Positions 1 to 63,373 of a stretch of 63,373 nt of DNA are shown here, one piece after another; the first letter of the stretch is position 1, and each line of letters starts with the position of its first letter. A model generated the notes under the pieces. It did not search any database. It worked only from the letters and a program-made list of their open reading frames with translations, and was not told the origin of the DNA. Position numbers and translations under genes: made by a program. Origin of the DNA: Acidimicrobiia bacterium (lineage in GTDB: Bacteria > Actinomycetota > Acidimicrobiia > IMCC26256 > PALSA-555); contig DASZJD010000021.1 in assembly GCA_035948415.1 (NCBI GenBank), positions 1-63,373 of the forward strand, given 5' to 3'.

Positions 1-1041
1 ATCACCGTCGACGAGGCCTACGGCGGGATGGGGATGGGCGACATCGAGGCGGCGATCGTCCTCGAGGAGCTGGCCCGCGTCGACGTGTCGAGCGCCATCC
101 TCGCCCAGCTCATCTTCAACGGCCCGCCCCGCGCCATCCAGCACCTCGGCAGCGACGCCATGAAGGGCCGGTGGCTGCCGATGGCGGCGAGCGGCGAGGG
201 CCTGTTCTGCATCGGGATCAGCGAATCGGAGGCCGGGTCGGCGGTCACCCACATGCGGGCCCGGCTCACCCCGGACGGCGACGGCTACCGCCTGAACGCC
301 TACAAGAACTACGTCACGGGGGGCCACAAGGCCCGCTGCTGCCTCGTGTGGTGCCGGTTCCCCGGCGGCGAGGGGGCCAAGGGCATCGGGGCGGTCGTCG
401 TCGACCTCGAGGCGGACGGGGTGAGCGTCACCGGCACCCACGTGAAGATGGGGCTGCGCGGCACGAGCGAGGCCGAGCTGGCCTTCGACGACGTGTACGT
501 CGGACCGGAAGACGTGCTCCTCGCCGGTGACCCGGCCACGAGCGATTCGTTCAAGACGCTGATCGCCCACATCAACCACGAGCGGTGCGGGAACGCGGCG
601 ATGTGCGTCGGAGCCGCGCAGGGCGCCCTCGAGTACGCCGTCCGCTACATGAACGAGCGGGTCGTGGGTGGGCGGCCGATCGGCGAGCTGCAGGGACTGC
701 AGTGGAAGGTGGCGGACATGGCCACCCAGCTCGAGGGGGCCCGGCTGCTGCTCCAGCGCGCCCTGCGCCTCGCGGGCCCGCACGGGACCCCGCCCGCGCT
801 CGAGACCGCGATGGCGAAGTGCGCGGCGAACCTGGCCGCGAAGTTCGTGTGCGACGAGGCGATTCAGCTGCTCGGCGGGTACGGCTACAGCCGCGAATAC
901 CCGGTCGAGCGCGCGTACCGGGACATCCGGGGACTGTGCATCGGCGCCGGCACGGTCGAGATCCAGCGAAACTTCATCGGCTCGCAGATCGTCCGCGGCG
1001 CCACGCCCGTCGGCGCGTCGTGGCGCGGCCCGCTCGGCTGA
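1..1041 (+). CDS. acyl-CoA dehydrogenase, 5' end cut by window edge
   Basis: The reading frame is open from base 1, so the true start lies to the left; 346 residues are visible. It should oxidise an acyl-CoA to the enoyl-CoA with FAD and pass electrons to ETF. The middle-domain box reads GISESEAGSA near residue 72, and the C-terminal domain has GGYGYSREYPVERAYRD near 292. At the position of the usual YEGT catalytic Glu it reads GAGTVEIQ, so that Glu is Ala. A Glu in NHERCGN near residue 194 sits where isovaleryl-CoA dehydrogenase carries its base. The acyl-CoA ligase gene overlaps its 3' end, which suggests one transcript. The family is certain; the substrate is unknown. Confidence 0.93.
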   Translation: MTVDEAYGGMGMGDIEAAIVLEELARVDVSSAILAQLIFNGPPRAIQHLGSDAMKGRWLPMAASGEGLFCIGISESEAGSAVTHMRARLTPDGDGYRLNAYKNYVTGGHKARCCLVWCRFPGGEGAKGIGAVVVDLEADGVSVTGTHVKMGLRGTSEAELAFDDVYVGPEDVLLAGDPATSDSFKTLIAHINHERCGNAAMCVGAAQGALEYAVRYMNERVVGGRPIGELQGLQWKVADMATQLEGARLLLQRALRLAGPHGTPPALETAMAKCAANLAAKFVCDEAIQLLGGYGYSREYPVERAYRDIRGLCIGAGTVEIQRNFIGSQIVRGATPVGASWRGPLG

Positions 1042-2558
1042 GGCCCACGTACCGCCACCCCGAGGCGCGGGCGTACGCCGCGCCCGGCGGCCCGTGGGAC
1101 GCCCCGACCCTCGACGCGCTCCTGCGCCGGGCCGCCGGGTCCGCCCGCGGGCCGCTGCTCGTCGACGACACCGGCGCCTCGCTCGACGGACCGGCGGTGG
1201 AGGCCGCGACGGCGGCGCTCGCCGGCGGCCTGCGCGCCGCGGGCGTCCGGCGCGGCGACGTCGTGGCCTGGCAGGCCCCGAACGGCCACGAGGTCGCGCT
1301 CCTCTACCGCGCCTGCTGGCGTCTCGGCGCGGTCGCGGGGCCGATCCACCACCAGGCGGGGACGGGCGACGTCGAGGGGATGCTCGCCGTCCTCGAGCCG
1401 CGCCTGTTCTTGCCGCGCGAGGAGGTGCACGGCGCGTCGGCCCGCCTCCGCGCCCTGCTCGAGGCGGCGGCGCCCGTCACCCGGTCGGCGGCGCGTCCGG
1501 CCGACGTGGCGGTGGTGCTGTTCACCGCGGGCTCCAGCGGGAGCCCGAAGGCGGCCCTCCACACGCAACGGGGGCTCGCGTACAAGGCCCGCGTCATGGC
1601 CGCGACCCACGGGCTCCGGAGCGACGACTCGGTGCTGATGCCGGCGCCGCTCGCCCACGTGTCGGGGCTCCTCAACGCCGTGCTCGTGCCCGGGGTGGTG
1701 CCGATGGCCGCGCACCTCATGGCCCGGTGGGACCCCGAGCGGGCGCTGACGACCATCGAGGCCGACCGCATCACGTTCATGGTCGGCCCGCCCACGTTCT
1801 TCGTGGCGCTGATCGGCGCGGCCGGCTTCGCGCCCGGTCGCGTCGACAGCCTGCGCCTGGTGTCGAGTGGCGGCGCCGGGGTGACACCGGCGTTCGTCGT
1901 CGAGGCGAGCGAGCGCCTCCGCGCCCTCGTGAAGCGGTCGTACGGGTCGACCGAGGCGCCGACGGTCACGACCAGCACCGCTGGCGACCCGCCCACCCGG
2001 GCTCGAGACACCGACGGTCGCGCCGTCGGCGCGGCACGGCTGCGGGTGAGCGACCCCGAGAGCGGACGGCCGCGCCCGCCCGGCGGCACCGGCGAGCTGT
2101 GGCTCCGCGGCCCCGAGCTGTTCGTCGGGTACACCGACCCGGCCCAGACCGCCGAGGCCGTGCACCGGGGCTGGTTCCGCACCGGCGACCTCGCCATCCT
2201 CGACGCCGACGGGTGGCTGACGATCGTCGGCCGCATCAAGGACACGATCATCCGGGGCGGCGAGAACATCCCCGCGGCCGAGGTCGAGGCGGTCCTCGAG
2301 GCTCACCCCGACATCGCCGAGGCCGTCGCCGTCGGCGCCCCCGACTCGACGCTCGGGGAACGGGTGTGCGCGTTCGTGGTGGCCCGGCGGCCGTTCGACC
2401 TCGAGGCGTGTCGGGCCTGGTTCGAGCACCGAGGGGTGGCGCGGTACAAGACCCCGGAGCGCGTCGTGCGGGTCGACGAGCTGCCGCTCCTGTCGGCCGG
2501 CAAGCCGGACCGCGCCGCGCTCCGCCGGCGGGCGGCCGCCGAGCGCTCGTCGGCCTGA
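1020..2558 (+). CDS. AMP-dependent acyl-CoA synthetase/ligase
   Basis: ANL-superfamily enzyme of about 512 residues that activates a carboxylic acid to its CoA thioester through an acyl-adenylate. The ATP loop FTAGSSGSPK lies near residue 167, the A8-like box GWFRTGDL near 383, the hinge GRIKDTIIRGGENI near 403, and the C-terminal catalytic Lys in SAGKPDR near 494. The start is uncertain: GTG at 1020 overlaps the upstream dehydrogenase by 22 bases, and a CTG at 1038 is the only closer candidate. No clear ribosome-binding site helps, so coupling to the upstream gene is likely. Its acid substrate cannot be read from the sequence. Confidence 0.9.
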   Translation: MARPARLRPTYRHPEARAYAAPGGPWDAPTLDALLRRAAGSARGPLLVDDTGASLDGPAVEAATAALAGGLRAAGVRRGDVVAWQAPNGHEVALLYRACWRLGAVAGPIHHQAGTGDVEGMLAVLEPRLFLPREEVHGASARLRALLEAAAPVTRSAARPADVAVVLFTAGSSGSPKAALHTQRGLAYKARVMAATHGLRSDDSVLMPAPLAHVSGLLNAVLVPGVVPMAAHLMARWDPERALTTIEADRITFMVGPPTFFVALIGAAGFAPGRVDSLRLVSSGGAGVTPAFVVEASERLRALVKRSYGSTEAPTVTTSTAGDPPTRARDTDGRAVGAARLRVSDPESGRPRPPGGTGELWLRGPELFVGYTDPAQTAEAVHRGWFRTGDLAILDADGWLTIVGRIKDTIIRGGENIPAAEVEAVLEAHPDIAEAVAVGAPDSTLGERVCAFVVARRPFDLEACRAWFEHRGVARYKTPERVVRVDELPLLSAGKPDRAALRRRAAAERSSA

Positions 2559-2560
2559 GA

Positions 2561-3643
2561 TCAGAGGATGCTCTCGCCCGCCTCGACGCGCGGGCGCAGC
2601 AGCGAGGCCAGCCGCTCCCGGTGGAAGCTGGCGTCCCCGAAGCTCACCTTGTCGAGCTGCGCCCGCTTCAAGAACAGGTGCAGGTCGTGCTCCCACGTGA
2701 ACCCGATGCCGCCGTGGATCTGGAGGCCGGACGCCATGACCCGCTTCGACGCGTCCGAGCACCAGACCTTCGCGGTCGACGCCGCCACCGAGCGCTCGCG
2801 GTCGTCCGCGCCGAGGCACCAGGCGGCCCAGTAGACGCTCGACCGCATGCCCTCGACGTCGACGAGCATGTCGGCGCACCGGTGCTTCACCGCTTGAAAG
2901 CTCCCGATCGGCCGACCGAACTGCACGCGCTCCTTCGCGTACTCGACCGCCATCGACAGCACGCGGTCGGCGCCGCCGAGCATCTCGGCGGCGGCGTACG
3001 TCGCCCCGTGGTCGAGGACGGCGGCGACGGTGACGTCGTCCAGGCGCGTCGCCGGCGTCTCGTCGAAGCGCAGCCATCCCAGCTCTCGGGTGCGGTCCAT
3101 CGCCGCCTCGGCCGGCACCCGGTGCTCGTCGTCGAGCTCCACCACGAACACCGCGGGGCCGTCGGCGGCCGCGCCGACGACGACCGCCAGACGCGCCGAG
3201 GGCGCGTACAGGACCGGATCGGCCCGCCCGCGCAGCCGCCACCCTCGCCCGGCCGGGTCGGCCCGCACCGCGTCGGGGCCGCGGCTCCACGCCACCGTGG
3301 CCACGTCCCCCTCGAGCAGGGCGGCGACCCGGTCGTCCTGCCCGGCGGCGGCCAGCGTCCCGATCGCCAGCACGGTCGACGCGAACGGGGCCGGCGCCGC
3401 GTGCCGGCCGATCTCCTCCGCCAGGACGGCGACCTCGACCGGGCCCAGGCCGAGCCCGCCGAGGCGCTCCGGGACGGCCACGCCGACCCACCCCTGGTCG
3501 AGCATCGCCCGCCAGAGCTCGGCGTCCCATCCGCCCCCGGCGTCGACGACGGCGCGGACCCGCGGGCTCGACGCCAGGTCATCCAGGAGGTCGCGGGCGC
3601 TCTCGCGCAGGGCCTCCTGGTCGTCGTCGAGGGCGAAATCCAA
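2561..3643 (-). CDS. acyl-CoA dehydrogenase, short partner-subunit type
   Basis: Acyl-CoA dehydrogenase of 360 residues starting MDFALDDDQEALRESARD. It has the C-terminal IHGGIGFTWEHDLHLFLKRA box near residue 310 but ends soon after it, without the YEGTxxIQ segment that carries the catalytic Glu in medium-chain enzymes. This short form resembles the partner subunit of the heteromeric (alpha2beta2) dehydrogenases known from actinobacterial steroid catabolism, which is an inference. It converges on the acyl-CoA ligase gene, with only two bases between the stop codons. A partner could be the dehydrogenase at 7762-8955 or the one at the left edge. Confidence 0.9.
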   Translation of the reverse strand: MDFALDDDQEALRESARDLLDDLASSPRVRAVVDAGGGWDAELWRAMLDQGWVGVAVPERLGGLGLGPVEVAVLAEEIGRHAAPAPFASTVLAIGTLAAAGQDDRVAALLEGDVATVAWSRGPDAVRADPAGRGWRLRGRADPVLYAPSARLAVVVGAAADGPAVFVVELDDEHRVPAEAAMDRTRELGWLRFDETPATRLDDVTVAAVLDHGATYAAAEMLGGADRVLSMAVEYAKERVQFGRPIGSFQAVKHRCADMLVDVEGMRSSVYWAAWCLGADDRERSVAASTAKVWCSDASKRVMASGLQIHGGIGFTWEHDLHLFLKRAQLDKVSFGDASFHRERLASLLRPRVEAGESIL

Positions 3644-3677
3644 GCGCCGCAGGCTATCCGCGCGCTTCGGCGACGGG

Positions 3678-6155
3678 TCAGGCCGGGACGGTGCCGCTGC
3701 GCACGCCGACGTCGGCGTGGGCGCGCGCCGCGGTCGGGGCGCCGGGCCGCTCCGGTGCGGCGTCGACGCGCAGGAGGCCGACCAGGGCCACCATCGCCGC
3801 CAGGTACGCCACGAGGGCCAGGACCAGCACCACGCCGAAGCCGAACGTCATGGCCAGGATCGTCGCCAGCACCGCGCCGATCACCGAGGCGAACCCGTTG
3901 ACGGCCCAGCCCCAGGCCACGTACACGCGGGACGCCTCGGTCAGGCGGGCGACGGCCCCGATGCCGAGCGGCATGAACATGCCCAGGCAGAGCCCGAGCG
4001 GGGCGAGCACGGCGAGCGCCAGCAGGATGCGGGCCGTGAGCGGCCAGACCTGCGTGGCGTCGGTGAGCGGCGTCAAGCCGACCAGGTAGAAGAGGGTCAG
4101 GGCCGTGATGGCGCCGGCGAGCACCGGCAGCACGCGGCGCGCTCGGTCCTTGACCCGTTCGCTCAGGTAGGCGCCGATCCCCGTGAACACGAGGATCGAC
4201 ATGAGGGTGACGGTCAGCGAGTAGGTCGGGTACCCGAGGAACAGCACGAGGCGCTGGATCAGCGTCACCTCGAAGAAGATGAAGCCGAGCCCGAGCAGCG
4301 AGAAGTAGGCCGCGGACCGTCGCTTGCGGGGCAGCTCCGACCACGTCCTGCGAATGGCGAGGAACGGGAGCAGCAGGAAGACGGCGGCGAGGAGGGTGGC
4401 GATCCCCAGGAGCAGCACGAGCACGCGCTCACCGACGGCCTGCTCGAAGTCCCGCTTGTCGATGGGCTTCAGGAACCCCCGCAGCACGTCGGGGAAGGAC
4501 GTGAAGTGCCAGAAGAAGGGACGGTTGTCGCTGATCGGTCGGATGTCGAAGGGGTAGGAGCTGTAGAAGGCGTCCAGCCGGCTGCCGGGGGTCGTGATGA
4601 GGCGGCTCACCACGTTGGCGTCGGCGGGCAGTCCCGGCGCGTACCGCAGCGACGCGCCCCGGACCCTCGGGAGGGCCGCCTCGAGGCCGCCGAGCTCGGC
4701 GGCGGTGAAGGCGTCGCGCTTGACGAGGATGGTGCTGAGCGAGAAGCCGTTGATGTCCGGAGACGTGGCGACGACGATGTGCCGCGTCGGGTCGCGGACG
4801 CCGAGCTCCCCCAGGGCGTGGCGAGCCGTGGCCACGTAGCGCAGGGTCCGGTTGAGCTTGTCGAACTCGCCGAACTGGACCGCGAGCAGACCGTGGCCGC
4901 TGAGGTGTCGGAGGCTGTCGACAATCGCGTTGCTCGTGTACAGGTAGCTCTCCGAGAGCACGTAGGCACCGACGGCGGCGGCGTTCGCCGCGTAGCTGTC
5001 CGGGGCCGGGTACCACACGAGGTTGTACTTCGCGTCGCTCCGGGCCAGGTAGGTGCGCCCGTCACCCTTGACGTAGTTCACCCGGGGGTTCTGGGCCAGG
5101 TGCCCGTCGTAGGCGGCGTACTTGTGGGTGACGAGGTCCCAGGTCACCGGGTTCAGCTCCACCGCGTCGACGTGCCTCGCCCGGTAGTACAGGGAGGTCA
5201 GGACCTCGTTCCCGCCGGCCGCCCCGATGATGAGCACGCGCCGCGGCGCTGCGCCCGTCACGGCGTAAGGGAAGCGGCGGGGATCGGTGTCGTAGCGGCT
5301 CAGCGTGGCCGGGTCCCCGTTGTACCGGAAGATGCCGGACCCCTGGAGCCCGTCGTGGAAGAGGATCCGCTCGTTCACGTAGTTCCCGACGTCCACCCGG
5401 AAGATCGGACTCCAGGACGAGTAGCTGGTGTTCGCCGACGTGAGCTGGGCCTTCGTGGCGTCGTCCCGCTGCTCCGGCAGCAGCGACGGGCGGGCGACGA
5501 ACACGGCGAGCAGGGCGGCGATGACGGCGCCGGCGGCCAGGCCACGACGGGCACCGCGCGCCGCGATGGCGAGGCCGGTGACCGCCAGCACGAGGCCGGC
5601 GAGCATGATCGTCCCGGGAGGGCCGATCGAGGAGATCAGCGCCACGACCAGGGCGGCGCCGAGACCGGCTCCGAGCAGGTCGGCGAAGTAGAGGCGGCCG
5701 ATCCGATCCGCACGGCGGGCGAAGAGGATCGCCACGATCACGCCGACCGCCAAGAACGAGGCGAAGATGGCGAGGCACACCAGGAGGAGGCGAGCCAGCG
5801 CCGAGACCTGCGCGCCGGATCCGTAGTCCCAGATGTTGAGCGTGTCCGTCGAGACTCGGGCCACGATCACGTAGCCGACCAGCACGCTCGTCGCACCGAT
5901 CAGGAAGCTCCACAGCAAGACGGTGTCCGTGGCCGCTCGTTGGATGCGCCGCGAGACCGCGACGGCGACACCGCCGGACCCGATGCCGAGGAGCGCGAGC
6001 CCGATGACGAGGTAGGTGTAGTAGTAGAAGAGCTTGAACGAGATGATGCGCGTGTAGCTGATCTCCAGCAGCAGCGCCGCGAAGCTGACGGCGAAGAGCT
6101 GCAGGCTGTGGGCGCGCACCGACGCGTCAGCAGTTGTCCCGCGATCTCTCGCCAT
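3678..6155 (-). CDS. large membrane protein with spermidine-synthase-like core
   Basis: Protein of 825 residues starting at ATG 6155 (MARDRGTTADASVRAH); an in-frame ATG further upstream would add a low-complexity Pro/Gly/Arg tail and is less likely. Three parts are visible: about seven membrane helices (residues 15-265), a soluble Rossmann domain with a nucleotide-binding loop IIGAAGGNEVLTS near 305 followed by VDAVELNP, and a second block of membrane helices (about 595-820). The core resembles polyamine aminopropyltransferases, but the loop is GGNE rather than GGGD/GGGE, and the usual acidic residue after KYN is replaced (NLVWYPAP). A true spermidine synthase role is doubtful. No polyamine genes are nearby. 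Confidence 0.82.
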   Translation of the reverse strand: MARDRGTTADASVRAHSLQLFAVSFAALLLEISYTRIISFKLFYYYTYLVIGLALLGIGSGGVAVAVSRRIQRAATDTVLLWSFLIGATSVLVGYVIVARVSTDTLNIWDYGSGAQVSALARLLLVCLAIFASFLAVGVIVAILFARRADRIGRLYFADLLGAGLGAALVVALISSIGPPGTIMLAGLVLAVTGLAIAARGARRGLAAGAVIAALLAVFVARPSLLPEQRDDATKAQLTSANTSYSSWSPIFRVDVGNYVNERILFHDGLQGSGIFRYNGDPATLSRYDTDPRRFPYAVTGAAPRRVLIIGAAGGNEVLTSLYYRARHVDAVELNPVTWDLVTHKYAAYDGHLAQNPRVNYVKGDGRTYLARSDAKYNLVWYPAPDSYAANAAAVGAYVLSESYLYTSNAIVDSLRHLSGHGLLAVQFGEFDKLNRTLRYVATARHALGELGVRDPTRHIVVATSPDINGFSLSTILVKRDAFTAAELGGLEAALPRVRGASLRYAPGLPADANVVSRLITTPGSRLDAFYSSYPFDIRPISDNRPFFWHFTSFPDVLRGFLKPIDKRDFEQAVGERVLVLLLGIATLLAAVFLLLPFLAIRRTWSELPRKRRSAAYFSLLGLGFIFFEVTLIQRLVLFLGYPTYSLTVTLMSILVFTGIGAYLSERVKDRARRVLPVLAGAITALTLFYLVGLTPLTDATQVWPLTARILLALAVLAPLGLCLGMFMPLGIGAVARLTEASRVYVAWGWAVNGFASVIGAVLATILAMTFGFGVVLVLALVAYLAAMVALVGLLRVDAAPERPGAPTAARAHADVGVRSGTVPA

Positions 6156-6463
6156 GGTCCCCCGTCCACTCCACGCCCAGCGCCCGTCATTGTGTCGCAC
6201 GGGGGCAGAGCGAGCCGTACCCGACGGGCCGCTCGTCCCGGGTGCACCGGCCCCGTTCCCAGGGTCACCCCCGGTTCCCGTCCCCCCTGGCCGCGTGCTC
6301 CGCCGCGGTCGCCGCTCGGCGGCCGCCTCGAGCATCGGACGCCCGGAGACCGGCCGGCGGGCGCAGCGGGGGGCGAACGCGATGGCGACGAGCGACGACG
6401 TCTGGTCCGCCGTCGTGGCAGCGCGCCGCTACGCTGAGCGTAACTACGAGCAGGAGTGTCGCC
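6156..6463. other. divergent intergenic region before citrate synthase
   Basis: Non-coding stretch of 308 bases between the divergently read membrane protein and citrate synthase. The only element I can point to is a TACGCT -10-like hexamer at 6430-6435 and a ribosome-binding site just before the citrate synthase GTG. I see no convincing palindrome, terminator or RNA gene in the rest. Confidence 0.5.
6430..6435 (+). promoter_or_regulatory. candidate -10 element for citrate synthase
   Basis: TACGCT matches the actinobacterial TAnnnT -10 pattern and lies 28 bases before the GTG start at 6464. No -35 hexamer is recognisable. Ribosome-binding site AGGAG at 6452-6456 is well placed before that GTG and decides the start. 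Confidence 0.4.
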
Positions 6464-7765
6464 GTGAACGACGAGAAGCCCGCGTACCTCCGTCACGGCG
6501 ACACCGAGACCGAGCTCCCGGTCGTCCGCGGCACCGAGGACGAGCTGGGCGTCGACATCTCCCATCTCCGGGCCCAGACCGGCCTCGTCACCCTCGACTA
6601 CGGGTTCGTGAACACCGGGTCCTGCGAATCGGCGATCACCTACATCGACGGCGAGGCCGGGATTCTCCGCTACCGCGGCATCCCGATCGAGCAGCTGGTG
6701 TCCGGGCACTCGCCCTCCTTCCTCGAGACCGCCTACCTGTTGATCTACGGGGAGCTGCCCACCCGCGAGCAGCGGGACGGCTTCAGCCGGGCGATCCGCA
6801 AGCACACGCTGCTGCACGAGGACGCCAAGCAGTTCTTCGACGGCTTCCCGCGGGACGCCCACCCGATGGGCGCCCTCTCGTCGGTGGTCAGCGCCCTGTC
6901 GACCTTCTACCCGGACAGCTCGGACCCGCACGACCCGGCCCAGGTGCAGCTGGCGATCGTGCGGCTGATCGCGAAGCTGCCGACGATCGCGGCCTACTCG
7001 TACAAGAAGTCGATCGGGCAGCCGTTCCTCTACCCGAACAACGAGCTCGACCTCATCGAGAACTTCCTCACCATGATGTTCGCGGTGCCGTCGGAGTCGT
7101 ACCAGGTCAGCCCGACGGTCGTGCACGCGCTGAAGATCCTCCTGATCCTCCACGCTGACCACGAGCAGAACTGCTCCACGTCGACCGTGCGCCTCGTGGG
7201 GTCGAGCGAGGCCAACCTCTTCGCGTCGGTCGCGGCCGGGATCAACGCCTTGTGGGGGCCGCTCCACGGCGGCGCCAACCAGGCGGTGATCGAGATGCTC
7301 GAGCACATCCGCGCCGAGGGCAACGACATCGACGCCTACGTCGCTCGAGCCAAGGACCCCGACGACCCGTTCCGTCTCTCCGGGTTCGGCCACCGCGTCT
7401 ACCGCAACTACGACCCTCGCGCCCGCATCATCAAGGAGCAGGCGCACCGCGTGATCGAAGAGCTCGGGCGGATGGACGAGCTGCTCGACCTGGCGCTGCG
7501 CCTCGAGGACGTCGCCATCTCCGACAGCTACTTCATCGACCGCAAGCTCTACCCGAACGTCGACTTTTACTCGGGCCTCATCTACCGGGCGATGGGCTTC
7601 CCGACCAACATGTTCCCCGTCCTGTTCGCGCTGGGCCGCCTCCCGGGCTGGATCGCGCACTGGAAGGAGATGATGGAGAGCCCGAAGACCAAGATCGGCC
7701 GACCCCGCCAGATCTACGTCGGGCCGGTCGAGCGGGACTACGTGCCGATCGACCAGCGGCGGTGA
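6464..7765 (+). CDS. gltA: citrate synthase
   Basis: Condenses acetyl-CoA with oxaloacetate to citrate, the entry step of the TCA cycle. The 433-residue length is normal for the hexameric bacterial type. All three catalytic residues are visible: His in GPLHGGANQ near residue 268, His in GFGHRVYRNYDPRA near 310, and Asp in NVDFYSG near 366. The GTG at 6464 is chosen because AGGAG precedes it by seven bases. The stop overlaps the next dehydrogenase start as GTGA. A TCA gene leading a run of acyl-CoA genes fits disposal of acetyl-CoA from beta-oxidation-type chemistry. Confidence 0.97.
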   Translation: MNDEKPAYLRHGDTETELPVVRGTEDELGVDISHLRAQTGLVTLDYGFVNTGSCESAITYIDGEAGILRYRGIPIEQLVSGHSPSFLETAYLLIYGELPTREQRDGFSRAIRKHTLLHEDAKQFFDGFPRDAHPMGALSSVVSALSTFYPDSSDPHDPAQVQLAIVRLIAKLPTIAAYSYKKSIGQPFLYPNNELDLIENFLTMMFAVPSESYQVSPTVVHALKILLILHADHEQNCSTSTVRLVGSSEANLFASVAAGINALWGPLHGGANQAVIEMLEHIRAEGNDIDAYVARAKDPDDPFRLSGFGHRVYRNYDPRARIIKEQAHRVIEELGRMDELLDLALRLEDVAISDSYFIDRKLYPNVDFYSGLIYRAMGFPTNMFPVLFALGRLPGWIAHWKEMMESPKTKIGRPRQIYVGPVERDYVPIDQRR

Positions 7766-8955
7766 ACCTCGCCCCGACGGGCGACGAGCAGCGTCTCCGA
7801 GCCGAGTTTCGCGCCTGGCTTCGCGAGCACCTGCCCTGGGAGTACGGGCGGGGGCTCCCCCCGCGCTTCGACGACCTCGCCGACGAGGTGGCCTTCCTGC
7901 GGTCCTGGCAGGCCCAGCTCGCCGCCGGGCGATGGGTCGGCGTCGCCTGGCCCGAGGAGTACGGCGGGCGTGGCGCCGGCCCCATCGAGCACTTCATCGT
8001 CACCGAGGAGCTGGCGCGGGCGCGGGCACCGGAGCTGGTGGGGCGGATCGGCATCAACCTCGTGGGGCCGACCCTCCTTGCCCATGGCACGCCGGAGCAG
8101 CGGGGCCGCTGGCTGGGCCGGATCCTGCCCGCCGAGGAGCTGTGGTGCCAGCTGTTCAGCGAGCCCGGCGCCGGCAGCGACCTGGCCTCCCTGTCGACCC
8201 GGGCCGTCCCGACCGAGGGCGGGTGGCTGCTCGAGGGCCAGAAGGTCTGGACCAGCTACGCGCAGTTCGCCGACTGGGGGCTGTGCCTGGCCCGCACCGA
8301 CCCCGAGGCACCGAAGCAGCGCGGCATCAGCGCCTTCGCAGTCGACATGCGCGCCGACGGCGTGGAGGTCCGCCCCCTGCGCCAGATCACCGACGAGACC
8401 GAGTTCAACGAGGTGTTCTTCACCGAGGTGTTCGTGCCCGAGGACCGGCTCGTCGGCCCGCTGAACGAGGGGTGGAGGGTCGCGAACTCGACGCTGTCCC
8501 ACGAGCGCGGCATCAACCCGCGGCAGCTCGTCATCCACCTCCAGCTCGTCGAGGAGCTCCTCCGCCTCGGTCTCGCCGACGGCGCCTGGGACGACGACCG
8601 GCTCCGACCCCGGCTGGCCCAGGCCGCGGTCGAGGTCCGCCTGTTCCAGCTCGCGAACTGGCGGAGCCTCTCGCGCACGGCGCGGGGCCGCGACCCCGGT
8701 CCCGAGGGCAGCGCCATGAAGCTGGCCTGGAGCGAGATGAGCAAGCGCCTCCACGACACGGTGATGGCCGTGCTCGGCGCCGCCGCCCCGCTGTGGCACG
8801 GCGCCGCCGACAACCCGGGGGACGGCACCTGGCAGCGGTCGTGGCTCTACTACCAGGCGGCGTCGATCTGGGCCGGCACGAACGAGATCCAGCGCAACAT
8901 CATCGGCGAGCGCGTGCTCGGCCTCCCGCGCGAGCCGCCGCGCCCAGCGACCTGA
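7762..8955 (+). CDS. acyl-CoA dehydrogenase, large-subunit type
   Basis: FAD-dependent acyl-CoA dehydrogenase of 397 residues, translationally coupled to citrate synthase through GTGA. The box LFSEPGAGSDLASL is near residue 131, and WAGTNEIQRNIIGERVLG is near 369. Ala stands where the medium-chain enzymes have the catalytic Glu. A Glu in LSHERGIN near residue 246 is the likely alternative base. The form resembles the larger subunit of actinobacterial heteromeric acyl-CoA dehydrogenases, which needs a short partner; candidates are at 2561-3643 and 18712-19806. The substrate is unknown. Confidence 0.93.
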   Translation: MNLAPTGDEQRLRAEFRAWLREHLPWEYGRGLPPRFDDLADEVAFLRSWQAQLAAGRWVGVAWPEEYGGRGAGPIEHFIVTEELARARAPELVGRIGINLVGPTLLAHGTPEQRGRWLGRILPAEELWCQLFSEPGAGSDLASLSTRAVPTEGGWLLEGQKVWTSYAQFADWGLCLARTDPEAPKQRGISAFAVDMRADGVEVRPLRQITDETEFNEVFFTEVFVPEDRLVGPLNEGWRVANSTLSHERGINPRQLVIHLQLVEELLRLGLADGAWDDDRLRPRLAQAAVEVRLFQLANWRSLSRTARGRDPGPEGSAMKLAWSEMSKRLHDTVMAVLGAAAPLWHGAADNPGDGTWQRSWLYYQAASIWAGTNEIQRNIIGERVLGLPREPPRPAT

Positions 8956-9021
8956 ACGGCGCGGGCGCGCCCCGGGGCACGCCAGCGCCGCCGCCTCGCT
9001 CGACGCTGGCATGATGGCGTC

Positions 9022-9840
9022 GTGGACTTCGACACCATCCGCTACGCCGTCGACGGGCCCGTCGCGACGATCACGTTGGACCGGCCCGAGGTCGCCAACG
9101 CGCAGAACAGCCGCATGCTCGACGAGCTCGACGCCGCCCTCGACGTCGCCGACCGCGACGACGAGGTCCGGGTCGTGGTGCTGGCCGGCGCGGGCAAGCA
9201 CTTCTCCGCCGGCCACGACCTCAAGGAGCTGCTGACCGGCAGCGACGAGTGGGCCCGGCGGCGCGACACGCCCGAGGGAAAGTGGCGGCACGAGCAGGTC
9301 ATGTACTTCGACCGGTGCGTCCGGCTGCGCGACTTCCGCAAGCCGACGATCGCCGCCGTTCACGGCGCTTGCGCCGCCGCCGGGCTCATGCTCGCCTGCA
9401 TGTGCGACCTGATCGTCGCCGCCGACGACGCCCGGTTCTCGAACCCGGTCGCCCGCATGACCGGCGTCGGCGTCGAGCTGCTCGTCGAGCCGTGGGAGCT
9501 CGGGCCCCGCAAGGCCAAGGAGTTCCTGCTCTGCGCGGAGACGATCGACGCCACCGAGGCGGCCCGGCTCGGACTCGTGAACCGCGTCGTCCCCGCCGGG
9601 GAGCTCGCGGCCGCGGCTCGGGCGATGGCGGACCAGGTCGCGCTGGTGCCGCCCGTCACCGCCCAGGCGATCAAGGAGTCGATCAACCGGATGCTCGACC
9701 TCAGCGGGCAACGCGATTCGTGGCGCTACCACTTCGTGATCCACCAGCTCGTGAGCAACACCGCCACCGCCCTGGCCGCCGGCGAGGCGCGCAAGGCCGG
9801 CGGCATGGACGCCGTGAAGCGGGAGCAGGCGGGTCGGTGA
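9022..9840 (+). CDS. crotonase-fold enzyme (annotated type: enoyl-CoA hydratase)
   Basis: Crotonase-superfamily protein of 272 residues with the oxyanion-hole strand GAGKHFSAGHDL near residue 56. The positions of both hydratase glutamates are changed: the GGGCELA box reads AAGLMLA (Glu to Met), and FGQPEI reads FSNPVA (Glu to Val). The WELGPRKAKEFLLC stretch marks a distinct actinobacterial subfamily. It therefore binds an acyl-CoA, but hydration by the classic mechanism is unlikely; isomerase, hydrolase or other crotonase chemistry is possible. GTG 9022 is the start, and its stop overlaps the next GTG as GTGA. Confidence 0.9.
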   Translation: MDFDTIRYAVDGPVATITLDRPEVANAQNSRMLDELDAALDVADRDDEVRVVVLAGAGKHFSAGHDLKELLTGSDEWARRRDTPEGKWRHEQVMYFDRCVRLRDFRKPTIAAVHGACAAAGLMLACMCDLIVAADDARFSNPVARMTGVGVELLVEPWELGPRKAKEFLLCAETIDATEAARLGLVNRVVPAGELAAAARAMADQVALVPPVTAQAIKESINRMLDLSGQRDSWRYHFVIHQLVSNTATALAAGEARKAGGMDAVKREQAGR

Positions 9841-11045
9841 CCGCGCCGCTCGAGGGCCGGCGCGTCCTCGACCTCGGCACCCGGATCGCGGCGCCGTTCT
9901 GCGCCGGGCTGCTCGGCGAGCAGGGGGCGGAGGTGATCAAGGTCGAGCAGCCGCGACGCGGTGACTTCCTGCGCGAGATCGGGCCCTTCGCGCCCCGCCC
10001 CGGGAGCGACGAGCCGGACTACTCGCTCTTCTGGGCCGTCGAGGGCCGCGGCCGCAAGAGCGTGACGATCGACCTGCGGGACGAGCGGGGCCAGGACGTG
10101 TTCCGACGGCTCGCGGCCACCGCCGACGTGGTGGTCGAGAACTTCCGGCCCGGGACGCTCGAGGCGTGGAACCTCGCGCCGAGCCAGCTCGACCCCCGCC
10201 TCGTCGTCGTCCGGATCAGCAGCTTCGGACAGGACGGGCCGTACTCGCGACGACCCGGCCTCGACCGCGTCGGGATCGGCTACGGCGGCCTCCTCCACCT
10301 GACCGGCTACCCGGACCGCCCGCCGGTCCGCGTCGGGGTCACGATCTCCGACTACCTGACCGGCGTGTTCGCCGCCCACGCCGCCACCGCGGCGCTGTAC
10401 GCGCGCGACACACGCCGCGACGGCCAGGGAGCCGTGATCGACGCCGCGCTGTACGGCGCCGCGCTCCGCGTGCTGGAGTGGACGGTCGCCGCCTACGACG
10501 CGCTCGGCGTCGTCCGGAACCGGGAGGGCAACCGCCTGGCCAACTCGGCGCCGCTGGACAACTACCCCACCGCCGACGGCAAGTACGTGTGCATCGTGGC
10601 CGGCTCGGACGCCAACTTCGCCCGCCTCTGCAAGGCGATGGACCGGCCCGAGCTCGTCGACGACCCCCGGTACGCGCGGCTCGCCGACCGCGCCGCGCAC
10701 GGCGACGAGATCAACGACCTGGTGGCGGCCTGGACCGCCGGCCTCGACGCCGCGACCGTCGAGGCCCGGTGCGTCGCCTGCGACGTCCCGGTGGCGACCG
10801 CCTACACCGCCGCCGACCTCTTCGCCGACCCGCACCTGCAGGCCCGCGGCGACCTCGTGACCGTCGACGACCCCGTCGTCGGCCCCGTGCGCCAGCAGGC
10901 ACCGTTCCCGCGCCGGGTCGGCGAGGCGCTGGCGACGCCCGCGGGCGCGCCGCGGCTCGGCGAGCACACCCGGCCGGTCCTGCGCGACGTCCTCGGGCTC
11001 TCCGACGCCGAGCTCGACGCCCTCGAAGCGGGGGGCGTGGTGTGA
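9837..11045 (+). CDS. CaiB/BaiF-family CoA-transferase (family III)
   Basis: Protein of 402 residues with the family III fold: N-terminal EGRRVLDLGTRIAAPFCAGL, then GAEVIKVEQP, and ENFRPGTLE in the middle. Family III enzymes swap CoA between carboxylic acids through an aspartyl thioester. Here the catalytic SxxD segment reads IDAALYGAALR near residue 201, with Gly where Asp is expected, so a normal transferase cycle is doubtful. Start GTG 9837 overlaps the crotonase stop, and its own stop overlaps the zinc ribbon gene. Alternatives are a racemase-like or acyl-CoA-binding role. Confidence 0.9.
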   Translation: MTAPLEGRRVLDLGTRIAAPFCAGLLGEQGAEVIKVEQPRRGDFLREIGPFAPRPGSDEPDYSLFWAVEGRGRKSVTIDLRDERGQDVFRRLAATADVVVENFRPGTLEAWNLAPSQLDPRLVVVRISSFGQDGPYSRRPGLDRVGIGYGGLLHLTGYPDRPPVRVGVTISDYLTGVFAAHAATAALYARDTRRDGQGAVIDAALYGAALRVLEWTVAAYDALGVVRNREGNRLANSAPLDNYPTADGKYVCIVAGSDANFARLCKAMDRPELVDDPRYARLADRAAHGDEINDLVAAWTAGLDAATVEARCVACDVPVATAYTAADLFADPHLQARGDLVTVDDPVVGPVRQQAPFPRRVGEALATPAGAPRLGEHTRPVLRDVLGLSDAELDALEAGGVV

Positions 11046-11449
11046 CCGGCCGTCGGGTCCCGGTCCGCGCCGGGCTCTTCGAGGAGGACGGGGGCGGGAC
11101 GGTGACGCTGCTCGGCACGCGCTGCCGGGCGTGCGGAGCCACCACGTTCCCGCGGGCCGAGGTCTGCCCCTACTGCGCCTCGGACGACGTCGAGGCGGTG
11201 CGCCTCTCCCCGACCGGCGCCCTCTGGGGCTGGACCACGGTGACCACCGCGCCCCCGGGCTACGACGGCCCCGTCCCCTTCGGCTTCGGGGTGGTGGAGC
11301 TGCCTGAGGGCGTGCGGGTCATCACGCGCCTCGAGACCGTCGGGGCCGCCGACGTGCGCTTCGGGATGCCGATGCGCGCCGGGCTGGCGGCCCTCGCCGA
11401 GAACGAGGACGGCGACACCGTCGTCACGTACACGTTCGCGCCGGCATGA
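11042..11449 (+). CDS. DUF35-type zinc ribbon / OB-fold acyl-CoA-associated protein
   Basis: Protein of 135 residues with a four-Cys rubredoxin-like zinc ribbon (Cys 28, 31, 42, 45: CRAC and CPYC) followed by an OB-fold half starting GALWGWTTV. DUF35 proteins usually bind acyl-CoA and act as partners of thiolase-fold enzymes, for example with Ltp2 in steroid side-chain cleavage. The GTG start overlaps the CoA-transferase stop, and the thiolase ATG lies inside its last codons. That arrangement strongly suggests a complex with the next gene product. Confidence 0.9.
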   Translation: MTGRRVPVRAGLFEEDGGGTVTLLGTRCRACGATTFPRAEVCPYCASDDVEAVRLSPTGALWGWTTVTTAPPGYDGPVPFGFGVVELPEGVRVITRLETVGAADVRFGMPMRAGLAALAENEDGDTVVTYTFAPA

Positions 11450-12576
11450 CCGACGACGTCCGGATCGCCGGGGTCGGGATCCACCCGTTCGGGCGCTTCC
11501 CGGACCGCACCGTCACCGACCTCGGGGTGGCGGCGGTGCGGGCCGCCCTCGGCGAGGCCGGCGACCCGCGCTTCGACGCCGCCTTCTGCGGCACCGCGTA
11601 CGCCGGCGTGGCCGCCGGGCACAAGGTCCTGAGCGCGATCGGCCGGACCGGGATGCCGATCGTCGACGTCGAGGCCGGGTGCGCGAGCGGCGCCGCCGCG
11701 CTCCTGCTCGCCGCCGGCGGCATCCGTGCCGGCCAGTACGACACCGTGCTGGTCTACGGGATCGAGAAGATGCCGAAGGGCATCATCCGCTCGTCGTTCT
11801 TCGAGCCGTGGCGGGAGGCCGCGGGCCTCGCCGCCACCCCGGCCTACTTCGCGCTGCGGGCCCAGCGGCTCCAGCGCGAGGCCGGGGTGACGAAGGACCA
11901 GCTGGCCCGAGTGGTGGTGAAGAACCGGCGTCACGGCGTGCACAACCCCGACGCCATGTTCCGCGCCGAGACCACCGTCGAGGAGGTGCTCGGCTCCCGG
12001 GTCGTGTGCGAGCCGCTCCATCTCTTCATGCTCTGCTCGCCGAACGAGGGCGCGGCGGCGGTCGTCCTCCGCCGCGGCGACGGCGCCGCGAGCGGGGTCC
12101 GGCTGGCCGCGGTGGCACTGCGGTCGCACCGGCCCGGGTCGGTCCTCGGGGAGGCCACGCCGCTGAGCGGCGTCGACGACGCCGCCATCCCGCCGCCGAC
12201 CACCCTGGCCGCCCGCGACGCGTACGAGGCCGCCGGCGCGTCGCCGGCCGACCTCGACGTGGTCGAATGCCAGGACACCGACGCCGCCCGCGAGCTGCTC
12301 TCCTACGAGGAGCTCGGCCTCTGCGGGCGCGGAGAGCAAGGCGGCCTCGTCGACGCCGGGGCGACCGCCCTCGGCGGGCGGCTGCCGGTGAACCCGAGCG
12401 GCGGCCTGCTCTCGAAGGGCGAGCCGCTCGGCGCCTCGGCGCTCGGCCAGGTCGTCGAGCTGACGCGGCAGCTGCGCGGCTGCGCCGGGCCGCGGCAGGT
12501 CGAGGGGGCCCGCGTCGCGCTCGCGCACACCGTCGGCCGAGGGGCGAACGCCTCGGTGACGATCCTGACCCGCTAG
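11446..12576 (+). CDS. SCP-x-like thiolase-fold protein with altered active site
   Basis: Protein of 376 residues with the thiolase fold, closest by motif order to SCP-x/lipid-transfer thiolases. The nucleophile Cys is kept (EAGCASGAAAL, Cys 79). The usual HDCF box reads ECQDTDAA near residue 276 (His to Gln), and the GHPLGATG box reads KGEPLGAS near 326 (His to Glu). Both activating histidines are therefore missing, so ordinary thiolysis is unlikely. Together with the DUF35 partner, a retro-aldol or other C-C reaction on an acyl-CoA is conceivable. Its stop shares CTAG with the convergent ABC gene. Confidence 0.88.
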   Translation: MTDDVRIAGVGIHPFGRFPDRTVTDLGVAAVRAALGEAGDPRFDAAFCGTAYAGVAAGHKVLSAIGRTGMPIVDVEAGCASGAAALLLAAGGIRAGQYDTVLVYGIEKMPKGIIRSSFFEPWREAAGLAATPAYFALRAQRLQREAGVTKDQLARVVVKNRRHGVHNPDAMFRAETTVEEVLGSRVVCEPLHLFMLCSPNEGAAAVVLRRGDGAASGVRLAAVALRSHRPGSVLGEATPLSGVDDAAIPPPTTLAARDAYEAAGASPADLDVVECQDTDAARELLSYEELGLCGRGEQGGLVDAGATALGGRLPVNPSGGLLSKGEPLGASALGQVVELTRQLRGCAGPRQVEGARVALAHTVGRGANASVTILTR

Positions 12577-13985
12577 CCGCCGACCCGGGCGTTGTACGCG
12601 GCGATGGCCGAGTTGGCGTTCTGGAGCGCCTGCGACAGAGCCCCGCTCGGCTTGGCGCCGCTCGAGAACATCGCCTCTTCCGCGTTGCGCACCGCGTTCC
12701 GCACCCCGAGGTAGTCGCCGATGACGGCGCCGGCGGTGGCGACGTTGTTGACGCCGCCGACCAGCTGGTCGTAGGCCACCTTGTAGCCCGGGATCCGGGC
12801 CCACAGCTGCTGGATCGCCGGCAGGGTCACCGACGACTTCCGGATCGGGACGTAGCCGCTCGCGGCCCCGAACGTCGCCTGGGTCTCCGGCGAGGCGAGG
12901 AACTTCAGGTACTGCCACGCCGCGGCCTGCTTCTCGGGGGCCGACCGGGCCGAGATGAACAGCGCCGCCCCGCCGACGAGCACCCCGCCCTTCCCGACCG
13001 GTCCCGGCATCGGGCCCACCCCGAGCTCGACGTTCGGGTACTGGCCGCTGTTCAGCACCTGCGTGATCGTCCCGAGCGTGGCCGAGGTGTCGACGGTCAT
13101 CGCCTGGTTCCCGTTGCCGATCCCGAGCAGGTTGTCGAAGACGCTGGTCCCCTGGTCGATGTTCGGCACGGCCAGGCCCCGGCTCACCATCTGGGACATC
13201 CACGTGAACACCTGCAGGCCGGCGGCGTTCTTGAACAGCGCCTTCGTCGCCCGGCCCTGGCGGCCGTTCCCGCTGTTCACGTACGGGTCGCCCGCCTTCG
13301 CCATCCACTGCTCGAGGAACCAGGGATCGGTCTTCAGGCCGTACCCCGCCTTCGTCACCGCGCCCGAGGCCTTCAGCTTCTCGGCGTCGGCCATGACCTG
13401 GTCGAGGGTCTGGGGCGGCGAGTTCGGGTCCAGCCCCGCCTTCGTGAACGCCTTCTTGTTGTAGAGGAAGACGGGGTTCGAGACGTCGAAGGGCATCGGG
13501 TACAGCACGCCCTTCACCGTCCAGTACTGCAGCACGCGGTCCAGGAAGTCGCCGAGCTGGCCCGAGTAGCCGTCGGCCTTCACGCACGACGCCGCCGGGA
13601 GGATGGCGCGGGTGTCGATCATCTGCTGGAGGCCGGTGTCCTGGATCTGGACCAGGTCGGGGAGGTCGCCGGTGGAGAGCCCGGCCACGAACTTGTTCTG
13701 GTCCTCCTCGTAGGTGGTCTGGTTGACGAGCGTCACGTGGATGTCCGGGTGGGCGGCGTTGAACTGGCTCGTGAGCTGCTGCAGCGCCTGCTCGTTGGCC
13801 TGGGTCAGGCCGTGCCAGAGCGTGATCTGGACCGGCTTCTTGGCCTTCGCCAGCGCGCCGAGCGGGCACGGGGGCAGCTTCGCGGCCGCCGCCGTGGACG
13901 CGGTCGCCGACCCGGCCGAGAGCGCGCCGACCGCCAGGGCGGCCGCGACGATGACCGTGGCCGCGGATCGGGTCCGTCGTCGCAT
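12573..13985 (-). CDS. carbohydrate ABC transporter substrate-binding protein
   Basis: Extracellular solute-binding protein of 470 residues (family 1, UgpB/MalE-like). An Arg-rich n-region, a hydrophobic Ala/Val stretch and a small-residue cleavage zone form a Sec signal peptide over residues 1-30. The mature part begins with a VQITLWHGLTQANEQ strand typical of sugar or glycerol-phosphate binders. It is the last gene of the importer operon whose permeases and ATPase lie directly upstream. The ligand is not readable; a sugar, oligosaccharide or glycerol phosphate derivative is likely. I see no lipobox Cys at the predicted cleavage zone. Confidence 0.93.
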   Translation of the reverse strand: MRRRTRSAATVIVAAALAVGALSAGSATASTAAAAKLPPCPLGALAKAKKPVQITLWHGLTQANEQALQQLTSQFNAAHPDIHVTLVNQTTYEEDQNKFVAGLSTGDLPDLVQIQDTGLQQMIDTRAILPAASCVKADGYSGQLGDFLDRVLQYWTVKGVLYPMPFDVSNPVFLYNKKAFTKAGLDPNSPPQTLDQVMADAEKLKASGAVTKAGYGLKTDPWFLEQWMAKAGDPYVNSGNGRQGRATKALFKNAAGLQVFTWMSQMVSRGLAVPNIDQGTSVFDNLLGIGNGNQAMTVDTSATLGTITQVLNSGQYPNVELGVGPMPGPVGKGGVLVGGAALFISARSAPEKQAAAWQYLKFLASPETQATFGAASGYVPIRKSSVTLPAIQQLWARIPGYKVAYDQLVGGVNNVATAGAVIGDYLGVRNAVRNAEEAMFSSGAKPSGALSQALQNANSAIAAYNARVGG

Positions 13986-14026
13986 CAGGGCTCCTCGGTC
14001 GGTCGGGTCAGCGCGCCGTCATCCTG

Positions 14027-14920
14027 TCAGCCCTTCACCGCCCCGGCGGTGAGCCCCCGGACCAGCTGCCTCTGGAACACGAGCAGGAGGACCACGAGGG
14101 GCAGGAACGCGATCACGACCCCCGCGAACGTGATGTTCACGTTCTGGATGCTGGTCGCCCGCAGCTGACGGAGGCCGATCTGGACCGTGCGGAGGTGCTC
14201 GTCCTTCGTGACCAGCAGCGGCCAGAGGTACTGGTTCCAGGCGGTGAGGAACGAGAACACGGTGAGCGCGGCGATCGCCGGTCGGGCCAGCGGCACCGCC
14301 ACCCGCCACAGGAACCGCCAGTGCCCGTACCCGTCGAGCTTGGCGGCGTCGTCGAGGTCCCGGGGCAGGCCGAGGAAGGCCTGGCGCAGCAGGAACACGC
14401 CGAGCCCCCAGGCCAGGAACGGCGCCGCCAGGCCGACGTAGGTGTTGTAGAGGTGCAGGTCCACGGCGGTGGTGAGGTTCTGCACCACGGTCACCTCGAA
14501 CGGCACCATCAGCGACGCCAGCACGACGACGAACAGGGTGCGCTTGAGCGGGAAGTGAAGGAACGCGAAGGCGTAGGCGGCCAGGATCGACGTGAGGACC
14601 TGGCCGGTGACGATGAGCGCGCTCACGACGGCGCTGTTGAACAGGTAGTGGCCGAAGTGGCCCTGGTCCCACGCCGCCCGGTACGAGCTCCAGAGCGGAT
14701 GGGTCGGGAAGAGGGAGGGCGGGCGAGCCGCGATCCGATCCGGCCGCAGCAGCGAGTTCACGATCGTGATGTAGATCGGGAAGAGCACGACGACGGCCAG
14801 GATCGTCAGCAGCAGGTAGCGCCCCGCGACGCGGAGCCGGCGCCGCGGCCCGGGCGGGCCGGTCGCGACCGGCGGCGCGGCGACGTCGGTCGGCGGCATG
14901 CGGGTGGTGTCGGCGGTCAT
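14027..14920 (-). CDS. carbohydrate ABC transporter permease (MalG/UgpE type)
   Basis: Inner-membrane permease of 297 residues with about six helices. The first is near residue 35 (YLLLTILAVVVLFPIYI). The cytoplasmic EAA loop is visible as DDAAKLDGYGHWRFLWRVAVP. It should pair with the upstream permease to form the channel and dock on the ATPase. ATG 14920 overlaps the stop of the upstream permease by four bases (ATGA), which fixes the start. Confidence 0.94.
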   Translation of the reverse strand: MTADTTRMPPTDVAAPPVATGPPGPRRRLRVAGRYLLLTILAVVVLFPIYITIVNSLLRPDRIAARPPSLFPTHPLWSSYRAAWDQGHFGHYLFNSAVVSALIVTGQVLTSILAAYAFAFLHFPLKRTLFVVVLASLMVPFEVTVVQNLTTAVDLHLYNTYVGLAAPFLAWGLGVFLLRQAFLGLPRDLDDAAKLDGYGHWRFLWRVAVPLARPAIAALTVFSFLTAWNQYLWPLLVTKDEHLRTVQIGLRQLRATSIQNVNITFAGVVIAFLPLVVLLLVFQRQLVRGLTAGAVKG

Positions 14921-15834
14921 CGGGCGTAGTGGACCCGGCGCTCGAGGAACCGCAGCTGGAGCAGCGTGAGCACGAGGGTGATCAGGAACAGGGCGATCGA
15001 GAGGACCGCGGCCGAGCCGGGGTTCTGGTGCTGGCGGAGCTCGGTGACGATGAAGTACGTGAGGACGTTCGTCTTGTCCTGCGGTCCGCCCTGGGTGAGC
15101 AGGTCGATCTGCCCGAAGCTCTGGAAGGCGAAGATCGACCCCACGACCACGGCGAAGAAGATGGTGGGCGACAGCAGCGGCACCGTGACGCGCCAGAACC
15201 GGGTCCACGGCCCGGCGCCGTCGACCTCGGCCGCCTCGAGCAGGTCGTCCGGGACGGCTTGGAGCCCGGCCGACATGAGGATGAAGCTGAGCCCGAGCGT
15301 CTGCCAGACCGTCGTGAGCGCGACCGCGGGGAGGGCCCAGGTCGGGCTCTCGAGGAACGGCGGCGTCGGGTTGAGGCCGAGCCAGGGCAGCAGCCCGACC
15401 TGGGGGTTCAGGAGGGTCCCGAAGATCACCGAGGCCACCGCCACCGACGTCGCCACCGTCGAGGAGAAGATCGTCCGGTAGACGGCGATGCCCCGCAGCC
15501 GCTGGTGGGCGAGCACGGCCAGCGCCAGCCCGGCGAGGATGCCGGCGGGAACGGTCAGGAGGGCGAACAGGACCGTCGTCCAGAGGCTGTGTCGGAACGC
15601 CGACGAGGTCAGGATGTCGGTGACCTGTTTGAACCCCACGTAGTGGCTCGGCAGGCCGGGGAAGGGCGGGTTCCGGTACAGCGCGAGCTGGAAGTTCTTG
15701 GCGAAGGGGAAGAAGACGAACATCGAGAAGATCGCGAGGGCCGGGAAGAGCAGCAGGTAGGCGAGCCCGGCCTCGCGTCGTCGGCGCCGGCGCTGGGAGC
15801 CGACCGGCGTCGCGGGCGCGGTCGCCGCGCTCAT
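14917..15834 (-). CDS. carbohydrate ABC transporter permease (MalF/UgpA type)
   Basis: Permease of 305 residues with an N-terminal helix (AYLLLFPALAIFSMFVFFPF) and about six helices in all. Its EAA motif reads LEAAEVDGAGPWTRFWRVTVP, the docking helix for the ATPase. Start ATG 15834 overlaps the ATPase stop by four bases. It forms the heterodimeric channel with the 14027-14920 product. Confidence 0.94.
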   Translation of the reverse strand: MSAATAPATPVGSQRRRRRREAGLAYLLLFPALAIFSMFVFFPFAKNFQLALYRNPPFPGLPSHYVGFKQVTDILTSSAFRHSLWTTVLFALLTVPAGILAGLALAVLAHQRLRGIAVYRTIFSSTVATSVAVASVIFGTLLNPQVGLLPWLGLNPTPPFLESPTWALPAVALTTVWQTLGLSFILMSAGLQAVPDDLLEAAEVDGAGPWTRFWRVTVPLLSPTIFFAVVVGSIFAFQSFGQIDLLTQGGPQDKTNVLTYFIVTELRQHQNPGSAAVLSIALFLITLVLTLLQLRFLERRVHYAR

Positions 15835-16907
15835 GCGCCGACGCGCTGCTCGGTGACGGGGTCGAAGAGGTGCAGCGCGTCGGGGTCGGCCCCGAGCGTG
15901 ACGACCTCGCCCTCGCGCGGGGCCGCGCCCCGCGCCGGCTGGCGGGTGATGAGGAGCTGGCCGTCGTCGAGGCGGGCCACGAGGTGGCGCTCGTAGCCGA
16001 GGGACTCGACGAGCGTCACCTTGGCCGTGAACGACCCCGCGGGGTCGACGCGCAGGGCCTCGGGTCGGACGCCGAGCACGGCGTCTCCGCGCCGGGCGAC
16101 CGCGAGCGCGTCGGGGAGGACGACGTGCACGCCGGGCGCCTCGAAGGCCACCGCGGCCTCGTCGCCGGTCACGAGCCCCCGCACGGTGTTCATCGGTGGC
16201 GTGCCGATGAACCCGGCCACGAAGAGGTTCGCCGGCCGGTCGTAGACCTGCTGGGGCCGGTCGAGCTGCTGGAGCACCCCGTGGTCGAGGACCGCGATCC
16301 GGTCACCCATCGTCATGGCCTCCACCTGGTCGTGGGTGACGTAGACGACGGTGGCCTGGAAGCGGCGGTGGAGGTCGATCAGCTCGGCCCGGGTCTGGAC
16401 CCGGAGCTTGGCGTCGAGGTTCGAGAGCGGCTCGTCCATGAGGAAGGCCTGCGGCCGCCGCACGATCGCCCGCGCCAGTGCCACCCGCTGGCGCTGCCCG
16501 CCGCTCAGCTGCCCCGGCTTGCGGGCGAGCAGGTCGGCGAGGCCGACGATTCGTGCCGCCTCGGCGACGAGCACGTCGCGCTGGTCCTTCGGGACGTGCC
16601 GGGCTCGCAACGGGAACTCGATGTTGCGGCCGACGGTCATGTGCGGGTAGAGGGCGTACGACTGGAAGACCATGGCCACGTCGCGGTCCTTCGCCTCGAC
16701 GTCGTTCACCACGCGGTCCCCGATCCGCACCGTCCCCGCGTCGGGCTGCTCGAGCCCCGCGATGACGCGCAAGGCCGTCGACTTGCCGCAGCCGGAGGGC
16801 CCGAGGAGGACGAGGAACTCCTGGTCGCGAGCCTCGAGGGTCAGGTCCTGCACCGCGACGACGTCGTCGAAGCGCTTCGTCACCCCCTCGAGCACCACTC
16901 GGCTCAC
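15831..16907 (-). CDS. carbohydrate ABC transporter ATP-binding protein (UgpC/MsmK type)
   Basis: ATPase of 358 residues. Walker A is GPSGCGKST (36-44), the signature LSGGQRQRVALARA is near 133, Walker B AFLMDEPLSNLD near 152, and the switch His lies in VYVTHDQVEAM. The C-terminal third is a TOBE-type regulatory region of the kind seen in MalK, MsmK and UgpC. GTG 16907 is chosen because the conserved N-terminus VVLEGVTKRF begins there; an upstream extension would be unrelated sequence. It is the first gene of the four-gene importer, 116 bases downstream of the CoA-transferase gene, and could energise other sugar permeases too. Confidence 0.95.
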   Translation of the reverse strand: MSRVVLEGVTKRFDDVVAVQDLTLEARDQEFLVLLGPSGCGKSTALRVIAGLEQPDAGTVRIGDRVVNDVEAKDRDVAMVFQSYALYPHMTVGRNIEFPLRARHVPKDQRDVLVAEAARIVGLADLLARKPGQLSGGQRQRVALARAIVRRPQAFLMDEPLSNLDAKLRVQTRAELIDLHRRFQATVVYVTHDQVEAMTMGDRIAVLDHGVLQQLDRPQQVYDRPANLFVAGFIGTPPMNTVRGLVTGDEAAVAFEAPGVHVVLPDALAVARRGDAVLGVRPEALRVDPAGSFTAKVTLVESLGYERHLVARLDDGQLLITRQPARGAAPREGEVVTLGADPDALHLFDPVTEQRVGA

Positions 16908-17023
16908 ACGCCCGACCCCTCGCGTCCGCTGACCGCTGCGCAGCCTACGAGTCCGCCCGACGCGCGCGTCGGCCCGTGCCGAGCCGCGCGTCCGGCGCGG
17001 GCGGAGCGGGCGCGGCGTCGCGC

Positions 17024-18706
17024 CTACCGGCTGCGCAGGAACCAGCCGCGCGGGTCCCACGACCGCAGGGCGTCGAGCTCCGCTCGGGTCGGCGGGTCCA
17101 GCTCGGCGACGGTGGCGGCCACCTCGAGGTCCCAGCCGCACGCGGCGCGCGCGGCCGCGACCCGCTCGGCGCGCGAGCCCGGCCCCGCCGGCACGGCCGT
17201 CAGGACGAGCTCGTCGTCGCGGCGCTCGAGCGTCCCGAGGTCGGTGACGAGGGCCTGGACCGCCCGGCCCGGCGATGTCACGTAGGGGCACTCGGGCGGC
17301 GTCCGCGCCGGGCTGAGGAGGGCGACCACGACCGCCTCGGCGCAGACCGACGCCACGTCGTTCCCGCCGCCGGAGCCGACGAGGAAGCGACCGTCGCCGA
17401 GCCGGGTCGAGTTGATGTTGCCGTGCCGGTCCACCTCGGCGCCGCCCAGGCAGGCCACCGTCGTGGTGCCCGGCCCGCCCACGAGGGTGCCGAGCACGAT
17501 CGAGGCGTCGCCGAGCATCGTCGAGCGCCAGAAGTTGCGGTGGTTCAGCACGAAGGGGTCGGCCGGCGCCGGGTCGTAGCCCCAGAGCCCGATCTCGGCC
17601 GTCAGCTGCACCGCGCTGCCGGCCGCCCGCGCCTGCGCCACGCCGAGCCAGGCCGACAGGTTGGCGACCCCGGCGCCGGCGAGCACGGCGTCGGCGTCGA
17701 GGGCGAGCACGCGCGCCGCCAGGTGCCGAGCGCCCCACGCCGCCGCGAGCTCCCAGCGGTTCGGAGGCGCGTCGAGGTCGGGGGCGTGCGCGGCCGCGTC
17801 GGCGCGCCACGAATCGGGCGCGGCCCGCTCCCGGAGCGCGGCGACGCGGTCGACACCGAGCCGCTCGAGGTAGGCAGGCTGGTCGTCGACGTCGAGGACC
17901 CAGTGACGGATCCACGCGTCGTAGTCCTCGCGGCGCGTCGCGGCCCGGGCCTCGACCCAGAAGTCGTAGTCCTCGCCGTAGCCCGGGACCGGGAGGCCGG
18001 CGGCGAAGCAGCCGCCGGGGTGCGCGCCGAGCTCGGCCTCGCACACGGCGAGCACCCGGTGGGCCGGCACCCGCACCAGGTGCGCCCACGGCCGGAGGTC
18101 GTCGACAACCCGCTCCACGGTGACGATGGCGCCGCGCCGCGCCGCCAGCGCGCCGAAGACCCCCTCCAGCAGCGGCGGGTGGATCGCCACGTTGCCGTCA
18201 CGGTCGGCGACCGGGGCGTGGAGCAGGGCCACGTCGGGGACGAGCGGGGCGACGAGCCCGACCTCGCCGAACGGGGTGTCGACCCTCGCGTACGCGTCGT
18301 TGGAAGCCATCGAGGAGCCGGCGAGGGAGCGGGTGGCCACCGCAGGGAGCCCGCCGGCGGCGGCCTCGAGGCGTTGCGCGAAGGTCAGGAACGACCAGTG
18401 CTCCACGTCGACGGCGCCCCGCTCGTACGCGTCGGCGAAATGCGGGTTCGGCGTGAAGTTCGGGAAGGTGTCACCGGAGTAGCCGGTGACGACGCGGCGC
18501 ACCAAGCCGCCGCGGAAGAACAAGGCACCCAGGCTCGACAGGCTGAGCATGTGGAGCGTGAAGCCGGGATCGCGACCCCACCACTGGCGGACGACCTCGC
18601 GCGCCGCGGCCGTCCAACGGGTGTGGCCGACGACGACGTGGAGGGCGTCGCCGGCGCGGACGTGCTCGGCGACGGCGTCGGCCAGCGACCGGCGGCGGTC
18701 GGGCAC
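17024..18706 (-). CDS. fused two-domain family I CoA-transferase (alpha and beta halves)
   Basis: Protein of 560 residues. The N-terminal half resembles the A subunit of glutaconate-type CoA-transferases (SSLGALFFRGGLVRRVVTGY, then GGLPAVATRS). The C-terminal half resembles the B subunit (GGAEVDRHGNINS, then VGSGGGNDVAS near 444). A Glu in LTAEIGLWG near residue 370 stands where the B subunit keeps its CoA-accepting Glu, so transferase activity is plausible. The homologous IpdAB of cholesterol catabolism is a ring-cleaving hydrolase, which remains an alternative. GTG 18706 starts five bases after the upstream dehydrogenase stop, indicating one operon. Confidence 0.88.
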   Translation of the reverse strand: MPDRRRSLADAVAEHVRAGDALHVVVGHTRWTAAAREVVRQWWGRDPGFTLHMLSLSSLGALFFRGGLVRRVVTGYSGDTFPNFTPNPHFADAYERGAVDVEHWSFLTFAQRLEAAAGGLPAVATRSLAGSSMASNDAYARVDTPFGEVGLVAPLVPDVALLHAPVADRDGNVAIHPPLLEGVFGALAARRGAIVTVERVVDDLRPWAHLVRVPAHRVLAVCEAELGAHPGGCFAAGLPVPGYGEDYDFWVEARAATRREDYDAWIRHWVLDVDDQPAYLERLGVDRVAALRERAAPDSWRADAAAHAPDLDAPPNRWELAAAWGARHLAARVLALDADAVLAGAGVANLSAWLGVAQARAAGSAVQLTAEIGLWGYDPAPADPFVLNHRNFWRSTMLGDASIVLGTLVGGPGTTTVACLGGAEVDRHGNINSTRLGDGRFLVGSGGGNDVASVCAEAVVVALLSPARTPPECPYVTSPGRAVQALVTDLGTLERRDDELVLTAVPAGPGSRAERVAAARAACGWDLEVAATVAELDPPTRAELDALRSWDPRGWFLRSR

Positions 18707-18711
18707 CCGCC

Positions 18712-19806
18712 CTAGGCCGGCTCGAGCACGAGGTCGGCGAGGCGGCGGCGCTGCCAGCCCTGGTAGCCGAGCATGGCGTCGTTCTGCTTCGCGCGCTTGT
18801 AGTACCAGTGCGCGTCGCAGTCCCACGTGAAGCCGACTCCGCCGTGGATCTGGATGTCCTCACCGGTGACGAACACGGCCGCCTCGGCCGCGTACCCCTT
18901 CGCCATCGCCGCCGCCGGCTGGCGATCGGGATGGTCGACGTCCGACGTCCACGCGGCGTAGTGGGTGCCGACCCGAGCCAGCTCGAGGCGGTGGAGCATG
19001 TCGACCGCCTTGTGCCGGATGGCCTGGAACGACGCGATCGGCCGGTCGAACTGCACCCGCACCTTCGCGTACTCGACGCCGAGGTCGAGCGCGGCCTCGG
19101 AGGCGCCGACGAGCTCGGCGGCGAGCATCACCCCGGCGTCGTCGACGACCCGGCGCCACGTCGCCGTGTGATCGCCGGGAGCCCCGACGCGCTCGGCCGG
19201 CTGCTCCTCGAGGACGAGCCGACCGGCCTTGCGGGTCGGGTCGAGGGTCGGGACCGGCTCGGCGTCCGGTGACTGCACGAGGAACGAGCCGAGCCCCTCC
19301 TCGGTGCGAGCCACGACGATCACCCAGTCGGCGGTGTGCCCGTCGAGCACGAGCGGCTTCCGACCGGTCAGCACCCAGGTGCCGCCGCGCCGGCGGGCCC
19401 GGGTCCGGACCCGCTCGACGGGACCGTCGTGACCCTGCTCCTCGAGCGCGACCGTGCCGCGCAGCGCGCCCGACCCCAGGCCCCGGAGGAGGTCGTCCGC
19501 ACCCAGGCGTCGGGCCGCGAGCGTGGCGAGCACCGCCGACGAGAAGAACGGCCCCGGGAGCGGCAGCCGGCCCATCTCCTCCATGACGACGGTCATGTCG
19601 ACGAGCCCGAGGCCGAGGCCGCCGTGGGCCTCGGGGACGAGGAGGCCGGGCCAGCCCAGGTCGGCGATCTTCCCCCAGAGCTCGTCGGTGAAGCCCCGCG
19701 AGTCCTCGGCCATCGCCCGGACGTACGACGACGGCGCGTCGTGACCGAGGAACGACCGCACTGCGTCCCGCAGCGCCTCCTGCTCGTCGCTGAAGGTGAA
19801 GTCCAC
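18712..19806 (-). CDS. acyl-CoA dehydrogenase, short partner-subunit type
   Basis: Protein of 364 residues starting VDFTFSDEQEALRDAVRSFL at GTG 19806. The C-terminus has IHGGVGFTWDCDAHWYYKRA and then ends without a YEGTxxIQ segment, so the usual catalytic Glu is absent. It is therefore a likely partner subunit of a heteromeric dehydrogenase. The long dehydrogenase at 20653, read in the opposite direction about 850 bases away, is the obvious candidate mate. It leads the reverse operon with the CoA-transferase. The substrate is unknown. Confidence 0.92.
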   Translation of the reverse strand: MDFTFSDEQEALRDAVRSFLGHDAPSSYVRAMAEDSRGFTDELWGKIADLGWPGLLVPEAHGGLGLGLVDMTVVMEEMGRLPLPGPFFSSAVLATLAARRLGADDLLRGLGSGALRGTVALEEQGHDGPVERVRTRARRRGGTWVLTGRKPLVLDGHTADWVIVVARTEEGLGSFLVQSPDAEPVPTLDPTRKAGRLVLEEQPAERVGAPGDHTATWRRVVDDAGVMLAAELVGASEAALDLGVEYAKVRVQFDRPIASFQAIRHKAVDMLHRLELARVGTHYAAWTSDVDHPDRQPAAAMAKGYAAEAAVFVTGEDIQIHGGVGFTWDCDAHWYYKRAKQNDAMLGYQGWQRRRLADLVLEPA

Positions 19807-20010
19807 CGGACTCGTCCCAATCGCCGCGGCGGGCGCCGTCGCCGCGCCTCGGATGCGGCCGCCCACGGCTCCGGCACGACCGGACCCGGACGTTAGTCTC
19901 CGCAGCGCGCGCGCCGCTATCGTGCTGCCATTCACGAGGTGCGGGATTCGTTGGCACGTGTCGCGGGGCCGGTTCGGGTTGCCACCCCCTCCGGCGGTCG
20001 CGCCTCTAGG

Positions 20011-20607
20011 GTGAGCGACGTGGTCGCGCCGACGCCGATGAACGGCCGGCCGAGCCCGCCAAGCCCGCCGCGACCGCAAGCCCGGGCCCTCCCGCCGTCG
20101 CCGCGGCGCCCGCGCCCCGCGCCCCGCGCCCCGCGGCGACGCCACCGGGGACGGCTCCTGCTGATCCTCCTCCTCGCCCTGGCGACGGTCGGAGCCGCCG
20201 GCTACCTCGTCACGAACCGGAGCTCCGGCACGACCGCGACGTCGCACGACTTCGTGCACACCGCGGAGCGGGTCGCGACGACGGCGAGGTCGTTGCCGGC
20301 CGCGGCGCAGGACGTGCAGCGGTTCACCGAGCTGCACGCGTTCGACGTGAAGACCCGCGTGATCATCGACGGCATGACGCTCGACGTGAACCGGCTCCGT
20401 CAGCTCGCGGCGGGCGTGTCGGGATCGGCGAGGCTCATCGCGGACCAGGCCGCGACCGCGGGCGACGAGGCCATCGCCGCGGCCCGGCGGTACCACGACG
20501 CGGTCGCATTCACGTACCGGCTGTCGAACGCCGAGGCCGCCCGGCAGGACCTCGACGCCGCCGCCGCCACGCTCGACCAGCAGGCCAAGGCGTGGGCGCG
20601 TCGGTGA
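20011..20607 (+). CDS. hypothetical single-span membrane protein
   Basis: Unrecognised protein of about 198 residues. The first 50 residues are rich in Pro, Arg and Ala. One membrane helix follows (LLLILLLALATVGAAGYLV), then an extracytoplasmic Ala-rich helical domain with regular heptad-like spacing that may form a coiled coil. The start is GTG 20011 or ATG 20038. It lies between divergent acyl-CoA dehydrogenases, with 45 bases to the downstream one. No function can be assigned. Confidence 0.7.
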   Translation: MSDVVAPTPMNGRPSPPSPPRPQARALPPSPRRPRPAPRAPRRRHRGRLLLILLLALATVGAAGYLVTNRSSGTTATSHDFVHTAERVATTARSLPAAAQDVQRFTELHAFDVKTRVIIDGMTLDVNRLRQLAAGVSGSARLIADQAATAGDEAIAAARRYHDAVAFTYRLSNAEAARQDLDAAAATLDQQAKAWARR

Positions 20608-20652
20608 CGGCCCCGCCCCCCGCGCCGCGGCGCACAGACCGGTGAGGTAGCC

Positions 20653-21864
<1,212 letters not shown>

Positions 21865-21933
21865 CCGGCTGGGGCGCCGCTCCCACCGGCGCGGTCCCCG
21901 GCTCCGCCGGGTCGGCCCGAACCTGAGCCGTCG

Positions 21934-22800
21934 ATGCGGTTCGGCATCGTGACGCCGGTCCTGACCCGGCTGCCCCGCGCGCACGCCCGCTGGGAGGCCG
22001 AGGCGGGCATCGACGAGGTGACGCGGATCGTCGTCGGCGCCGAGCAGCTCGGCTACGAGTTCGCGACCTGCAGCGAGCACGTCGCCGTCCCGAAGGACGT
22101 GGCACCGGTGCGCGGGGCCACGTACTGGGATCCCTTGGCCACCTTCGGATACCTGGCCGCCCACACCGACAGGATCCGGCTGGCCACGTTCGTACTCGTC
22201 CTCGGCTACCACCACCCGCTGGCCATCGCCAAGCGCTACGGCACCCTCGACCGGCTCTGTCGCGGCCGTCTGGTCCTCGGCGTCGGCGTGGGATCCCTCG
22301 CCGAGGAGTTCGCCCTCCTCGACGCGCCGTTCGCCGACCGCGGCCGCCGTGGCGACGACGCCATCCGAGCGCTGCGAGCCGCCTTCGGCGTGCCCGAGCC
22401 TCGGTACGCCGGCTCGCACTACACCTTCGCCGACTTCGTGGTCGATCCCTGCGGGGTCCAGCCCCGCGTCCCGATCTGGGTCGGTGGCCGCACGGCGCGC
22501 TCGTTGCGCCGCGCGGTCGAGCTCGGCGACGCGTGGGCGCCGTTCGCGCTCGAGCCCGACGCGGTGGCGGGCCTGCTCCAGGCGGCGGCCGCGACGCCGG
22601 CCTGGCGCGAGCGCGACGAGGCGCTCGACGTCGTGTTGCAGCCGACGCGCCCCCTCGACCCCCTCGACGACCCGGGGCCGACCGCCGACGCCGTGGAGGC
22701 TCACCGGCGGGCCGGCGCCACGAGCCTGGCGGTTCGAGTGCGCCACCGGTCCCCTGCCCACTACCTCGAGCAGCTCGAGGCGCTGCTGCCGCTGGCCTGA
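21934..22800 (+). CDS. LLM-class (luciferase-like) oxidoreductase, probably F420-dependent
   Basis: TIM-barrel protein of 288 residues starting MRFGIVTPVLTRLPRAHARW. The family hallmarks are an early SEHVAVP loop, the LATFVLVLGYHHPLAIAKRY strand-helix pair, and the GRLVLGVGVGSLAEEFALL cofactor loop. LLM proteins of this actinobacterial group usually use coenzyme F420 rather than FMN, which is a family-level inference. Substrates vary widely. It follows the dehydrogenase by about 70 bases and converges on acetate kinase. Confidence 0.88.
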   Translation: MRFGIVTPVLTRLPRAHARWEAEAGIDEVTRIVVGAEQLGYEFATCSEHVAVPKDVAPVRGATYWDPLATFGYLAAHTDRIRLATFVLVLGYHHPLAIAKRYGTLDRLCRGRLVLGVGVGSLAEEFALLDAPFADRGRRGDDAIRALRAAFGVPEPRYAGSHYTFADFVVDPCGVQPRVPIWVGGRTARSLRRAVELGDAWAPFALEPDAVAGLLQAAAATPAWRERDEALDVVLQPTRPLDPLDDPGPTADAVEAHRRAGATSLAVRVRHRSPAHYLEQLEALLPLA

Positions 22801-22803
22801 GCG

Positions 22804-23901
22804 TCAGGCCGCGAGCACGGCCCGGGTATGGCGGGCGATGACGAGGTCCTCGTCGGTCTCGACGACCCGCACCGTCACCGGCGCCCCGGGCGGGCTGACG
22901 ATCGGGGCGTGGGCGGCGTTGCGCCCCGCGTCCACGCCCACGCCCAGGGGCTCGAGCCCGGCGCACGCCTCGGCGCGCACGGAGGCGGCGTGGGCCCCGA
23001 TCCCGCCGGTGAACACGACCGCGTCGAGGCCGTCGAGGAGCGCGGCGTAAGCGCCGATCTGCATGCGCACCCGGGTGGTGAAGACCTCCACCGCGAGCGC
23101 GGCGCGATCGTCGCCGGCGCCACGACGGTCGAGCAGCGTCCGCATGTCGCCGCTCGTCCCCGAGAGCGCGAGGAGGCCGGCCTCCTGGTCGACGAGCCGC
23201 TCGAGGCGATCGGCGTCGTACCCGAGCTCGCGGGCGAGGTAGACGAGGACACCCGGATCGAGGTCGCCGCTGCGGCTGCTCATCACGACGCCGCCGGTGG
23301 GCGTGAACCCCATGGTGGTGTGCACGGACCGCCCGTCGCGCACGGCGGCGAGGCTGGCGCCGCTGCCGAGGTGCGCGAGCACCGCCCGCCCAAGCGTGTC
23401 GGCACCGACGGCACCGACCACGTACTCGTAGGAGAGGCCGTGGAACCCGTAGCGGCGAACGCCCGCGTCGACGAGCGCCGACGGCACCGGGAGACGCCAG
23501 GCCGACTCGGGCATCGTCCGGTGGAACGCGGTGTCGAAGCACGCCACCTGGGGCAGCCCCGGATGGCGACGGATGAGCGCCTCCATGACGTCCAGCGTCG
23601 CGGGCAGGTGCAAGGGTGCGAACGGCACCGCCGCGCGGAGGTCGCTGAGCAGCCGGTCGTCGACGCGCGCCGGCTGGTCGCGGTGCGGCCCGCCGTGGAC
23701 GACCCGGTAGCCGATCGCGGTCACGTCGCGCTGCGCCGGTCCCAGCGCGTCCAGCGCCGCCCCCAGCGCGGCGACGCCGCTCCCGTCGACGCTCGACGCC
23801 CCGAGTCGCTCTTCGGCGTCGCCGACGCGGTAGACGGCGCACTTCATCGTGGACGATCCGCCGTTGACGCACAGGACGACCTGGGGGGCCGGGTCGGTCA
23901 C
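22804..23901 (-). CDS. ackA: acetate kinase
   Basis: Converts acetyl phosphate and ADP to acetate and ATP. At 365 residues it is shorter than the usual 400 or so. The ATP-site strand [10 protein letters not shown] opens the protein, [10 protein letters not shown] and [13 protein letters not shown] follow, then [11 protein letters not shown], the [19 protein letters not shown] loop and [13 protein letters not shown]. The canonical HGTSH reads HGLSY and HLGNGSS reads HLGSGAS, so it is a divergent branch. GTG 23901 overlaps the phosphoketolase stop as GTGA. That coupling supports the acetyl-phosphate substrate. Confidence 0.93.
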
Positions 23902-26270
23902 GAACCCGGCCAGCGCCAGTCGCGCACCTCCGGCAGGTCGACGAGGTGCTCGCGGATGTACCGCGGATGGCGCTTCAGCTGGGCGTTGCAGTACTCGATG
24001 ACGTCCTCGGCGCTGTCCGGGACCCGGCGGGCCCGACGGAGGGCCTCGATGCACAGGTGGTAGCGGCTCATCCCGTTGCGCACGACCATGTCGAAGGGCG
24101 TCGTCGTCGTGCCCTCTTCGCGGTAGCCGCGCACGTGGAACCGATCCGGGCGGGGACGCCCGTGCACCGCGTCGTGCACCGCGCTCGGATAGCCGTGGAA
24201 CGCGAAGACCACGTCGCGACCGGCGGTGAAGAGCTCGATGAACCGGTCCTCGCCCATCCCGTGCGGGTGCAGCTCGGGCGAGAAGAGCGCCATCAGGTCG
24301 ACGACGTTCACCACGCGGAGGGCGAGCTCGGGCACGCGCTCGTGGAGGAGTGCGGCCGCCGCCAGCAGCTCCATGGTGGGGATGTCGCCGGCGGAGGCGA
24401 GGACCACGTCCGGGTCCTCGCAACCAGGAGTGCCGGCCCAGTCCCAGATCGACGCGCCCCGCAGGCAGTGCTCGCGAGCCTCCTCCATGCCGAGCCACTG
24501 GGGCTGGGGCTGCTTGTCGATCACGATCAGGTTCACCTGGTCGCGGCTACGCAGGCAATGGTCGGCGACCGAGAGGAGGCAGTTGGCGTCCGGGGGGAAG
24601 TAGATGCGGGCCACGTTGCCGCGCTTGGTGATGACGATGTCGATCAGGCCCGGGCCCTGATGGCTGAACCCGTTGTGGTCGTTGCGCCACGCCGTCGAGG
24701 TCAGCAGCACGTTCAGCGATGCCACCGGCTCGCGCCACGGGAGATCCGCGGCCACCTCGAGCCATTTGGCGTGCTGCACCGTCATCGAGGCCGACACCAT
24801 CGCGAACGCCTCGTACGTCGCGAACACGCCGTGGCGACCCGTGAGCAGGTAGCCCTCGAGCCAGCCTTGACAGCTGTGCTCGCTCAGGACCTCCATCACC
24901 CGGCCGTCGTTGCTCACGTGGTCGTCGATCGGGATCGTGGGCTCGAGCAGGCAGCGGTTCTCGACCTCGAACACGGCCCCGAGCCGGTTCGAGTTGGTCT
25001 CGTCGGGACAGAAGAGTCGGAAGTTCGCCGCGGGCTGGTTCTTCACGAACACGTCGCGGAGCAGCTCGCCGAAGCGGGCCGTCGATTCGTGGAGCTCGGC
25101 GCCGTGGCGGGGGACGGGGATGGCGTAGCTGCTGGCCGCGGGCAGCTCGAGCGGGGTGAGCACGCGACCGCCGTTGGCGTGCGGGCTGGCGCCCATGCGG
25201 CGGTCGCCGGTCGGTGCCAGCTGGGCCAGTTCCGGCCGGAGGCGCCCGTCGGCGTCGAAGAGCTCGTCGGCGCGGTAGGAGCGGAGCCACTCCTCGAGCA
25301 GCCGGAGGTGCTCGGGGTTCTCCCGCGGGGTGGGGATCGGGACCTGGTGGGCCCGGAAGGTGCCTTCGACCGGCTCGCCGTCGACGGTCTTGGGCCCGGT
25401 CCAGCCCTTGGGGGTGCGCAGCACCACCGCCGGCCACCGGGGACGGGCGCCGACTCCGAGCCGGCGGGCGTCGCCCTGGATCTCGGCGATGGCGTCGAAG
25501 CACCGGTCGAGGGTGCCGGCGAGCGCCTCGTGCACCCGGGGCGGGTCGTCGCCGACGACGAAGTGGACGTCGTACCCGTACCCGGCCAGCACCGACGCGA
25601 CGGCGTCGTCCGAGGAGCGGCCGAACACGGTCGGGCCCGAGATCTTGTACCCGTTCAGGTGCAGGATGGGCAGCACCGCGCCGTCGCGGGCCGGGTTCAG
25701 GAAGTCGATGCCCTGCCACGAGCCCGACAGAGGGCCGGTCTCGGCCTCGCCGTCGCCGATGACGCAGGCGACGACCAGGTCGGGGTTGTCGAAGGCGGCG
25801 CCGCAGGCGTGTACCAGGGAGTATCCGAGCTCGCCGCCCTCGTGGATCGACCCGGGGGTCGGCACGCTCACGTGGCTCGGCACGCCGTACGGCGTCGAGA
25901 ACTGCCGGAACAGCCGGGCCATGCCCTCCCGGGTCATCGTGACGTCGGGGTACACCTCGGTGTAGGTGCCCTCGAGGTACACGTTGGCCAGGACCGCGGG
26001 GCCGCCGTGCCCCGGACCGGCGATGTAGAGGACGTCGTTGTCACGCTCGCGGATGACGCGGTTCAGGTGCGCGTAGAGGAGGTTGAGACCGGGCGAGGTC
26101 CCCCAGTGTCCGAGCAGCCGGGGCTTGATGTGCTCGGGCCGCAGCGGCTCCTGCAGGAGGGGGTTCTCGATCAGGTAGATCTGGCCGACGGTGAGGTAGT
26201 TGGCGGCGCGCCAGTAGGCGTCGAGCGCGGCGAGGTCGACGTCGCGAGGCACCGGGCGGATGGTACCCAC
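23898..26270 (-). CDS. xfp: xylulose-5-phosphate/fructose-6-phosphate phosphoketolase
   Basis: Thiamine-diphosphate enzyme of 790 residues, normal for the family, that splits xylulose 5-phosphate (or fructose 6-phosphate) with phosphate into acetyl phosphate and an aldose phosphate. Signatures visible are [18 protein letters not shown] near residue 53, [16 protein letters not shown] near 143, and the cofactor motif [10 protein letters not shown] near 171. It is coupled to acetate kinase downstream, which would turn acetyl phosphate into acetate and ATP. An aldose epimerase gene lies 13 bases upstream. Confidence 0.96.
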
Positions 26271-26283
26271 GGGCCGCGTCGGG

Positions 26284-27078
26284 CTACCCGGCCCAGCGGA
26301 ACGTGGCGTGGACCACGAGGGGCTCGCCGGGGGCCACGACCGTCGCGACGCCGAGGTTGACCGCGTCCGGCGGCCCGGACTGGGGCTCGACGCAGACGGC
26401 GTGCTCGGGCTCGGTGAACACCACGACCGTCGCGCAGTCGGTCTCGAGCGTGACCGTCAGCGTCCCGGGCCAGTGCAGCACCGCCGCCGGCGAGCCGAGC
26501 TGCGTGAAGCAGTCGTCCCACGGCGGGGGCGAGACGCGGACGAGCTCGCCGGTCGGGATGCCCTCGTCGTCGCGGGCGAACATGGCGTCGGCGTGCAGCT
26601 CGACCTCGAGCGGCGCCGCCGCCCCCGGGGGTGACCGGTACCACCACGGGTGCCAGCCGCACGTGGCGGGCATCGGGCGGTCGGCCGCGTGGACCTCCAG
26701 GGTGAGCGTCAGGGCGTCTCGGGCCAGGGCCGCCCGCTGCACGACCCGGCCGCCGAACGGCCAGGGTGCGCCGAGCGGCACCGAGAGCACCGCCGTCGAC
26801 GTGGACGCGTCGTCGACCCGCCACCGTCGGTCGCGCACGACGCCGTGGATGGCGTGCGGCGGATCGTTGCACGGCAGCTCGTAGTCGACGCCGTCGAACC
26901 GGAACCGGCCGTGGCGGATCCGACCGGCCCACGGGGCCATGGGGAACGCCCCGTAGTTGTGGTCGTCGAGGTCGGGGGGCACGAGCAGGTCGAGGCCCCC
27001 GGCCACGAGCCGCTCGACGCGTCCGCCGCGGGCCGGGTCGAGCACGACGGACGCCGAGCCGGCCCGCAGCTCGACCAC
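26284..27078 (-). CDS. aldose 1-epimerase family protein
   Basis: Galactose-mutarotase-like protein of 264 residues. Two His positions of the active site are visible ([11 protein letters not shown] near residue 75 and GWHPWWYR), as is the C-terminal catalytic Glu in [13 protein letters not shown]. It should interconvert the anomers of a free aldose or act on a related hexose. It starts at GTG 27078, three bases after the thiolase stop, and precedes phosphoketolase by 13 bases, so it belongs to the same operon. Specificity is unknown. Confidence 0.9.
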
Positions 27079-27081
27079 GGG

Positions 27082-28269
27082 TCAGGCCAGACGCTCGATC
27101 ACGGTGGCGTTGGCCTGACCGCCGCCCTCGCACATGGTCTGGAAGCCGTACCGGCCGTCGACCGTCTCGAGGTGGTGCAGCAGCGTCGTCATGATCCGGA
27201 TCCCGCTGGCACCGAGCGGGTGGCCGATCGCGATGGCGCCGCCGCGGGGGTTGAGCCGAGCGGGGTCGGGTCGGAACTCCTTGGCCCACATCAGCGCGAT
27301 GGAGGCGAACGCCTCGTTGCACTCCATGGCGTCGAAGTCCTCGATCCGCAGCCCGGAGCGCTCGAGGAGCCGGCGGGTCACCGGGTTCGGCGCCGACAGC
27401 ACGAGCACGGGGTCGTCCGCGAGCACCGCGAAGTGCGCGATGCGGGCCCGGACCGGCAGGCCGAGCCGCTCGGCGGTCGACCGCTCGGCGATGAGCATCG
27501 CCGACGCGCCGTCGCTCATCGGCGAGGAGTTGCCGGCGGTGATGTCGGGGGCCGGCTGGTCGTCGGACACCCAGGCCGGCGGGAGCGCGGCGAGGGCGTC
27601 GAGCGAGGTGTCCGGGCGGATCCCCTCGTCCGCGGTCAGCACCGCGCCGGTCGGGGCGCCCTGCGCGTCGCGAATCGGCACCGGGACCAGCTCCTCGGCG
27701 AACCACCCGCTCGTGGTGTTCGCGTGCGCCCGTCGATGGCTCTCGAGCGCGAACTCGTCCATCTCGGCGCGGGTGATCCCGAACTTCTCGGCCAGGACCT
27801 GGGCGACCCAGAACTGGATCCCGAGCACGCCGTTGCACGCCTCGAGGAACGCCGGGCTGAAGGGCCCGGTCCCGCCCCGAGCGTTGCTGGACATGGGGCT
27901 GCGCGTCATCGATTCGACCCCGCAGGCGATCGCGAGGTCGTAGGCGCCGGCGATCACCCCCTGGGCGACGAAGTGGACCGCCTGCTGCGACGACCCGCAT
28001 TGGCGGTCGACGCTGGTCGCCGGCACGTGCCACGGGAGGCCGGCGGCGACCCAGGCGTTCCGCGTCACGTTGCAGCCCTGCTCGCCGGCCTGGGTGACGC
28101 ACCCGCCGACGACGTCGTCGACCCGGCCGGGGTCGACGTCGTGACGCTCGAGCAGCGTCCGAAGGGTCAACCCGAGCAGGTCGGTCGGATGCCAGCCCGC
28201 GAGCGCGCCCTTGCGCTTCCCGACCGGAGTGCGGACGGTGTCGACGATGACCGCTTCCCGTGTCGGCAT
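27082..28269 (-). CDS. acetyl-CoA C-acyltransferase (thiolase)
   Basis: Thiolase of 395 residues with all catalytic boxes intact: nucleophile Cys in VDRQCGSSQQA near residue 87, CNEAFA, the His box AIGHPLGASG, and the C-terminal Cys in MCEGGGQAN. It either cleaves a 3-ketoacyl-CoA or condenses two acetyl-CoA. ATG 28269 starts it. It appears to lead an operon with aldose epimerase, phosphoketolase and acetate kinase, an unusual mix. The fused ETF gene diverges from it 50 bases away. Confidence 0.95.
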   Translation of the reverse strand: MPTREAVIVDTVRTPVGKRKGALAGWHPTDLLGLTLRTLLERHDVDPGRVDDVVGGCVTQAGEQGCNVTRNAWVAAGLPWHVPATSVDRQCGSSQQAVHFVAQGVIAGAYDLAIACGVESMTRSPMSSNARGGTGPFSPAFLEACNGVLGIQFWVAQVLAEKFGITRAEMDEFALESHRRAHANTTSGWFAEELVPVPIRDAQGAPTGAVLTADEGIRPDTSLDALAALPPAWVSDDQPAPDITAGNSSPMSDGASAMLIAERSTAERLGLPVRARIAHFAVLADDPVLVLSAPNPVTRRLLERSGLRIEDFDAMECNEAFASIALMWAKEFRPDPARLNPRGGAIAIGHPLGASGIRIMTTLLHHLETVDGRYGFQTMCEGGGQANATVIERLA

Positions 28270-28305
28270 GACCTGCTCGTTCCGTGAGACCGGCGGGGTG
28301 CAGCC

Positions 28306-28311
28306 TACGCT
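28306..28311 (+). promoter_or_regulatory. candidate -10 element of a leaderless promoter (ETF gene)
   Basis: TACGCT ends eight bases before the GTG at 28320, so a transcript initiating at normal distance would begin at or next to the start codon. No Shine-Dalgarno sequence is present before that GTG, which fits leaderless translation. No -35 is recognisable. Confidence 0.45.
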
Positions 28312-28319
28312 GCGCCGCC

Positions 28320-30098
28320 GTGCGGATCGCCGCCCTGCTGAAGCCGGTGCTGGCCCTCGCCGCCGCCCCGACCGACCGTGAGCGTTCGTGGCGCGAGCAG
28401 GACGGTGAGCTCGTCGCCGACCCGTACGGTCTGCGCGCGGTGGCGCAGGCGTGTGAGCTGGCGGCGGCGGTGGGAGACGGCACGGTCACGGTGCTGACGC
28501 TCGGACCGGCGCGCGCCGCGGACCTCGTGCGCGCCGCGATGGAGGCCGGCCACGCGACTGACGTGGTGTGCGACGGTGTCCTGCTCGCCGGTCCGGGGTT
28601 CGCCGGCTCGGACACGCTGGCGACGGCGCGGGCGCTGGCCGCCGCCGTGTCACGCCGCGACTACGACCTCGTCCTCGCCGGCCGCAGCGACGTCGACGCC
28701 GACGTCGGAGGGGTCGGTCCGCAGCTCGCCGAGCTGCTCGGGCTGCCCTTCGTGGGCGGGGCCCGCCACCTGAGCGTCCAGCGCGAGACGCTCCGCGTCC
28801 GCTGTGAACGAGACGACGGCTGGGCCCAGGTGGACGTGGAGGTGCCGGCGGTCGTGTCGTGCGCCGAGCGGCTCATCGACCCGAGCTGGACCGCGTCGGC
28901 GGCGGCGCCGCCGGGGCCGCTCGAGGTGCTGACCGCGGCCGAGCTCGGGTCGGGGCCGTGGGGGGCGGCGGCGAGCCCGACCCGGACCGGCGCGGTGCGG
29001 ACCCGGGCGGTGGAGCGGGAGCGGCTCGTGCTCGACGGCGCCGGCGACGACGCGGCGCGTCGGGCCGTGGCCCGGCTCCGCGAGCGCGGCGCGCTCGACG
29101 CCCCCGCCGCCCTCGGCGCGCCGATCCCACCGGCGCAGGGCGAGCGCGGCGAGGCGGTGGCGGTGGCGGTCGAGCCGCACCGCTCCCACGTCGGCCGCGA
29201 GCTCCTCGGCGCTGCGGCGCGCCTGGCGTCGGCCGTCGACGGTCACGTCGTGGCGGTCAGCCCCGAGCCCCCCGACGCCGAGGCCTTGGCCTCGTGGGGC
29301 GCCGACGCGGTCGTGCACCTGCAGGGGTCGGACGTGGAGGAGGACGTCGCCGGCGGCCTGGCGGCCTGGTCGCGGGTCGCGACGCCGTGGGCGATCCTGG
29401 CGCCGAGCACGGCCTGGGGTCGTGAGGTGGCGGCGCGAGCCGCGGCGCAGCTCGGGGCCGGCCTGATCGGCGACGCCGTCGAGCTCGCCCTGGGCGAGGA
29501 CGGCCGCCTGGCCGCCGGGGTCCCCGTGCTCGGCGGGCAGCTGCTCGTCACCGTGAGCGCGTCGTCGCCGGTCCAGCTCGTGGCGGTGCGGCCGGGCTCG
29601 CTGGCCCTGCCGAGGCCGCGGGCCGCCGGCCGACCCGAGATCCGCACGATGACGCTCGAGCGCCGGTCGCGGCTCCGGGTGCGCTCCCGCAGCCGCGACG
29701 ACGACCTCGACCTCCTCGCGCGCGCCCCGATCGTCGTCGGCGTCGGGCTCGGCGTCGACCGCGCCGAGTACCCCGCGCTGGCGCCGCTCCTCGAGGGCCT
29801 CGGCGCCGAGCTGGCGGCCACGCGCCCGGTCACCGACCGGCGGTGGCTCCCCCACGCGCGCCAGGTCGGGCTGACCGGACGCGCGATCGCGCCCCGGCTC
29901 TACGTGACCGTCGGCGTGCGGGGCGCGTTCGAGCACATGGTCGGTGCCTGCGCCGCGGGGACGATCCTGGCCGTCCACCCGGACCGGGACACCCCGGTCT
30001 TCGACGCCGCCGACATCGGGATCGTGGGCGACTGGCACCGCGTCGTGCCCGCGCTCGCGGCGGCCCTCGCCGGCGCCGGTGTCACGACCGGCGGGTGA
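28320..30098 (+). CDS. electron-transfer flavoprotein, beta and alpha subunits fused
   Basis: Protein of 592 residues that joins an EtfB-like N-terminal half (RIAALLKPVLALAAA, then DPYGLRAVAQACELA, and DVGGVGPQLAELLGLPFVGG near 125-145) to an EtfA-like C-terminal half. The FAD-binding C-terminal region shows QVGLTGRAIAPRLYVTVGVR, GAFEHMVGA and FDAADIGIVGDWHRVVP. It should carry electrons from the acyl-CoA dehydrogenases to the quinone pool. The FAD loop departs from the usual GISGAIQH by reading GVRGAFEH. No ETF:quinone oxidoreductase gene is in the window. Start GTG 28320 fits the leaderless promoter. Confidence 0.9.
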   Translation: MRIAALLKPVLALAAAPTDRERSWREQDGELVADPYGLRAVAQACELAAAVGDGTVTVLTLGPARAADLVRAAMEAGHATDVVCDGVLLAGPGFAGSDTLATARALAAAVSRRDYDLVLAGRSDVDADVGGVGPQLAELLGLPFVGGARHLSVQRETLRVRCERDDGWAQVDVEVPAVVSCAERLIDPSWTASAAAPPGPLEVLTAAELGSGPWGAAASPTRTGAVRTRAVERERLVLDGAGDDAARRAVARLRERGALDAPAALGAPIPPAQGERGEAVAVAVEPHRSHVGRELLGAAARLASAVDGHVVAVSPEPPDAEALASWGADAVVHLQGSDVEEDVAGGLAAWSRVATPWAILAPSTAWGREVAARAAAQLGAGLIGDAVELALGEDGRLAAGVPVLGGQLLVTVSASSPVQLVAVRPGSLALPRPRAAGRPEIRTMTLERRSRLRVRSRSRDDDLDLLARAPIVVGVGLGVDRAEYPALAPLLEGLGAELAATRPVTDRRWLPHARQVGLTGRAIAPRLYVTVGVRGAFEHMVGACAAGTILAVHPDRDTPVFDAADIGIVGDWHRVVPALAAALAGAGVTTGG

Positions 30099-30101
30099 GC
30101 C

Positions 30102-30626
30102 TCAGCTCGGCTGCTCGGCGGGCGGGCGCCAGAAGACGGCGAGGAATCCCGCGGTGCCGCCCAGTCCCAGCAGGGCGGTGATGAGCAGCGCGGTGCCGTT
30201 CTCGAACGGGAACGAGAATCCGACCGCGTGGTCCAGTGACCAGTTCCCCGGGCCGAGGGTTCCGAGCGCGATCGCGACGACGGCGACCGTGACGACGTAC
30301 TCCCAGCCCTCCCCCGGGTTGTTGATGAAGAAGCCGTTCTTGCGGTGGTTCGTGACCGCGGCGACGAGCAGCAACGAGCAGAGACCGCCGTAGGCCAGCG
30401 GGGTGAGGAAGCCGGCGACGAGCGCGACGCCGACGAGGAGCTCGGTGACGGTGACGTTCCAGGCGTGCAGCGGCCCCGGGAGCAGCCCGAGGCTCTCGAA
30501 CCATCGGGCGATCCCCGGACCGGAACGCGTGGCGGCGAGATGGCGCCACCCGTGGGCGAAGATCATGATCCCGAGCCACACCCGGGCCAGCGCCAGCGCG
30601 AAGTCGGTCAGGCTCGGGTCCGTCAT
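30102..30626 (-). CDS. DoxX family membrane protein
   Basis: Protein of 174 residues with about four to five membrane helices. The FAHGWRHL segment in the first helix and TELLVGVALVAGFLTPLA are typical of DoxX/MauE-like proteins. Roles in the family range from quinone-linked redox to thiosulfate or oxidative stress functions, and none can be selected here. GGGGAG precedes ATG 30626 by three bases, a rather short spacing. It converges with the ETF gene. Confidence 0.88.
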   Translation of the reverse strand: MTDPSLTDFALALARVWLGIMIFAHGWRHLAATRSGPGIARWFESLGLLPGPLHAWNVTVTELLVGVALVAGFLTPLAYGGLCSLLLVAAVTNHRKNGFFINNPGEGWEYVVTVAVVAIALGTLGPGNWSLDHAVGFSFPFENGTALLITALLGLGGTAGFLAVFWRPPAEQPS

Positions 30627-30652
30627 CGTCTCCCCCCGGTTCGTGTGAGGCG

Positions 30653-30658
30653 AGGCTA
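30653..30658 (-). promoter_or_regulatory. candidate -10 element for the DoxX gene
   Basis: On the reverse strand this reads TAGCCT, a TAnnnT -10-like hexamer about 26 bases upstream of ATG 30626. It lies back to back with a similar element for the forward amidohydrolase gene. Confidence 0.35.
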
Positions 30659-30670
30659 TCCGGGGGGACC

Positions 30671-30676
30671 TAGGCT
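30671..30676 (+). promoter_or_regulatory. candidate -10 element for the amidohydrolase gene
   Basis: TAGGCT lies 33 bases before ATG 30710. A ribosome-binding site GGGAG at 30699-30703 follows, so this transcript would have a short leader rather than none. Confidence 0.35.
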
Positions 30677-30709
30677 GACGGCGACGTCAGGCACGAGCGG
30701 GAGCATCGC

Positions 30710-31903
30710 ATGCCGAATGCCGAGGATCTCATCCTGGTCAGCGTCGACGACCACGTGGTCGAGCCGCCGACGCTCTTCGACGCCCATCTGCCGGACAAGT
30801 GGAAGCCGTACGCGCCGCGCAGCGTCCACAAGGACGACGGCACCGACGTGTGGGTCTACCAGGACGCCGAGATCCCGAACATCGGCCTCAACGCCGTCGC
30901 CGGACGTCCGCCCGAGGAGTACAACATCGAGCCGACGTCGTACGAGATGATCCGCAGCGGCTGCTACGACATCCACGATCGGATCCGCGACATGAGCCGC
31001 AACGGGGTGCTCGGCTCGATGTGCTTCCCGAGCTTCGTGCAGTTCTGCGGCCAGCTCTTCTCGCGCTCGAAGGACCTCGACGTCGGGCTGCAGCTCCTGC
31101 GCGCCTACAACGACTGGCACATCGACGAGTGGTGCGGCACCTACCCGGGCCGGTTCATCCCGCTGTCGATCCCCCCGATCTGGGACCCGCAGCTCATGGC
31201 GGACGAGGTGCGGCGGGTGGCGAAGAAGGGCTGCCACGCCGTGACCTTCTCGGAGAACCCGTTCAAGCTCGGGTGGCCGCACATCTTCGGCGACCACTGG
31301 GACCCGTTCTTCGCCGCCTGCCAGGACGAGGGCACGATCATCTGCCTGCACATCGGGTCGTCGTCCACCACCCTCGAGATCGCGCCGGGGGCCCCGATCG
31401 ACATCATGATCACGCTGACGCCCCTGAACACCATGCAGGCCGCCACCGACCTCCTCTGGTCGTCGGTGCTCCGCCGGTTCCCGAGCCTGCAGTTCGCGCT
31501 GTCCGAGGGCGGGACCGGCTGGATCCCCTACTGGCTCGAGCGCGTCGACTACGTCTACCAGCAGCACCGGTTCTGGACCCACCAGGACTTCGGCGACAAG
31601 CTGCCGAGCGAGGTCGCGCTCGAGCACTTCACCTTCTGCTTCATCAGCGACCGGTCCGGCGTCGAGGACCGTCACCGCATCGGGCTCGACAACATCACGT
31701 GGGAGTGCGACTACCCCCACTCCGACTCCACGTGGCCGCACTCGCCCGAGGCGATCGCCAAGCAGCTCGAAGGGGTGCCCGAGGACGAGATCGCGAAGAT
31801 CACGCACGAGAACGCGATGCGCATCTTCCGCTTCGACCCCTTCGCGCACCGGGCGAAGGAGCAGGCGACCGTGGGCGCGCTGCGCCGCGAGGTCGGGGCC
31901 TGA
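30710..31903 (+). CDS. amidohydrolase family (amidohydrolase-2) metal-dependent hydrolase
   Basis: TIM-barrel protein of 397 residues. The first-strand metal motif reads SVDDHVVEPP, with Asp in place of the first His. Later come LHIGSSS near residue 220 and WECDYPHSDSTWPHSP near 330. This subgroup is common in actinobacterial lipid and steroid clusters and includes decarboxylases and ring-opening hydrolases; the substrate is not predictable. ATG 30710 is supported by GGGAG seven bases before it. Confidence 0.9.
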   Translation: MPNAEDLILVSVDDHVVEPPTLFDAHLPDKWKPYAPRSVHKDDGTDVWVYQDAEIPNIGLNAVAGRPPEEYNIEPTSYEMIRSGCYDIHDRIRDMSRNGVLGSMCFPSFVQFCGQLFSRSKDLDVGLQLLRAYNDWHIDEWCGTYPGRFIPLSIPPIWDPQLMADEVRRVAKKGCHAVTFSENPFKLGWPHIFGDHWDPFFAACQDEGTIICLHIGSSSTTLEIAPGAPIDIMITLTPLNTMQAATDLLWSSVLRRFPSLQFALSEGGTGWIPYWLERVDYVYQQHRFWTHQDFGDKLPSEVALEHFTFCFISDRSGVEDRHRIGLDNITWECDYPHSDSTWPHSPEAIAKQLEGVPEDEIAKITHENAMRIFRFDPFAHRAKEQATVGALRREVGA

Positions 31904-31936
31904 CGTCGCCACCGGGCCCGGCCCGGCCCGGGCCGG

Positions 31937-32128
31937 CTAGGGCTCGGGGCGCGTGACGTGGCGCAGGCCAGGGACGAGCCCGGCGCCGGCGAGGCACCGC
32001 AGCGCTCGCTCCTCGTCGAGGTCGAGGACCACAGCTGACCGGGGCTGGCGGCGCACCAGGAAGGTGACGACGCAGTCGTCACAGGCCTCGGTGCCCTGCA
32101 TCACGCACTCGTCGCAGTCGATCCGCAC
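31937..32128 (-). CDS. small Cys-rich protein, probable metal site
   Basis: Protein of 63 residues starting VRIDCDECVMQGTEACDDC. Four Cys in a CxxC...CxxC arrangement within the first 20 residues could hold zinc or an iron-sulfur centre. The rest is a short hydrophobic strand and a helix (VVLDLDEERALRCLAGAG) with one more Cys. I recall it as a conserved actinobacterial family of unknown function. It diverges from the YjbQ gene. GTG 32128 is the only start that keeps the Cys motif at the N-terminus. Confidence 0.75.
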   Translation of the reverse strand: MRIDCDECVMQGTEACDDCVVTFLVRRQPRSAVVLDLDEERALRCLAGAGLVPGLRHVTRPEP

Positions 32129-32312
32129 GGCGTCAGCCTCGCGTCCCGGTGTGACAGCCCAGCCGGCGTCGGAGGCCGGCCGTCCAGGCCCGGCCGGGCG
32201 TGGTCGAAGCGCCAACCGCGGTCGCGGCGCGGCGCGGGTCCGAGGCGGCCCTGCGGTCCGGGTGACGGCGAGACGACGGTGGATCGGCGGCACCGGGCCG
32301 AACGGCGACGCA

Positions 32313-32318
32313 TACACT
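32313..32318 (+). promoter_or_regulatory. candidate -10 element of a leaderless promoter (YjbQ gene)
   Basis: TACACT ends eight bases before GTG 32327. This spacing predicts a transcript that begins at the start codon, and no ribosome-binding site is visible. Confidence 0.5.
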
Positions 32319-32326
32319 CCCGCCCC

Positions 32327-32746
32327 GTGCAGGCCAGCTGCGAGGAGCTGCGGATCTCGACCGCGGGCGACGGCGAGGTCATCGACCTGACCGAGCGGGC
32401 GCAGCGCGTCGTCGAGGAGACGAACGTGCGCGACGGGCTGTGCACGGTGTTCGTCGCCCATTCCACCTGCGCCGTGACGACGATCGAGTGCGAGCCCGGC
32501 TGCAACGCCGACCTCAACGTCGTGCTCGAGGAGGTGGTGCCCCGCGGCCGGCGCTGGGAGCACAACGTCCGCAACGCCGACACGAACGGCCACGCCCACG
32601 TGCGCGCCGCGCTGCTCGGTCCGTCGGTCAGCGTCCCGGTCCGGGACGGTCGGCTGGCGGTCGGCACCTGGCAGCGCATCGTCTGCATCGACCTCGACGA
32701 CCGCCCCCGGACCCGCACGATCCTCGTCCAGGTACTCGGCGCCTGA
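32327..32746 (+). CDS. YjbQ family protein (secondary thiamine-phosphate synthase-like)
   Basis: Protein of 139 residues with the YjbQ signatures: VAHSTCAVTTIECEPGCNAD near residue 45, THIS-like His clusters in NGHAHVRAALLGPSVSVPV, and GTWQRIVCIDLDD at the C-terminus. Members can complement thiamine-phosphate synthase defects, but the physiological reaction is unclear. GTG 32327 is supported by the leaderless promoter. It converges with a small zinc ribbon gene. Confidence 0.9.
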   Translation: MQASCEELRISTAGDGEVIDLTERAQRVVEETNVRDGLCTVFVAHSTCAVTTIECEPGCNADLNVVLEEVVPRGRRWEHNVRNADTNGHAHVRAALLGPSVSVPVRDGRLAVGTWQRIVCIDLDDRPRTRTILVQVLGA

Positions 32747-32758
32747 CCCGCGGGTCGG

Positions 32759-33034
32759 TCAGCCCGTCGCGGCGGCGCCGGCCCCCGGCGGCGTCGATTC
32801 GATCGCGTCACCGGCGGCCCCGCACCAGCGGCACCGCACCTCGGCCACCCGCTCCTCGAGGATCGACTCGTCCTCGACCGTGAGGTCCCCGGCCAGGTTG
32901 TAGTGGTGGAAGGCCTGCGTGCGGCGTACCGCCACCACGTCGAAGCGGGTCACGTTCCCGCACGCCGTGCACCGGTAGCGCGCCGCCGGGCCCACCGTCG
33001 CACTGTAGCCGGGGTTGCTCTCGTCGTCGAACAT
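32759..33034 (-). CDS. small zinc ribbon protein of unknown function
   Basis: Protein of 91 residues. Two CxxC pairs (YRCTACGN near residue 22 and VRCRWCGAAG near 70) form a split zinc ribbon, with an intervening segment that includes FHHYNLAGDL and many acidic residues. It looks like a conserved actinobacterial small protein without a known role. ATG 33034 is 24 bases from the divergent exonuclease ATG, so the two promoters must overlap. Confidence 0.78.
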   Translation of the reverse strand: MFDDESNPGYSATVGPAARYRCTACGNVTRFDVVAVRRTQAFHHYNLAGDLTVEDESILEERVAEVRCRWCGAAGDAIESTPPGAGAAATG

Positions 33035-33043
33035 ATGTTCGGC

Positions 33044-33049
33044 TACGCT
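33044..33049 (+). promoter_or_regulatory. candidate -10 element of a leaderless promoter (exonuclease gene)
   Basis: TACGCT ends nine bases before ATG 33059. This argues for 33059 as the start rather than the in-frame ATG at 33035, which would lie upstream of the promoter's predicted start point. Confidence 0.45.
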
Positions 33050-33058
33050 GCCGAGGGC

Positions 33059-34726
33059 ATGCCGACGTCGCTCCCCGCCCCGGGCTCCGTGGCGGTCCAG
33101 CGCAGCCTCGACGAGCTCGGCGCCCCGCTCCACGAGGTGACGTTCGTGGTCCTCGACCTCGAGACGACGGGCGCCTCCCCGGCCACCTGCGCCATCACCG
33201 AGGTCGGGGCGGTGAAGTACCGGGGGGGCGAGTGCCTCGGCGAGCTCCACAGCCTCGTGAACCCGGGGGTGGCGGTCCCGCCGATGATCACGGTGCTCAC
33301 CGGGATCACGGAGGCGATGGTCCTGCCGGCGCCGCCGATCGACGAGGTGCTCCCGGCGCTCCTCGAGTTCCTCGGTCCGGCTGACCGGACCGTCATCGGT
33401 GGTCACAACGTGCGGTTCGACGTCGCCTTCCTCGACGCCGCGCTCACCGCCCGCGGCTACGCGCGTCTCTCGCACCGGCGCGTCGACACCGCGGCGCTGG
33501 CTCGGCGGCTGATCCGCGACGAGGTCCCGAACCTGCGGCTGTCCACCCTGGCCCGTCACCTCCGCGTGCGGACCGACCCCATCCACCGGGCCCTCCCGGA
33601 CGCCCGCGCCACCCTCGAGGTGCTCCACGCCCTGCTCGAGCGGGCCGCCGGCTTCGGGGTGCTCGGGCTCGACGACCTCCTCGAGCTGCCACGGCTGGCC
33701 CGCCACCCCTCGGCCGGGAAGCTCGCGCTCACCGCCCGCCTGCCGCGCGGTCCCGGCGTGTACCTGTTTCGGGACCGCGCCGGCCGGGTGCTCTACGTCG
33801 GGAAGGCCACGAACCTACGGACCCGGGTGCGCGCGTACTTCTCGACCGACGACCGGCGCAAGGTGCCGCAGCTGCTCCGCGAGACCCAGCGGATCGACCA
33901 CGTCCGGTGCGCGCATCCGCTGGAGGCCGCGGTGCGCGAGCTTCGGCTCATCGGCGAGCTCCAGCCCCGCTTCAACCGCCGCGCCAAGGGGTGGCGCCAG
34001 TACGCGTACCTGCGCCTCACGATGAGCGAGCGGTTCCCACGGCTGGCCGTCGTGCGCGAGGCCGACCCCGCCGCCGGGCTCCACGTCGGGCCGCTGGCCT
34101 CGGCTCGCGCCGCCGACGAGCTGCGCGACGCGGTCGAGTCGGCGCTGCCGCTGCGCCGCTGCCGTCGCCGCCTGGGGCCGCGGGCCCAGCTCGGCGGGTC
34201 TCCGTGCGTCGCGGCCCAGCTCGGCGTCGCCGCCTGCCCCTGCTCAGGCCTGACGGCGGCGGCGGACTACGCGGCGATCGTGGCGGTCGCGGTGCGGGCG
34301 CTGACCCGGGACCCGGGCCTGCTGCTCGGCCCGCTCGAGCGGCGGATGACGGCGATGGCCGCCGCCGGCCGCTTCGAGGCGGCCGCCGCCGCGCGCGACC
34401 AGCTCCGGGCGGTCGTCGGCGCCCTCGAGCGGCAGCGTCTCGTCGACGGGCTGCGGCGTGCCGGGCGCCTCGTGCTCGACGGCCCCGAGGGTCGGTTCGA
34501 GGTCGTCGACGGTCGGCTGCAGCTGCCCGGGGAGGCGCCCGCGCTGCCGGTCGTCGAGGCCGACCCGCTCACCCGGCGGGACGAGGTCGACGAGATGCTC
34601 GAGATCGCCCGGTGGCTGCGCCGCCGGGCGACCACGCTGCGGCCGGCGGTCGTCGACGGGACGCTGGCGTCGCCCCTGCCGCCGCTCCCCCGTTACGAGC
34701 CCCGGGTCCGCGCCGCGCGGCGGTGA
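33059..34726 (+). CDS. DEDDh exonuclease fused to a UvrC/Cho-like GIY-YIG nuclease
   Basis: Protein of 555 residues. The N-terminal 3'-5' exonuclease has Exo I VVLDLETTG near residue 32, Exo II GHNVRFDVAFLD near 117 and Exo III HRALPDARATLEVL near 180. A GIY-YIG domain follows from residue 230 (GPGVYLFRDRAGRVLYVGKA), with ATNLRTRVRAYF and a final acidic or Asn segment LQPRFNRR. The last third is helical and UvrB-binding-like. Mycobacteria have similar fusions. It probably acts in DNA repair by incising and trimming damaged DNA, which is a family-level inference. Confidence 0.92.
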   Translation: MPTSLPAPGSVAVQRSLDELGAPLHEVTFVVLDLETTGASPATCAITEVGAVKYRGGECLGELHSLVNPGVAVPPMITVLTGITEAMVLPAPPIDEVLPALLEFLGPADRTVIGGHNVRFDVAFLDAALTARGYARLSHRRVDTAALARRLIRDEVPNLRLSTLARHLRVRTDPIHRALPDARATLEVLHALLERAAGFGVLGLDDLLELPRLARHPSAGKLALTARLPRGPGVYLFRDRAGRVLYVGKATNLRTRVRAYFSTDDRRKVPQLLRETQRIDHVRCAHPLEAAVRELRLIGELQPRFNRRAKGWRQYAYLRLTMSERFPRLAVVREADPAAGLHVGPLASARAADELRDAVESALPLRRCRRRLGPRAQLGGSPCVAAQLGVAACPCSGLTAAADYAAIVAVAVRALTRDPGLLLGPLERRMTAMAAAGRFEAAAAARDQLRAVVGALERQRLVDGLRRAGRLVLDGPEGRFEVVDGRLQLPGEAPALPVVEADPLTRRDEVDEMLEIARWLRRRATTLRPAVVDGTLASPLPPLPRYEPRVRAARR

Positions 34727-35412
34727 CGGGGCGGGACGCGCGGCGGGGTCTCCACCGCGTCGACGCGGGCCTCGGCGGGAGGGGCGGCCGGCTGCCGGGG
34801 GGCGCCACGACGCCGGCGGCGGAGCATGAGCCACCGGCCGCCCTCGACGAAGACCTCGACGAGCACCGTCGTCGCCAGGGCCCAGAGCACGACGATGATC
34901 AGCAGGGGCACGAAGCGGCCCAACGTGTGCTTCACGAACACATCGAGCAGCTTCTGGCTGGTGAGGTAGCCGAGGATCGCCGCCGGCACGCCGACGATGG
35001 CCAGGCCGACCGGCACCGCGAGCACCCAGGCGCCGATCCGCACGCCGAGCGGCAGCGCGTCGCGGGGGATCCTCCCGGCCTCGCCGCGGCCGTCGCGCTC
35101 GGGAAGCGGGACGACCGGCGGCCGGTCACGGGCCGTCGCCACGGGCGCGGCCACCACCGGGCCCGGTGCCACGGGGGGCGGCGGCGAGGGTCGGGGCGGT
35201 GGCTCGACGACCGAGCCGGGGGTGGGCGCGCGCCGACGCCGGGGCGGCGGCGGGCTGCCCGAGGTCGAGGTCGCCGCGCCCGGCGCCGCGGTGCGCGCCG
35301 CGGGCGGGACCTTCAGGACCTGCCCGCACTGGTCGCACCGGAAGGTGTCGCCGTTGAGGCCGTCGAGGCGGGTCCTCGTCCCGCAGCTCGGGCACTCGAG
35401 CGCGCGCGACAT
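34693..35412 (-). CDS. zinc-ribbon membrane protein
   Basis: Protein of 239 residues. An N-terminal zinc ribbon (CPSC and CDQC, first 30 residues) is followed by a long Pro/Ala-rich linker and then two membrane helices (VRIGAWVLAVPVGLAIVGVP and VPLLIIVVLWALATTVLVEV) with a basic C-tail. Zinc-ribbon domains of this layout often sense or bind nucleic acid or protein at the membrane, but no function is known. Its 3' end overlaps that of the exonuclease gene by 34 bases. It starts one base after the trpD stop, so it is in that operon. Confidence 0.8.
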   Translation of the reverse strand: MSRALECPSCGTRTRLDGLNGDTFRCDQCGQVLKVPPAARTAAPGAATSTSGSPPPPRRRRAPTPGSVVEPPPRPSPPPPVAPGPVVAAPVATARDRPPVVPLPERDGRGEAGRIPRDALPLGVRIGAWVLAVPVGLAIVGVPAAILGYLTSQKLLDVFVKHTLGRFVPLLIIVVLWALATTVLVEVFVEGGRWLMLRRRRRGAPRQPAAPPAEARVDAVETPPRVPPRHRRAARTRGS

Positions 35413-35413
35413 C

Positions 35414-36466
35414 TCAGGCCGCTTCCGCGTCTCGCGCCGCCACGCTGGTCCGCACGAACGCGTCGAGCGCCGCCGCGGCGCGGCCGTCGTCGATCGCGTC
35501 GGCCGCCTGGGCCAGGCCGTCGGCGAGGCCGTCGGCGAGGCCGGCGACGACGATGGCGGCGGCGGCGTTCAGGGCGGCGACGTCTCGCACCGGTCCCCGC
35601 TGGCCCGCCAGCACCCGGTGCACGGCCTGGGCGTTGCCGGCCGCGTCTCCACCGGCGAGCGCGGCGCGCTCGACCCGCGCCAGGCCGAGCGTGGTGGGAT
35701 CGAGGTCGCTGCGCCGGATCGCCCCGTCGCGCAGCTCGAACATCGTGGAGGTCGTGGTCGTGGTCAGCTCGTCGAGCCCGTCGTGGCCGTAGAAGACGAG
35801 GGCCCGCTCGACGCCGAGCTCCGCGAGTGCGCCGACGATCCGCTCGGCCATGGCCGGATCGGACACGCCGACGGTGCGGCGAGGCGCGCCAGCCGGGTTG
35901 GCGAGCGGCCCGAGGTAGTTGAAGGTGGTCGGCACGCCGAGCTGGCTGCGGGCGGCGGCGGCGAAGCGAAGGGCGGCGTGGAACCGCGGCGCGAAGCAGA
36001 AGCCAATTCCGGCCTCGGTGATGCAGCGGGCGACGCCCTTCGGCCCGAGGTCGATGACGACCCCGAGGGCGTCGAGGACGTCGGCCGACCCGCACCGCGA
36101 GGAGGCGGCCCGGTTCCCGTGCTTGGCGACCCGGGCGCCGGCGCCGGCGGCGATCAGCGCCGCCATCGTCGAGACGTTCACGGTGCCGGCTCGGTCACCA
36201 CCGGTGCCGCACGTGTCGACGAGCGGACCGGTGTCGTCGACCTCGACCGTCTCGCTGCGGGCCAGCATGGCCCGGACCAGCGCGGCCAGCTCGGCGGGGG
36301 TCTCGCCCTTGGCGCGCAGCATCGTCGCGAAGGCGGCGATCTGGGCGTCGGTGGCCTCGCCGCTCAGCACCGACCCGAGCGCGGCCTCGGCGAGCTCGGG
36401 CGGCAGCTCCTCGCGGCGGAGCAGACGTCCGAGCACGTCCGGCCAGAGGGCGACGAGGTCGCTCAT
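35414..36466 (-). CDS. trpD: anthranilate phosphoribosyltransferase
   Basis: Second dedicated step of tryptophan synthesis: transfers phosphoribose from PRPP to anthranilate. The 350-residue length is typical. Motifs visible are DTCGTGGDRAGTVNVST near residue 84 (PRPP and anthranilate binding) and AKHGNRAASSRCGSADVLDA. No other trp genes are in the window. It is placed 16 bases after an acyl-CoA dehydrogenase and directly before a zinc ribbon membrane protein, an isolated trpD arrangement. Confidence 0.95.
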   Translation of the reverse strand: MSDLVALWPDVLGRLLRREELPPELAEAALGSVLSGEATDAQIAAFATMLRAKGETPAELAALVRAMLARSETVEVDDTGPLVDTCGTGGDRAGTVNVSTMAALIAAGAGARVAKHGNRAASSRCGSADVLDALGVVIDLGPKGVARCITEAGIGFCFAPRFHAALRFAAAARSQLGVPTTFNYLGPLANPAGAPRRTVGVSDPAMAERIVGALAELGVERALVFYGHDGLDELTTTTTSTMFELRDGAIRRSDLDPTTLGLARVERAALAGGDAAGNAQAVHRVLAGQRGPVRDVAALNAAAAIVVAGLADGLADGLAQAADAIDDGRAAAALDAFVRTSVAARDAEAA

Positions 36467-36482
36467 CGAGCGAGCCGGGGGG

Positions 36483-37652
36483 TCACGCGTCCCACCAGAG
36501 GTCGCGGTCGAGCACCCCGCGGGCGACGAGCCCGAGCTGGATCTGGCTCGTGCCTTCGACGATCGTGAGCTGCTTGGCGTCCCGGTAGTAGAGCTCGAGC
36601 GGGTGATCGCGCATGTACCCGGCGGCGCCCAGCAGCTGGAGCGCCTCGCCCGACACCTTCACCCCGAGCTCGGTCGCGTAGTACTTGGCCATGGAGAGGA
36701 ACGGCACCCACTCTTTCGTGAACTGCCCTCGGTCCGCCATCCAGGCCGCTCGGTAGGTCAGGAGCCGGGCGGCTTCGATCTCCGTGGCCAGCTCCGCGAT
36801 CTTCCACTGGATCCCCTGGAAGTCGGCGATTGTACGCTCGAAGGCCCGGCGCTGCTGCGCATAGTCCACCGCGTACATCAGCGCCCCCTCGGCCAGACCG
36901 ATGCCGCGCGCGGCGACGATGGGCCGCATGGCGTTGAGCCCGAGCATGGCGAGCCGGAAGCCCCCGATCTCGCCGATCACGTTCTCGGCCGGCACGCGCG
37001 CCTCGTCGAGCAGCAGCTCGCCGGTGTCGACGCCGCGGACGCCCATCTTGCGGTCGATGGTGCCGACCGAGACCCCGGGCGTGTCCCGCTCGACGATGAA
37101 CGCCGAGACGCTGTCGTGGGCTCGCGAGTCGACGGGACCGGTCTTGGCGAAGACGCAGTACCAGTCGGCTTGGCGGACGCCGGACATCCAGCACTTCGTC
37201 CCGCTGATGAGCCAATCGTCGCCGTCGCGCCGGGCGCGGGTGCGGATCCCCATGACGTCGCTGCCGGCTTGGGGCTCGGAGAGCCCGAACCCGGCTCGGG
37301 CGGCGCCGGTGGCGACGGGGGTGACGTAGCGGCGCTGCTGCTCGTCGCTGCCGGCGATGAGCACCGGGCCGGTGGGCAGCCGGGTCAGGAGGAGCATGAG
37401 CGCGGCCGCCTGCGAGTACTTCGAGACCTCTTCGACCGCGAGCGTCAGCCCGAAGATCCCGGCGCCGGCGCCACCCAGCTCCTCGGGGATGCAGAGCCCG
37501 GTCAGCCCGGCGTCGACGAACAGCTCGAAGAGGTCCTGGGGGTACTCGTCGGTCTCGTCGATAGCCCGGGCCCGGGGCGCCACGCGCTCCTGGGCGAGCT
37601 TGCGGACCGTGGCCTGGAGCTCGGCGAGCTCGGGCGTCAGGTCGAACTGCAC
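36483..37652 (-). CDS. acyl-CoA dehydrogenase with canonical active site
   Basis: Protein of 389 residues. It has FGLSEPQAGSDVMGI in the middle domain and VEGTSQIQLGLVARGVL at the C-terminus, so the classic catalytic Glu is present, unlike the other long dehydrogenases here. It is expected to be a homotetrameric short- or medium-chain type enzyme. GTG 37652 starts it. It lies between whiB and trpD on the reverse strand with short gaps. Confidence 0.94.
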   Translation of the reverse strand: MQFDLTPELAELQATVRKLAQERVAPRARAIDETDEYPQDLFELFVDAGLTGLCIPEELGGAGAGIFGLTLAVEEVSKYSQAAALMLLLTRLPTGPVLIAGSDEQQRRYVTPVATGAARAGFGLSEPQAGSDVMGIRTRARRDGDDWLISGTKCWMSGVRQADWYCVFAKTGPVDSRAHDSVSAFIVERDTPGVSVGTIDRKMGVRGVDTGELLLDEARVPAENVIGEIGGFRLAMLGLNAMRPIVAARGIGLAEGALMYAVDYAQQRRAFERTIADFQGIQWKIAELATEIEAARLLTYRAAWMADRGQFTKEWVPFLSMAKYYATELGVKVSGEALQLLGAAGYMRDHPLELYYRDAKQLTIVEGTSQIQLGLVARGVLDRDLWWDA

Positions 37653-37701
37653 CGCCGGAAGGGTACCGGCGGACCTGGCGCCGGCTCGGGCGCCGTCCCG
37701 G

Positions 37702-37944
37702 TCAGGCGCTCTTCCGACGCTGGCGGAGGACTCGGCGCCGCTCGCGGGCGGTCATGCCGCCCCAGACGCCGTCCTTCTCCCGGGCCGTGAGGGCGTACTC
37801 GAGGCAGGGCTCGCGGACGGGGCACACGGCGCAGATCGCCTTCGCCTCGGCGCCGTCGTCCTCGTCACTGGGATGGAAGATCTCGGGGTCGACACCCCGA
37901 CATCGGGCCTGGCTCCGCCAGGCGCCGATCGCCCGCATGGCCAT
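37702..37944 (-). CDS. WhiB-family iron-sulfur transcription regulator
   Basis: Protein of 80 residues. It has the four-Cys cluster pattern (Cys 15, then CAVCPVREPC) and the GVWGGMTARERR turn followed by a basic RRVLRQRRK tail. WhiB proteins hold a [4Fe-4S] cluster, respond to redox or nitric oxide and partner with sigma factor region 4. This family is restricted to Actinomycetota and their phages, which supports the taxonomic call. Start ATG 37944 or 37938. Confidence 0.95.
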   Translation of the reverse strand: MAMRAIGAWRSQARCRGVDPEIFHPSDEDDGAEAKAICAVCPVREPCLEYALTAREKDGVWGGMTARERRRVLRQRRKSA

Positions 37945-38185
37945 CGGGCATCACCGCTTTCTTGGGCCGCCCCCCTGGGGGAGGGGAACATCGGTGGAAC
38001 GGATCCAACATCGGCCTGTATTCCCGCCGACCTGAGGCGCAGTCCGCCGGGGTGCTGAGCCCCCGTGCCCCCGGGCCCCGGGCCTCCGGGGGGGCCGGCG
38101 ACCCCGGCGGCGCCGCCCGGGCCGGCCGGCCCGCCCCGCCCGGGGTGGGCGCGATGATCGATCGGGCCGAGCCGAGGAGCAGCCC

Positions 38186-38641
38186 ATGCGGCGAGACGGG
38201 GTCGAGGGGGGCGCGGTCCTGCGCGGGGCGGCGGTGGGCCTGGCCCTCATCGTCCCGGTGACGATCGTCCGGGCGGTGCTCGAGCGCGACGTCACGGACT
38301 TCTCGACCAGCGCCTGGGTCTACCCCCTGTCGGCCTTGATCCTCGTCGCCTACGGCCTGGCCGGGGGCGTGGGGGGACGGACGGCCAGGGCCGCGCCACT
38401 CCAGAACGGCGCCGCAGCGGCGGCGGGGGCGGTGGTGCTGTGGGTGCCGGTCCGGGTCCTGATCTGGGTCCTGCGGGAGACCGACCGCGGGCTGCTGGCC
38501 GGAGACCGGGCCGCGCTGCCGCCCGGCCAGCTGCTCGGGGCTCTGGCCCTGGCCGCCGTCGTCGGGACGGTTGGCGCCGCGGTGGCCACGCGGGTGCGGC
38601 GGGCCCACCCGGTGTCGCCGCTCCCGCCGCCCCGAGGATGA
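38186..38641 (+). CDS. hypothetical four-span membrane protein
   Basis: Protein of 151 residues with about four membrane helices: AAVGLALIVPVTIVRAVL, YPLSALILVAYGLAGGVGG, AAAGAVVLWVPVRVLIWVL and LALAAVVGTVGAAVATRV. No family motif is recognised. The upstream 240 bases are full of G+C-rich inverted repeats. It converges with the glycosyltransferase gene, leaving a four-base gap. Confidence 0.65.
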   Translation: MRRDGVEGGAVLRGAAVGLALIVPVTIVRAVLERDVTDFSTSAWVYPLSALILVAYGLAGGVGGRTARAAPLQNGAAAAAGAVVLWVPVRVLIWVLRETDRGLLAGDRAALPPGQLLGALALAAVVGTVGAAVATRVRRAHPVSPLPPPRG

Positions 38642-38645
38642 AGGC

Positions 38646-40157
38646 TCACCGCCGCCGGTAGGCGACCACACCGTCGATGGTCGCGACCGGCCGATACCCG
38701 CGGCGGAGGAAGCGGCCGAAGCGCGGGAACCGGGCGATCGCCTCGTAGCGCCCGTTCCGGACGTTGGCCGGGGCGAGGTCGAGCACGAGCATGGGGGGGT
38801 GGGCACGGAGGTCGGCCTCGAAGTCGGACCAGGCTCCGGGCGCGGCGTCGTCCATGCCGGCCACGCTCGGGGGCCGGCCGCCGCTCTCGCCGGTGAGGAA
38901 CTCCGTGGTCTCGAAACGGGTCGCCGGGGGCCGGTCCGACCGCCAGTACACCTCGGGCAGGTGACCCCACACCAGGACGCGGTCGTTCGGCGCGACCGTG
39001 CGCTGCACGTAGCGGGTGAGGTCGGCGGCCACGACCTCGGTGTGGGAGGGGCGGCTCCCGATCTGCTGGTGCGCGAAGAACGCGATGGGGACGGCGAGGG
39101 CGAGCGCGGTCGCGGCCCAGGCCCGCCGGGACGCGGCGACGAGCGGCCGGGTGGCGAGCAGGGCCAGCGGGGGCAGCAGCTGGAGGTAGTAGTGGCCGAA
39201 GAAGCGCAGCCCGGTGGCCACGGCGACGACCGCCGAGGCGGTCCACAGCCACAGGTCGACGTCGAGGCGCCGCCGCCGCCAGGCCAGCGCCGCCAGCCCG
39301 ACCAGGGCGACGTTGGCGAGCACGAACCAGAGCGTCTGCACCAGCCCCCGGTGGATCGTGAAGCCGACCGCCCCCCCGGTGGCGAGGTAGCCGCCGTTGC
39401 CGGTGAACACCCAGTGGAGGAAGTCCGAGCCGCCGAGGGCGAACGTCGCGACCACGATCGGCGCCGCGAACCCGAGGCCGAGCCGGGCCAGGCGGCGGGA
39501 TCGACCGTCGGGTCCGGGCCGCCAGGCGAGGAGCGCGGCCGGGAGCAGCGTGGCGGCGGCGGTCTGCTTCGTGAGGGTGGCGAGGCCGAGCGCGGCGCCC
39601 GCCGCGAGGGGGCGCGCCCGCGCCGCGAGCACGAAGCCGGCCACCATGAGCGGGAGCATGAAGCGCTCGAAGTTCGCGGCCTGCGCGTCGGTGGCGTAGA
39701 GGGCGGCGGAGCCGCCGAGGAAGAGGAGACCGGCGATGAGGCCCGCGTGGTCGCGGGCGAACCGCCGCCGCGCCTCCGCCGCGAGCAGCAGCGCCGTCGC
39801 CAGGTCGGCGCCGAGGGCGAGGATCCGCACCGCCAGCAGGTCGTCGCGGCCCGTGACCGCGAAGGTGGCGGCGTAGAGGTACGGGACGACCGGCGGCTTG
39901 CGGTCGACGGTGTCGACGTAGAGACGGCCGCCGCGGTTCAGCACCTGGGCCTGGGTGGCGGCGTAGGCCTCGTCGGAGTTGAACGAGCGGTTCGTCAGCG
40001 ACGGGACGTGCACGGCGATCGCCGCGAGCGCGAGCACGAGGACGAGCAGCGGGCCGCGGGTCACCGACCGGCGCGTCGGCGCCGCCGCGCGTGCGCTCGC
40101 GGGCGCAGCAGTCGGGGCGGCGGGCGGCGCGTCCGCGGGGTCGGCCGCCGAGCGCAT
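38646..40157 (-). CDS. GT39/ArnT-like membrane glycosyltransferase
   Basis: Polytopic protein of 503 residues. The first helix is followed by an acidic NSDEAYAATQAQ loop in the position of the catalytic Asp/Glu of dolichyl- or polyprenyl-phosphate-sugar transferases, then DTVDRKPPVVPYLYA. About ten helices follow, with a short C-terminal soluble part. It should move a sugar from a polyprenyl phosphate to a lipid or protein on the outer face of the membrane. Start ATG 40157. The PAP2 gene diverges from it. Confidence 0.85.
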   Translation of the reverse strand: MRSAADPADAPPAAPTAAPASARAAAPTRRSVTRGPLLVLVLALAAIAVHVPSLTNRSFNSDEAYAATQAQVLNRGGRLYVDTVDRKPPVVPYLYAATFAVTGRDDLLAVRILALGADLATALLLAAEARRRFARDHAGLIAGLLFLGGSAALYATDAQAANFERFMLPLMVAGFVLAARARPLAAGAALGLATLTKQTAAATLLPAALLAWRPGPDGRSRRLARLGLGFAAPIVVATFALGGSDFLHWVFTGNGGYLATGGAVGFTIHRGLVQTLWFVLANVALVGLAALAWRRRRLDVDLWLWTASAVVAVATGLRFFGHYYLQLLPPLALLATRPLVAASRRAWAATALALAVPIAFFAHQQIGSRPSHTEVVAADLTRYVQRTVAPNDRVLVWGHLPEVYWRSDRPPATRFETTEFLTGESGGRPPSVAGMDDAAPGAWSDFEADLRAHPPMLVLDLAPANVRNGRYEAIARFPRFGRFLRRGYRPVATIDGVVAYRRR

Positions 40158-40225
40158 GCAACGCGGAGCGTACCGGCGGAGCGACGCGACGAGGCCGCGT
40201 ACCCACCGGGAGCGAGGTCCTCCCC

Positions 40226-40231
40226 TACTAT
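40226..40231 (+). promoter_or_regulatory. candidate -10 element for the PAP2 gene
   Basis: TACTAT, a good TAnnnT match in an otherwise G+C-rich divergent spacer, 40 bases before ATG 40272. Confidence 0.4.
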
Positions 40232-40271
40232 TCGGAACCTTGCGCGCCTCCCTCCGTCGCACGCCCCCCGG

Positions 40272-41294
40272 ATGACGGCCGACCCCGCGACCCTCGAGGT
40301 CGCGGAGGTGGGGACCTCGCCCCCGTACGGCGCGGCGCGCCGGCGGTGGCGCCCGACCCGCCTCCAGGTCTCGCTGGCGGTGTGGCTGCTGGCCGTGGGC
40401 GTGCTCCTGGCCCGGTGGGGCGTGACGACCGACCGGACCCACCTGTTCACGATCATCGGGACCGGCCTCGTGGCCACGGGCGCGGGACGTCTGCGCCACG
40501 TGGCCCGCGTGGTGCGGGACTGGGCCCCGCTGTTCGTGGTCCTGTTCGCGTACGACCTGCTGCGAGGCCAGGCCGACCACTGGTTCACGGTCCACGTCAC
40601 GCCGCAGATCGACGCCGACAAGTTCATGTTCGGGACGGTCCCGACGGTGTGGCTGCAGCGCGCCATCTTCACGCCGGGTCAGCCCCACTGGTGGGACTAC
40701 CTCTCGTTCCTCGTCTACCTGTCGCACTTCTTCGCCGCGATCCTCGTCGCCGCCGCCCTCTGGAAGTTCGCCTACCACCGCTTTCACCGGTTCGCGGCGT
40801 TGTTCGTGGCGCTGAGCTTCGCGGGCTTCGTGACGTACGCCTTCTTCCCCGCGGCGCCGCCGTGGCTGGCGAGCCAGTCCCACGCTCTCGCGCCGACCAG
40901 CAAGATCGTCGACGAGGTGTGGGTGCACCTCGGCCTCCACAACGGGGCGAGCGTGCTGTCCGCTCGCGGGAGCCTCGCCAACCCGGTGGCGGCGATCCCC
41001 TCGCTGCACGGCGCGTACCCGGTGCTGCTGATGCTGTTCTTCTGGCGGTCGGCCGGGCGGTGGCGCTGGCTCCTGCCGCTGTACCCGCTGGCGATGGCGT
41101 TCGCGCTCGTGTATATGGGCGAGCACTACGTGTTCGACATCTTCTTGGGCTGGGTCTACGCCGTCGTCGTGTACGCCGTCGGCGTTCGCGTCGCCGAGGC
41201 CTGGGGGCGCCGGTCGGCGGCCCGCGGCGCGCCGGTGGCCCCGGTGGCGGCCGAGCCCGCGCTGGCCGGGGCGGCGCTCAGCAGTCGTCGTTGA
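40272..41294 (+). CDS. PAP2-superfamily membrane phosphatase/transferase (Aur1-like type)
   Basis: Protein of 340 residues with six or more helices. The second and third PAP2 motifs are visible as AIPSLHGAYPVLL near residue 240 and MGEHYVFDIFLGW near 280; the first classic KxxxxxxRP motif is not obvious. This pattern fits the PAP2_3 group (inositol-phosphotransferase/Aur1-like) rather than simple phosphatidate phosphatases. It may remodel phospholipids or polyprenyl phosphates next to the GT39-like enzyme. The 3' end overlaps the pentapeptide gene. Confidence 0.88.
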   Translation: MTADPATLEVAEVGTSPPYGAARRRWRPTRLQVSLAVWLLAVGVLLARWGVTTDRTHLFTIIGTGLVATGAGRLRHVARVVRDWAPLFVVLFAYDLLRGQADHWFTVHVTPQIDADKFMFGTVPTVWLQRAIFTPGQPHWWDYLSFLVYLSHFFAAILVAAALWKFAYHRFHRFAALFVALSFAGFVTYAFFPAAPPWLASQSHALAPTSKIVDEVWVHLGLHNGASVLSARGSLANPVAAIPSLHGAYPVLLMLFFWRSAGRWRWLLPLYPLAMAFALVYMGEHYVFDIFLGWVYAVVVYAVGVRVAEAWGRRSAARGAPVAPVAAEPALAGAALSSRR

Positions 41295-41751
41295 GCACGA
41301 CCCCGACCGCGACGACGGTCCGGCAGACGATCCCGCGCTCGAGCTGCGCGGCCGAGACCCCCCGGGCCCCGATGAAGGTGGCGCCGTCGAGCCAGGCGTC
41401 GTCGAACCTGGTCCCGCGCACGTCCGCCCCGCCGAGGTCGGCGTCCTCGAGGTGAGCGTGGCGCAGGTCGGCGCCGCGCAGGTTGGTGTGCCGCAGTCGG
41501 GCCCCGGTCAGCACCGCGGCCGCGAGCTCGGCGCGCCGGAGGTCGGCCCGGGTGAGGTCGGCGCCGTAGAGGTTCGCCATCGCCAGGTGCCCGCGGTACA
41601 TGTAGGTCCCGATGCACACCGAGCCCGGCTGGATGCCACACCCCCCGACGCTCGTCACCGTCGAGCTGCAGGCCGCCGCGGTCGCGACCGCGACCGCGAG
41701 CAGCGCCGTGCGAGCCCGCCTCACGGGGCGGCGTCGGCTTCGGCCCGACAC
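41278..41751 (-). CDS. pentapeptide-repeat lipoprotein
   Basis: Protein of 157 residues. A basic n-region and a short hydrophobic stretch end in ATAAACSS, a plausible lipobox with Cys near residue 28. Tandem A(D/N)LxX repeats follow from about residue 60 (LYGADLTRADLRRAEL and onward), predicted to form a right-handed beta helix. Three extra Cys lie in or near the C-terminus. The function is unknown. The last 17 bases overlap the convergent PAP2 gene. Confidence 0.82.
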   Translation of the reverse strand: MSGRSRRRPVRRARTALLAVAVATAAACSSTVTSVGGCGIQPGSVCIGTYMYRGHLAMANLYGADLTRADLRRAELAAAVLTGARLRHTNLRGADLRHAHLEDADLGGADVRGTRFDDAWLDGATFIGARGVSAAQLERGIVCRTVVAVGVVLNDDC

Positions 41752-41847
41752 GTCATCGGGCGAGGAACGTAGCGGCGGCGGCGGGCGGGGTGTCGGCGGC
41801 CGACGGGCCGAGCGTGGTCCGGCGAGCCCGAGGTCGAGCGCGGCGCG

Positions 41848-43320
41848 CTAGGCCTGGCGGCGCGCCCGACCGAGCCCGTGGCGAGCCGCGCCCAGCCCGG
41901 CGACGGCTCCCCCGACGGCCCGGCCGAGGGTCCCGGCGCCGGTGGCGAGGTGCCGCAGCGCGCCGGACGCCGGCATCGCCGGCGCGCGGGGCGCGGGCTC
42001 GGATGCGGTGGCGGGGCCGCCCCCGGGCTCGCCGGCGCGCAGGTCACGGCACCACTTCCACGCCAGGAGCCCGGTGATGAGGGGCAGGACCCACACGAGC
42101 ACCTGCAGCGCGTGCGTGACGTCCACGACCGAGAGCCCGAGCTCGTTGGCGACGACGTCCTGGCCGCCCGCGACGAGCAGCACGGCGAAGAAGGTCAGCG
42201 CGCCGACGCCGATGCCGGTTCGGACCGGGCGGTCGCGGGGCCGGTCGAGCAGGTGGTGCTCGGCCCCGTCGCCGGTCATGCGTCGCTCGAGGAAGGGCCA
42301 CAGGTAGAGGAGGCCGAACACGACGCTCGGGAGCAGCACGCCGGGCCAGAACACCTCGGAGATCGTGCCGCCGAACACGTGGGCCTCCCAGGGCGGCGCC
42401 AGCCGGAGCGCCCCCTCCAGCCATCCCACGTACCAGTCGGGCTGGGCCGCGGTGGTGACGGCGGCGGGCTGGAACGGCCCGTAGAGCCACACCGGGTTGA
42501 TCTGGACCAGGCCGCCGAGCCCGGCGAGCACGGCGACGATGAGCGCGAAGAGGCCCACGCTCTTCACCGCGTACGTCGGCCAGAGCCGCGACCCGACCAC
42601 GTTGCGCTCGGTGCGGCCCGGGCCCGCGAACTGGGTGTGCTTCTGACGCCAGAGGATGGCGAGGTGGGCGGCCAGGAGGCCCGAGATGAGCGCCGGCACC
42701 AGGAAGATGTGGAGGACGAAGAGGCGGGAGAGGATGTCCTCCGAAGGGAACTGGCCGCCGAACACGAGGAAGGCCGCCCACTCCCCGACCAGCGGGACCG
42801 ACAGGATGATCGAGTAGGCGATCCGGAGCCCCGTGCCCGACAGGAGGTCGTCGGGCAGCGAGTAGCCGGTGAACCCGTTGAACATGGCCAGGACCAGCAG
42901 GGTCAGCCCCACGATCCAGTTGATCTCGCGGGGCCGCCGGAATGCGCCGGTGAAGAAGACGCGAGCGACGTGGGCCACGATCGACCCGATGAACACGAGC
43001 GCGGCCCAGTGGTGCGTCTGGCGCATCACGAGCCCGGCGCGGACGTCGAAGCTCAGGCGCAGCGTCGACCGGTACGCGAGCGTCATGCGGACATGCCGGA
43101 GCGGCGCGTACGAGCCCGTGTAGGTCACCTGCCGTCCACTCGGGTTGTAGAAGAAGGCGAGGAACGTGCCGGTGAGCACGAGGATCACGAATGCGTAGAG
43201 CGCGATCTCGCCGAGCATGAACGACCAGTGGTCCGGGAACGCCTTGTTGAGTGCCCGGCGAGCGAACCGGGTGGTCCCGAGCCGCTCGTCGATGAACCGG
43301 ACCAGCCGCCGGATGATCAC
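41848..43320 (-). CDS. qcrB: cytochrome bc complex cytochrome b subunit
   Basis: Protein of 490 residues and last gene of the respiratory operon. Heme b ligands appear as paired His in QTHHWAALVFIGSIVAHV and LHIFLVPALISGLLAAH, and the quinol-site PEWY motif is PDWY in AAQPDWYVGW. It oxidises menaquinol or another quinol and hands electrons to the Rieske subunit and QcrC. The C-terminus carries an extra Gly/Ala/Arg-rich cytoplasmic tail. GTG 43320 overlaps the ctaG stop as GTGA. Confidence 0.95.
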   Translation of the reverse strand: MIIRRLVRFIDERLGTTRFARRALNKAFPDHWSFMLGEIALYAFVILVLTGTFLAFFYNPSGRQVTYTGSYAPLRHVRMTLAYRSTLRLSFDVRAGLVMRQTHHWAALVFIGSIVAHVARVFFTGAFRRPREINWIVGLTLLVLAMFNGFTGYSLPDDLLSGTGLRIAYSIILSVPLVGEWAAFLVFGGQFPSEDILSRLFVLHIFLVPALISGLLAAHLAILWRQKHTQFAGPGRTERNVVGSRLWPTYAVKSVGLFALIVAVLAGLGGLVQINPVWLYGPFQPAAVTTAAQPDWYVGWLEGALRLAPPWEAHVFGGTISEVFWPGVLLPSVVFGLLYLWPFLERRMTGDGAEHHLLDRPRDRPVRTGIGVGALTFFAVLLVAGGQDVVANELGLSVVDVTHALQVLVWVLPLITGLLAWKWCRDLRAGEPGGGPATASEPAPRAPAMPASGALRHLATGAGTLGRAVGGAVAGLGAARHGLGRARRQA

Positions 43321-44111
43321 GGGACGCTCCGAGGTCGCAGCCGCGACGGGACCACGTGCTCGAGGCCGGACAGCCACGTGCCGACCAGCACCGCGGCGGC
43401 GACGGCGAGGGCCACGTTCGCGAAGCCCCACATCACGATCCCGGCCAGCTGCTGGTCCGCGAGGGCGGCGGACATGTCCCGATGCGCGTACGCCGGGTAC
43501 CACGGCGACGACGCCAGCACCAGCAGCGCGCCGAGCGCGGTGCAGGCGAGCCCGGCCGTGAACACGCACAGGAGCGCGACCGCGGGCCGGCCGCGGGCGG
43601 CGGCGCCGGCGACGGCCCACCACAGCAGGATCGAGGCGGCGAGGAAGGTGGTGTGCTCGAGCCCGTGCAGCGCGGGGCGGCGGACCGCGGCGTCGAAGAC
43701 CGCGGGTACGTGCCACGCCGCCATCAGCGTGACCTGGAGGGCGACCGCCGCCGCCGGGACGGCGACCCCGGCCCGCCGGGTGGCGGCGCGCAGGCCCCGC
43801 CAGGCTCGGCGGGCCGGCCCGGCGACGAGCGGCAGCCCTCGAGCCAGCACCGAGCCCGGCCGACCGGCCACGAGCAGCGGCGGCGCGACGGCGAGGAGGA
43901 GGACGTGCTGGGCCATGTGCGCGGTGAGGCTGGTCTCGGCGACGGCCTCGAGCGGCGGCGCCAGCGCCACCACCGTGACCGCGAACCCGGTGCCGAAGGC
44001 GAGCACGCGCACCGGGCGAGCGGCGAGGGCCGACGGCGGCGTGCGCGCCCAGCCCCGCGCGTACGTAGAGACCACCCCCACCGCCGCCGCCACGAGGAGG
44101 ACGTCAAGCAC
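43317..44111 (-). CDS. ctaG: cytochrome c oxidase assembly factor CtaG (caa3 type)
   Basis: Membrane protein of 264 residues with about seven helices. CtaG family markers are HMAQHVLLLAVAPPLLVAG, AWHVPAVFDAAVRRPALHGL and DQQLAGIVMWG. Family members help insert copper during oxidase assembly. GTG 44111 overlaps the preceding gene by eight bases; the polar Ser/Arg-rich stretch further upstream in the same frame belongs to that neighbour. It sits between the unknown small membrane protein and qcrB. Confidence 0.92.
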   Translation of the reverse strand: MLDVLLVAAAVGVVSTYARGWARTPPSALAARPVRVLAFGTGFAVTVVALAPPLEAVAETSLTAHMAQHVLLLAVAPPLLVAGRPGSVLARGLPLVAGPARRAWRGLRAATRRAGVAVPAAAVALQVTLMAAWHVPAVFDAAVRRPALHGLEHTTFLAASILLWWAVAGAAARGRPAVALLCVFTAGLACTALGALLVLASSPWYPAYAHRDMSAALADQQLAGIVMWGFANVALAVAAAVLVGTWLSGLEHVVPSRLRPRSVP

Positions 44112-44469
44112 AGCTGGACAGGAACGGCACGAGGATCCCCTCGGCCACGATGAGGACCAGGTTGATGACGCCGACGAAGACACCGATCCAGCCGAGGAAG
44201 GCGATCTGGTCGTCCTCGGTGACACCGTCGGCGTCGGCGCCCGCGGTCTGGCGGACGACGAGCACCGAGAGCCCGATGGTGACGACGACGGGCAGGCCGG
44301 CCACCGCCGTCACCGCGTAGAGGACCCAGCGCCACCCGGGCTGGCTGCACGTGAAGTGGACCACGGCCGCCGAGACGGTGAGGTGCAGGGTCCACAGGGC
44401 GATGGGAAGCGACACGAGGGTCCAGCGCAGCGGGTGGTGGGCGACGTCGGGGAGCGTGGAGGTCCTCAC
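44104..44469 (-). CDS. three-span membrane protein of the oxidase operon, unknown
   Basis: Protein of 121 residues with three predicted helices: LPIALWTLHLTVSAAVVHF, WVLYAVTAVAGLPVVVTIGL and WIGVFVGVINLVLIVAEGIL. It also has an acidic loop (DGVTEDDQ). GTG 44469 overlaps the ctaE stop as GTGA. The position between ctaE and ctaG suggests an accessory subunit or assembly factor of the aa3-type oxidase. It does not match subunit IV (CtaF) by any motif I know. Confidence 0.8.
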   Translation of the reverse strand: MRTSTLPDVAHHPLRWTLVSLPIALWTLHLTVSAAVVHFTCSQPGWRWVLYAVTAVAGLPVVVTIGLSVLVVRQTAGADADGVTEDDQIAFLGWIGVFVGVINLVLIVAEGILVPFLSSCA

Positions 44470-45131
44470 CGCAGGCTGACCGACAGGTAGAGGGACGAGA
44501 ACACGAAGATCCACACCACGTCGACGAAGTGCCAGTAGAGGCCGAAGACCTGCATCGAGACGTGACGCTGGGCCGAGATCTTGCCCATGCCGGCCTTTGC
44601 CTGGACCTGGGCGTTCATCAGCAGGCCGACGAGCACGTGGATCCCGTGCAGCCCGGTGATGACGTAGAAGATCGACGCGTACGCGTTCTGCGTCCACGAG
44701 AAGGTCAGGTGGGCCCACTCGTAGCCCTCGTTGGCGAGGAAGGCGGCGCCCATCAGGAAGCTGAGGACGAGCGCGACCTGGAGCACCCGGACGCGCCCGC
44801 GGCGGATGGCGGCCTCGCCCCAGAAGATCGGGAGGCTCGACCCGATGAGGACGATCGAGAACACCCACGTCGGGAAGAGCTCGGGGGCCTTGATGCTTCC
44901 CTGGGGCCAGGCCGACGACGACGACCGCAGGAAGAAGTACGCCGCCAGCAACGCCACGAAGATGAACGACTCCGTCGCGACGACCATGACCATGCCCCAG
45001 AAGCCGGTCCCGTAGCCCGGCCGGCGCGCCGGGGGCGGCGGCGGCACCAGGACGACGCGCGGCCCGCCCGGCTCGGTCGCGGGCGCGAGGTCGAGGTCGT
45101 CCTCGCGGGGTGGGGCGGTGATCGTCGCCAC
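44466..45131 (-). CDS. ctaE: cytochrome c oxidase subunit III
   Basis: Protein of 221 residues. A Pro-rich N-terminal tail is followed by about five helices. Subunit III markers are ESFIFVALLAAYFFLR and GLHGIHVLVGLLMN, and the C-terminal FGLYWHFVDVVWIFVFSSLY is typical. GTG 45131 starts one base after the ctaD stop codon. Confidence 0.95.
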   Translation of the reverse strand: MATITAPPREDDLDLAPATEPGGPRVVLVPPPPPARRPGYGTGFWGMVMVVATESFIFVALLAAYFFLRSSSSAWPQGSIKAPELFPTWVFSIVLIGSSLPIFWGEAAIRRGRVRVLQVALVLSFLMGAAFLANEGYEWAHLTFSWTQNAYASIFYVITGLHGIHVLVGLLMNAQVQAKAGMGKISAQRHVSMQVFGLYWHFVDVVWIFVFSSLYLSVSLR

Positions 45132-45132
45132 G

Positions 45133-47052
45133 TCAGTGCTCCCCCGTCCGCCACGTCCACCGCAGGAGCCCGAGGCCGGCCACGGCCACGCCCACGACCG
45201 CGAGCAGCGCGGTCGTGAGCAGCAGGCCGACCACGAGCACGGCGATGCCGGCGGCGAGCACGAAGGGGAACGCCGTCTCCTCGGGGATCGTCATCTCGGC
45301 CTCGGGCTCCGCACGCAGGCCGGTCGTGAACGCGGCCGTGCGCCGGAGGGCGCCGTCGGGCCCGAGCGCGGCCGTGGCCGGGTCGCCGTTCGGGGCGGCC
45401 AACGGGAGGGGGCGCTGGTCCCAGAGCGGGTGCCGGCTCTCGACGATCGGGACGGCCAGGAAGTTGTATGGCGGCGGCGGCGAGTCGGTCGCCCACTCGA
45501 GGGAGTCGGCGCCCCACGGGTCGGGGCCGGCACGGGCGCCGTGGCGGTGGCTCCACACCACGTTGACGAGCGTGAGGAGCACGCCGACGGCGAAGACGAA
45601 CCCGCCGACCGTGGCGACCATGTTCAGGGCGGCCCAGCCCACCCCGCTCGGGTACGTGTAGACGCGTCGGGGCATGCCGAGCAGGCCGAGGATGCTCATC
45701 GGGAAGAACGCCACGTTGAACCCGACGAACATGGTGGCGAAGCTGACCCGGCCGAGGCGATCGCTCAGGAGCCGGCCCGTCATCTTCGGGAGCCAGTAGT
45801 ACAGCGCGGCGAAGATCGGGAACACGACCGCGCCGTTCAGCACGTAGTGCAGGTGGGACACGATGAAGTAGCTGTCCTCGACCTGGTAGTCGAACGGCAG
45901 GACCGACACCATCACGCCGGTGATCCCGCCGAGGAGGAAGATCAGCAGGAAGCCGATCGCGAACAGCATCGGCGTCTTGAGCTGGACCACGCCGCGCCAC
46001 ATCGTGGCGATCCAGGCGAAGAACTGGATGCCGCTCGGGATGGCGATGACGAGGCTGGCGGCGGAGAAGAACGCGGTCGCCAGGAGCGGGAGCCCCGTGA
46101 CGAACATGTGGTGGATCCAGACGCCGAAGCTGATGAACCCGATCGAGAGCAGCGAGAGGACGATCCAGAGGTAGCCCGCGAGGGGTCGGCGGGAGAAGAC
46201 CGCGAAGATCATCGACATCATCCCGGTGGCGGGGATGAAGAGGATGTAGACCTCGGGGTGGCCCCAGAACCAGAACAGGTGCTGGTAGAGGAGCGCGCTG
46301 CCCCCGTGCGCGGGCGAGAAGAACGACGTGCCGAAGAGTCGGTCCATCTCCAGGAGGCTGGCGGCGACGGTCACCGCCGGGACCGCGAACAGGACCATGA
46401 ACGAGAACACCAGCATCGACCAGACGAACACCGGCAGCCGGTTCAGGCTCATGCCGGGGGCGCGCATCTTGATGGTGGTGACGATGAAGTTCACCGCGCC
46501 GACGGTCGTGGAGAGCCCGACGAACGCCACCCCGAGGCCCCAGAAGTCGAGGTTCACGCCGGGCGAGTAGCTCCGGTCGGTGAGCGGGGTGTACGCGAAC
46601 CAGCCCCCGTTCGGGGCGTGGCCGAGCGCGAAGCCGGTGAAGAAGAAGATCCCGGCGAATAGGAAGATCCAGTAGCTGAACGCGTTCAGCCGCGGGTAGG
46701 CCATGTCGCGGGTGCCGAGCATCAGCGGCAGCAGGTAGTTCCCGAAGCCGGCGAGGACGGGCGTGTTGAAGAGGAAGATCATCGCCGTGCCGTGCACGGT
46801 GAACAGCTGGTTGTAGGTGTCGGGGGAGATCAGCGTGCTGTTCGGCACCGCCAGCTGCACGCGCAGGATCAGGGCCATGAGGCCCGCGACGGCGAAGAAC
46901 ACGAAGCTGGTCACGATGTAGCGGATGCCGATGCGCTTGTGGTCGACGGTGGTCAGGAAGCCGGGGATCCCGGGCGCGTCCTCCCAGACCGCCCGCGCCG
47001 CCTCCTCCGGCACGCCGGCGATCCGCTCGACGCTGGTGACGGTCGCGGCCAC
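45133..47052 (-). CDS. ctaD: cytochrome c oxidase subunit I with C-terminal extension
   Basis: Heme-copper oxidase subunit I, 639 residues. A-type features are all present: heme a His in FTVHGTAMIFLF, the D-channel Asp in GTRDMAYPRLNAFSYW, CuB His and cross-linked Tyr in FWGHPEVYILFIP, the HH pair in GVWIHHMFVTG, and heme His pair in SHLHYVLNG. The protein is longer than the usual 550-580 residues; the last 60 residues add two helices after TIPEETAFPFVLA. This resembles a fused small subunit. Start GTG 47052. Confidence 0.95.
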   Translation of the reverse strand: MAATVTSVERIAGVPEEAARAVWEDAPGIPGFLTTVDHKRIGIRYIVTSFVFFAVAGLMALILRVQLAVPNSTLISPDTYNQLFTVHGTAMIFLFNTPVLAGFGNYLLPLMLGTRDMAYPRLNAFSYWIFLFAGIFFFTGFALGHAPNGGWFAYTPLTDRSYSPGVNLDFWGLGVAFVGLSTTVGAVNFIVTTIKMRAPGMSLNRLPVFVWSMLVFSFMVLFAVPAVTVAASLLEMDRLFGTSFFSPAHGGSALLYQHLFWFWGHPEVYILFIPATGMMSMIFAVFSRRPLAGYLWIVLSLLSIGFISFGVWIHHMFVTGLPLLATAFFSAASLVIAIPSGIQFFAWIATMWRGVVQLKTPMLFAIGFLLIFLLGGITGVMVSVLPFDYQVEDSYFIVSHLHYVLNGAVVFPIFAALYYWLPKMTGRLLSDRLGRVSFATMFVGFNVAFFPMSILGLLGMPRRVYTYPSGVGWAALNMVATVGGFVFAVGVLLTLVNVVWSHRHGARAGPDPWGADSLEWATDSPPPPYNFLAVPIVESRHPLWDQRPLPLAAPNGDPATAALGPDGALRRTAAFTTGLRAEPEAEMTIPEETAFPFVLAAGIAVLVVGLLLTTALLAVVGVAVAGLGLLRWTWRTGEH

Positions 47053-47055
47053 CCG

Positions 47056-48057
47056 TCAGCTCCGGGACTCGAGGTAGGCGAGCACGGCCTGGAGCTCGGC
47101 GTGCGAGAGCAGTCCGGGCGGCATGAGGACGCCGGGCTTGTAGGAGCCGGCGCGCTCGATCCAGCGGGCGAGGGTGGCCGGCGTGTTCGCCACCGTGACC
47201 GCGCCGATCGTGCGCCGGGTCGCCAGGTGGGTGAGGTCGGGCCCGGCCGTGCCGACGGCGGGCGTGCCTCGGATGGTGTGACAGCCCGCGCACGACGAGC
47301 GCACGAACACCACCTCGCCCTCGGCCTGCAGCTCCGAGGACGGCTCGGGCGTGGGCCGAGCCTGCTGCGCCGCCCAGCGGGCGTAGTCACCCGGCGCCTG
47401 GGCGACGACCTGGAGGTGCATGTTGGCGTGCTGGAGCCCGCAGAACTCCGCGCACACACCCAGGTAGGTGCCGGCGCGGTCGACCGTGAAGCGCAGCACG
47501 TTGACCTGACCGGGAATCGTGTCGACCTTCCCGGCCAGCTCGGGCACCCAGAACGAGTGGATGACGTTGTCGGAGGTGAGTCGCACCTCGATGGGCTGCC
47601 CGACCGGGAGGTGGATCTCGTTGGCGGTGACGATGCCGGCCCGCGGGTAGACGGCCGCCCACCACCAGTCCTTCCCGACGACCTGGACGACGAGCGGATC
47701 CCGGCCGGCCGGCCGCAGGGCCCGGCCCGTCGTCACGGTCACGACGCCGAGGACGGCCAAGATGATCGCCGGCACGATGATCCCGCCCAGCCAGACGAAG
47801 GCGTGCTCCGAGATCCGCGACGGGCGCGGACCCCGGTGGCCACGGACGATCGCGACGACGATGAATGAAGCCACGACGACGTAGACGGCGATCGCGAGGC
47901 CGAACATCAGCCACCACGTGCCGGCGATCTTGTCGGCGCTGCTGCCCGCGGTGTGCAATGCGGAGGGCGAGCCATGGCCGCACGCCGCGAGCGCCAGCGT
48001 CGCGCTCGTGAACAGCGCCAGGGTCGCGGCCCGGCGGGCGGTCACGGCCGGGACCAC
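47056..48057 (-). CDS. ctaC: cytochrome c oxidase subunit II fused to a cytochrome c domain
   Basis: Protein of 333 residues. It has a lipoprotein-like signal (LALAACGHG), two helices, then the cupredoxin domain with CuA ligands in NVIHSFWVPEL and CAEFCGLQHANM. A C-terminal cytochrome c domain has CAGCH near residue 258 and a Met ligand in KPGVLMPPG. The fusion is the caa3 layout. GTG 48057 overlaps the qcrA 3' end by 16 bases. It should take electrons from QcrC or directly into CuA. Confidence 0.95.
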   Translation of the reverse strand: MVPAVTARRAATLALFTSATLALAACGHGSPSALHTAGSSADKIAGTWWLMFGLAIAVYVVVASFIVVAIVRGHRGPRPSRISEHAFVWLGGIIVPAIILAVLGVVTVTTGRALRPAGRDPLVVQVVGKDWWWAAVYPRAGIVTANEIHLPVGQPIEVRLTSDNVIHSFWVPELAGKVDTIPGQVNVLRFTVDRAGTYLGVCAEFCGLQHANMHLQVVAQAPGDYARWAAQQARPTPEPSSELQAEGEVVFVRSSCAGCHTIRGTPAVGTAGPDLTHLATRRTIGAVTVANTPATLARWIERAGSYKPGVLMPPGLLSHAELQAVLAYLESRS

Positions 48058-48929
48058 CAGGCCGGGCCCACCGGGGCCGAGAAGTCACCGGTCGCCACCA
48101 CAAAGCCCTCGGCGTCGACCGCGATCGGGAGCCGCGGCAGGGCGCGGGCCGCGGGCCCGAGCACCGGCCGAGCGTCCGTGAGGACGTCGAACGCCGACTG
48201 GTGGCAGGGGCAGAGCAGCTGGTGCGACTGGGCCTCGTAGAGGCCGACGGGACACCCGGCGTGGGTGCAGACCTTCGAGAAGGCGAGCAGACCGTCGGGC
48301 GCGTCGACGATGGACGGGAGGGGCGAGCGGCGCAGGACCCGCTGCGACAGGCGGATGAGCACCGCCTGTCCGTTCGCCGACCCCGGATAGCCGGCAGGGA
48401 AGACCGTCACCAGGCCGTTCTCGGGCACGGCCGCGGCGCGCACGAGCCGCCCGTCGTCGCCGATGGCCCGCCGGCCGGCTCGCCACGGCGTGTGGAGGAG
48501 CGCCGTCCCGGGGTTGGGACCGAGCGATCGGATCGGGAACAGCGCGGCCACCCCGATGGCGCCCACCGACGCCGCCAGCGCGCCGCCGAGCAGGCGCCGG
48601 CGGGTGACCACGCCCGCCCGCGCCAGGTCCTGGCCGACCTCGTCCTCCTCCTCGGCCGGCGCGGTGAGGTCCTCGCGCTCCTCGACCCGCGGCGCGCCGG
48701 AGAGCAGCCGGTGCGCGACCGCGATCAGCCCGACGCCCAGACCGCCGAAGGCCAGCGCGAGGAGCGCGCCCTCCACCTGGGGTTCCCCGCCCAGCGCGTA
48801 GCACACCGCGAGGCCGATGCCCCCCGCCGCGCTGGCGAGGAAGGCGACGACCGCGGGCCAGTCGGACGGGGGCGTGGGCGTCGGAGCCCGCGGGTCCGAT
48901 CCCGCGCTCACGCGCGCGTCCCGATCCAT
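48042..48929 (-). CDS. qcrA: Rieske iron-sulfur subunit of the cytochrome bc complex
   Basis: Protein of up to 295 residues with three N-terminal helices, the actinobacterial form. The [2Fe-2S] boxes are CTHAGCPVG and CPCHQSAFD near the C-terminus. An alternative start is GTG 48911, which would overlap the qcrC stop as GTGA and matches the operon style; ATG 48929 adds six residues. Both are possible. It accepts electrons from quinol at QcrB and reduces QcrC. Confidence 0.93.
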   Translation of the reverse strand: MDRDARVSAGSDPRAPTPTPPSDWPAVVAFLASAAGGIGLAVCYALGGEPQVEGALLALAFGGLGVGLIAVAHRLLSGAPRVEEREDLTAPAEEEDEVGQDLARAGVVTRRRLLGGALAASVGAIGVAALFPIRSLGPNPGTALLHTPWRAGRRAIGDDGRLVRAAAVPENGLVTVFPAGYPGSANGQAVLIRLSQRVLRRSPLPSIVDAPDGLLAFSKVCTHAGCPVGLYEAQSHQLLCPCHQSAFDVLTDARPVLGPAARALPRLPIAVDAEGFVVATGDFSAPVGPAWWSRP

Positions 48930-49687
48930 CGAATGGCGAGGAAGAGCAGGCCCAGGGCGACGAACACCGCGACCGCGCCCTCGGCCAGCGGGCCGATGCG
49001 ACCGAGCGGGTAGCCGCCGTGGTCGTTCGGATGGTCGAGATACCGGACGTAGGCCACGACGTCGGCGACCTCCTGGTCGCTGAGCGCCGCCGAGCCGAAA
49101 CGCGGCATGGCGCCGGGACCGGTGCGGAGCGCCTCGGCGATCTGGGTGGGTGTGGCGCGGTTCGTCGGCGGGGCGGCCCGGCTCACCAGCGCGCCGCCCT
49201 CCCCCGCCCACGAGTGGCAGGCCGCGCACTGGACGCGGAACAGGGTGCCGCCGTTGGCGAGGTCGGCGGTCCTGAGGTCCACGTGGGGGATGACGGGCCC
49301 ACCGGGACCGGTGAGCGACTGGACGTAGCCGACGAGGCTCCGGATCGTGGCCGGTCCGTAGGCGGGCGCCCGACGCTGCGGCTCCGAGCTCGGGCTCGGG
49401 ATCGGCATCCGCCCGGTCGAGAGCCAGAAGTCCAGGGCGCCGGCGCCGACGCCGACGAGGGACGGCCCTCGAGCGCTGCCGCGGGCGTCGTTGCCGTGGC
49501 AGACGGCGCAGTCCCGCTCGTAGATCGTGCGGATCCGCGGGCTCGGCGCCGGCAGGGTCGATCCTGGGGCCTCGACGGCGGCGGCGGCGAGGGCCGCCAG
49601 CGGCAGGAGCACGAGAGGGACCAGCCAGCGCACCGGCGCGGCGAGCGCGGTCGGGCGGGCCCGACGCATCCAGTCGCGGCTCGCCAC
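48908..49687 (-). CDS. qcrC: diheme cytochrome c subunit of the bcc complex
   Basis: Protein of 259 residues. It has an N-terminal signal-anchor (LVPLVLLPLAALAAAAV), two cytochrome c domains with CAVCH near residue 60 and CAACH near 155, and a C-terminal membrane helix (AVAVFVALGLLFLAIRWI). It replaces a soluble cytochrome c in the bcc-aa3 supercomplex of actinobacteria. First gene of the operon. Start GTG 49687; an internal ATG six codons later is possible. Confidence 0.94.
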   Translation of the reverse strand: MASRDWMRRARPTALAAPVRWLVPLVLLPLAALAAAAVEAPGSTLPAPSPRIRTIYERDCAVCHGNDARGSARGPSLVGVGAGALDFWLSTGRMPIPSPSSEPQRRAPAYGPATIRSLVGYVQSLTGPGGPVIPHVDLRTADLANGGTLFRVQCAACHSWAGEGGALVSRAAPPTNRATPTQIAEALRTGPGAMPRFGSAALSDQEVADVVAYVRYLDHPNDHGGYPLGRIGPLAEGAVAVFVALGLLFLAIRWIGTRA

Positions 49688-49832
49688 GGGGCGGGCCTTC
49701 CCCCGGGTTGTCGTCCCAAAACGTCGGAATTGGTCCCTTCCGCGCCGCGGGCGGGCCGCGGCGGGCCGCCGACGGCTAGAACCAGCACGTGCGTCGCGGC
49801 CCGGGTGGCAGGGTGATCGCCGGATCCGCGTC

Positions 49833-50945
49833 GTGACCGAGCGCGCCCTCGTCGTCGGTGGGACCGGCCCGACCGGTCATCACGTCGTCTGCGGCCTCGT
49901 GGAACGCGGCTACGACGTCACGATCCTGCATCGGGGCCTCCACGAGCGCCCGGACACCCCGAGCGCGGTCGAGCACGTCCACCGGGACCCCTACGACGAC
50001 GGCAGCCTCCCCGACGTGCTCGGCGCCCGAGCCGTCGATCTCCTCGTCGTGATGTACGGGCGGCTCCGACGCATCGCGGCCGCCGCCGACGGGCGGGTCG
50101 ACCGGTTCGTGTCCGTCGGGGGCGTCCCCGCGTACCGCGGCTGGATGAACCCGTGGCTCCACCAGCCGGCGGGGTTGCCCGTGCCCGTCCGCGAGGACGC
50201 CCCCGTGGTGGCCGACCCCGACGAGGACGAGAAGGGCTATCGGATCGCCCGCACCGAGGAGGCGGTGTTCGAACACCATCCGCACGCGGCGCACTTCCGC
50301 TACCCGTACGTCTACGGGCCGCGCCAGCTGGCCCCGCGCGAGTGGTGCGTCGTGCGTCGAGTCCTCGATCGACGACCGCGGATCGTGGTGCCGGACGACG
50401 GCCTCACCCTCCACCACCACGGCTACACCGAGAACCTGGCCCACGCGGTGCTGCTCGCGGTCGACCGCCCCGCCGCGGCGGCCGGCAAGGTCTTCAACGT
50501 CGGCGACGAGGAGGTGCTGTCGATCCGGCAGGTCGTGGAACTGATCGCCGACGCGCTCGGTCACGACCTCGCCGTCGTCTCGATGCCGTACGACCTGGCG
50601 GTGCCGGCGTGGCCCCTCCTGGCCCAGCCGCTGCCGACACACCGGGTGCTGGACCTGACCCGGGTGCGCGCCGACCTCGGCTACCAGGACGTCGTGCCGG
50701 CCCGGGAGGCTGTCCCCCGCACCGCTCGGTGGCTCGCGGCGCACCCACCGGCCCCCGGCGGGACCGAGGAGCAGGTCCTCACCGACCCCTTCGACTACGA
50801 GGCCGAGGACCGCCTGATCGACGCCTGGAGCGCGGCGCGCGAGCGGATGGCGGCGGCGGCCGACTTCCGCCCCGAGCCCGGGTTCGGCCTCGCCTACAGC
50901 GGGCCCGGCGGACGGCCGCGCACGACGCCGGGCTTCGTCCGATGA
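49833..50945 (+). CDS. NAD-dependent epimerase/dehydratase family protein (extended SDR)
   Basis: Rossmann protein of 370 residues starting VTERALVVGGTGPTGHHVV (TGxxGxxG-like motif). The YPYVYGPRQLAP loop and GKVFNVGDEEVLSIRQVVEL are typical of extended SDRs. The usual YxxxK catalytic pair is not clearly visible; GYRIARTEEAVFEHHP lies in that region with Lys absent. It is coupled to the CoA-transferase by ATGA, so it may act on a CoA-thioester or a related small molecule rather than on a nucleotide sugar. Confidence 0.85.
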   Translation: MTERALVVGGTGPTGHHVVCGLVERGYDVTILHRGLHERPDTPSAVEHVHRDPYDDGSLPDVLGARAVDLLVVMYGRLRRIAAAADGRVDRFVSVGGVPAYRGWMNPWLHQPAGLPVPVREDAPVVADPDEDEKGYRIARTEEAVFEHHPHAAHFRYPYVYGPRQLAPREWCVVRRVLDRRPRIVVPDDGLTLHHHGYTENLAHAVLLAVDRPAAAAGKVFNVGDEEVLSIRQVVELIADALGHDLAVVSMPYDLAVPAWPLLAQPLPTHRVLDLTRVRADLGYQDVVPAREAVPRTARWLAAHPPAPGGTEEQVLTDPFDYEAEDRLIDAWSAARERMAAAADFRPEPGFGLAYSGPGGRPRTTPGFVR

Positions 50946-52135
50946 GCGCGCCCGGTCCGCTCCAGGGCGTCCGCGTGCTGGACCTGTCGATCGCCCTGAC
51001 CGGCCCCTACGCCGCGGCGCTCCTCGCCGACCAGGGCGCGGACGTCGTCAAGGTCGAGCGGCCCGGGCTCGGCGACATCGCCCGCTGGATCGGCGTGTCG
51101 GTGAACGGCATGAGCGCGCTGTTCCAGATGTGCAACCGCGGCAAGCGGTCCATCGCGGTCGACGCGCACGACCCCGCGGGTCGCGCGATCGTGCGCGGGC
51201 TGGCGCGGCAGGCCGACGTCGTGGTGCAGAACTTCCGCCCCGGCGTCGTCGAGCGGCTCGGCATCGGCGAATCGGACCTGCGCCGCGAGAACTCGGAACT
51301 CGTCTACGTGTCGATCTCCGGATTCGGGCCGACCGGTCCGTACGCTCACAAGGGCGCGTACGACACCGTCATCCAGGCCTACGGCGGCCTCGCGGCCAAC
51401 CAGGCCGACCCCGCCACGGGCGAGCCCCGCTTCCTCAACCAGACCGCGGCCGACAAGGTCACCGCGCTCTTCGCCGCCCAGGCGATCACCGCGGCCCTCT
51501 ACGCGCGGGAGCGCGGCGCCGGCGGTCAGCACCTCGAGCTGTCGATGCTCGACGCCGTGGTCTCGTTCCTCTGGGCCGACGCGGCCGGGAACGAGGTGCT
51601 CCTGGACGCCGACGGCAGCCGAGCGTCGAGCTTCGTGGCGAACTTCCGGCCCTTCCGCTTCCGGGACGGCTGGGGAATCGCGACGCCGACGTCGGACGCC
51701 GACTTCGCCGGGCTGTGCCGGGCCTTCGACGTCGACGGCTACGACGACCCCCGTGTAGCCACGATCGCCGAGCGCAACCGGAACCTGCGCGTCGCTCGGC
51801 TCCTCATCGACCGGTGCTACGCGGCGGCGCAGGCGTGCAGCACCGCCGAGGGCATGCGCCGTCTCGAGGCCGAGCGCGTCCCGTGCGGCGTCGTGCTCTC
51901 GCCCGCCGAGCTCGCGGCCGACCCGCACGCGCGAGCGATCGGGCTGCTCGTCGAGTCGCAGCACCCAACCGCAGGACGGCTGCGACAGCCGCGTCATCCC
52001 ACCCACTTCGAGCGCACGCCGGCCCAGCTCGGCGGTCCGGCACCGCTGCTCGGACAGCACACCGACGAGCTCCTCGCCGCCCTCGGCCTGGCGGATCGCG
52101 GCCCTCGCCTCCGCGCCCGCGGCGTCGTCGCCTAA
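50942..52135 (+). CDS. CaiB/BaiF-family CoA-transferase (family III)
   Basis: Protein of 397 residues starting at ATG 50942 (GPLQGVRVLDLSIALTGPYA). Family III signatures are GADVVKVERPGLGD and QNFRPGVVERLG, and the catalytic segment LELSMLDAV near residue 200 keeps the Asp that the 9837-11045 paralogue lacks. It should transfer CoA between carboxylates through a covalent aspartyl-CoA. Its ATG overlaps the upstream epimerase stop, and a strong G+C hairpin follows about 60 bases after its own stop. Confidence 0.93.
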   Translation: MSAPGPLQGVRVLDLSIALTGPYAAALLADQGADVVKVERPGLGDIARWIGVSVNGMSALFQMCNRGKRSIAVDAHDPAGRAIVRGLARQADVVVQNFRPGVVERLGIGESDLRRENSELVYVSISGFGPTGPYAHKGAYDTVIQAYGGLAANQADPATGEPRFLNQTAADKVTALFAAQAITAALYARERGAGGQHLELSMLDAVVSFLWADAAGNEVLLDADGSRASSFVANFRPFRFRDGWGIATPTSDADFAGLCRAFDVDGYDDPRVATIAERNRNLRVARLLIDRCYAAAQACSTAEGMRRLEAERVPCGVVLSPAELAADPHARAIGLLVESQHPTAGRLRQPRHPTHFERTPAQLGGPAPLLGQHTDELLAALGLADRGPRLRARGVVA

Positions 52136-52192
52136 CCGGCGGGCGAGCCCACCCCAGCGTCGGATCCGGCCTCCAGGCCGCCGGTGTCTCGG

Positions 52193-52221
52193 GCCGGGCC
52201 CCGGGGCCCCTCGGGCCCGGC
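52193..52221 (+). terminator. candidate transcription terminator hairpin
   Basis: A perfect nine-base inverted repeat (GCCGGGCCC at 52193-52201 and GGGCCCGGC at 52213-52221) with an 11-base loop lies 57 bases after the CoA-transferase stop. There is no T-run after it, so it would be a non-canonical, G+C-type terminator or simply a composition effect. Confidence 0.35.
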
Positions 52222-52357
52222 TGGGGCCCACCGCGGCGGTGCCACCGCCGAACGGGAACCGAACTCGGCTTGATGCCGGGGTGCCGGACGCCGATAGTAA
52301 CCAGGACGTCACGGAGAGTGGTATCGCCCCGGGGCGAAGCGACGAAAGGCGGCGTTC

Positions 52358-55294
52358 GTGGGCTGGGCTCGCAGACCACGAGGAGCGAGGGCGCGGTCGA
52401 GGGGCAGTTCGGACCGGCTCCTCCCCGCCGACTCGGTCTGGAGCCGCCTGGCCGCGTCGGCCCCCTCCGGCGAGCCGATGTTCCTCATCGCGGTTGGGCG
52501 TCGACACCGCCGCGGGCGCTTCCGGTACGTCGGGATCAACGACGCCTACGCCGCCCACATCGGGTTCCACAACGACGTGAGCGACATCGTCGGCCGCACG
52601 CCCGAGGACCTCCTCCCCGTCGACTTCGCCGCGGCCGCCGTCGAGCGCTACGAGCAGGTGGCCGACACTGGAGAGCCGCTGCACTACGAGGTCGGGTTCG
52701 ACTTCCGCGACCATTCGCTCGAGTACGACGTCACGCTGCAACCGATCCTCGACCGCTCGGGTCGTTCCACACACGTGCACGGGATCGCTCGACACTTCAC
52801 CGACCGCGACGCCGCGCTCCGGCAGACCGAGCGACGCTTCGCGGCTCTCGTCGAACACTCGTCTGACATGATCACGGTGCTCGACGCCGAGGGCCGCATC
52901 CTCTACGGGAGTCCCGCCGTCACCGCGGTACTCGGGTGGCCGAGTGGTGTCTTCTCGAACGGCGATCCGTCTCGCGACGTCTCCGCCTTCGACCTCGTGC
53001 ACCCCGATGATCTCGAGCTCGTCGAGAGCCTCTTCCGACAGGGAATCGCCGAGGGCAAACGCGAGGACCGCCGCGAGTTCCGCCTCCGGCGCGCCGACGG
53101 TTCCTGGTGCTGGGTCGACGCGGTCGGCACGAACCGCCTCGACGACCCTGCGGTGCGGGGAATCGTCGTCAACTCACGTGACATCACGGAGCGCCGGGCC
53201 GCCGAGGAGGCGCTGCGAGCGAACCAGGACCGGTTTCGATCGCTGGTCCAGCACGCGTCCGACTTCGTGGTCGTATCCGGGCCCGACGGCCTCGTCAGCT
53301 ACGCAAGCCCGGCCACGGGCGTGTTCGTCGGGCAGGAGCCCGCCGAGATCGTCGGGACCGAGCACGCGGCACTCGTGCACCCGGACGACCGCGACGCGTT
53401 CTTCGTGACGTTGGACGAGGTCCGAGGCGATCCTGGCTGCAGCCGGATGCTCTCCGTTCGGCTCCGGCGGGTCGACGGGGAGTTCCGCTGGCTGGAGATG
53501 GTCGCGACCAACCTGCTCGAGGATGCGAACGTCCAGGGTGTCGTCATCAACGCTCGGGACGTCACCGACCGGGTGCAGGCCGAGGCCGCGCTGCGTGAGA
53601 GCGAGGAGCGCTTCCGCAGCGCGTTCGAGCACGCGCCCATCGGCATGGCGTTGGCCGACCGAACCGGACGCGTGTTCCGCAGCAACGAGTCCTTCGCGCA
53701 GATGCTCGGCCGTCGGCCGAGCGACGTCACCGGGCTCACCATCCGCCAGTTCACGCATCCCGACGACTGGGACGACAACGACGACAAGATCAAGCGGCTC
53801 TTCGCTGGCGAGATCCGCGGCTACCGGCTCGAGAAGCGCTACGTCCACGCCGACGGGCACCCGATCTGGGTCTCGGTCAGCGTCTCGGCGGTCCGCAACC
53901 ACGACGGAGAACCCGTCTACATGATCGGGCAGATCGAGGACATCACCGAGCGCAAGGCGATCGGCGAGCGCCTCGTACACCAGGCGATCCACGACCCCCT
54001 CACGGGCCTGCCGAACCGCTCCCTCTTCATGGATCGGCTGCGGGCGATCATGGTCCGCTCGAACCGGCGGCGCCATCGGATCGCGGTCCTGTTCGTGGAC
54101 CTCGATCGGTTCAAGGTCATCAACGACAGCCTGGGCCACGACGCCGGCGATCAGCTCCTGCTCGCGGTGGCGCACCGCCTCCGGCAGATGGTGCGGCCGA
54201 CCGACACCGTGGCCCGCTTCGGGGGCGACGAGTTCACGATCCTCTGCGAGGACGCGGCGAACCCGGCCGCGGTCAAGGCCCTGGCCGAACGGGTGCTCGA
54301 GGAGATCGAACGGCCGGTGTGGCTCGCGGACGGCGAGGTCTTCGTCACCGCCAGCATCGGCATCGCGTTCTGCGACCGAGGGAGCGGAACCCCCGAGACG
54401 CTGGTTCGGGACGCGGACACCGCGATGTACCGAGCGAAGGAGCGAGGCCGACGGCGGGTGGAGTTCTTCGATGAGGAGTCACGGGCCCAGACGGTGGAGC
54501 ACCTCAACATCGCCAACGCGCTCCACCACGCGCTCGAGCGTGGGGAGTTCGAGCTGCACTACCAGCCGATCCTCGAGCTCGAAACCGGCCGGGTGTACGG
54601 ATACGAGGCCCTCGTCCGGTGGCGTCATCCCGAGCGCGGCCTGATCGCGCCGATCGACTTCATCGGCCTGGCCGAAGAGACCGGCCTGATCGTGCCGCTG
54701 GGCCGGTGGGTGCTCGAGACCGCGTGCGCGCAGGCCGCGCGCTGGCAGGCAGGCCCGGGCCACGGTCGCCCGCTCACGGTGAGCGCCAACGTTTCACCGC
54801 GCCAGCTCGCCGAGCCGTCGTTCCCCGAGCAGCTGGGCCAGATCGTCGGGCAGACCCGCATCCGCCCGGGGTCGCTGTGGCTCGAGATCACCGAGACGGC
54901 GCTGATGCAAGACACGGAGTCCGCGATCGGCACCCTCCGGGCCCTCCGGGCCCTGGACGTGCACCTCGCCGTCGACGACTTCGGCACCGGGTACTCGTCG
55001 CTGAGCCACCTCAAGCGCTTCCCCATCGAGGCGCTGAAGATCGACCAGGGCTTCATCCGCGGGCTCGCCCGCGACCCCGAAGACACGGCGATCGTGACCG
55101 CGGTGGTGAGCCTCGCCCACGCGCTCGGCTTGAGCTGCACGGCCGAGGGGGTCGAGACGCCGGAGCAGCTCGCCGAGCTCCGAACGCTGGGGTGTGAGCT
55201 CGCCCAGGGCCACCTGTTCGCCGAGCCTCGCCCGGCCGAGGAGCTGACCGACCCGGGGAGCCTCGAGGCCTGGCGCGCGCTCGCCGATCGCTGA
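52358..55294 (+). CDS. multi-PAS diguanylate cyclase/phosphodiesterase (PAS-GGDEF-EAL)
   Basis: Sensor protein of 978 residues without obvious membrane helices. About four PAS units lie in residues 45-535, each ending in a DITER/DVTDR-like motif. The GGDEF domain has ARFGGDEFTIL near 622 and keeps the RxxD inhibitory site (RPTD) five residues upstream. The EAL domain has YEALVRW near 750, SANVSPRQL, LEITETALM, VDDFGTGYSSL and AEGVETPEQL, so all metal and catalytic positions look intact. It can probably make and degrade cyclic di-GMP. GTG 52358 follows an AAAGG site. Confidence 0.95.
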   Translation: MGWARRPRGARARSRGSSDRLLPADSVWSRLAASAPSGEPMFLIAVGRRHRRGRFRYVGINDAYAAHIGFHNDVSDIVGRTPEDLLPVDFAAAAVERYEQVADTGEPLHYEVGFDFRDHSLEYDVTLQPILDRSGRSTHVHGIARHFTDRDAALRQTERRFAALVEHSSDMITVLDAEGRILYGSPAVTAVLGWPSGVFSNGDPSRDVSAFDLVHPDDLELVESLFRQGIAEGKREDRREFRLRRADGSWCWVDAVGTNRLDDPAVRGIVVNSRDITERRAAEEALRANQDRFRSLVQHASDFVVVSGPDGLVSYASPATGVFVGQEPAEIVGTEHAALVHPDDRDAFFVTLDEVRGDPGCSRMLSVRLRRVDGEFRWLEMVATNLLEDANVQGVVINARDVTDRVQAEAALRESEERFRSAFEHAPIGMALADRTGRVFRSNESFAQMLGRRPSDVTGLTIRQFTHPDDWDDNDDKIKRLFAGEIRGYRLEKRYVHADGHPIWVSVSVSAVRNHDGEPVYMIGQIEDITERKAIGERLVHQAIHDPLTGLPNRSLFMDRLRAIMVRSNRRRHRIAVLFVDLDRFKVINDSLGHDAGDQLLLAVAHRLRQMVRPTDTVARFGGDEFTILCEDAANPAAVKALAERVLEEIERPVWLADGEVFVTASIGIAFCDRGSGTPETLVRDADTAMYRAKERGRRRVEFFDEESRAQTVEHLNIANALHHALERGEFELHYQPILELETGRVYGYEALVRWRHPERGLIAPIDFIGLAEETGLIVPLGRWVLETACAQAARWQAGPGHGRPLTVSANVSPRQLAEPSFPEQLGQIVGQTRIRPGSLWLEITETALMQDTESAIGTLRALRALDVHLAVDDFGTGYSSLSHLKRFPIEALKIDQGFIRGLARDPEDTAIVTAVVSLAHALGLSCTAEGVETPEQLAELRTLGCELAQGHLFAEPRPAEELTDPGSLEAWRALADR

Positions 55295-55361
55295 CCGCGG
55301 GGCGCCGCCGTCAGGGACGAGGCCCGTGCCCGACGGTCCCCGCGCCGGTCGGCGCCCGAGG

Positions 55362-55670
55362 TCAGCGGATGTCGAAGAGCTCGGTGGCGTCGGTGCGGTC
55401 GAGGATCCGGAGGACGGCGTCGCTCGGGGCCTCGACGATCAAGTAGACGCCCGCGTGCGCCGCCACCCGCTGGGCTCGCAGCAGGGCAGCCAGCCCGGCC
55501 GCGTCCATGAACGTGACGCCGGCCAGGTTCACCGCCACGGACGGCCCGGCGGTGAGGAGCTCCTCGAGCGAGCGCCAGAAGGCGTGGCGGCTGGCCTGGT
55601 CCAAGTCCCCGCGGACGGTGAGCCGGCGATCGGTGCGCTCGAAGGAGGTCGGTTCGGGTGCCGGGTACAT
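55362..55670 (-). CDS. STAS-domain protein (anti-sigma factor antagonist-like)
   Basis: Protein of 102 residues. The STAS fold is recognised by RLTVRGDLDQASRHAF, the VAVNLAGVTFMDAAGLAALL strand-helix, and IVEAPSDAVLRILD. The Asp-Ala-Ala-Gly (DAAG) loop stands where phosphorylatable Ser lies in DSxG; here it is Ala, so the usual phosphorylation switch is missing. No anti-sigma kinase gene is adjacent. It converges with the GGDEF-EAL gene. Confidence 0.85.
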   Translation of the reverse strand: MYPAPEPTSFERTDRRLTVRGDLDQASRHAFWRSLEELLTAGPSVAVNLAGVTFMDAAGLAALLRAQRVAAHAGVYLIVEAPSDAVLRILDRTDATELFDIR

Positions 55671-55870
55671 GGGGCTTCCGGCCGTCGGGGATGGTCTGCG
55701 CGCGTGCTACCCCACCGCGCGGGCAGATATCCCGCGGCCCCGGCCCGACCGGCCCCCTCCCGAGCCGGTGAGGTATCCGCGGGTGGTCGCGGTGACGGTC
55801 GTCGACCGGTTGGTCTCGACGCTCCGCTCGGCGGCCGAGGACGACCGGGGTCCGGGCGCCTTCGCGCGCC

Positions 55871-56320
55871 CTACGACGGGAGTCCGCCTTCGAGCGGATC
55901 GACACGCAGGCGGGTCAGCGTCAACCGGCGGATGCGCCACCCTCCCTGCTCGCGCGCGTACTCCTCGTGGTAGTGGCCGTAGCCGCGGAGACCCCTCGGG
56001 GGCTCGCCCACCGGGAAGGTCAGGTAGTCGAACATGGACCAGACGCCGATCGCGGTGTCCGGCCCCGTGATGGTGATCTCCGGCATGTGCCCGTGATGGA
56101 CGGTCGTGACGCCGTCGAGGATCCTCGTCAGGAAGTCGAGGATCTTGTCCCGGCCCTCCTCCACGTACCCGTCGGCATCCATCACCGCGTCCGCGGTGAA
56201 CAGCTCGGCGAACGCGTCCCAGTCCTTCGTGTCCAAGCACCGGAAGTACCGCGCCTTGAGCTGCTTGATCTCCTCGATGTCGAGGAGCGTTCGGAGGGAC
56301 GCCTCGCCGCGGTCGGACAC
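55871..56320 (-). CDS. SnoaL-like/NTF2-fold protein
   Basis: Protein of 149 residues with the cone-shaped alpha+beta NTF2 fold, typical of SnoaL-4 type: LLDIEEIKQLKARYFRCLDT, DWDAFAELFTADAV, then the HHGHMPEI strand and YHEEYAREQGGWRI near the C-terminus. Members are polyketide cyclases, dehydratases or ketosteroid-isomerase-like proteins, and many have no known role. GTG 56320 starts it. It lies 86 bases after the fucosidase stop on the same strand. Confidence 0.88.
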   Translation of the reverse strand: MSDRGEASLRTLLDIEEIKQLKARYFRCLDTKDWDAFAELFTADAVMDADGYVEEGRDKILDFLTRILDGVTTVHHGHMPEITITGPDTAIGVWSMFDYLTFPVGEPPRGLRGYGHYHEEYAREQGGWRIRRLTLTRLRVDPLEGGLPS

Positions 56321-56406
56321 GCCCGCAGTCTCGCGCCCTGGACGCGGCGCTCGCGTGTGGGCGGCCCGTCGACGGCGCGCGGTCCGGCCGTCCTCGGAAC
56401 CGCTCG

Positions 56407-57657
56407 CTACTCCAGGTGCGTGAAGTCGACGGCGAGGACCGTCGCGAAGGGGTCCAGCTCGTCCTCGGGCACCGTCACGACGAGGTCGCCGAGCGGGTCG
56501 GCGTTGAGTCGGTCGAGGACCGACGTCCGAACGACGTGCGTGAGCGGGTGGCCGGATCCCAGCACCGAGACGCGCTCGACCCGCCGGACCGGCACCCCGC
56601 GGACCGTGATCAGCTCGTACGGTCGGAAGAGGAGATGGAGGTACACGCGCGCGCCGCGACGGGTGCTGGGCCCGTAGAACTGCCAGGGCTCGAGCCCCGG
56701 GTCGGTCCCGACGATGCTCTCCGCGTTGGTGGCCATCCATCCGGCGATGGCGTCGAGGCGATCGCGCTGCTCGGCTGGCAGCGCTCCCGTTCCGGTCGGG
56801 CTGACGTTCAGCAGGAGGTTGCCGCCTCGGGAGGCGACCTCGCAGAGCGTATGGACCAGCTCGCGCGCCGATTTGTAGTCGGTGTCGGCCGGGACGTATC
56901 CCCAGCTGTCGTTCATCGTGAGGCAGGTCTCCCACGCGCCCTCGAGGGGCTTCGGGGGCACGAACTGCTCGGGGGTGGCGAAGTCGCCGACCCCGGGGAG
57001 CCGGTCGTTGATGAGGATCCCGGGCTGCAGGTCGCGCACCATCGCCGCCAGCGCCTCGCTGCCCCACCAGTCGGCGGGCCGCTCCCAGCCGCCGTCGAAC
57101 CACAGCAGGTCGATCGTCCCGTAACTCGTCAGGAGCTCGCCGAGCTGACCGCGGAGGAACGCGAGGTATCGGGCCCACCGGGCCGGATCCGGCCGGGGCG
57201 GGGAGAACCCCGGCAGGTAGGGCCGGTCGGAGTCGGTGAAGGCCGGATAGTCGGGGTGATGCCAATCCGAGAGGGAGAAGTACAGGCCCACGCGCATCCC
57301 CTCGCCCCGGACCGCCTCGACCCACTCCCCCAGCAGGTCGCGACCGCAGGGTGAGGAAGCGACCGAGTAGTCGGAGAGCGTCGTCGGGTACATGGAGTAG
57401 CCGGCGTGGTGCTTGGCGGTGAACACCGCGTACTGCATCCCGGCCCGCCGCGCCATGCTCGCCAGCTCGCGCGGGTCGTAGGCGACCGGGTCGAACGTCG
57501 TGGCCGACCGGTGATACTCCTCGACCCCGACCGCCTGGCATTTCGGCAGCGCGAACAGTCCTCCGACCAGCGGCCACGAGAGCTCGAGGCCTTGCGTGCT
57601 GGCGTGGTCCCAGTGGACGAACAAGCCGAACCGGGCGCGGTCGAACCAGCCGGTCAT
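56407..57657 (-). CDS. alpha-L-fucosidase (GH29)
   Basis: Protein of 416 residues starting MTGWFDRARFGLFVHWDHAS, the GH29 barrel N-terminus. AVFTAKHHAGYSMYPT supplies the substrate His pair, and the nucleophile Asp is in DLLWFDGGWERPADWW near residue 186. GNLLLNVSPTGTGALP is also a GH29 marker. It hydrolyses terminal alpha-L-fucose. There is no signal peptide, so a cytoplasmic role on imported oligosaccharides is likely, consistent with the sugar ABC importer elsewhere in the window. Confidence 0.92.
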   Translation of the reverse strand: MTGWFDRARFGLFVHWDHASTQGLELSWPLVGGLFALPKCQAVGVEEYHRSATTFDPVAYDPRELASMARRAGMQYAVFTAKHHAGYSMYPTTLSDYSVASSPCGRDLLGEWVEAVRGEGMRVGLYFSLSDWHHPDYPAFTDSDRPYLPGFSPPRPDPARWARYLAFLRGQLGELLTSYGTIDLLWFDGGWERPADWWGSEALAAMVRDLQPGILINDRLPGVGDFATPEQFVPPKPLEGAWETCLTMNDSWGYVPADTDYKSARELVHTLCEVASRGGNLLLNVSPTGTGALPAEQRDRLDAIAGWMATNAESIVGTDPGLEPWQFYGPSTRRGARVYLHLLFRPYELITVRGVPVRRVERVSVLGSGHPLTHVVRTSVLDRLNADPLGDLVVTVPEDELDPFATVLAVDFTHLE

Positions 57658-57717
57658 CGCGCGAGGACGCTACCGGGTTCCCAGCTAGTGACCGACTGCC
57701 AGCACGCGTCCGCGCGC

Positions 57718-58086
57718 TTACCCGGCGCGGTCGTTGGCGGCTCGATAGCTGCGGTAGACGCCGAGCAGCGCCTCCCGCTGCTCCGGCGACAGGGACGGGT
57801 CGCGCCGGATCGCCGCCTCGGTCTCGCCGTCCGGGGGTGCCTCGGCGTCGACGTCGAGGAACCCGGCCTCGTGGAGCAGCGCGTCCGTGGGGATGTGCAA
57901 GGCACGCGCGACCGCGGTGAGCACACGGACCGAGGGCTCGTGGAGCCCGCGCTCGAGCTGGCTCAAGTAGGGGTTGGAGATGCCGGCACGCTCCGCCGCG
58001 GCGCGGACGGACAGGTTGGCCAGCTCCCGCTGCATGCGGATGAAGGAGCCCAAGGCGCGGGCTCGGGCCTCGTGGTCGTCGGCCAT
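57718..58086 (-). CDS. XRE-family HTH regulator (MLDSR/Rv0474-like)
   Basis: Protein of 122 residues. An XRE helix-turn-helix occupies residues 12-68 (LGSFIRMQRELANLSVRAAA, then ISNPYLSQLERGLHEPS), followed by an acidic linker and a conserved-looking tail LSPEQREALLGVYRSY. From memory this arrangement resembles mycobacterial Rv0474, which lies next to hbhA, and the lipid-droplet regulator MLDSR of Rhodococcus; no alignment was run. It lies 97 bases downstream of the small phasin-like gene and could control it. Confidence 0.88.
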   Translation of the reverse strand: MADDHEARARALGSFIRMQRELANLSVRAAAERAGISNPYLSQLERGLHEPSVRVLTAVARALHIPTDALLHEAGFLDVDAEAPPDGETEAAIRRDPSLSPEQREALLGVYRSYRAANDRAG

Positions 58087-58183
58087 CGAGATCGCTGTCG
58101 GGGTGGGTGGCTTCGAGCCCAGGCAGTGTCGCGCGAAGCGAGCGGCCGCCGAGGCGCCCGCTCGTTTCGGCTTCGGACGTTGT

Positions 58184-58435
58184 TCAGACGCGGACGCGGT
58201 CAGTCGCGGCCACCAGGCTGTTGGCCCACGAGTGGCTCCGGCGGACGATCGCCTCGACCGTTCCGAAGTACCGGTCCACGAGCGCTTGGAGGTCGGGCTT
58301 GACCTGCGTCGCCGCGCTCCGCACCGCGCCCGTCGCCAGCTGGTAGCTGCGGGCGGCGCTGCTGATGAGCTCGACGCGGACCTTCTCGATCTCGTCGAGT
58401 GTCGACTTCACGTAGTCGGGGGCGGGGGCGGTCAT
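58184..58435 (-). CDS. small phasin-like / HBHA-related protein
   Basis: Protein of 83 residues with no Cys and no signal. It is predicted as one or two long amphipathic helices (YVKSTLDEIEKVRVELIS, then VDRYFGTVEAIVRRSHSW). Such short helical proteins coat PHA granules or lipid droplets. A Lys-rich tail like that of HBHA is absent. Neighbouring XRE regulator and wax ester synthase/DGAT genes support a storage-lipid role, but this is inferred. AAGGAG at 58445-58450 precedes ATG 58435 by nine bases, below a near-consensus promoter. Confidence 0.75.
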   Translation of the reverse strand: MTAPAPDYVKSTLDEIEKVRVELISSAARSYQLATGAVRSAATQVKPDLQALVDRYFGTVEAIVRRSHSWANSLVAATDRVRV

Positions 58436-58800
58436 GGGCGGGGGCTCCTTCTCGGCTCGGACACGGCGCCCCGACTCCGGAGCGCCTACTGCGTACTATA
58501 TTACTCGCTGCTAACTATGTCAAGCACTTGGCCGGGGGACCGGCGGGCGCCGCGGGCTCCACCCCACCCCCCTGACACCGGCCCTGGTGTCGGGCGCCGT
58601 CGACGCCTCCCCACCACGGCACCCGCGTGCCGACGCCGGGACCCGAGCCGGATCGGCTCCGGGCCCTTGCTCGGCGCCGCATCCGGTGTGGGGGCCGCGC
58701 CCGCGATCGGGGCGAGGGTGTCGCCTCGCCGCCGCTGGACATAGGTTGGGTCGAGCGGCCAGGGGCGGGGTTGGCGGGTCGCAGCCTGGAGGGGGATTCG
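58436..58800. other. divergent regulatory region of the lipid-droplet locus
   Basis: Spacer of 365 bases between the small phasin-like gene and the wax ester synthase/DGAT gene. It holds the reverse-strand promoter at 58495-58523, in the most A+T-rich patch of the area, and the DGAT ribosome-binding site GGAGGGGG at 58788-58795. A TAGGTT at 58742-58747 may be the forward -10. The rest is G+C-rich without recognisable genes. Confidence 0.55.
58495..58523 (-). promoter_or_regulatory. near-consensus housekeeping promoter of the phasin-like gene
   Basis: On the reverse strand a perfect TTGACA (58518-58523) is followed after exactly 17 bases by TATAGT (58495-58500), five of six matches to TATAAT. 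Transcription would start near 58488, leaving a leader of about 50 bases with an AAGGAG site. The spacer (58501-58517) contains TTAGCAGCGAGTAA, whose TTA/TAA ends could be half-sites for the XRE regulator. Confidence 0.75.
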
Positions 58801-60198
58801 ATGGCACTCGACCGGATGAGCCCGCTCGACGCGATGTTCCTCCACCTCGAGGACGGCGTGAGTCACATGCACATCGCGTCGGTGCTGCTGCTCGACGGGC
58901 CACCGCCGAGCTACGACGAGTTCGCGTCGATGGTGGCCGGCAAGCTGTCGCTCGTCCCCCGGTATCGGCAGGTGGTGCGGTTCGTCCCGCTTCAGCTCGG
59001 CCGACCCGTGTGGGCGGACGACCCACACTTCAACCTCGCCTACCACGTTCGTCACACCGCGCTCCCGCCACCGGGAGACGAGGCCGACCTTCGCCGGCTC
59101 GTCGGGCGCGTCATGAGCCAGCAGCTGGATCGGACGAAGCCGTTGTGGGAGCTCTGGATGGTCGAAGGGCTCAGCGACGGCCGCTGGGCGCTGCTCGCAA
59201 AGACGCATCACAGCATGGTGGACGGGGTCTCAGGGACCGAGCTGCTGACGGTCATGTTCGACGTCGCTCCCGACGCCACGCCTCCCGCGACCGCCGACTG
59301 GGAGCCGGCTCCCCTGCCGTCAGGGGTGGCGCTGGCCGTCGACGCCGTGGCGACGATGGCTCGGAGCTCGGTCGAGCAGGTCCGCGCGCTTCGAGCCGCG
59401 AGCCGAGTCCCGCGTCAGGCGGTCGGGCAGCTGCGCGAGGTCTTGACCGGCCTCGCCGCCCTCGCCGGCATCGTCCCCCGCACGCCTCCGTCGAGCCTCA
59501 ACGGATCGATCGGTCCGCACCGACGCTACGCGTGGGCGTCGACCACGGTCGAGGACATCAAGCGGATCCGGAAGAGCCTGGGCGGCACGTTCAACGACGT
59601 GATCCTGGCGGCCATCACGGCCGGCTTTCGGTCCTTGCTCGAGTCCCGGGGTGAGTCCACGGATCGCGTGATCCGAACCCTGGTTCCGGTGTCGGTGCGC
59701 GGGCGTGACCTGAGCGGACGAGCGGTCGGCGACGGCACCTTCGACAACCGGGTGTCGGCGATGTTCGCCGAGCTCCCGGTCGGCATCTCGGATCCGGTGG
59801 AGCGCCTCGAGCGGGTCAGCGCCCAGCTCGGCGGGCTGAAGGAGTCGAAGCAGGCGGTGGCCGGCGAGGCGCTGACGTCCCTGTCCGGCTTCGCCCCCCC
59901 GATCCTGCTCGCCCTCGGGACCCGTTTGGCGACCAAGGCCGCCCAGCGCAACGTCAACACGGTCACGACCAACGTGCCCGGACCTCAGCTCCCGCTGTAC
60001 GTGCTCGGCCGACGGATGCGGACTGCGCTGCCGTACGTCCCGCTCGGCGTCCAGTGCCGGATCGGCGTGGCGATCTTCTCGTACGACGGCCACGTGACGT
60101 TCGGCGTGACCGGGGACTACGACACCGCTCCCGACATCGAGGTGCTCTGCAAGGGCATCGAAGCGGGGATGGCCGAGCTCCTCCGCGTGGCGGACTAA
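58801..60198 (+). CDS. wax ester synthase / diacylglycerol acyltransferase (WS/DGAT)
   Basis: Protein of 465 residues that joins an acyl-CoA to diacylglycerol or a long-chain alcohol, making triacylglycerol or wax ester. The catalytic HHxxxDG motif is HHSMVDG near residue 138, and the N-terminus LSPLDAMFLHLED-like stretch (MSPLDAMFLHLEDG) is typical. The C-terminal NVPGPQLPLYVLGRRM box is also present. ATG 58801 is supported by GGAGGGGG five bases upstream. It diverges from the phasin-like gene and so likely forms one lipid-storage locus. Confidence 0.95.
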   Translation: MALDRMSPLDAMFLHLEDGVSHMHIASVLLLDGPPPSYDEFASMVAGKLSLVPRYRQVVRFVPLQLGRPVWADDPHFNLAYHVRHTALPPPGDEADLRRLVGRVMSQQLDRTKPLWELWMVEGLSDGRWALLAKTHHSMVDGVSGTELLTVMFDVAPDATPPATADWEPAPLPSGVALAVDAVATMARSSVEQVRALRAASRVPRQAVGQLREVLTGLAALAGIVPRTPPSSLNGSIGPHRRYAWASTTVEDIKRIRKSLGGTFNDVILAAITAGFRSLLESRGESTDRVIRTLVPVSVRGRDLSGRAVGDGTFDNRVSAMFAELPVGISDPVERLERVSAQLGGLKESKQAVAGEALTSLSGFAPPILLALGTRLATKAAQRNVNTVTTNVPGPQLPLYVLGRRMRTALPYVPLGVQCRIGVAIFSYDGHVTFGVTGDYDTAPDIEVLCKGIEAGMAELLRVAD

Positions 60199-60261
60199 CC
60201 AGCCCGCGGGCGCCCACGGCTGCTCGCCCTCGGCCCACGGTCCCGAGCCGCGGGCCTAGCG

Positions 60262-61596
60262 CTAGCCGCCCTGCAGGTCCGTCCTCAGCTGGACTTGGTT
60301 GCTCGGCTTGCAGTCGAAGGTTCCCGGCTTCGAGGGGTAGAGCCGTTTGAACTGCCCGTTCCGCAGCTGCATGATGAGGAAGCACGGCGACGGGATGTGC
60401 GCCGCGATGTTGGTCGGGCCCCACATCCCGTCCGCGTTGAAGCTCGTGACGGATCGCAGGGCACCGAGCAGGGCCTTGCGGGTGAGCGCGTTGTTGCCAC
60501 CCTGCTTGACCACCGCGTTCACGGCATCCCGGAAGAGCACGGAGGCGATCCACGCGTAGGCGCCGAACCCATCGATCTTGTCCTGGCCGGCGAACTTGAT
60601 GTAGTTCGCGAGCGTCTTGTTCTGCTTGGCCTCCTCGAAGGGAAGCTGCGCGAGCGTGACGTACTGACCCTCGACGTCGGGACCGCCTTGCTGGACGAAC
60701 TTCTTGTCGTAGCAGGGCGAGAAGCAGTCCCAGACGACGGATTGGCGATTGATGCCCTGCAGGTCGGCTTCCTTTCGGAGGTACACCATCGCCGCGAACT
60801 GGCCGGTGCTGAGCGCGTAGTTCGAGCTCTTGTTCTTCATCGCCTGCACGGCCGGCGTGTAGCCCGACTGGGGCGCCGTCGCGGACACACCGATCTCGCC
60901 GTCCGACTTCACGCCGGCGGCCTCGGAGCCGCGGGCGAGAACCAGCTGCGAGACCGCCGCACTCTTGAGGTCGTTCTGGTACACCGAAATCCCGTGGAGG
61001 TTCTTCTTGACCGCACGCTCGAAGTACTTGACGGTCCCAACGTTGGCTCGGTACGTCTGGGGGCGTTGGTCCTTCGTCGTGCAGTCGAGCTGCGAGGGGT
61101 TCACCGGGAACGAGACCGGTGAGCACTGCTCCGCGACCTCGGTGGTCACGATCGGAAGGTCGGGCAGCCCCGTCGCCGCTCCGGCTTGGTCCTTGCAGCT
61201 GACCATGTCGTCCACGTTGTTCAGGAACAGCGCGGCCGTGCCGACGACGGCGAAGTCCTGGCTGCAAGCGGTGATGATCGCGTTGCGCGCGTCACCGGAG
61301 CTGAGGTGCGAGTCGATGAAGTCGACGGCGAGGTGACGCCCCGCCAGGCCGCCGCTCTGGTTGATGTACTGCGCGAACGCCTGCACGGCCGTGGGGGAAC
61401 CACGGAAGAGACCGGGTGCGAGTGGCGTCTCGACGTCCGCCACGACGGCGAGGCGGATGGTGGAGGGAGTGATGCCGACGTCGGTCGCCTGGGGTGCCGC
61501 GCCCTGGTTGGTTCGCAGGGCCGCCGCGGCGGCGGCCGAGGCCACGAGTCCGAGCACGACCCCGAGCGCGATCACCATGATTCGCCGTTGGCGCAC
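60262..61596 (-). CDS. branched-chain amino acid-type ABC substrate-binding protein (LivK-like)
   Basis: Protein of 444 residues with an N-terminal signal (IMVIALGVVLGLVASAAAAA) and a type I periplasmic-binding fold: ITPSTIRLAVVADVETPLAP, then AVQAFAQYINQSGGLAGRHL near residue 68. Family members bind branched-chain amino acids, amides or aromatic acids. No permease or ATPase gene is adjacent, so it is an orphan here. Start GTG 61596, or ATG 61578 which leaves a shorter n-region. Confidence 0.9.
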   Translation of the reverse strand: MRQRRIMVIALGVVLGLVASAAAAAALRTNQGAAPQATDVGITPSTIRLAVVADVETPLAPGLFRGSPTAVQAFAQYINQSGGLAGRHLAVDFIDSHLSSGDARNAIITACSQDFAVVGTAALFLNNVDDMVSCKDQAGAATGLPDLPIVTTEVAEQCSPVSFPVNPSQLDCTTKDQRPQTYRANVGTVKYFERAVKKNLHGISVYQNDLKSAAVSQLVLARGSEAAGVKSDGEIGVSATAPQSGYTPAVQAMKNKSSNYALSTGQFAAMVYLRKEADLQGINRQSVVWDCFSPCYDKKFVQQGGPDVEGQYVTLAQLPFEEAKQNKTLANYIKFAGQDKIDGFGAYAWIASVLFRDAVNAVVKQGGNNALTRKALLGALRSVTSFNADGMWGPTNIAAHIPSPCFLIMQLRNGQFKRLYPSKPGTFDCKPSNQVQLRTDLQGG

Positions 61597-61727
61597 GTGC
61601 TCCCCCAGTTCGTCTCGATCAGCCGGGCGTCGGTCTCGGTCCCGGGTCGGTCAAACATACGGTGCCGGGGCCGTCTCGTGTCGGCTCCGACGACGGGTCC
61701 GGCCCCGTCGGCCCTGGAGGCGTCGAT

Positions 61728-62681
61728 TCACCCGCCCGGGGGGCGACCGCCGACGGTCTCGATCGGAGCGCTGGCTCGGCGGTGCCGGGGCCTCGTGCCG
61801 ACGGCGAAGAGCATCTGGGCGACCCGCTCGAACGGCTCGGGCACGACCTCGCGCAGCCGCAGGAGCGTCTCGCGACAGAAGGAGTCCCACGCCGTCGGTC
61901 CGATCGCCTCGTGGAGATACCGGGCGTTCGCGCCCGTGTTCACGGAGCTCAGCCACTCGCGATGGGAGGTGAGTGAACGGTAGGCACGGCCCGTCAGCTC
62001 CACCTGGTGCAGCCCCGCCTCCTCGAGCCCGACCCGAAGGTGGGCCGGATCGGCGAACCAGTCCTCCCACGGGAGCGCCTCGCGGGCCGCTGCGTCGACG
62101 GCCTCGCGCGGGGCGTACCGGGCGGCGGTCTCGATCCACGCCTGCGCGGCGGCCTCCTCGTCGTGGGCATCGACCGGCGGGGCGTCGCCGAGCACCCCCC
62201 ACGCGGTGACGCCCAACCTGCCGCCGCGTCGGAGGACCGCGGCCATCTCGGCCAGGGCTGCCTGGTAGTCGGGCACGTGGTTGAGGACCAGGTTCGCGAT
62301 GACGGCGTCGAACGTCTCGTTCAGGAGCGGCAGCGCGGCGGCCACTGCCACGGCGACGGCGATGCCCTGGCGCGGCTCGACGCGACGAACCAGCCGCAGC
62401 GACGGGTCGACGGCGACGACGACGCCCGCAGGACCTGTCGCGCCGAGCGCGGCCTGTGCCGCTGCCCCCGCACCAGCGCCGACGTCGAGCACCGATCCCC
62501 CGAAGCGGGGCGCGACCAGTGCCACCAGGTCACGCGTCATGACCAGGTTGCGCAGCGTGACCACGTCCGCGTACGCGTCTGCGACCGAGTCGTACGACTG
62601 CCACCCGCTCGGGTGCTGGGGAACACTCGGATCGGCCGGCATCTCGCTCCGGGGCTCGTTCGTGCTCGGAGGACCCATCAC
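61728..62681 (-). CDS. class I SAM-dependent methyltransferase
   Basis: Protein of 317 residues. Motif I is VLDVGAGAGAAAQAAL near residue 64, motif II VVAVDPS, and motif III FDAVIANLVLNHVPDYQAAL, the methyltransferase type 11 pattern. It transfers a methyl group from SAM to an unknown acceptor. The C-terminal 100 residues include a TGRAYRSLTSHREWL segment seen in phosphatidylethanolamine- or quinone-type enzymes, which is weak evidence. It lies 40 bases downstream of another methyltransferase. Confidence 0.88.
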   Translation of the reverse strand: MMGPPSTNEPRSEMPADPSVPQHPSGWQSYDSVADAYADVVTLRNLVMTRDLVALVAPRFGGSVLDVGAGAGAAAQAALGATGPAGVVVAVDPSLRLVRRVEPRQGIAVAVAVAAALPLLNETFDAVIANLVLNHVPDYQAALAEMAAVLRRGGRLGVTAWGVLGDAPPVDAHDEEAAAQAWIETAARYAPREAVDAAAREALPWEDWFADPAHLRVGLEEAGLHQVELTGRAYRSLTSHREWLSSVNTGANARYLHEAIGPTAWDSFCRETLLRLREVVPEPFERVAQMLFAVGTRPRHRRASAPIETVGGRPPGG

Positions 62682-62721
62682 CGGCCCCTGGAACCCGTTC
62701 GGGGGCTCAGCGAACCACGGA

Positions 62722-63373
62722 TCACCGCTTGATGCACGTGTATCTCCCGTAGGTGGAGCGATCGAACTCGGACTCCACGATCTCGAAGCCAGCGACGGTC
62801 AGCATGGGATCGAGCAGCCAGCTGAACGTGCTGTACTCGGACCTCACGTGCGCGGCCAGCTCCTGGCACGTGTAACCCTCCGCCGGGTCCGTGACCGCCT
62901 CGTCGAGCCACGTCCCGATCGCGGCGTCCGCGTCGGAGGGCTGGAAGTCGAAGACGAGATCGCGCAGGCGGAGGATGCCGCCGGGCCGCAGCATCTTGGC
63001 CACACGGTCGAGCGCGACGACCTTCCAGAAGTCAGGCAGGTGATGCAAGGCGTTGCGCGTGTACACGACGTCCGCGGGCGGCCCTTCGTGCTCGTAGGTC
63101 AGGAAGCCGGCCTCGACGCACTCGACGTTCGTGAGCCGGGCCCCGGCGACGTGCCGCTGGAGCACTTCGAGCATCGCCGGCGAGACGTCCACCGCGATCA
63201 CCCGACGACAGTGGGGGGCGGCCGCGAGGGTCAGCCGTCCCGTCCCGGCGCCGAGGTCGACGACCGTCGCCGACTCGTCGAGCCCGTGCCGCCGGAGGAC
63301 GGCGAGGTCATCGACCGGGTCGAGACCCTGCTTGCGGTCGTAGGCCGCGACGAAGGTGGGATCGAGATGCTCG
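62722..63373 (-). CDS. SAM-dependent methyltransferase, 5' end cut by window edge
   Basis: The frame stays open to base 63373, beyond the internal GTG at 63201, so the true start is outside. Reading on from the edge gives DPTFVAAYDRKQGLDPVDD and then motif I VVDLGAGTGRLTLAAAP, continuing into VIAVDVSPAMLEVLQRHVAG. Later motifs are DVVYTRNALHHLPDFWKV and LRPGGILRLRDLVFDF. About 217 residues are visible. It is a type 11/25 class I methyltransferase. The acceptor is unknown. It is probably co-transcribed with the methyltransferase just downstream. Confidence 0.88.
   Translation of the reverse strand, partial: EHLDPTFVAAYDRKQGLDPVDDLAVLRRHGLDESATVVDLGAGTGRLTLAAAPHCRRVIAVDVSPAMLEVLQRHVAGARLTNVECVEAGFLTYEHEGPPADVVYTRNALHHLPDFWKVVALDRVAKMLRPGGILRLRDLVFDFQPSDADAAIGTWLDEAVTDPAEGYTCQELAAHVRSEYSTFSWLLDPMLTVAGFEIVESEFDRSTYGRYTCIKR

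Follow-up and report, generated by a model that had tools for sequence, protein, structure and literature searches.

A probable neutral-lipid storage locus in an Acidimicrobiia bacterium, with a two-helix phasin-like protein and a putative promoter-bound XRE repressor beside a WS/DGAT

In an uncultured Acidimicrobiia bacterium, a wax ester synthase/diacylglycerol acyltransferase (WS/DGAT), a phasin-type protein proposed to coat droplets, and a putative local repressor of the phasin-XRE operon lie together in what is probably a neutral-lipid storage locus. To our knowledge, few bacterial lipid-droplet coats are known, and there is apparently one well-studied droplet-titrated regulator. The locus is situated in the window, meaning here the whole stretch of 63,373 nucleotides that was analysed, which belongs to a 98%-complete, 3.4-Mb assembly of 133 contigs. 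It comprises an XRE-family (HTH_3) regulator of 122 amino acids (57718..58086, minus strand; HTH_3 E=6e-14), an 83-amino-acid two-helix phasin-like protein, the proposed storage-granule coat (58184..58435, minus strand), and a WS/DGAT of 465 amino acids (58801..60198, plus strand), which is divergent from the pair. The XRE gene lies on the same strand as the 83-residue gene and 97 bp downstream of it. These three genes had been named in a preliminary description of the DNA, and their coordinates and orientations were all confirmed, together with the HHSMVDG motif of the synthase. Directly 3' of the XRE gene, an alpha-L-fucosidase-like glycosyl hydrolase is encoded on the same strand (56407-57657, minus; PF01120, E=1e-80), with no evident connection to lipid storage, and a periplasmic binding protein gene (60262-61596, minus; PF13458) is convergent with the WS/DGAT gene.

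The synthase carries both domains of its enzyme family, WS_DGAT_cat (PF03007, E=5e-67) and WS_DGAT_C (PF06974, E=7e-30), scores 439.5 bits against TIGR02946 (cut-off 310), and contains PLW at residue 114, the catalytic motif HHSMVDG at residue 136 (59206..59226, plus strand), and NDVILA at residue 265. It would synthesise triacylglycerol or wax ester. The genome encodes three WS/DGATs, and no PhaC was found in the 98%-complete sequence with class I/II (PF07167) or class III profiles; the likely cargo is therefore triacylglycerol or wax ester, stored in neutral-lipid droplets. According to the main text of a study on the Acidimicrobiia, Ilumatobacter, and Ca. Microthrix (PMC10351704), WS/DGATs in these groups have Kennedy-pathway neighbours. 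The enzyme family is the same, and triacylglycerol storage is known or inferred in the related group, whereas that main text mentions neither patatin nor HTH proteins and places its one phasin in a proteobacterial scaffold.

The 83-residue gene starts with ATG and is preceded by the ribosome-binding site AAGGAG, read directly from the sequence (58445..58450, minus strand). Its description as an amphipathic helical protein was borne out, with a hydrophobic moment over the whole protein of 0.287 where shuffled sequences average 0.108 (p=0.004), and an AlphaFold2 model of moderate confidence (pLDDT 76, pTM 0.45) containing two long helices at residues 6-45 and 47-81. The absence of a Lys tail was likewise upheld: the C-terminus reads ...AATDRVRV, and the 83 residues include three lysines. 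Domain searches of Pfam and NCBIfam returned no match of any kind, and the curated phasin models of these databases were matched neither by the window protein nor by 17 aligned relatives. A direct search of relatives with the 83-residue sequence gave marginal matches only, with nothing solid outside its own genome, since family members are short and have diverged. The XRE sequence served as the search anchor instead (46 loci; 76 of 100 genomes), and ORFs at these loci were verified by homology, the gene finder having given shadow ORFs in GC-rich DNA.

With this anchor, small helical proteins encoded on the same strand were found adjoining many XRE homologues. Common to them are an N-terminal helix, a turn containing Pro, and a second helix that follows the pattern P-x-x-x-x-V-x-x-x-F-x-F-x-E-x-x-x-x-x-x-R-x-F. 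A profile of 22 members built without the window protein recovers the 83-residue protein at E=2e-6 as the best of 350 window ORFs (runner-up 0.41), so that the protein combines a profile match, two helices, a same-strand XRE of the HEPSVRVL clade, and an operator palindrome. The family is two-helix, phasin-like, and without a curated name; a PDB search with its profile identified no relative, and literature text searches of partial coverage did not find the XRE-phasin pair described. Since its relatives adjoin the same regulator elsewhere and its promoter carries the conserved operator, the 83-residue ORF is very probably a genuine gene rather than a product of chance. Its product is probably a coat of storage-fat droplets, which would cover the droplet surface in the manner of a phasin.

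Many homologues bear histone-H1-like Lys/Ala-rich tails resembling that of MLDS; no such tail is present in the window protein or in its nearest homologues by synteny (L092, L093, and L097). The tails also bear on another explanation of the pair, in which the small protein is a partner of the regulator, toxin-antitoxin-like or a co-repressor, and the nearby WS/DGAT has nothing to do with the pair. Many type II toxin-antitoxin pairs do consist of a small gene and an XRE gene in one operon, but toxin families in Pfam and NCBIfam are unmatched, the helices are long and amphipathic, many homologues have Lys/Ala tails as in MLDS, and the pair is strongly enriched beside storage synthases relative to the sister clade (see below), all of which make such a partnership highly improbable.

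An unsupervised palindrome search of 22 other phasin promoters yielded TGCgTAnTATAnTAcGCA, and the top two matches to this model in the 63-kb window are 58509-58526 (26.1 bits) and 58490-58507 (22.4 bits), with the third at 6.5 bits. These predicted operators, box 1 (TGCTAACTATGTCAAGCA) and box 2 (TGCGTACTATATTACTCG), are two 18-bp palindromes with centres 19 bp apart. A separate position matrix, derived from the operators of other loci with the window, L092, and L097 excluded, also placed its top match in the whole 63 kb on box 1 (58510-58525, 18.7 bits; next 8.8), so that box 1 ranks first under two separately built models, and its score was reached by none of 100 shuffled windows and by none of 5000 shuffles of the local region. 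A promoter scan of 57600-58900 found a single sigma-70-like promoter directed towards the 83-residue gene (58495..58523, minus strand), TTGACA-17-TATAGT, with 11 of 12 matches (expected 0.0). Its -35 hexamer (58523-58518) falls inside box 1 and its -10 hexamer (58500-58495) inside box 2, and a similar overlap of box and promoter occurs at L004 (TTGACA-17-TACTAT). Some 275 bp separate the start of the WS/DGAT gene from the nearest box, and no separate box for that gene was found. A possible attenuator hairpin between the 83-residue and XRE genes was discarded, its fold being no better than shuffles (z=0.13).

Since the predicted boxes cover both the -35 and the -10 of the sole promoter found, the XRE protein most likely represses its own phasin-XRE operon, and the operators lend support to autoregulation of the MLDSR type. 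In the proposed mechanism, the XRE protein would bind the two palindromes and block RNA polymerase at the phasin-XRE promoter. By analogy with MLDSR (PMC5504291), the appearance of droplet surface would probably titrate the repressor, through either the droplet or the coat protein, and coat output would therefore track surface area. Without a tail, the proposed coat is expected to cover droplets but not to tether DNA.

The system closest in layout is MLDSR-MLDS of Rhodococcus jostii RHA1, where droplets sequester MLDSR, a regulator with two binding sites (operator and promoter), and the tail of MLDS binds DNA (PMC5504291). In both cases, a small XRE protein (126 amino acids in MLDSR, 122 in the window) shares one operon with an amphipathic protein, and palindromic operators stand at the promoter as two adjacent sites, those of the window being predicted. 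The two differ in gene order, which in the window is coat and then regulator, in the box variant, in the placement of the regulator, and in the coat, which in the window has 83 residues, lacks the PAKKA DNA-binding tail, and shows no detectable HBHA/MLDS-like homology. A palindromic box at the regulator's own operon promoter, as expected of an MLDSR/Rv0474-type system, is present, but the window boxes are of the phasin-clade variant. No site in the window matches the published Rhodococcus box with three or fewer mismatches, and the window boxes relate to it only through the model built from closer loci. The canonical type has GCTTGC and the window type GCTWGA, a difference that may set specificity.

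Two clades, separated with 100/99 support, were recovered in a tree of 67 XRE sequences, which is based on a short alignment and omits the named MLDSR and Rv0474 sequences themselves. The first, with the signature RGLRKPSAEIL, holds regulators upstream of HBHA-like genes as well as a regulator located between rsiG-like and mshA genes. The second, with the signature RGLHEPSVRVL, contains the window XRE and has a phasin-like neighbour at 34 of its 36 other loci; one gene stands between the phasin-like gene and the XRE gene at L096 and L098. The window XRE has a long branch (0.81), and its placement inside the phasin clade is weakly supported. The same genome encodes a paralogue of the first clade on contig C96 (10091-10435; L084), between rsiG-like and mshA genes, and this type is present in nearly all searched members of the window's taxonomic family. 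The C96 gene was rejected as a possible second copy of the module, since it lacks a phasin partner and falls in the other clade. It is possibly the counterpart of the HBHA-associated regulator; given also the mycobacterial gene order around mshA, it may, as a lead only, be the counterpart of Rv0474.

When the whole genome was searched by pattern, a single perfect copy of the canonical box came to light, GCTTGCAATAGTTAGC at C1:52316-52331. It shortly precedes an apolipoprotein-like gene (L115:5317-5810) that matches PF01442 at E=1.7e-6, under Pfam's cut-off, and that occurs in 43 of the 61 genomes searched. The box is kept at most loci examined, including those of relatives without a window-type XRE. 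As a second target of the window XRE it was rejected, because such relatives retain it; for the same reason, it is more probably a target of the C96 regulator. The apolipoprotein-like gene itself is a candidate for an unlinked MLDS/HBHA-like coat gene of the order.

These results weigh on the possibility that the pair is a true MLDSR-MLDS (Rv0474-HbhA) system in reduced form, close to what the preliminary description had proposed. Its layout of small regulator and amphipathic protein is the same, the HTH family is the same, and the palindromic box is similar (GNTWGCTNNTGCTANC; PMC5504291). However, the window XRE falls in the sister clade (100/99), the other paralogue is already present on C96, with the canonical box preceding the unlinked apolipoprotein-like gene, and the coat families have no detectable homology: an hhalign comparison of the phasin-like family with an alignment of four HBHA-like proteins aligned 10 columns with a probability of 24%. 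Neither the 83-residue protein as a reduced HBHA/MLDS nor the regulator as an MLDSR-type protein of an HBHA-like gene thus held up, and a search against phasin and HBHA families, proposed as a check, returned no match to the Pfam/NCBIfam phasin models or to the HBHA-like profile. This already disfavoured possibility is very unlikely. HBHA of Mycobacterium and TadA of Rhodococcus opacus (PMC6176652) are also amphipathic helical proteins, and theirs is a tie to lipid inclusions, with inclusion formation by HBHA requiring the Lys-rich tail (PMC6176652); the window protein differs from them in having no Lys-rich C-terminal domain, which counts against the proposed coat role, and no detectable sequence homology.

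The probable storage locus gains further support from its relatives. Around the 36 other phasin-clade loci, WS/DGAT is found at 12, usually with a patatin-like lipase (assigned by PF01734), PHA synthase (TIGR01838-like) at 8, and neither, within the sequence examined around each locus, at 16. In the sister XRE clade, WS/DGAT or PHA synthase occurs at 0 of 30 loci. The enrichment beside storage synthases in the phasin clade over the sister clade is significant with near-copies included (Fisher p=2e-7), as is that for WS/DGAT alone with near-copies removed (p=0.002). The closest synteny is that of L092 and L097, which belong to a different family within the order; it comprises a WS/DGAT of 63% identity, a patatin, a phasin-like protein of 87 or 90 residues, and an XRE gene. 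More distant forms of the locus are present in Acidimicrobiales (L009, L011, L013, L017, L019, L021, L028, and L031). Regulator, coat-like protein, and neutral-lipid synthase thus appear, with the support of these comparisons, to form a recurring locus. The synteny anticipated for the trio holds in these relatives. By count, the small protein across its family lies mainly away from WS/DGAT, an outcome that the preliminary description had named as refuting, though this is not the case in the window's nearest syntenic relatives. The earlier notion of a storage-lipid locus uniting synthase, coat, and regulator is well supported in that the arrangement recurs and the operators agree with it, but the phasin-like family is not specific to lipid droplets, as it also lies beside PHA synthase or neither enzyme.

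A WS/DGAT recurrently adjoins a patatin-like lipase, at L092, L097, and L137-L140 and in Acidimicrobiales at L009, L011, L013, L017, L019, L028, and L031. The patatin gene of the syntenic loci is missing from the window, and a search of the genome turned up no close homologue. By genome search, the close WS/DGAT group (63-65% identity) occurs in six of the order's genomes, none of which belongs to the window's own family, and patatin adjoins it in 6 of 6. The pair was not detected in four of the six; three of these contigs stop in or just past the patatin gene, and the fourth genome (G029, L140), on an intact contig with the same WS/DGAT and patatin, lacks the phasin-XRE pair. Nor was the pair found in the other members of the window's family that were searched. 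This distribution of the close WS/DGAT and the pair across the order and the family suggests a gain of the locus along the lineage of the window. The missing patatin, the G029 locus, and the 16 phasin-clade loci beside neither synthase weigh against the proposed lipid-storage reading.

PHA phasins (PhaP) are small helical granule coats, and the repressor PhaR is titrated by granules. The window pair resembles them in its small helical protein, a proposed coat, in its linked, putatively autoregulatory repressor, and in having family members beside phaC; it differs in lacking any Pfam/NCBIfam phasin match, in a regulator that is XRE and not PhaR, and in a synthase that is a WS/DGAT. At L096 and L098, the order is phaC, operator, phasin-like gene, 3-hydroxyacyl-CoA dehydrogenase-like gene, and XRE gene, the same module in a PHA locus. 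L004 is also a PHA locus, and cultured bacteria with the pair include Ilumatobacter and, in the PHA version, Pseudonocardia eucalypti. The pair could accordingly be a phasin of PHA granules with its regulator, which came to lie beside the WS/DGAT through chance or horizontal transfer without being dedicated to droplets, as the PHA synthase beside 8 of 36 relatives (L096 and L098 among them) and the lack of the pair in other members of the window's family would allow. Against it speak the genome, in which PhaC was not detected, the WS/DGAT of 63% identity adjoining the pair in two other genomes, and the patatin kept beside the close WS/DGAT in all six relatives, and we regard it as rather unlikely.

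The probable neutral-lipid locus of the window is compact, consisting of one proposed 83-residue coat without a DNA-binding tail, one putative repressor, and one 37-bp operator region over a clear promoter. What is new is that palindrome models built without the window match over the -35 and -10 of the 83-residue gene's promoter. The phasin-XRE pair has the appearance of a general module for storage granules, different from the one known in Rhodococcus and mycobacteria. We give an even chance to the broader view that a granule-coat family without a curated name, each member with a promoter-bound XRE repressor, serves PHA granules as well as triacylglycerol droplets throughout the Actinomycetota, parallel to and separate from MLDSR-MLDS/HBHA; if this is true, one cell can carry two granule-surface sensing circuits. 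Since close relatives of the pair lie beside a PHA synthase or a WS/DGAT, they make it possible to ask directly whether a single coat family serves two chemically different granules, and the locus allows one to ask whether the Lys tail, which tethers DNA in MLDS, is an optional add-on.
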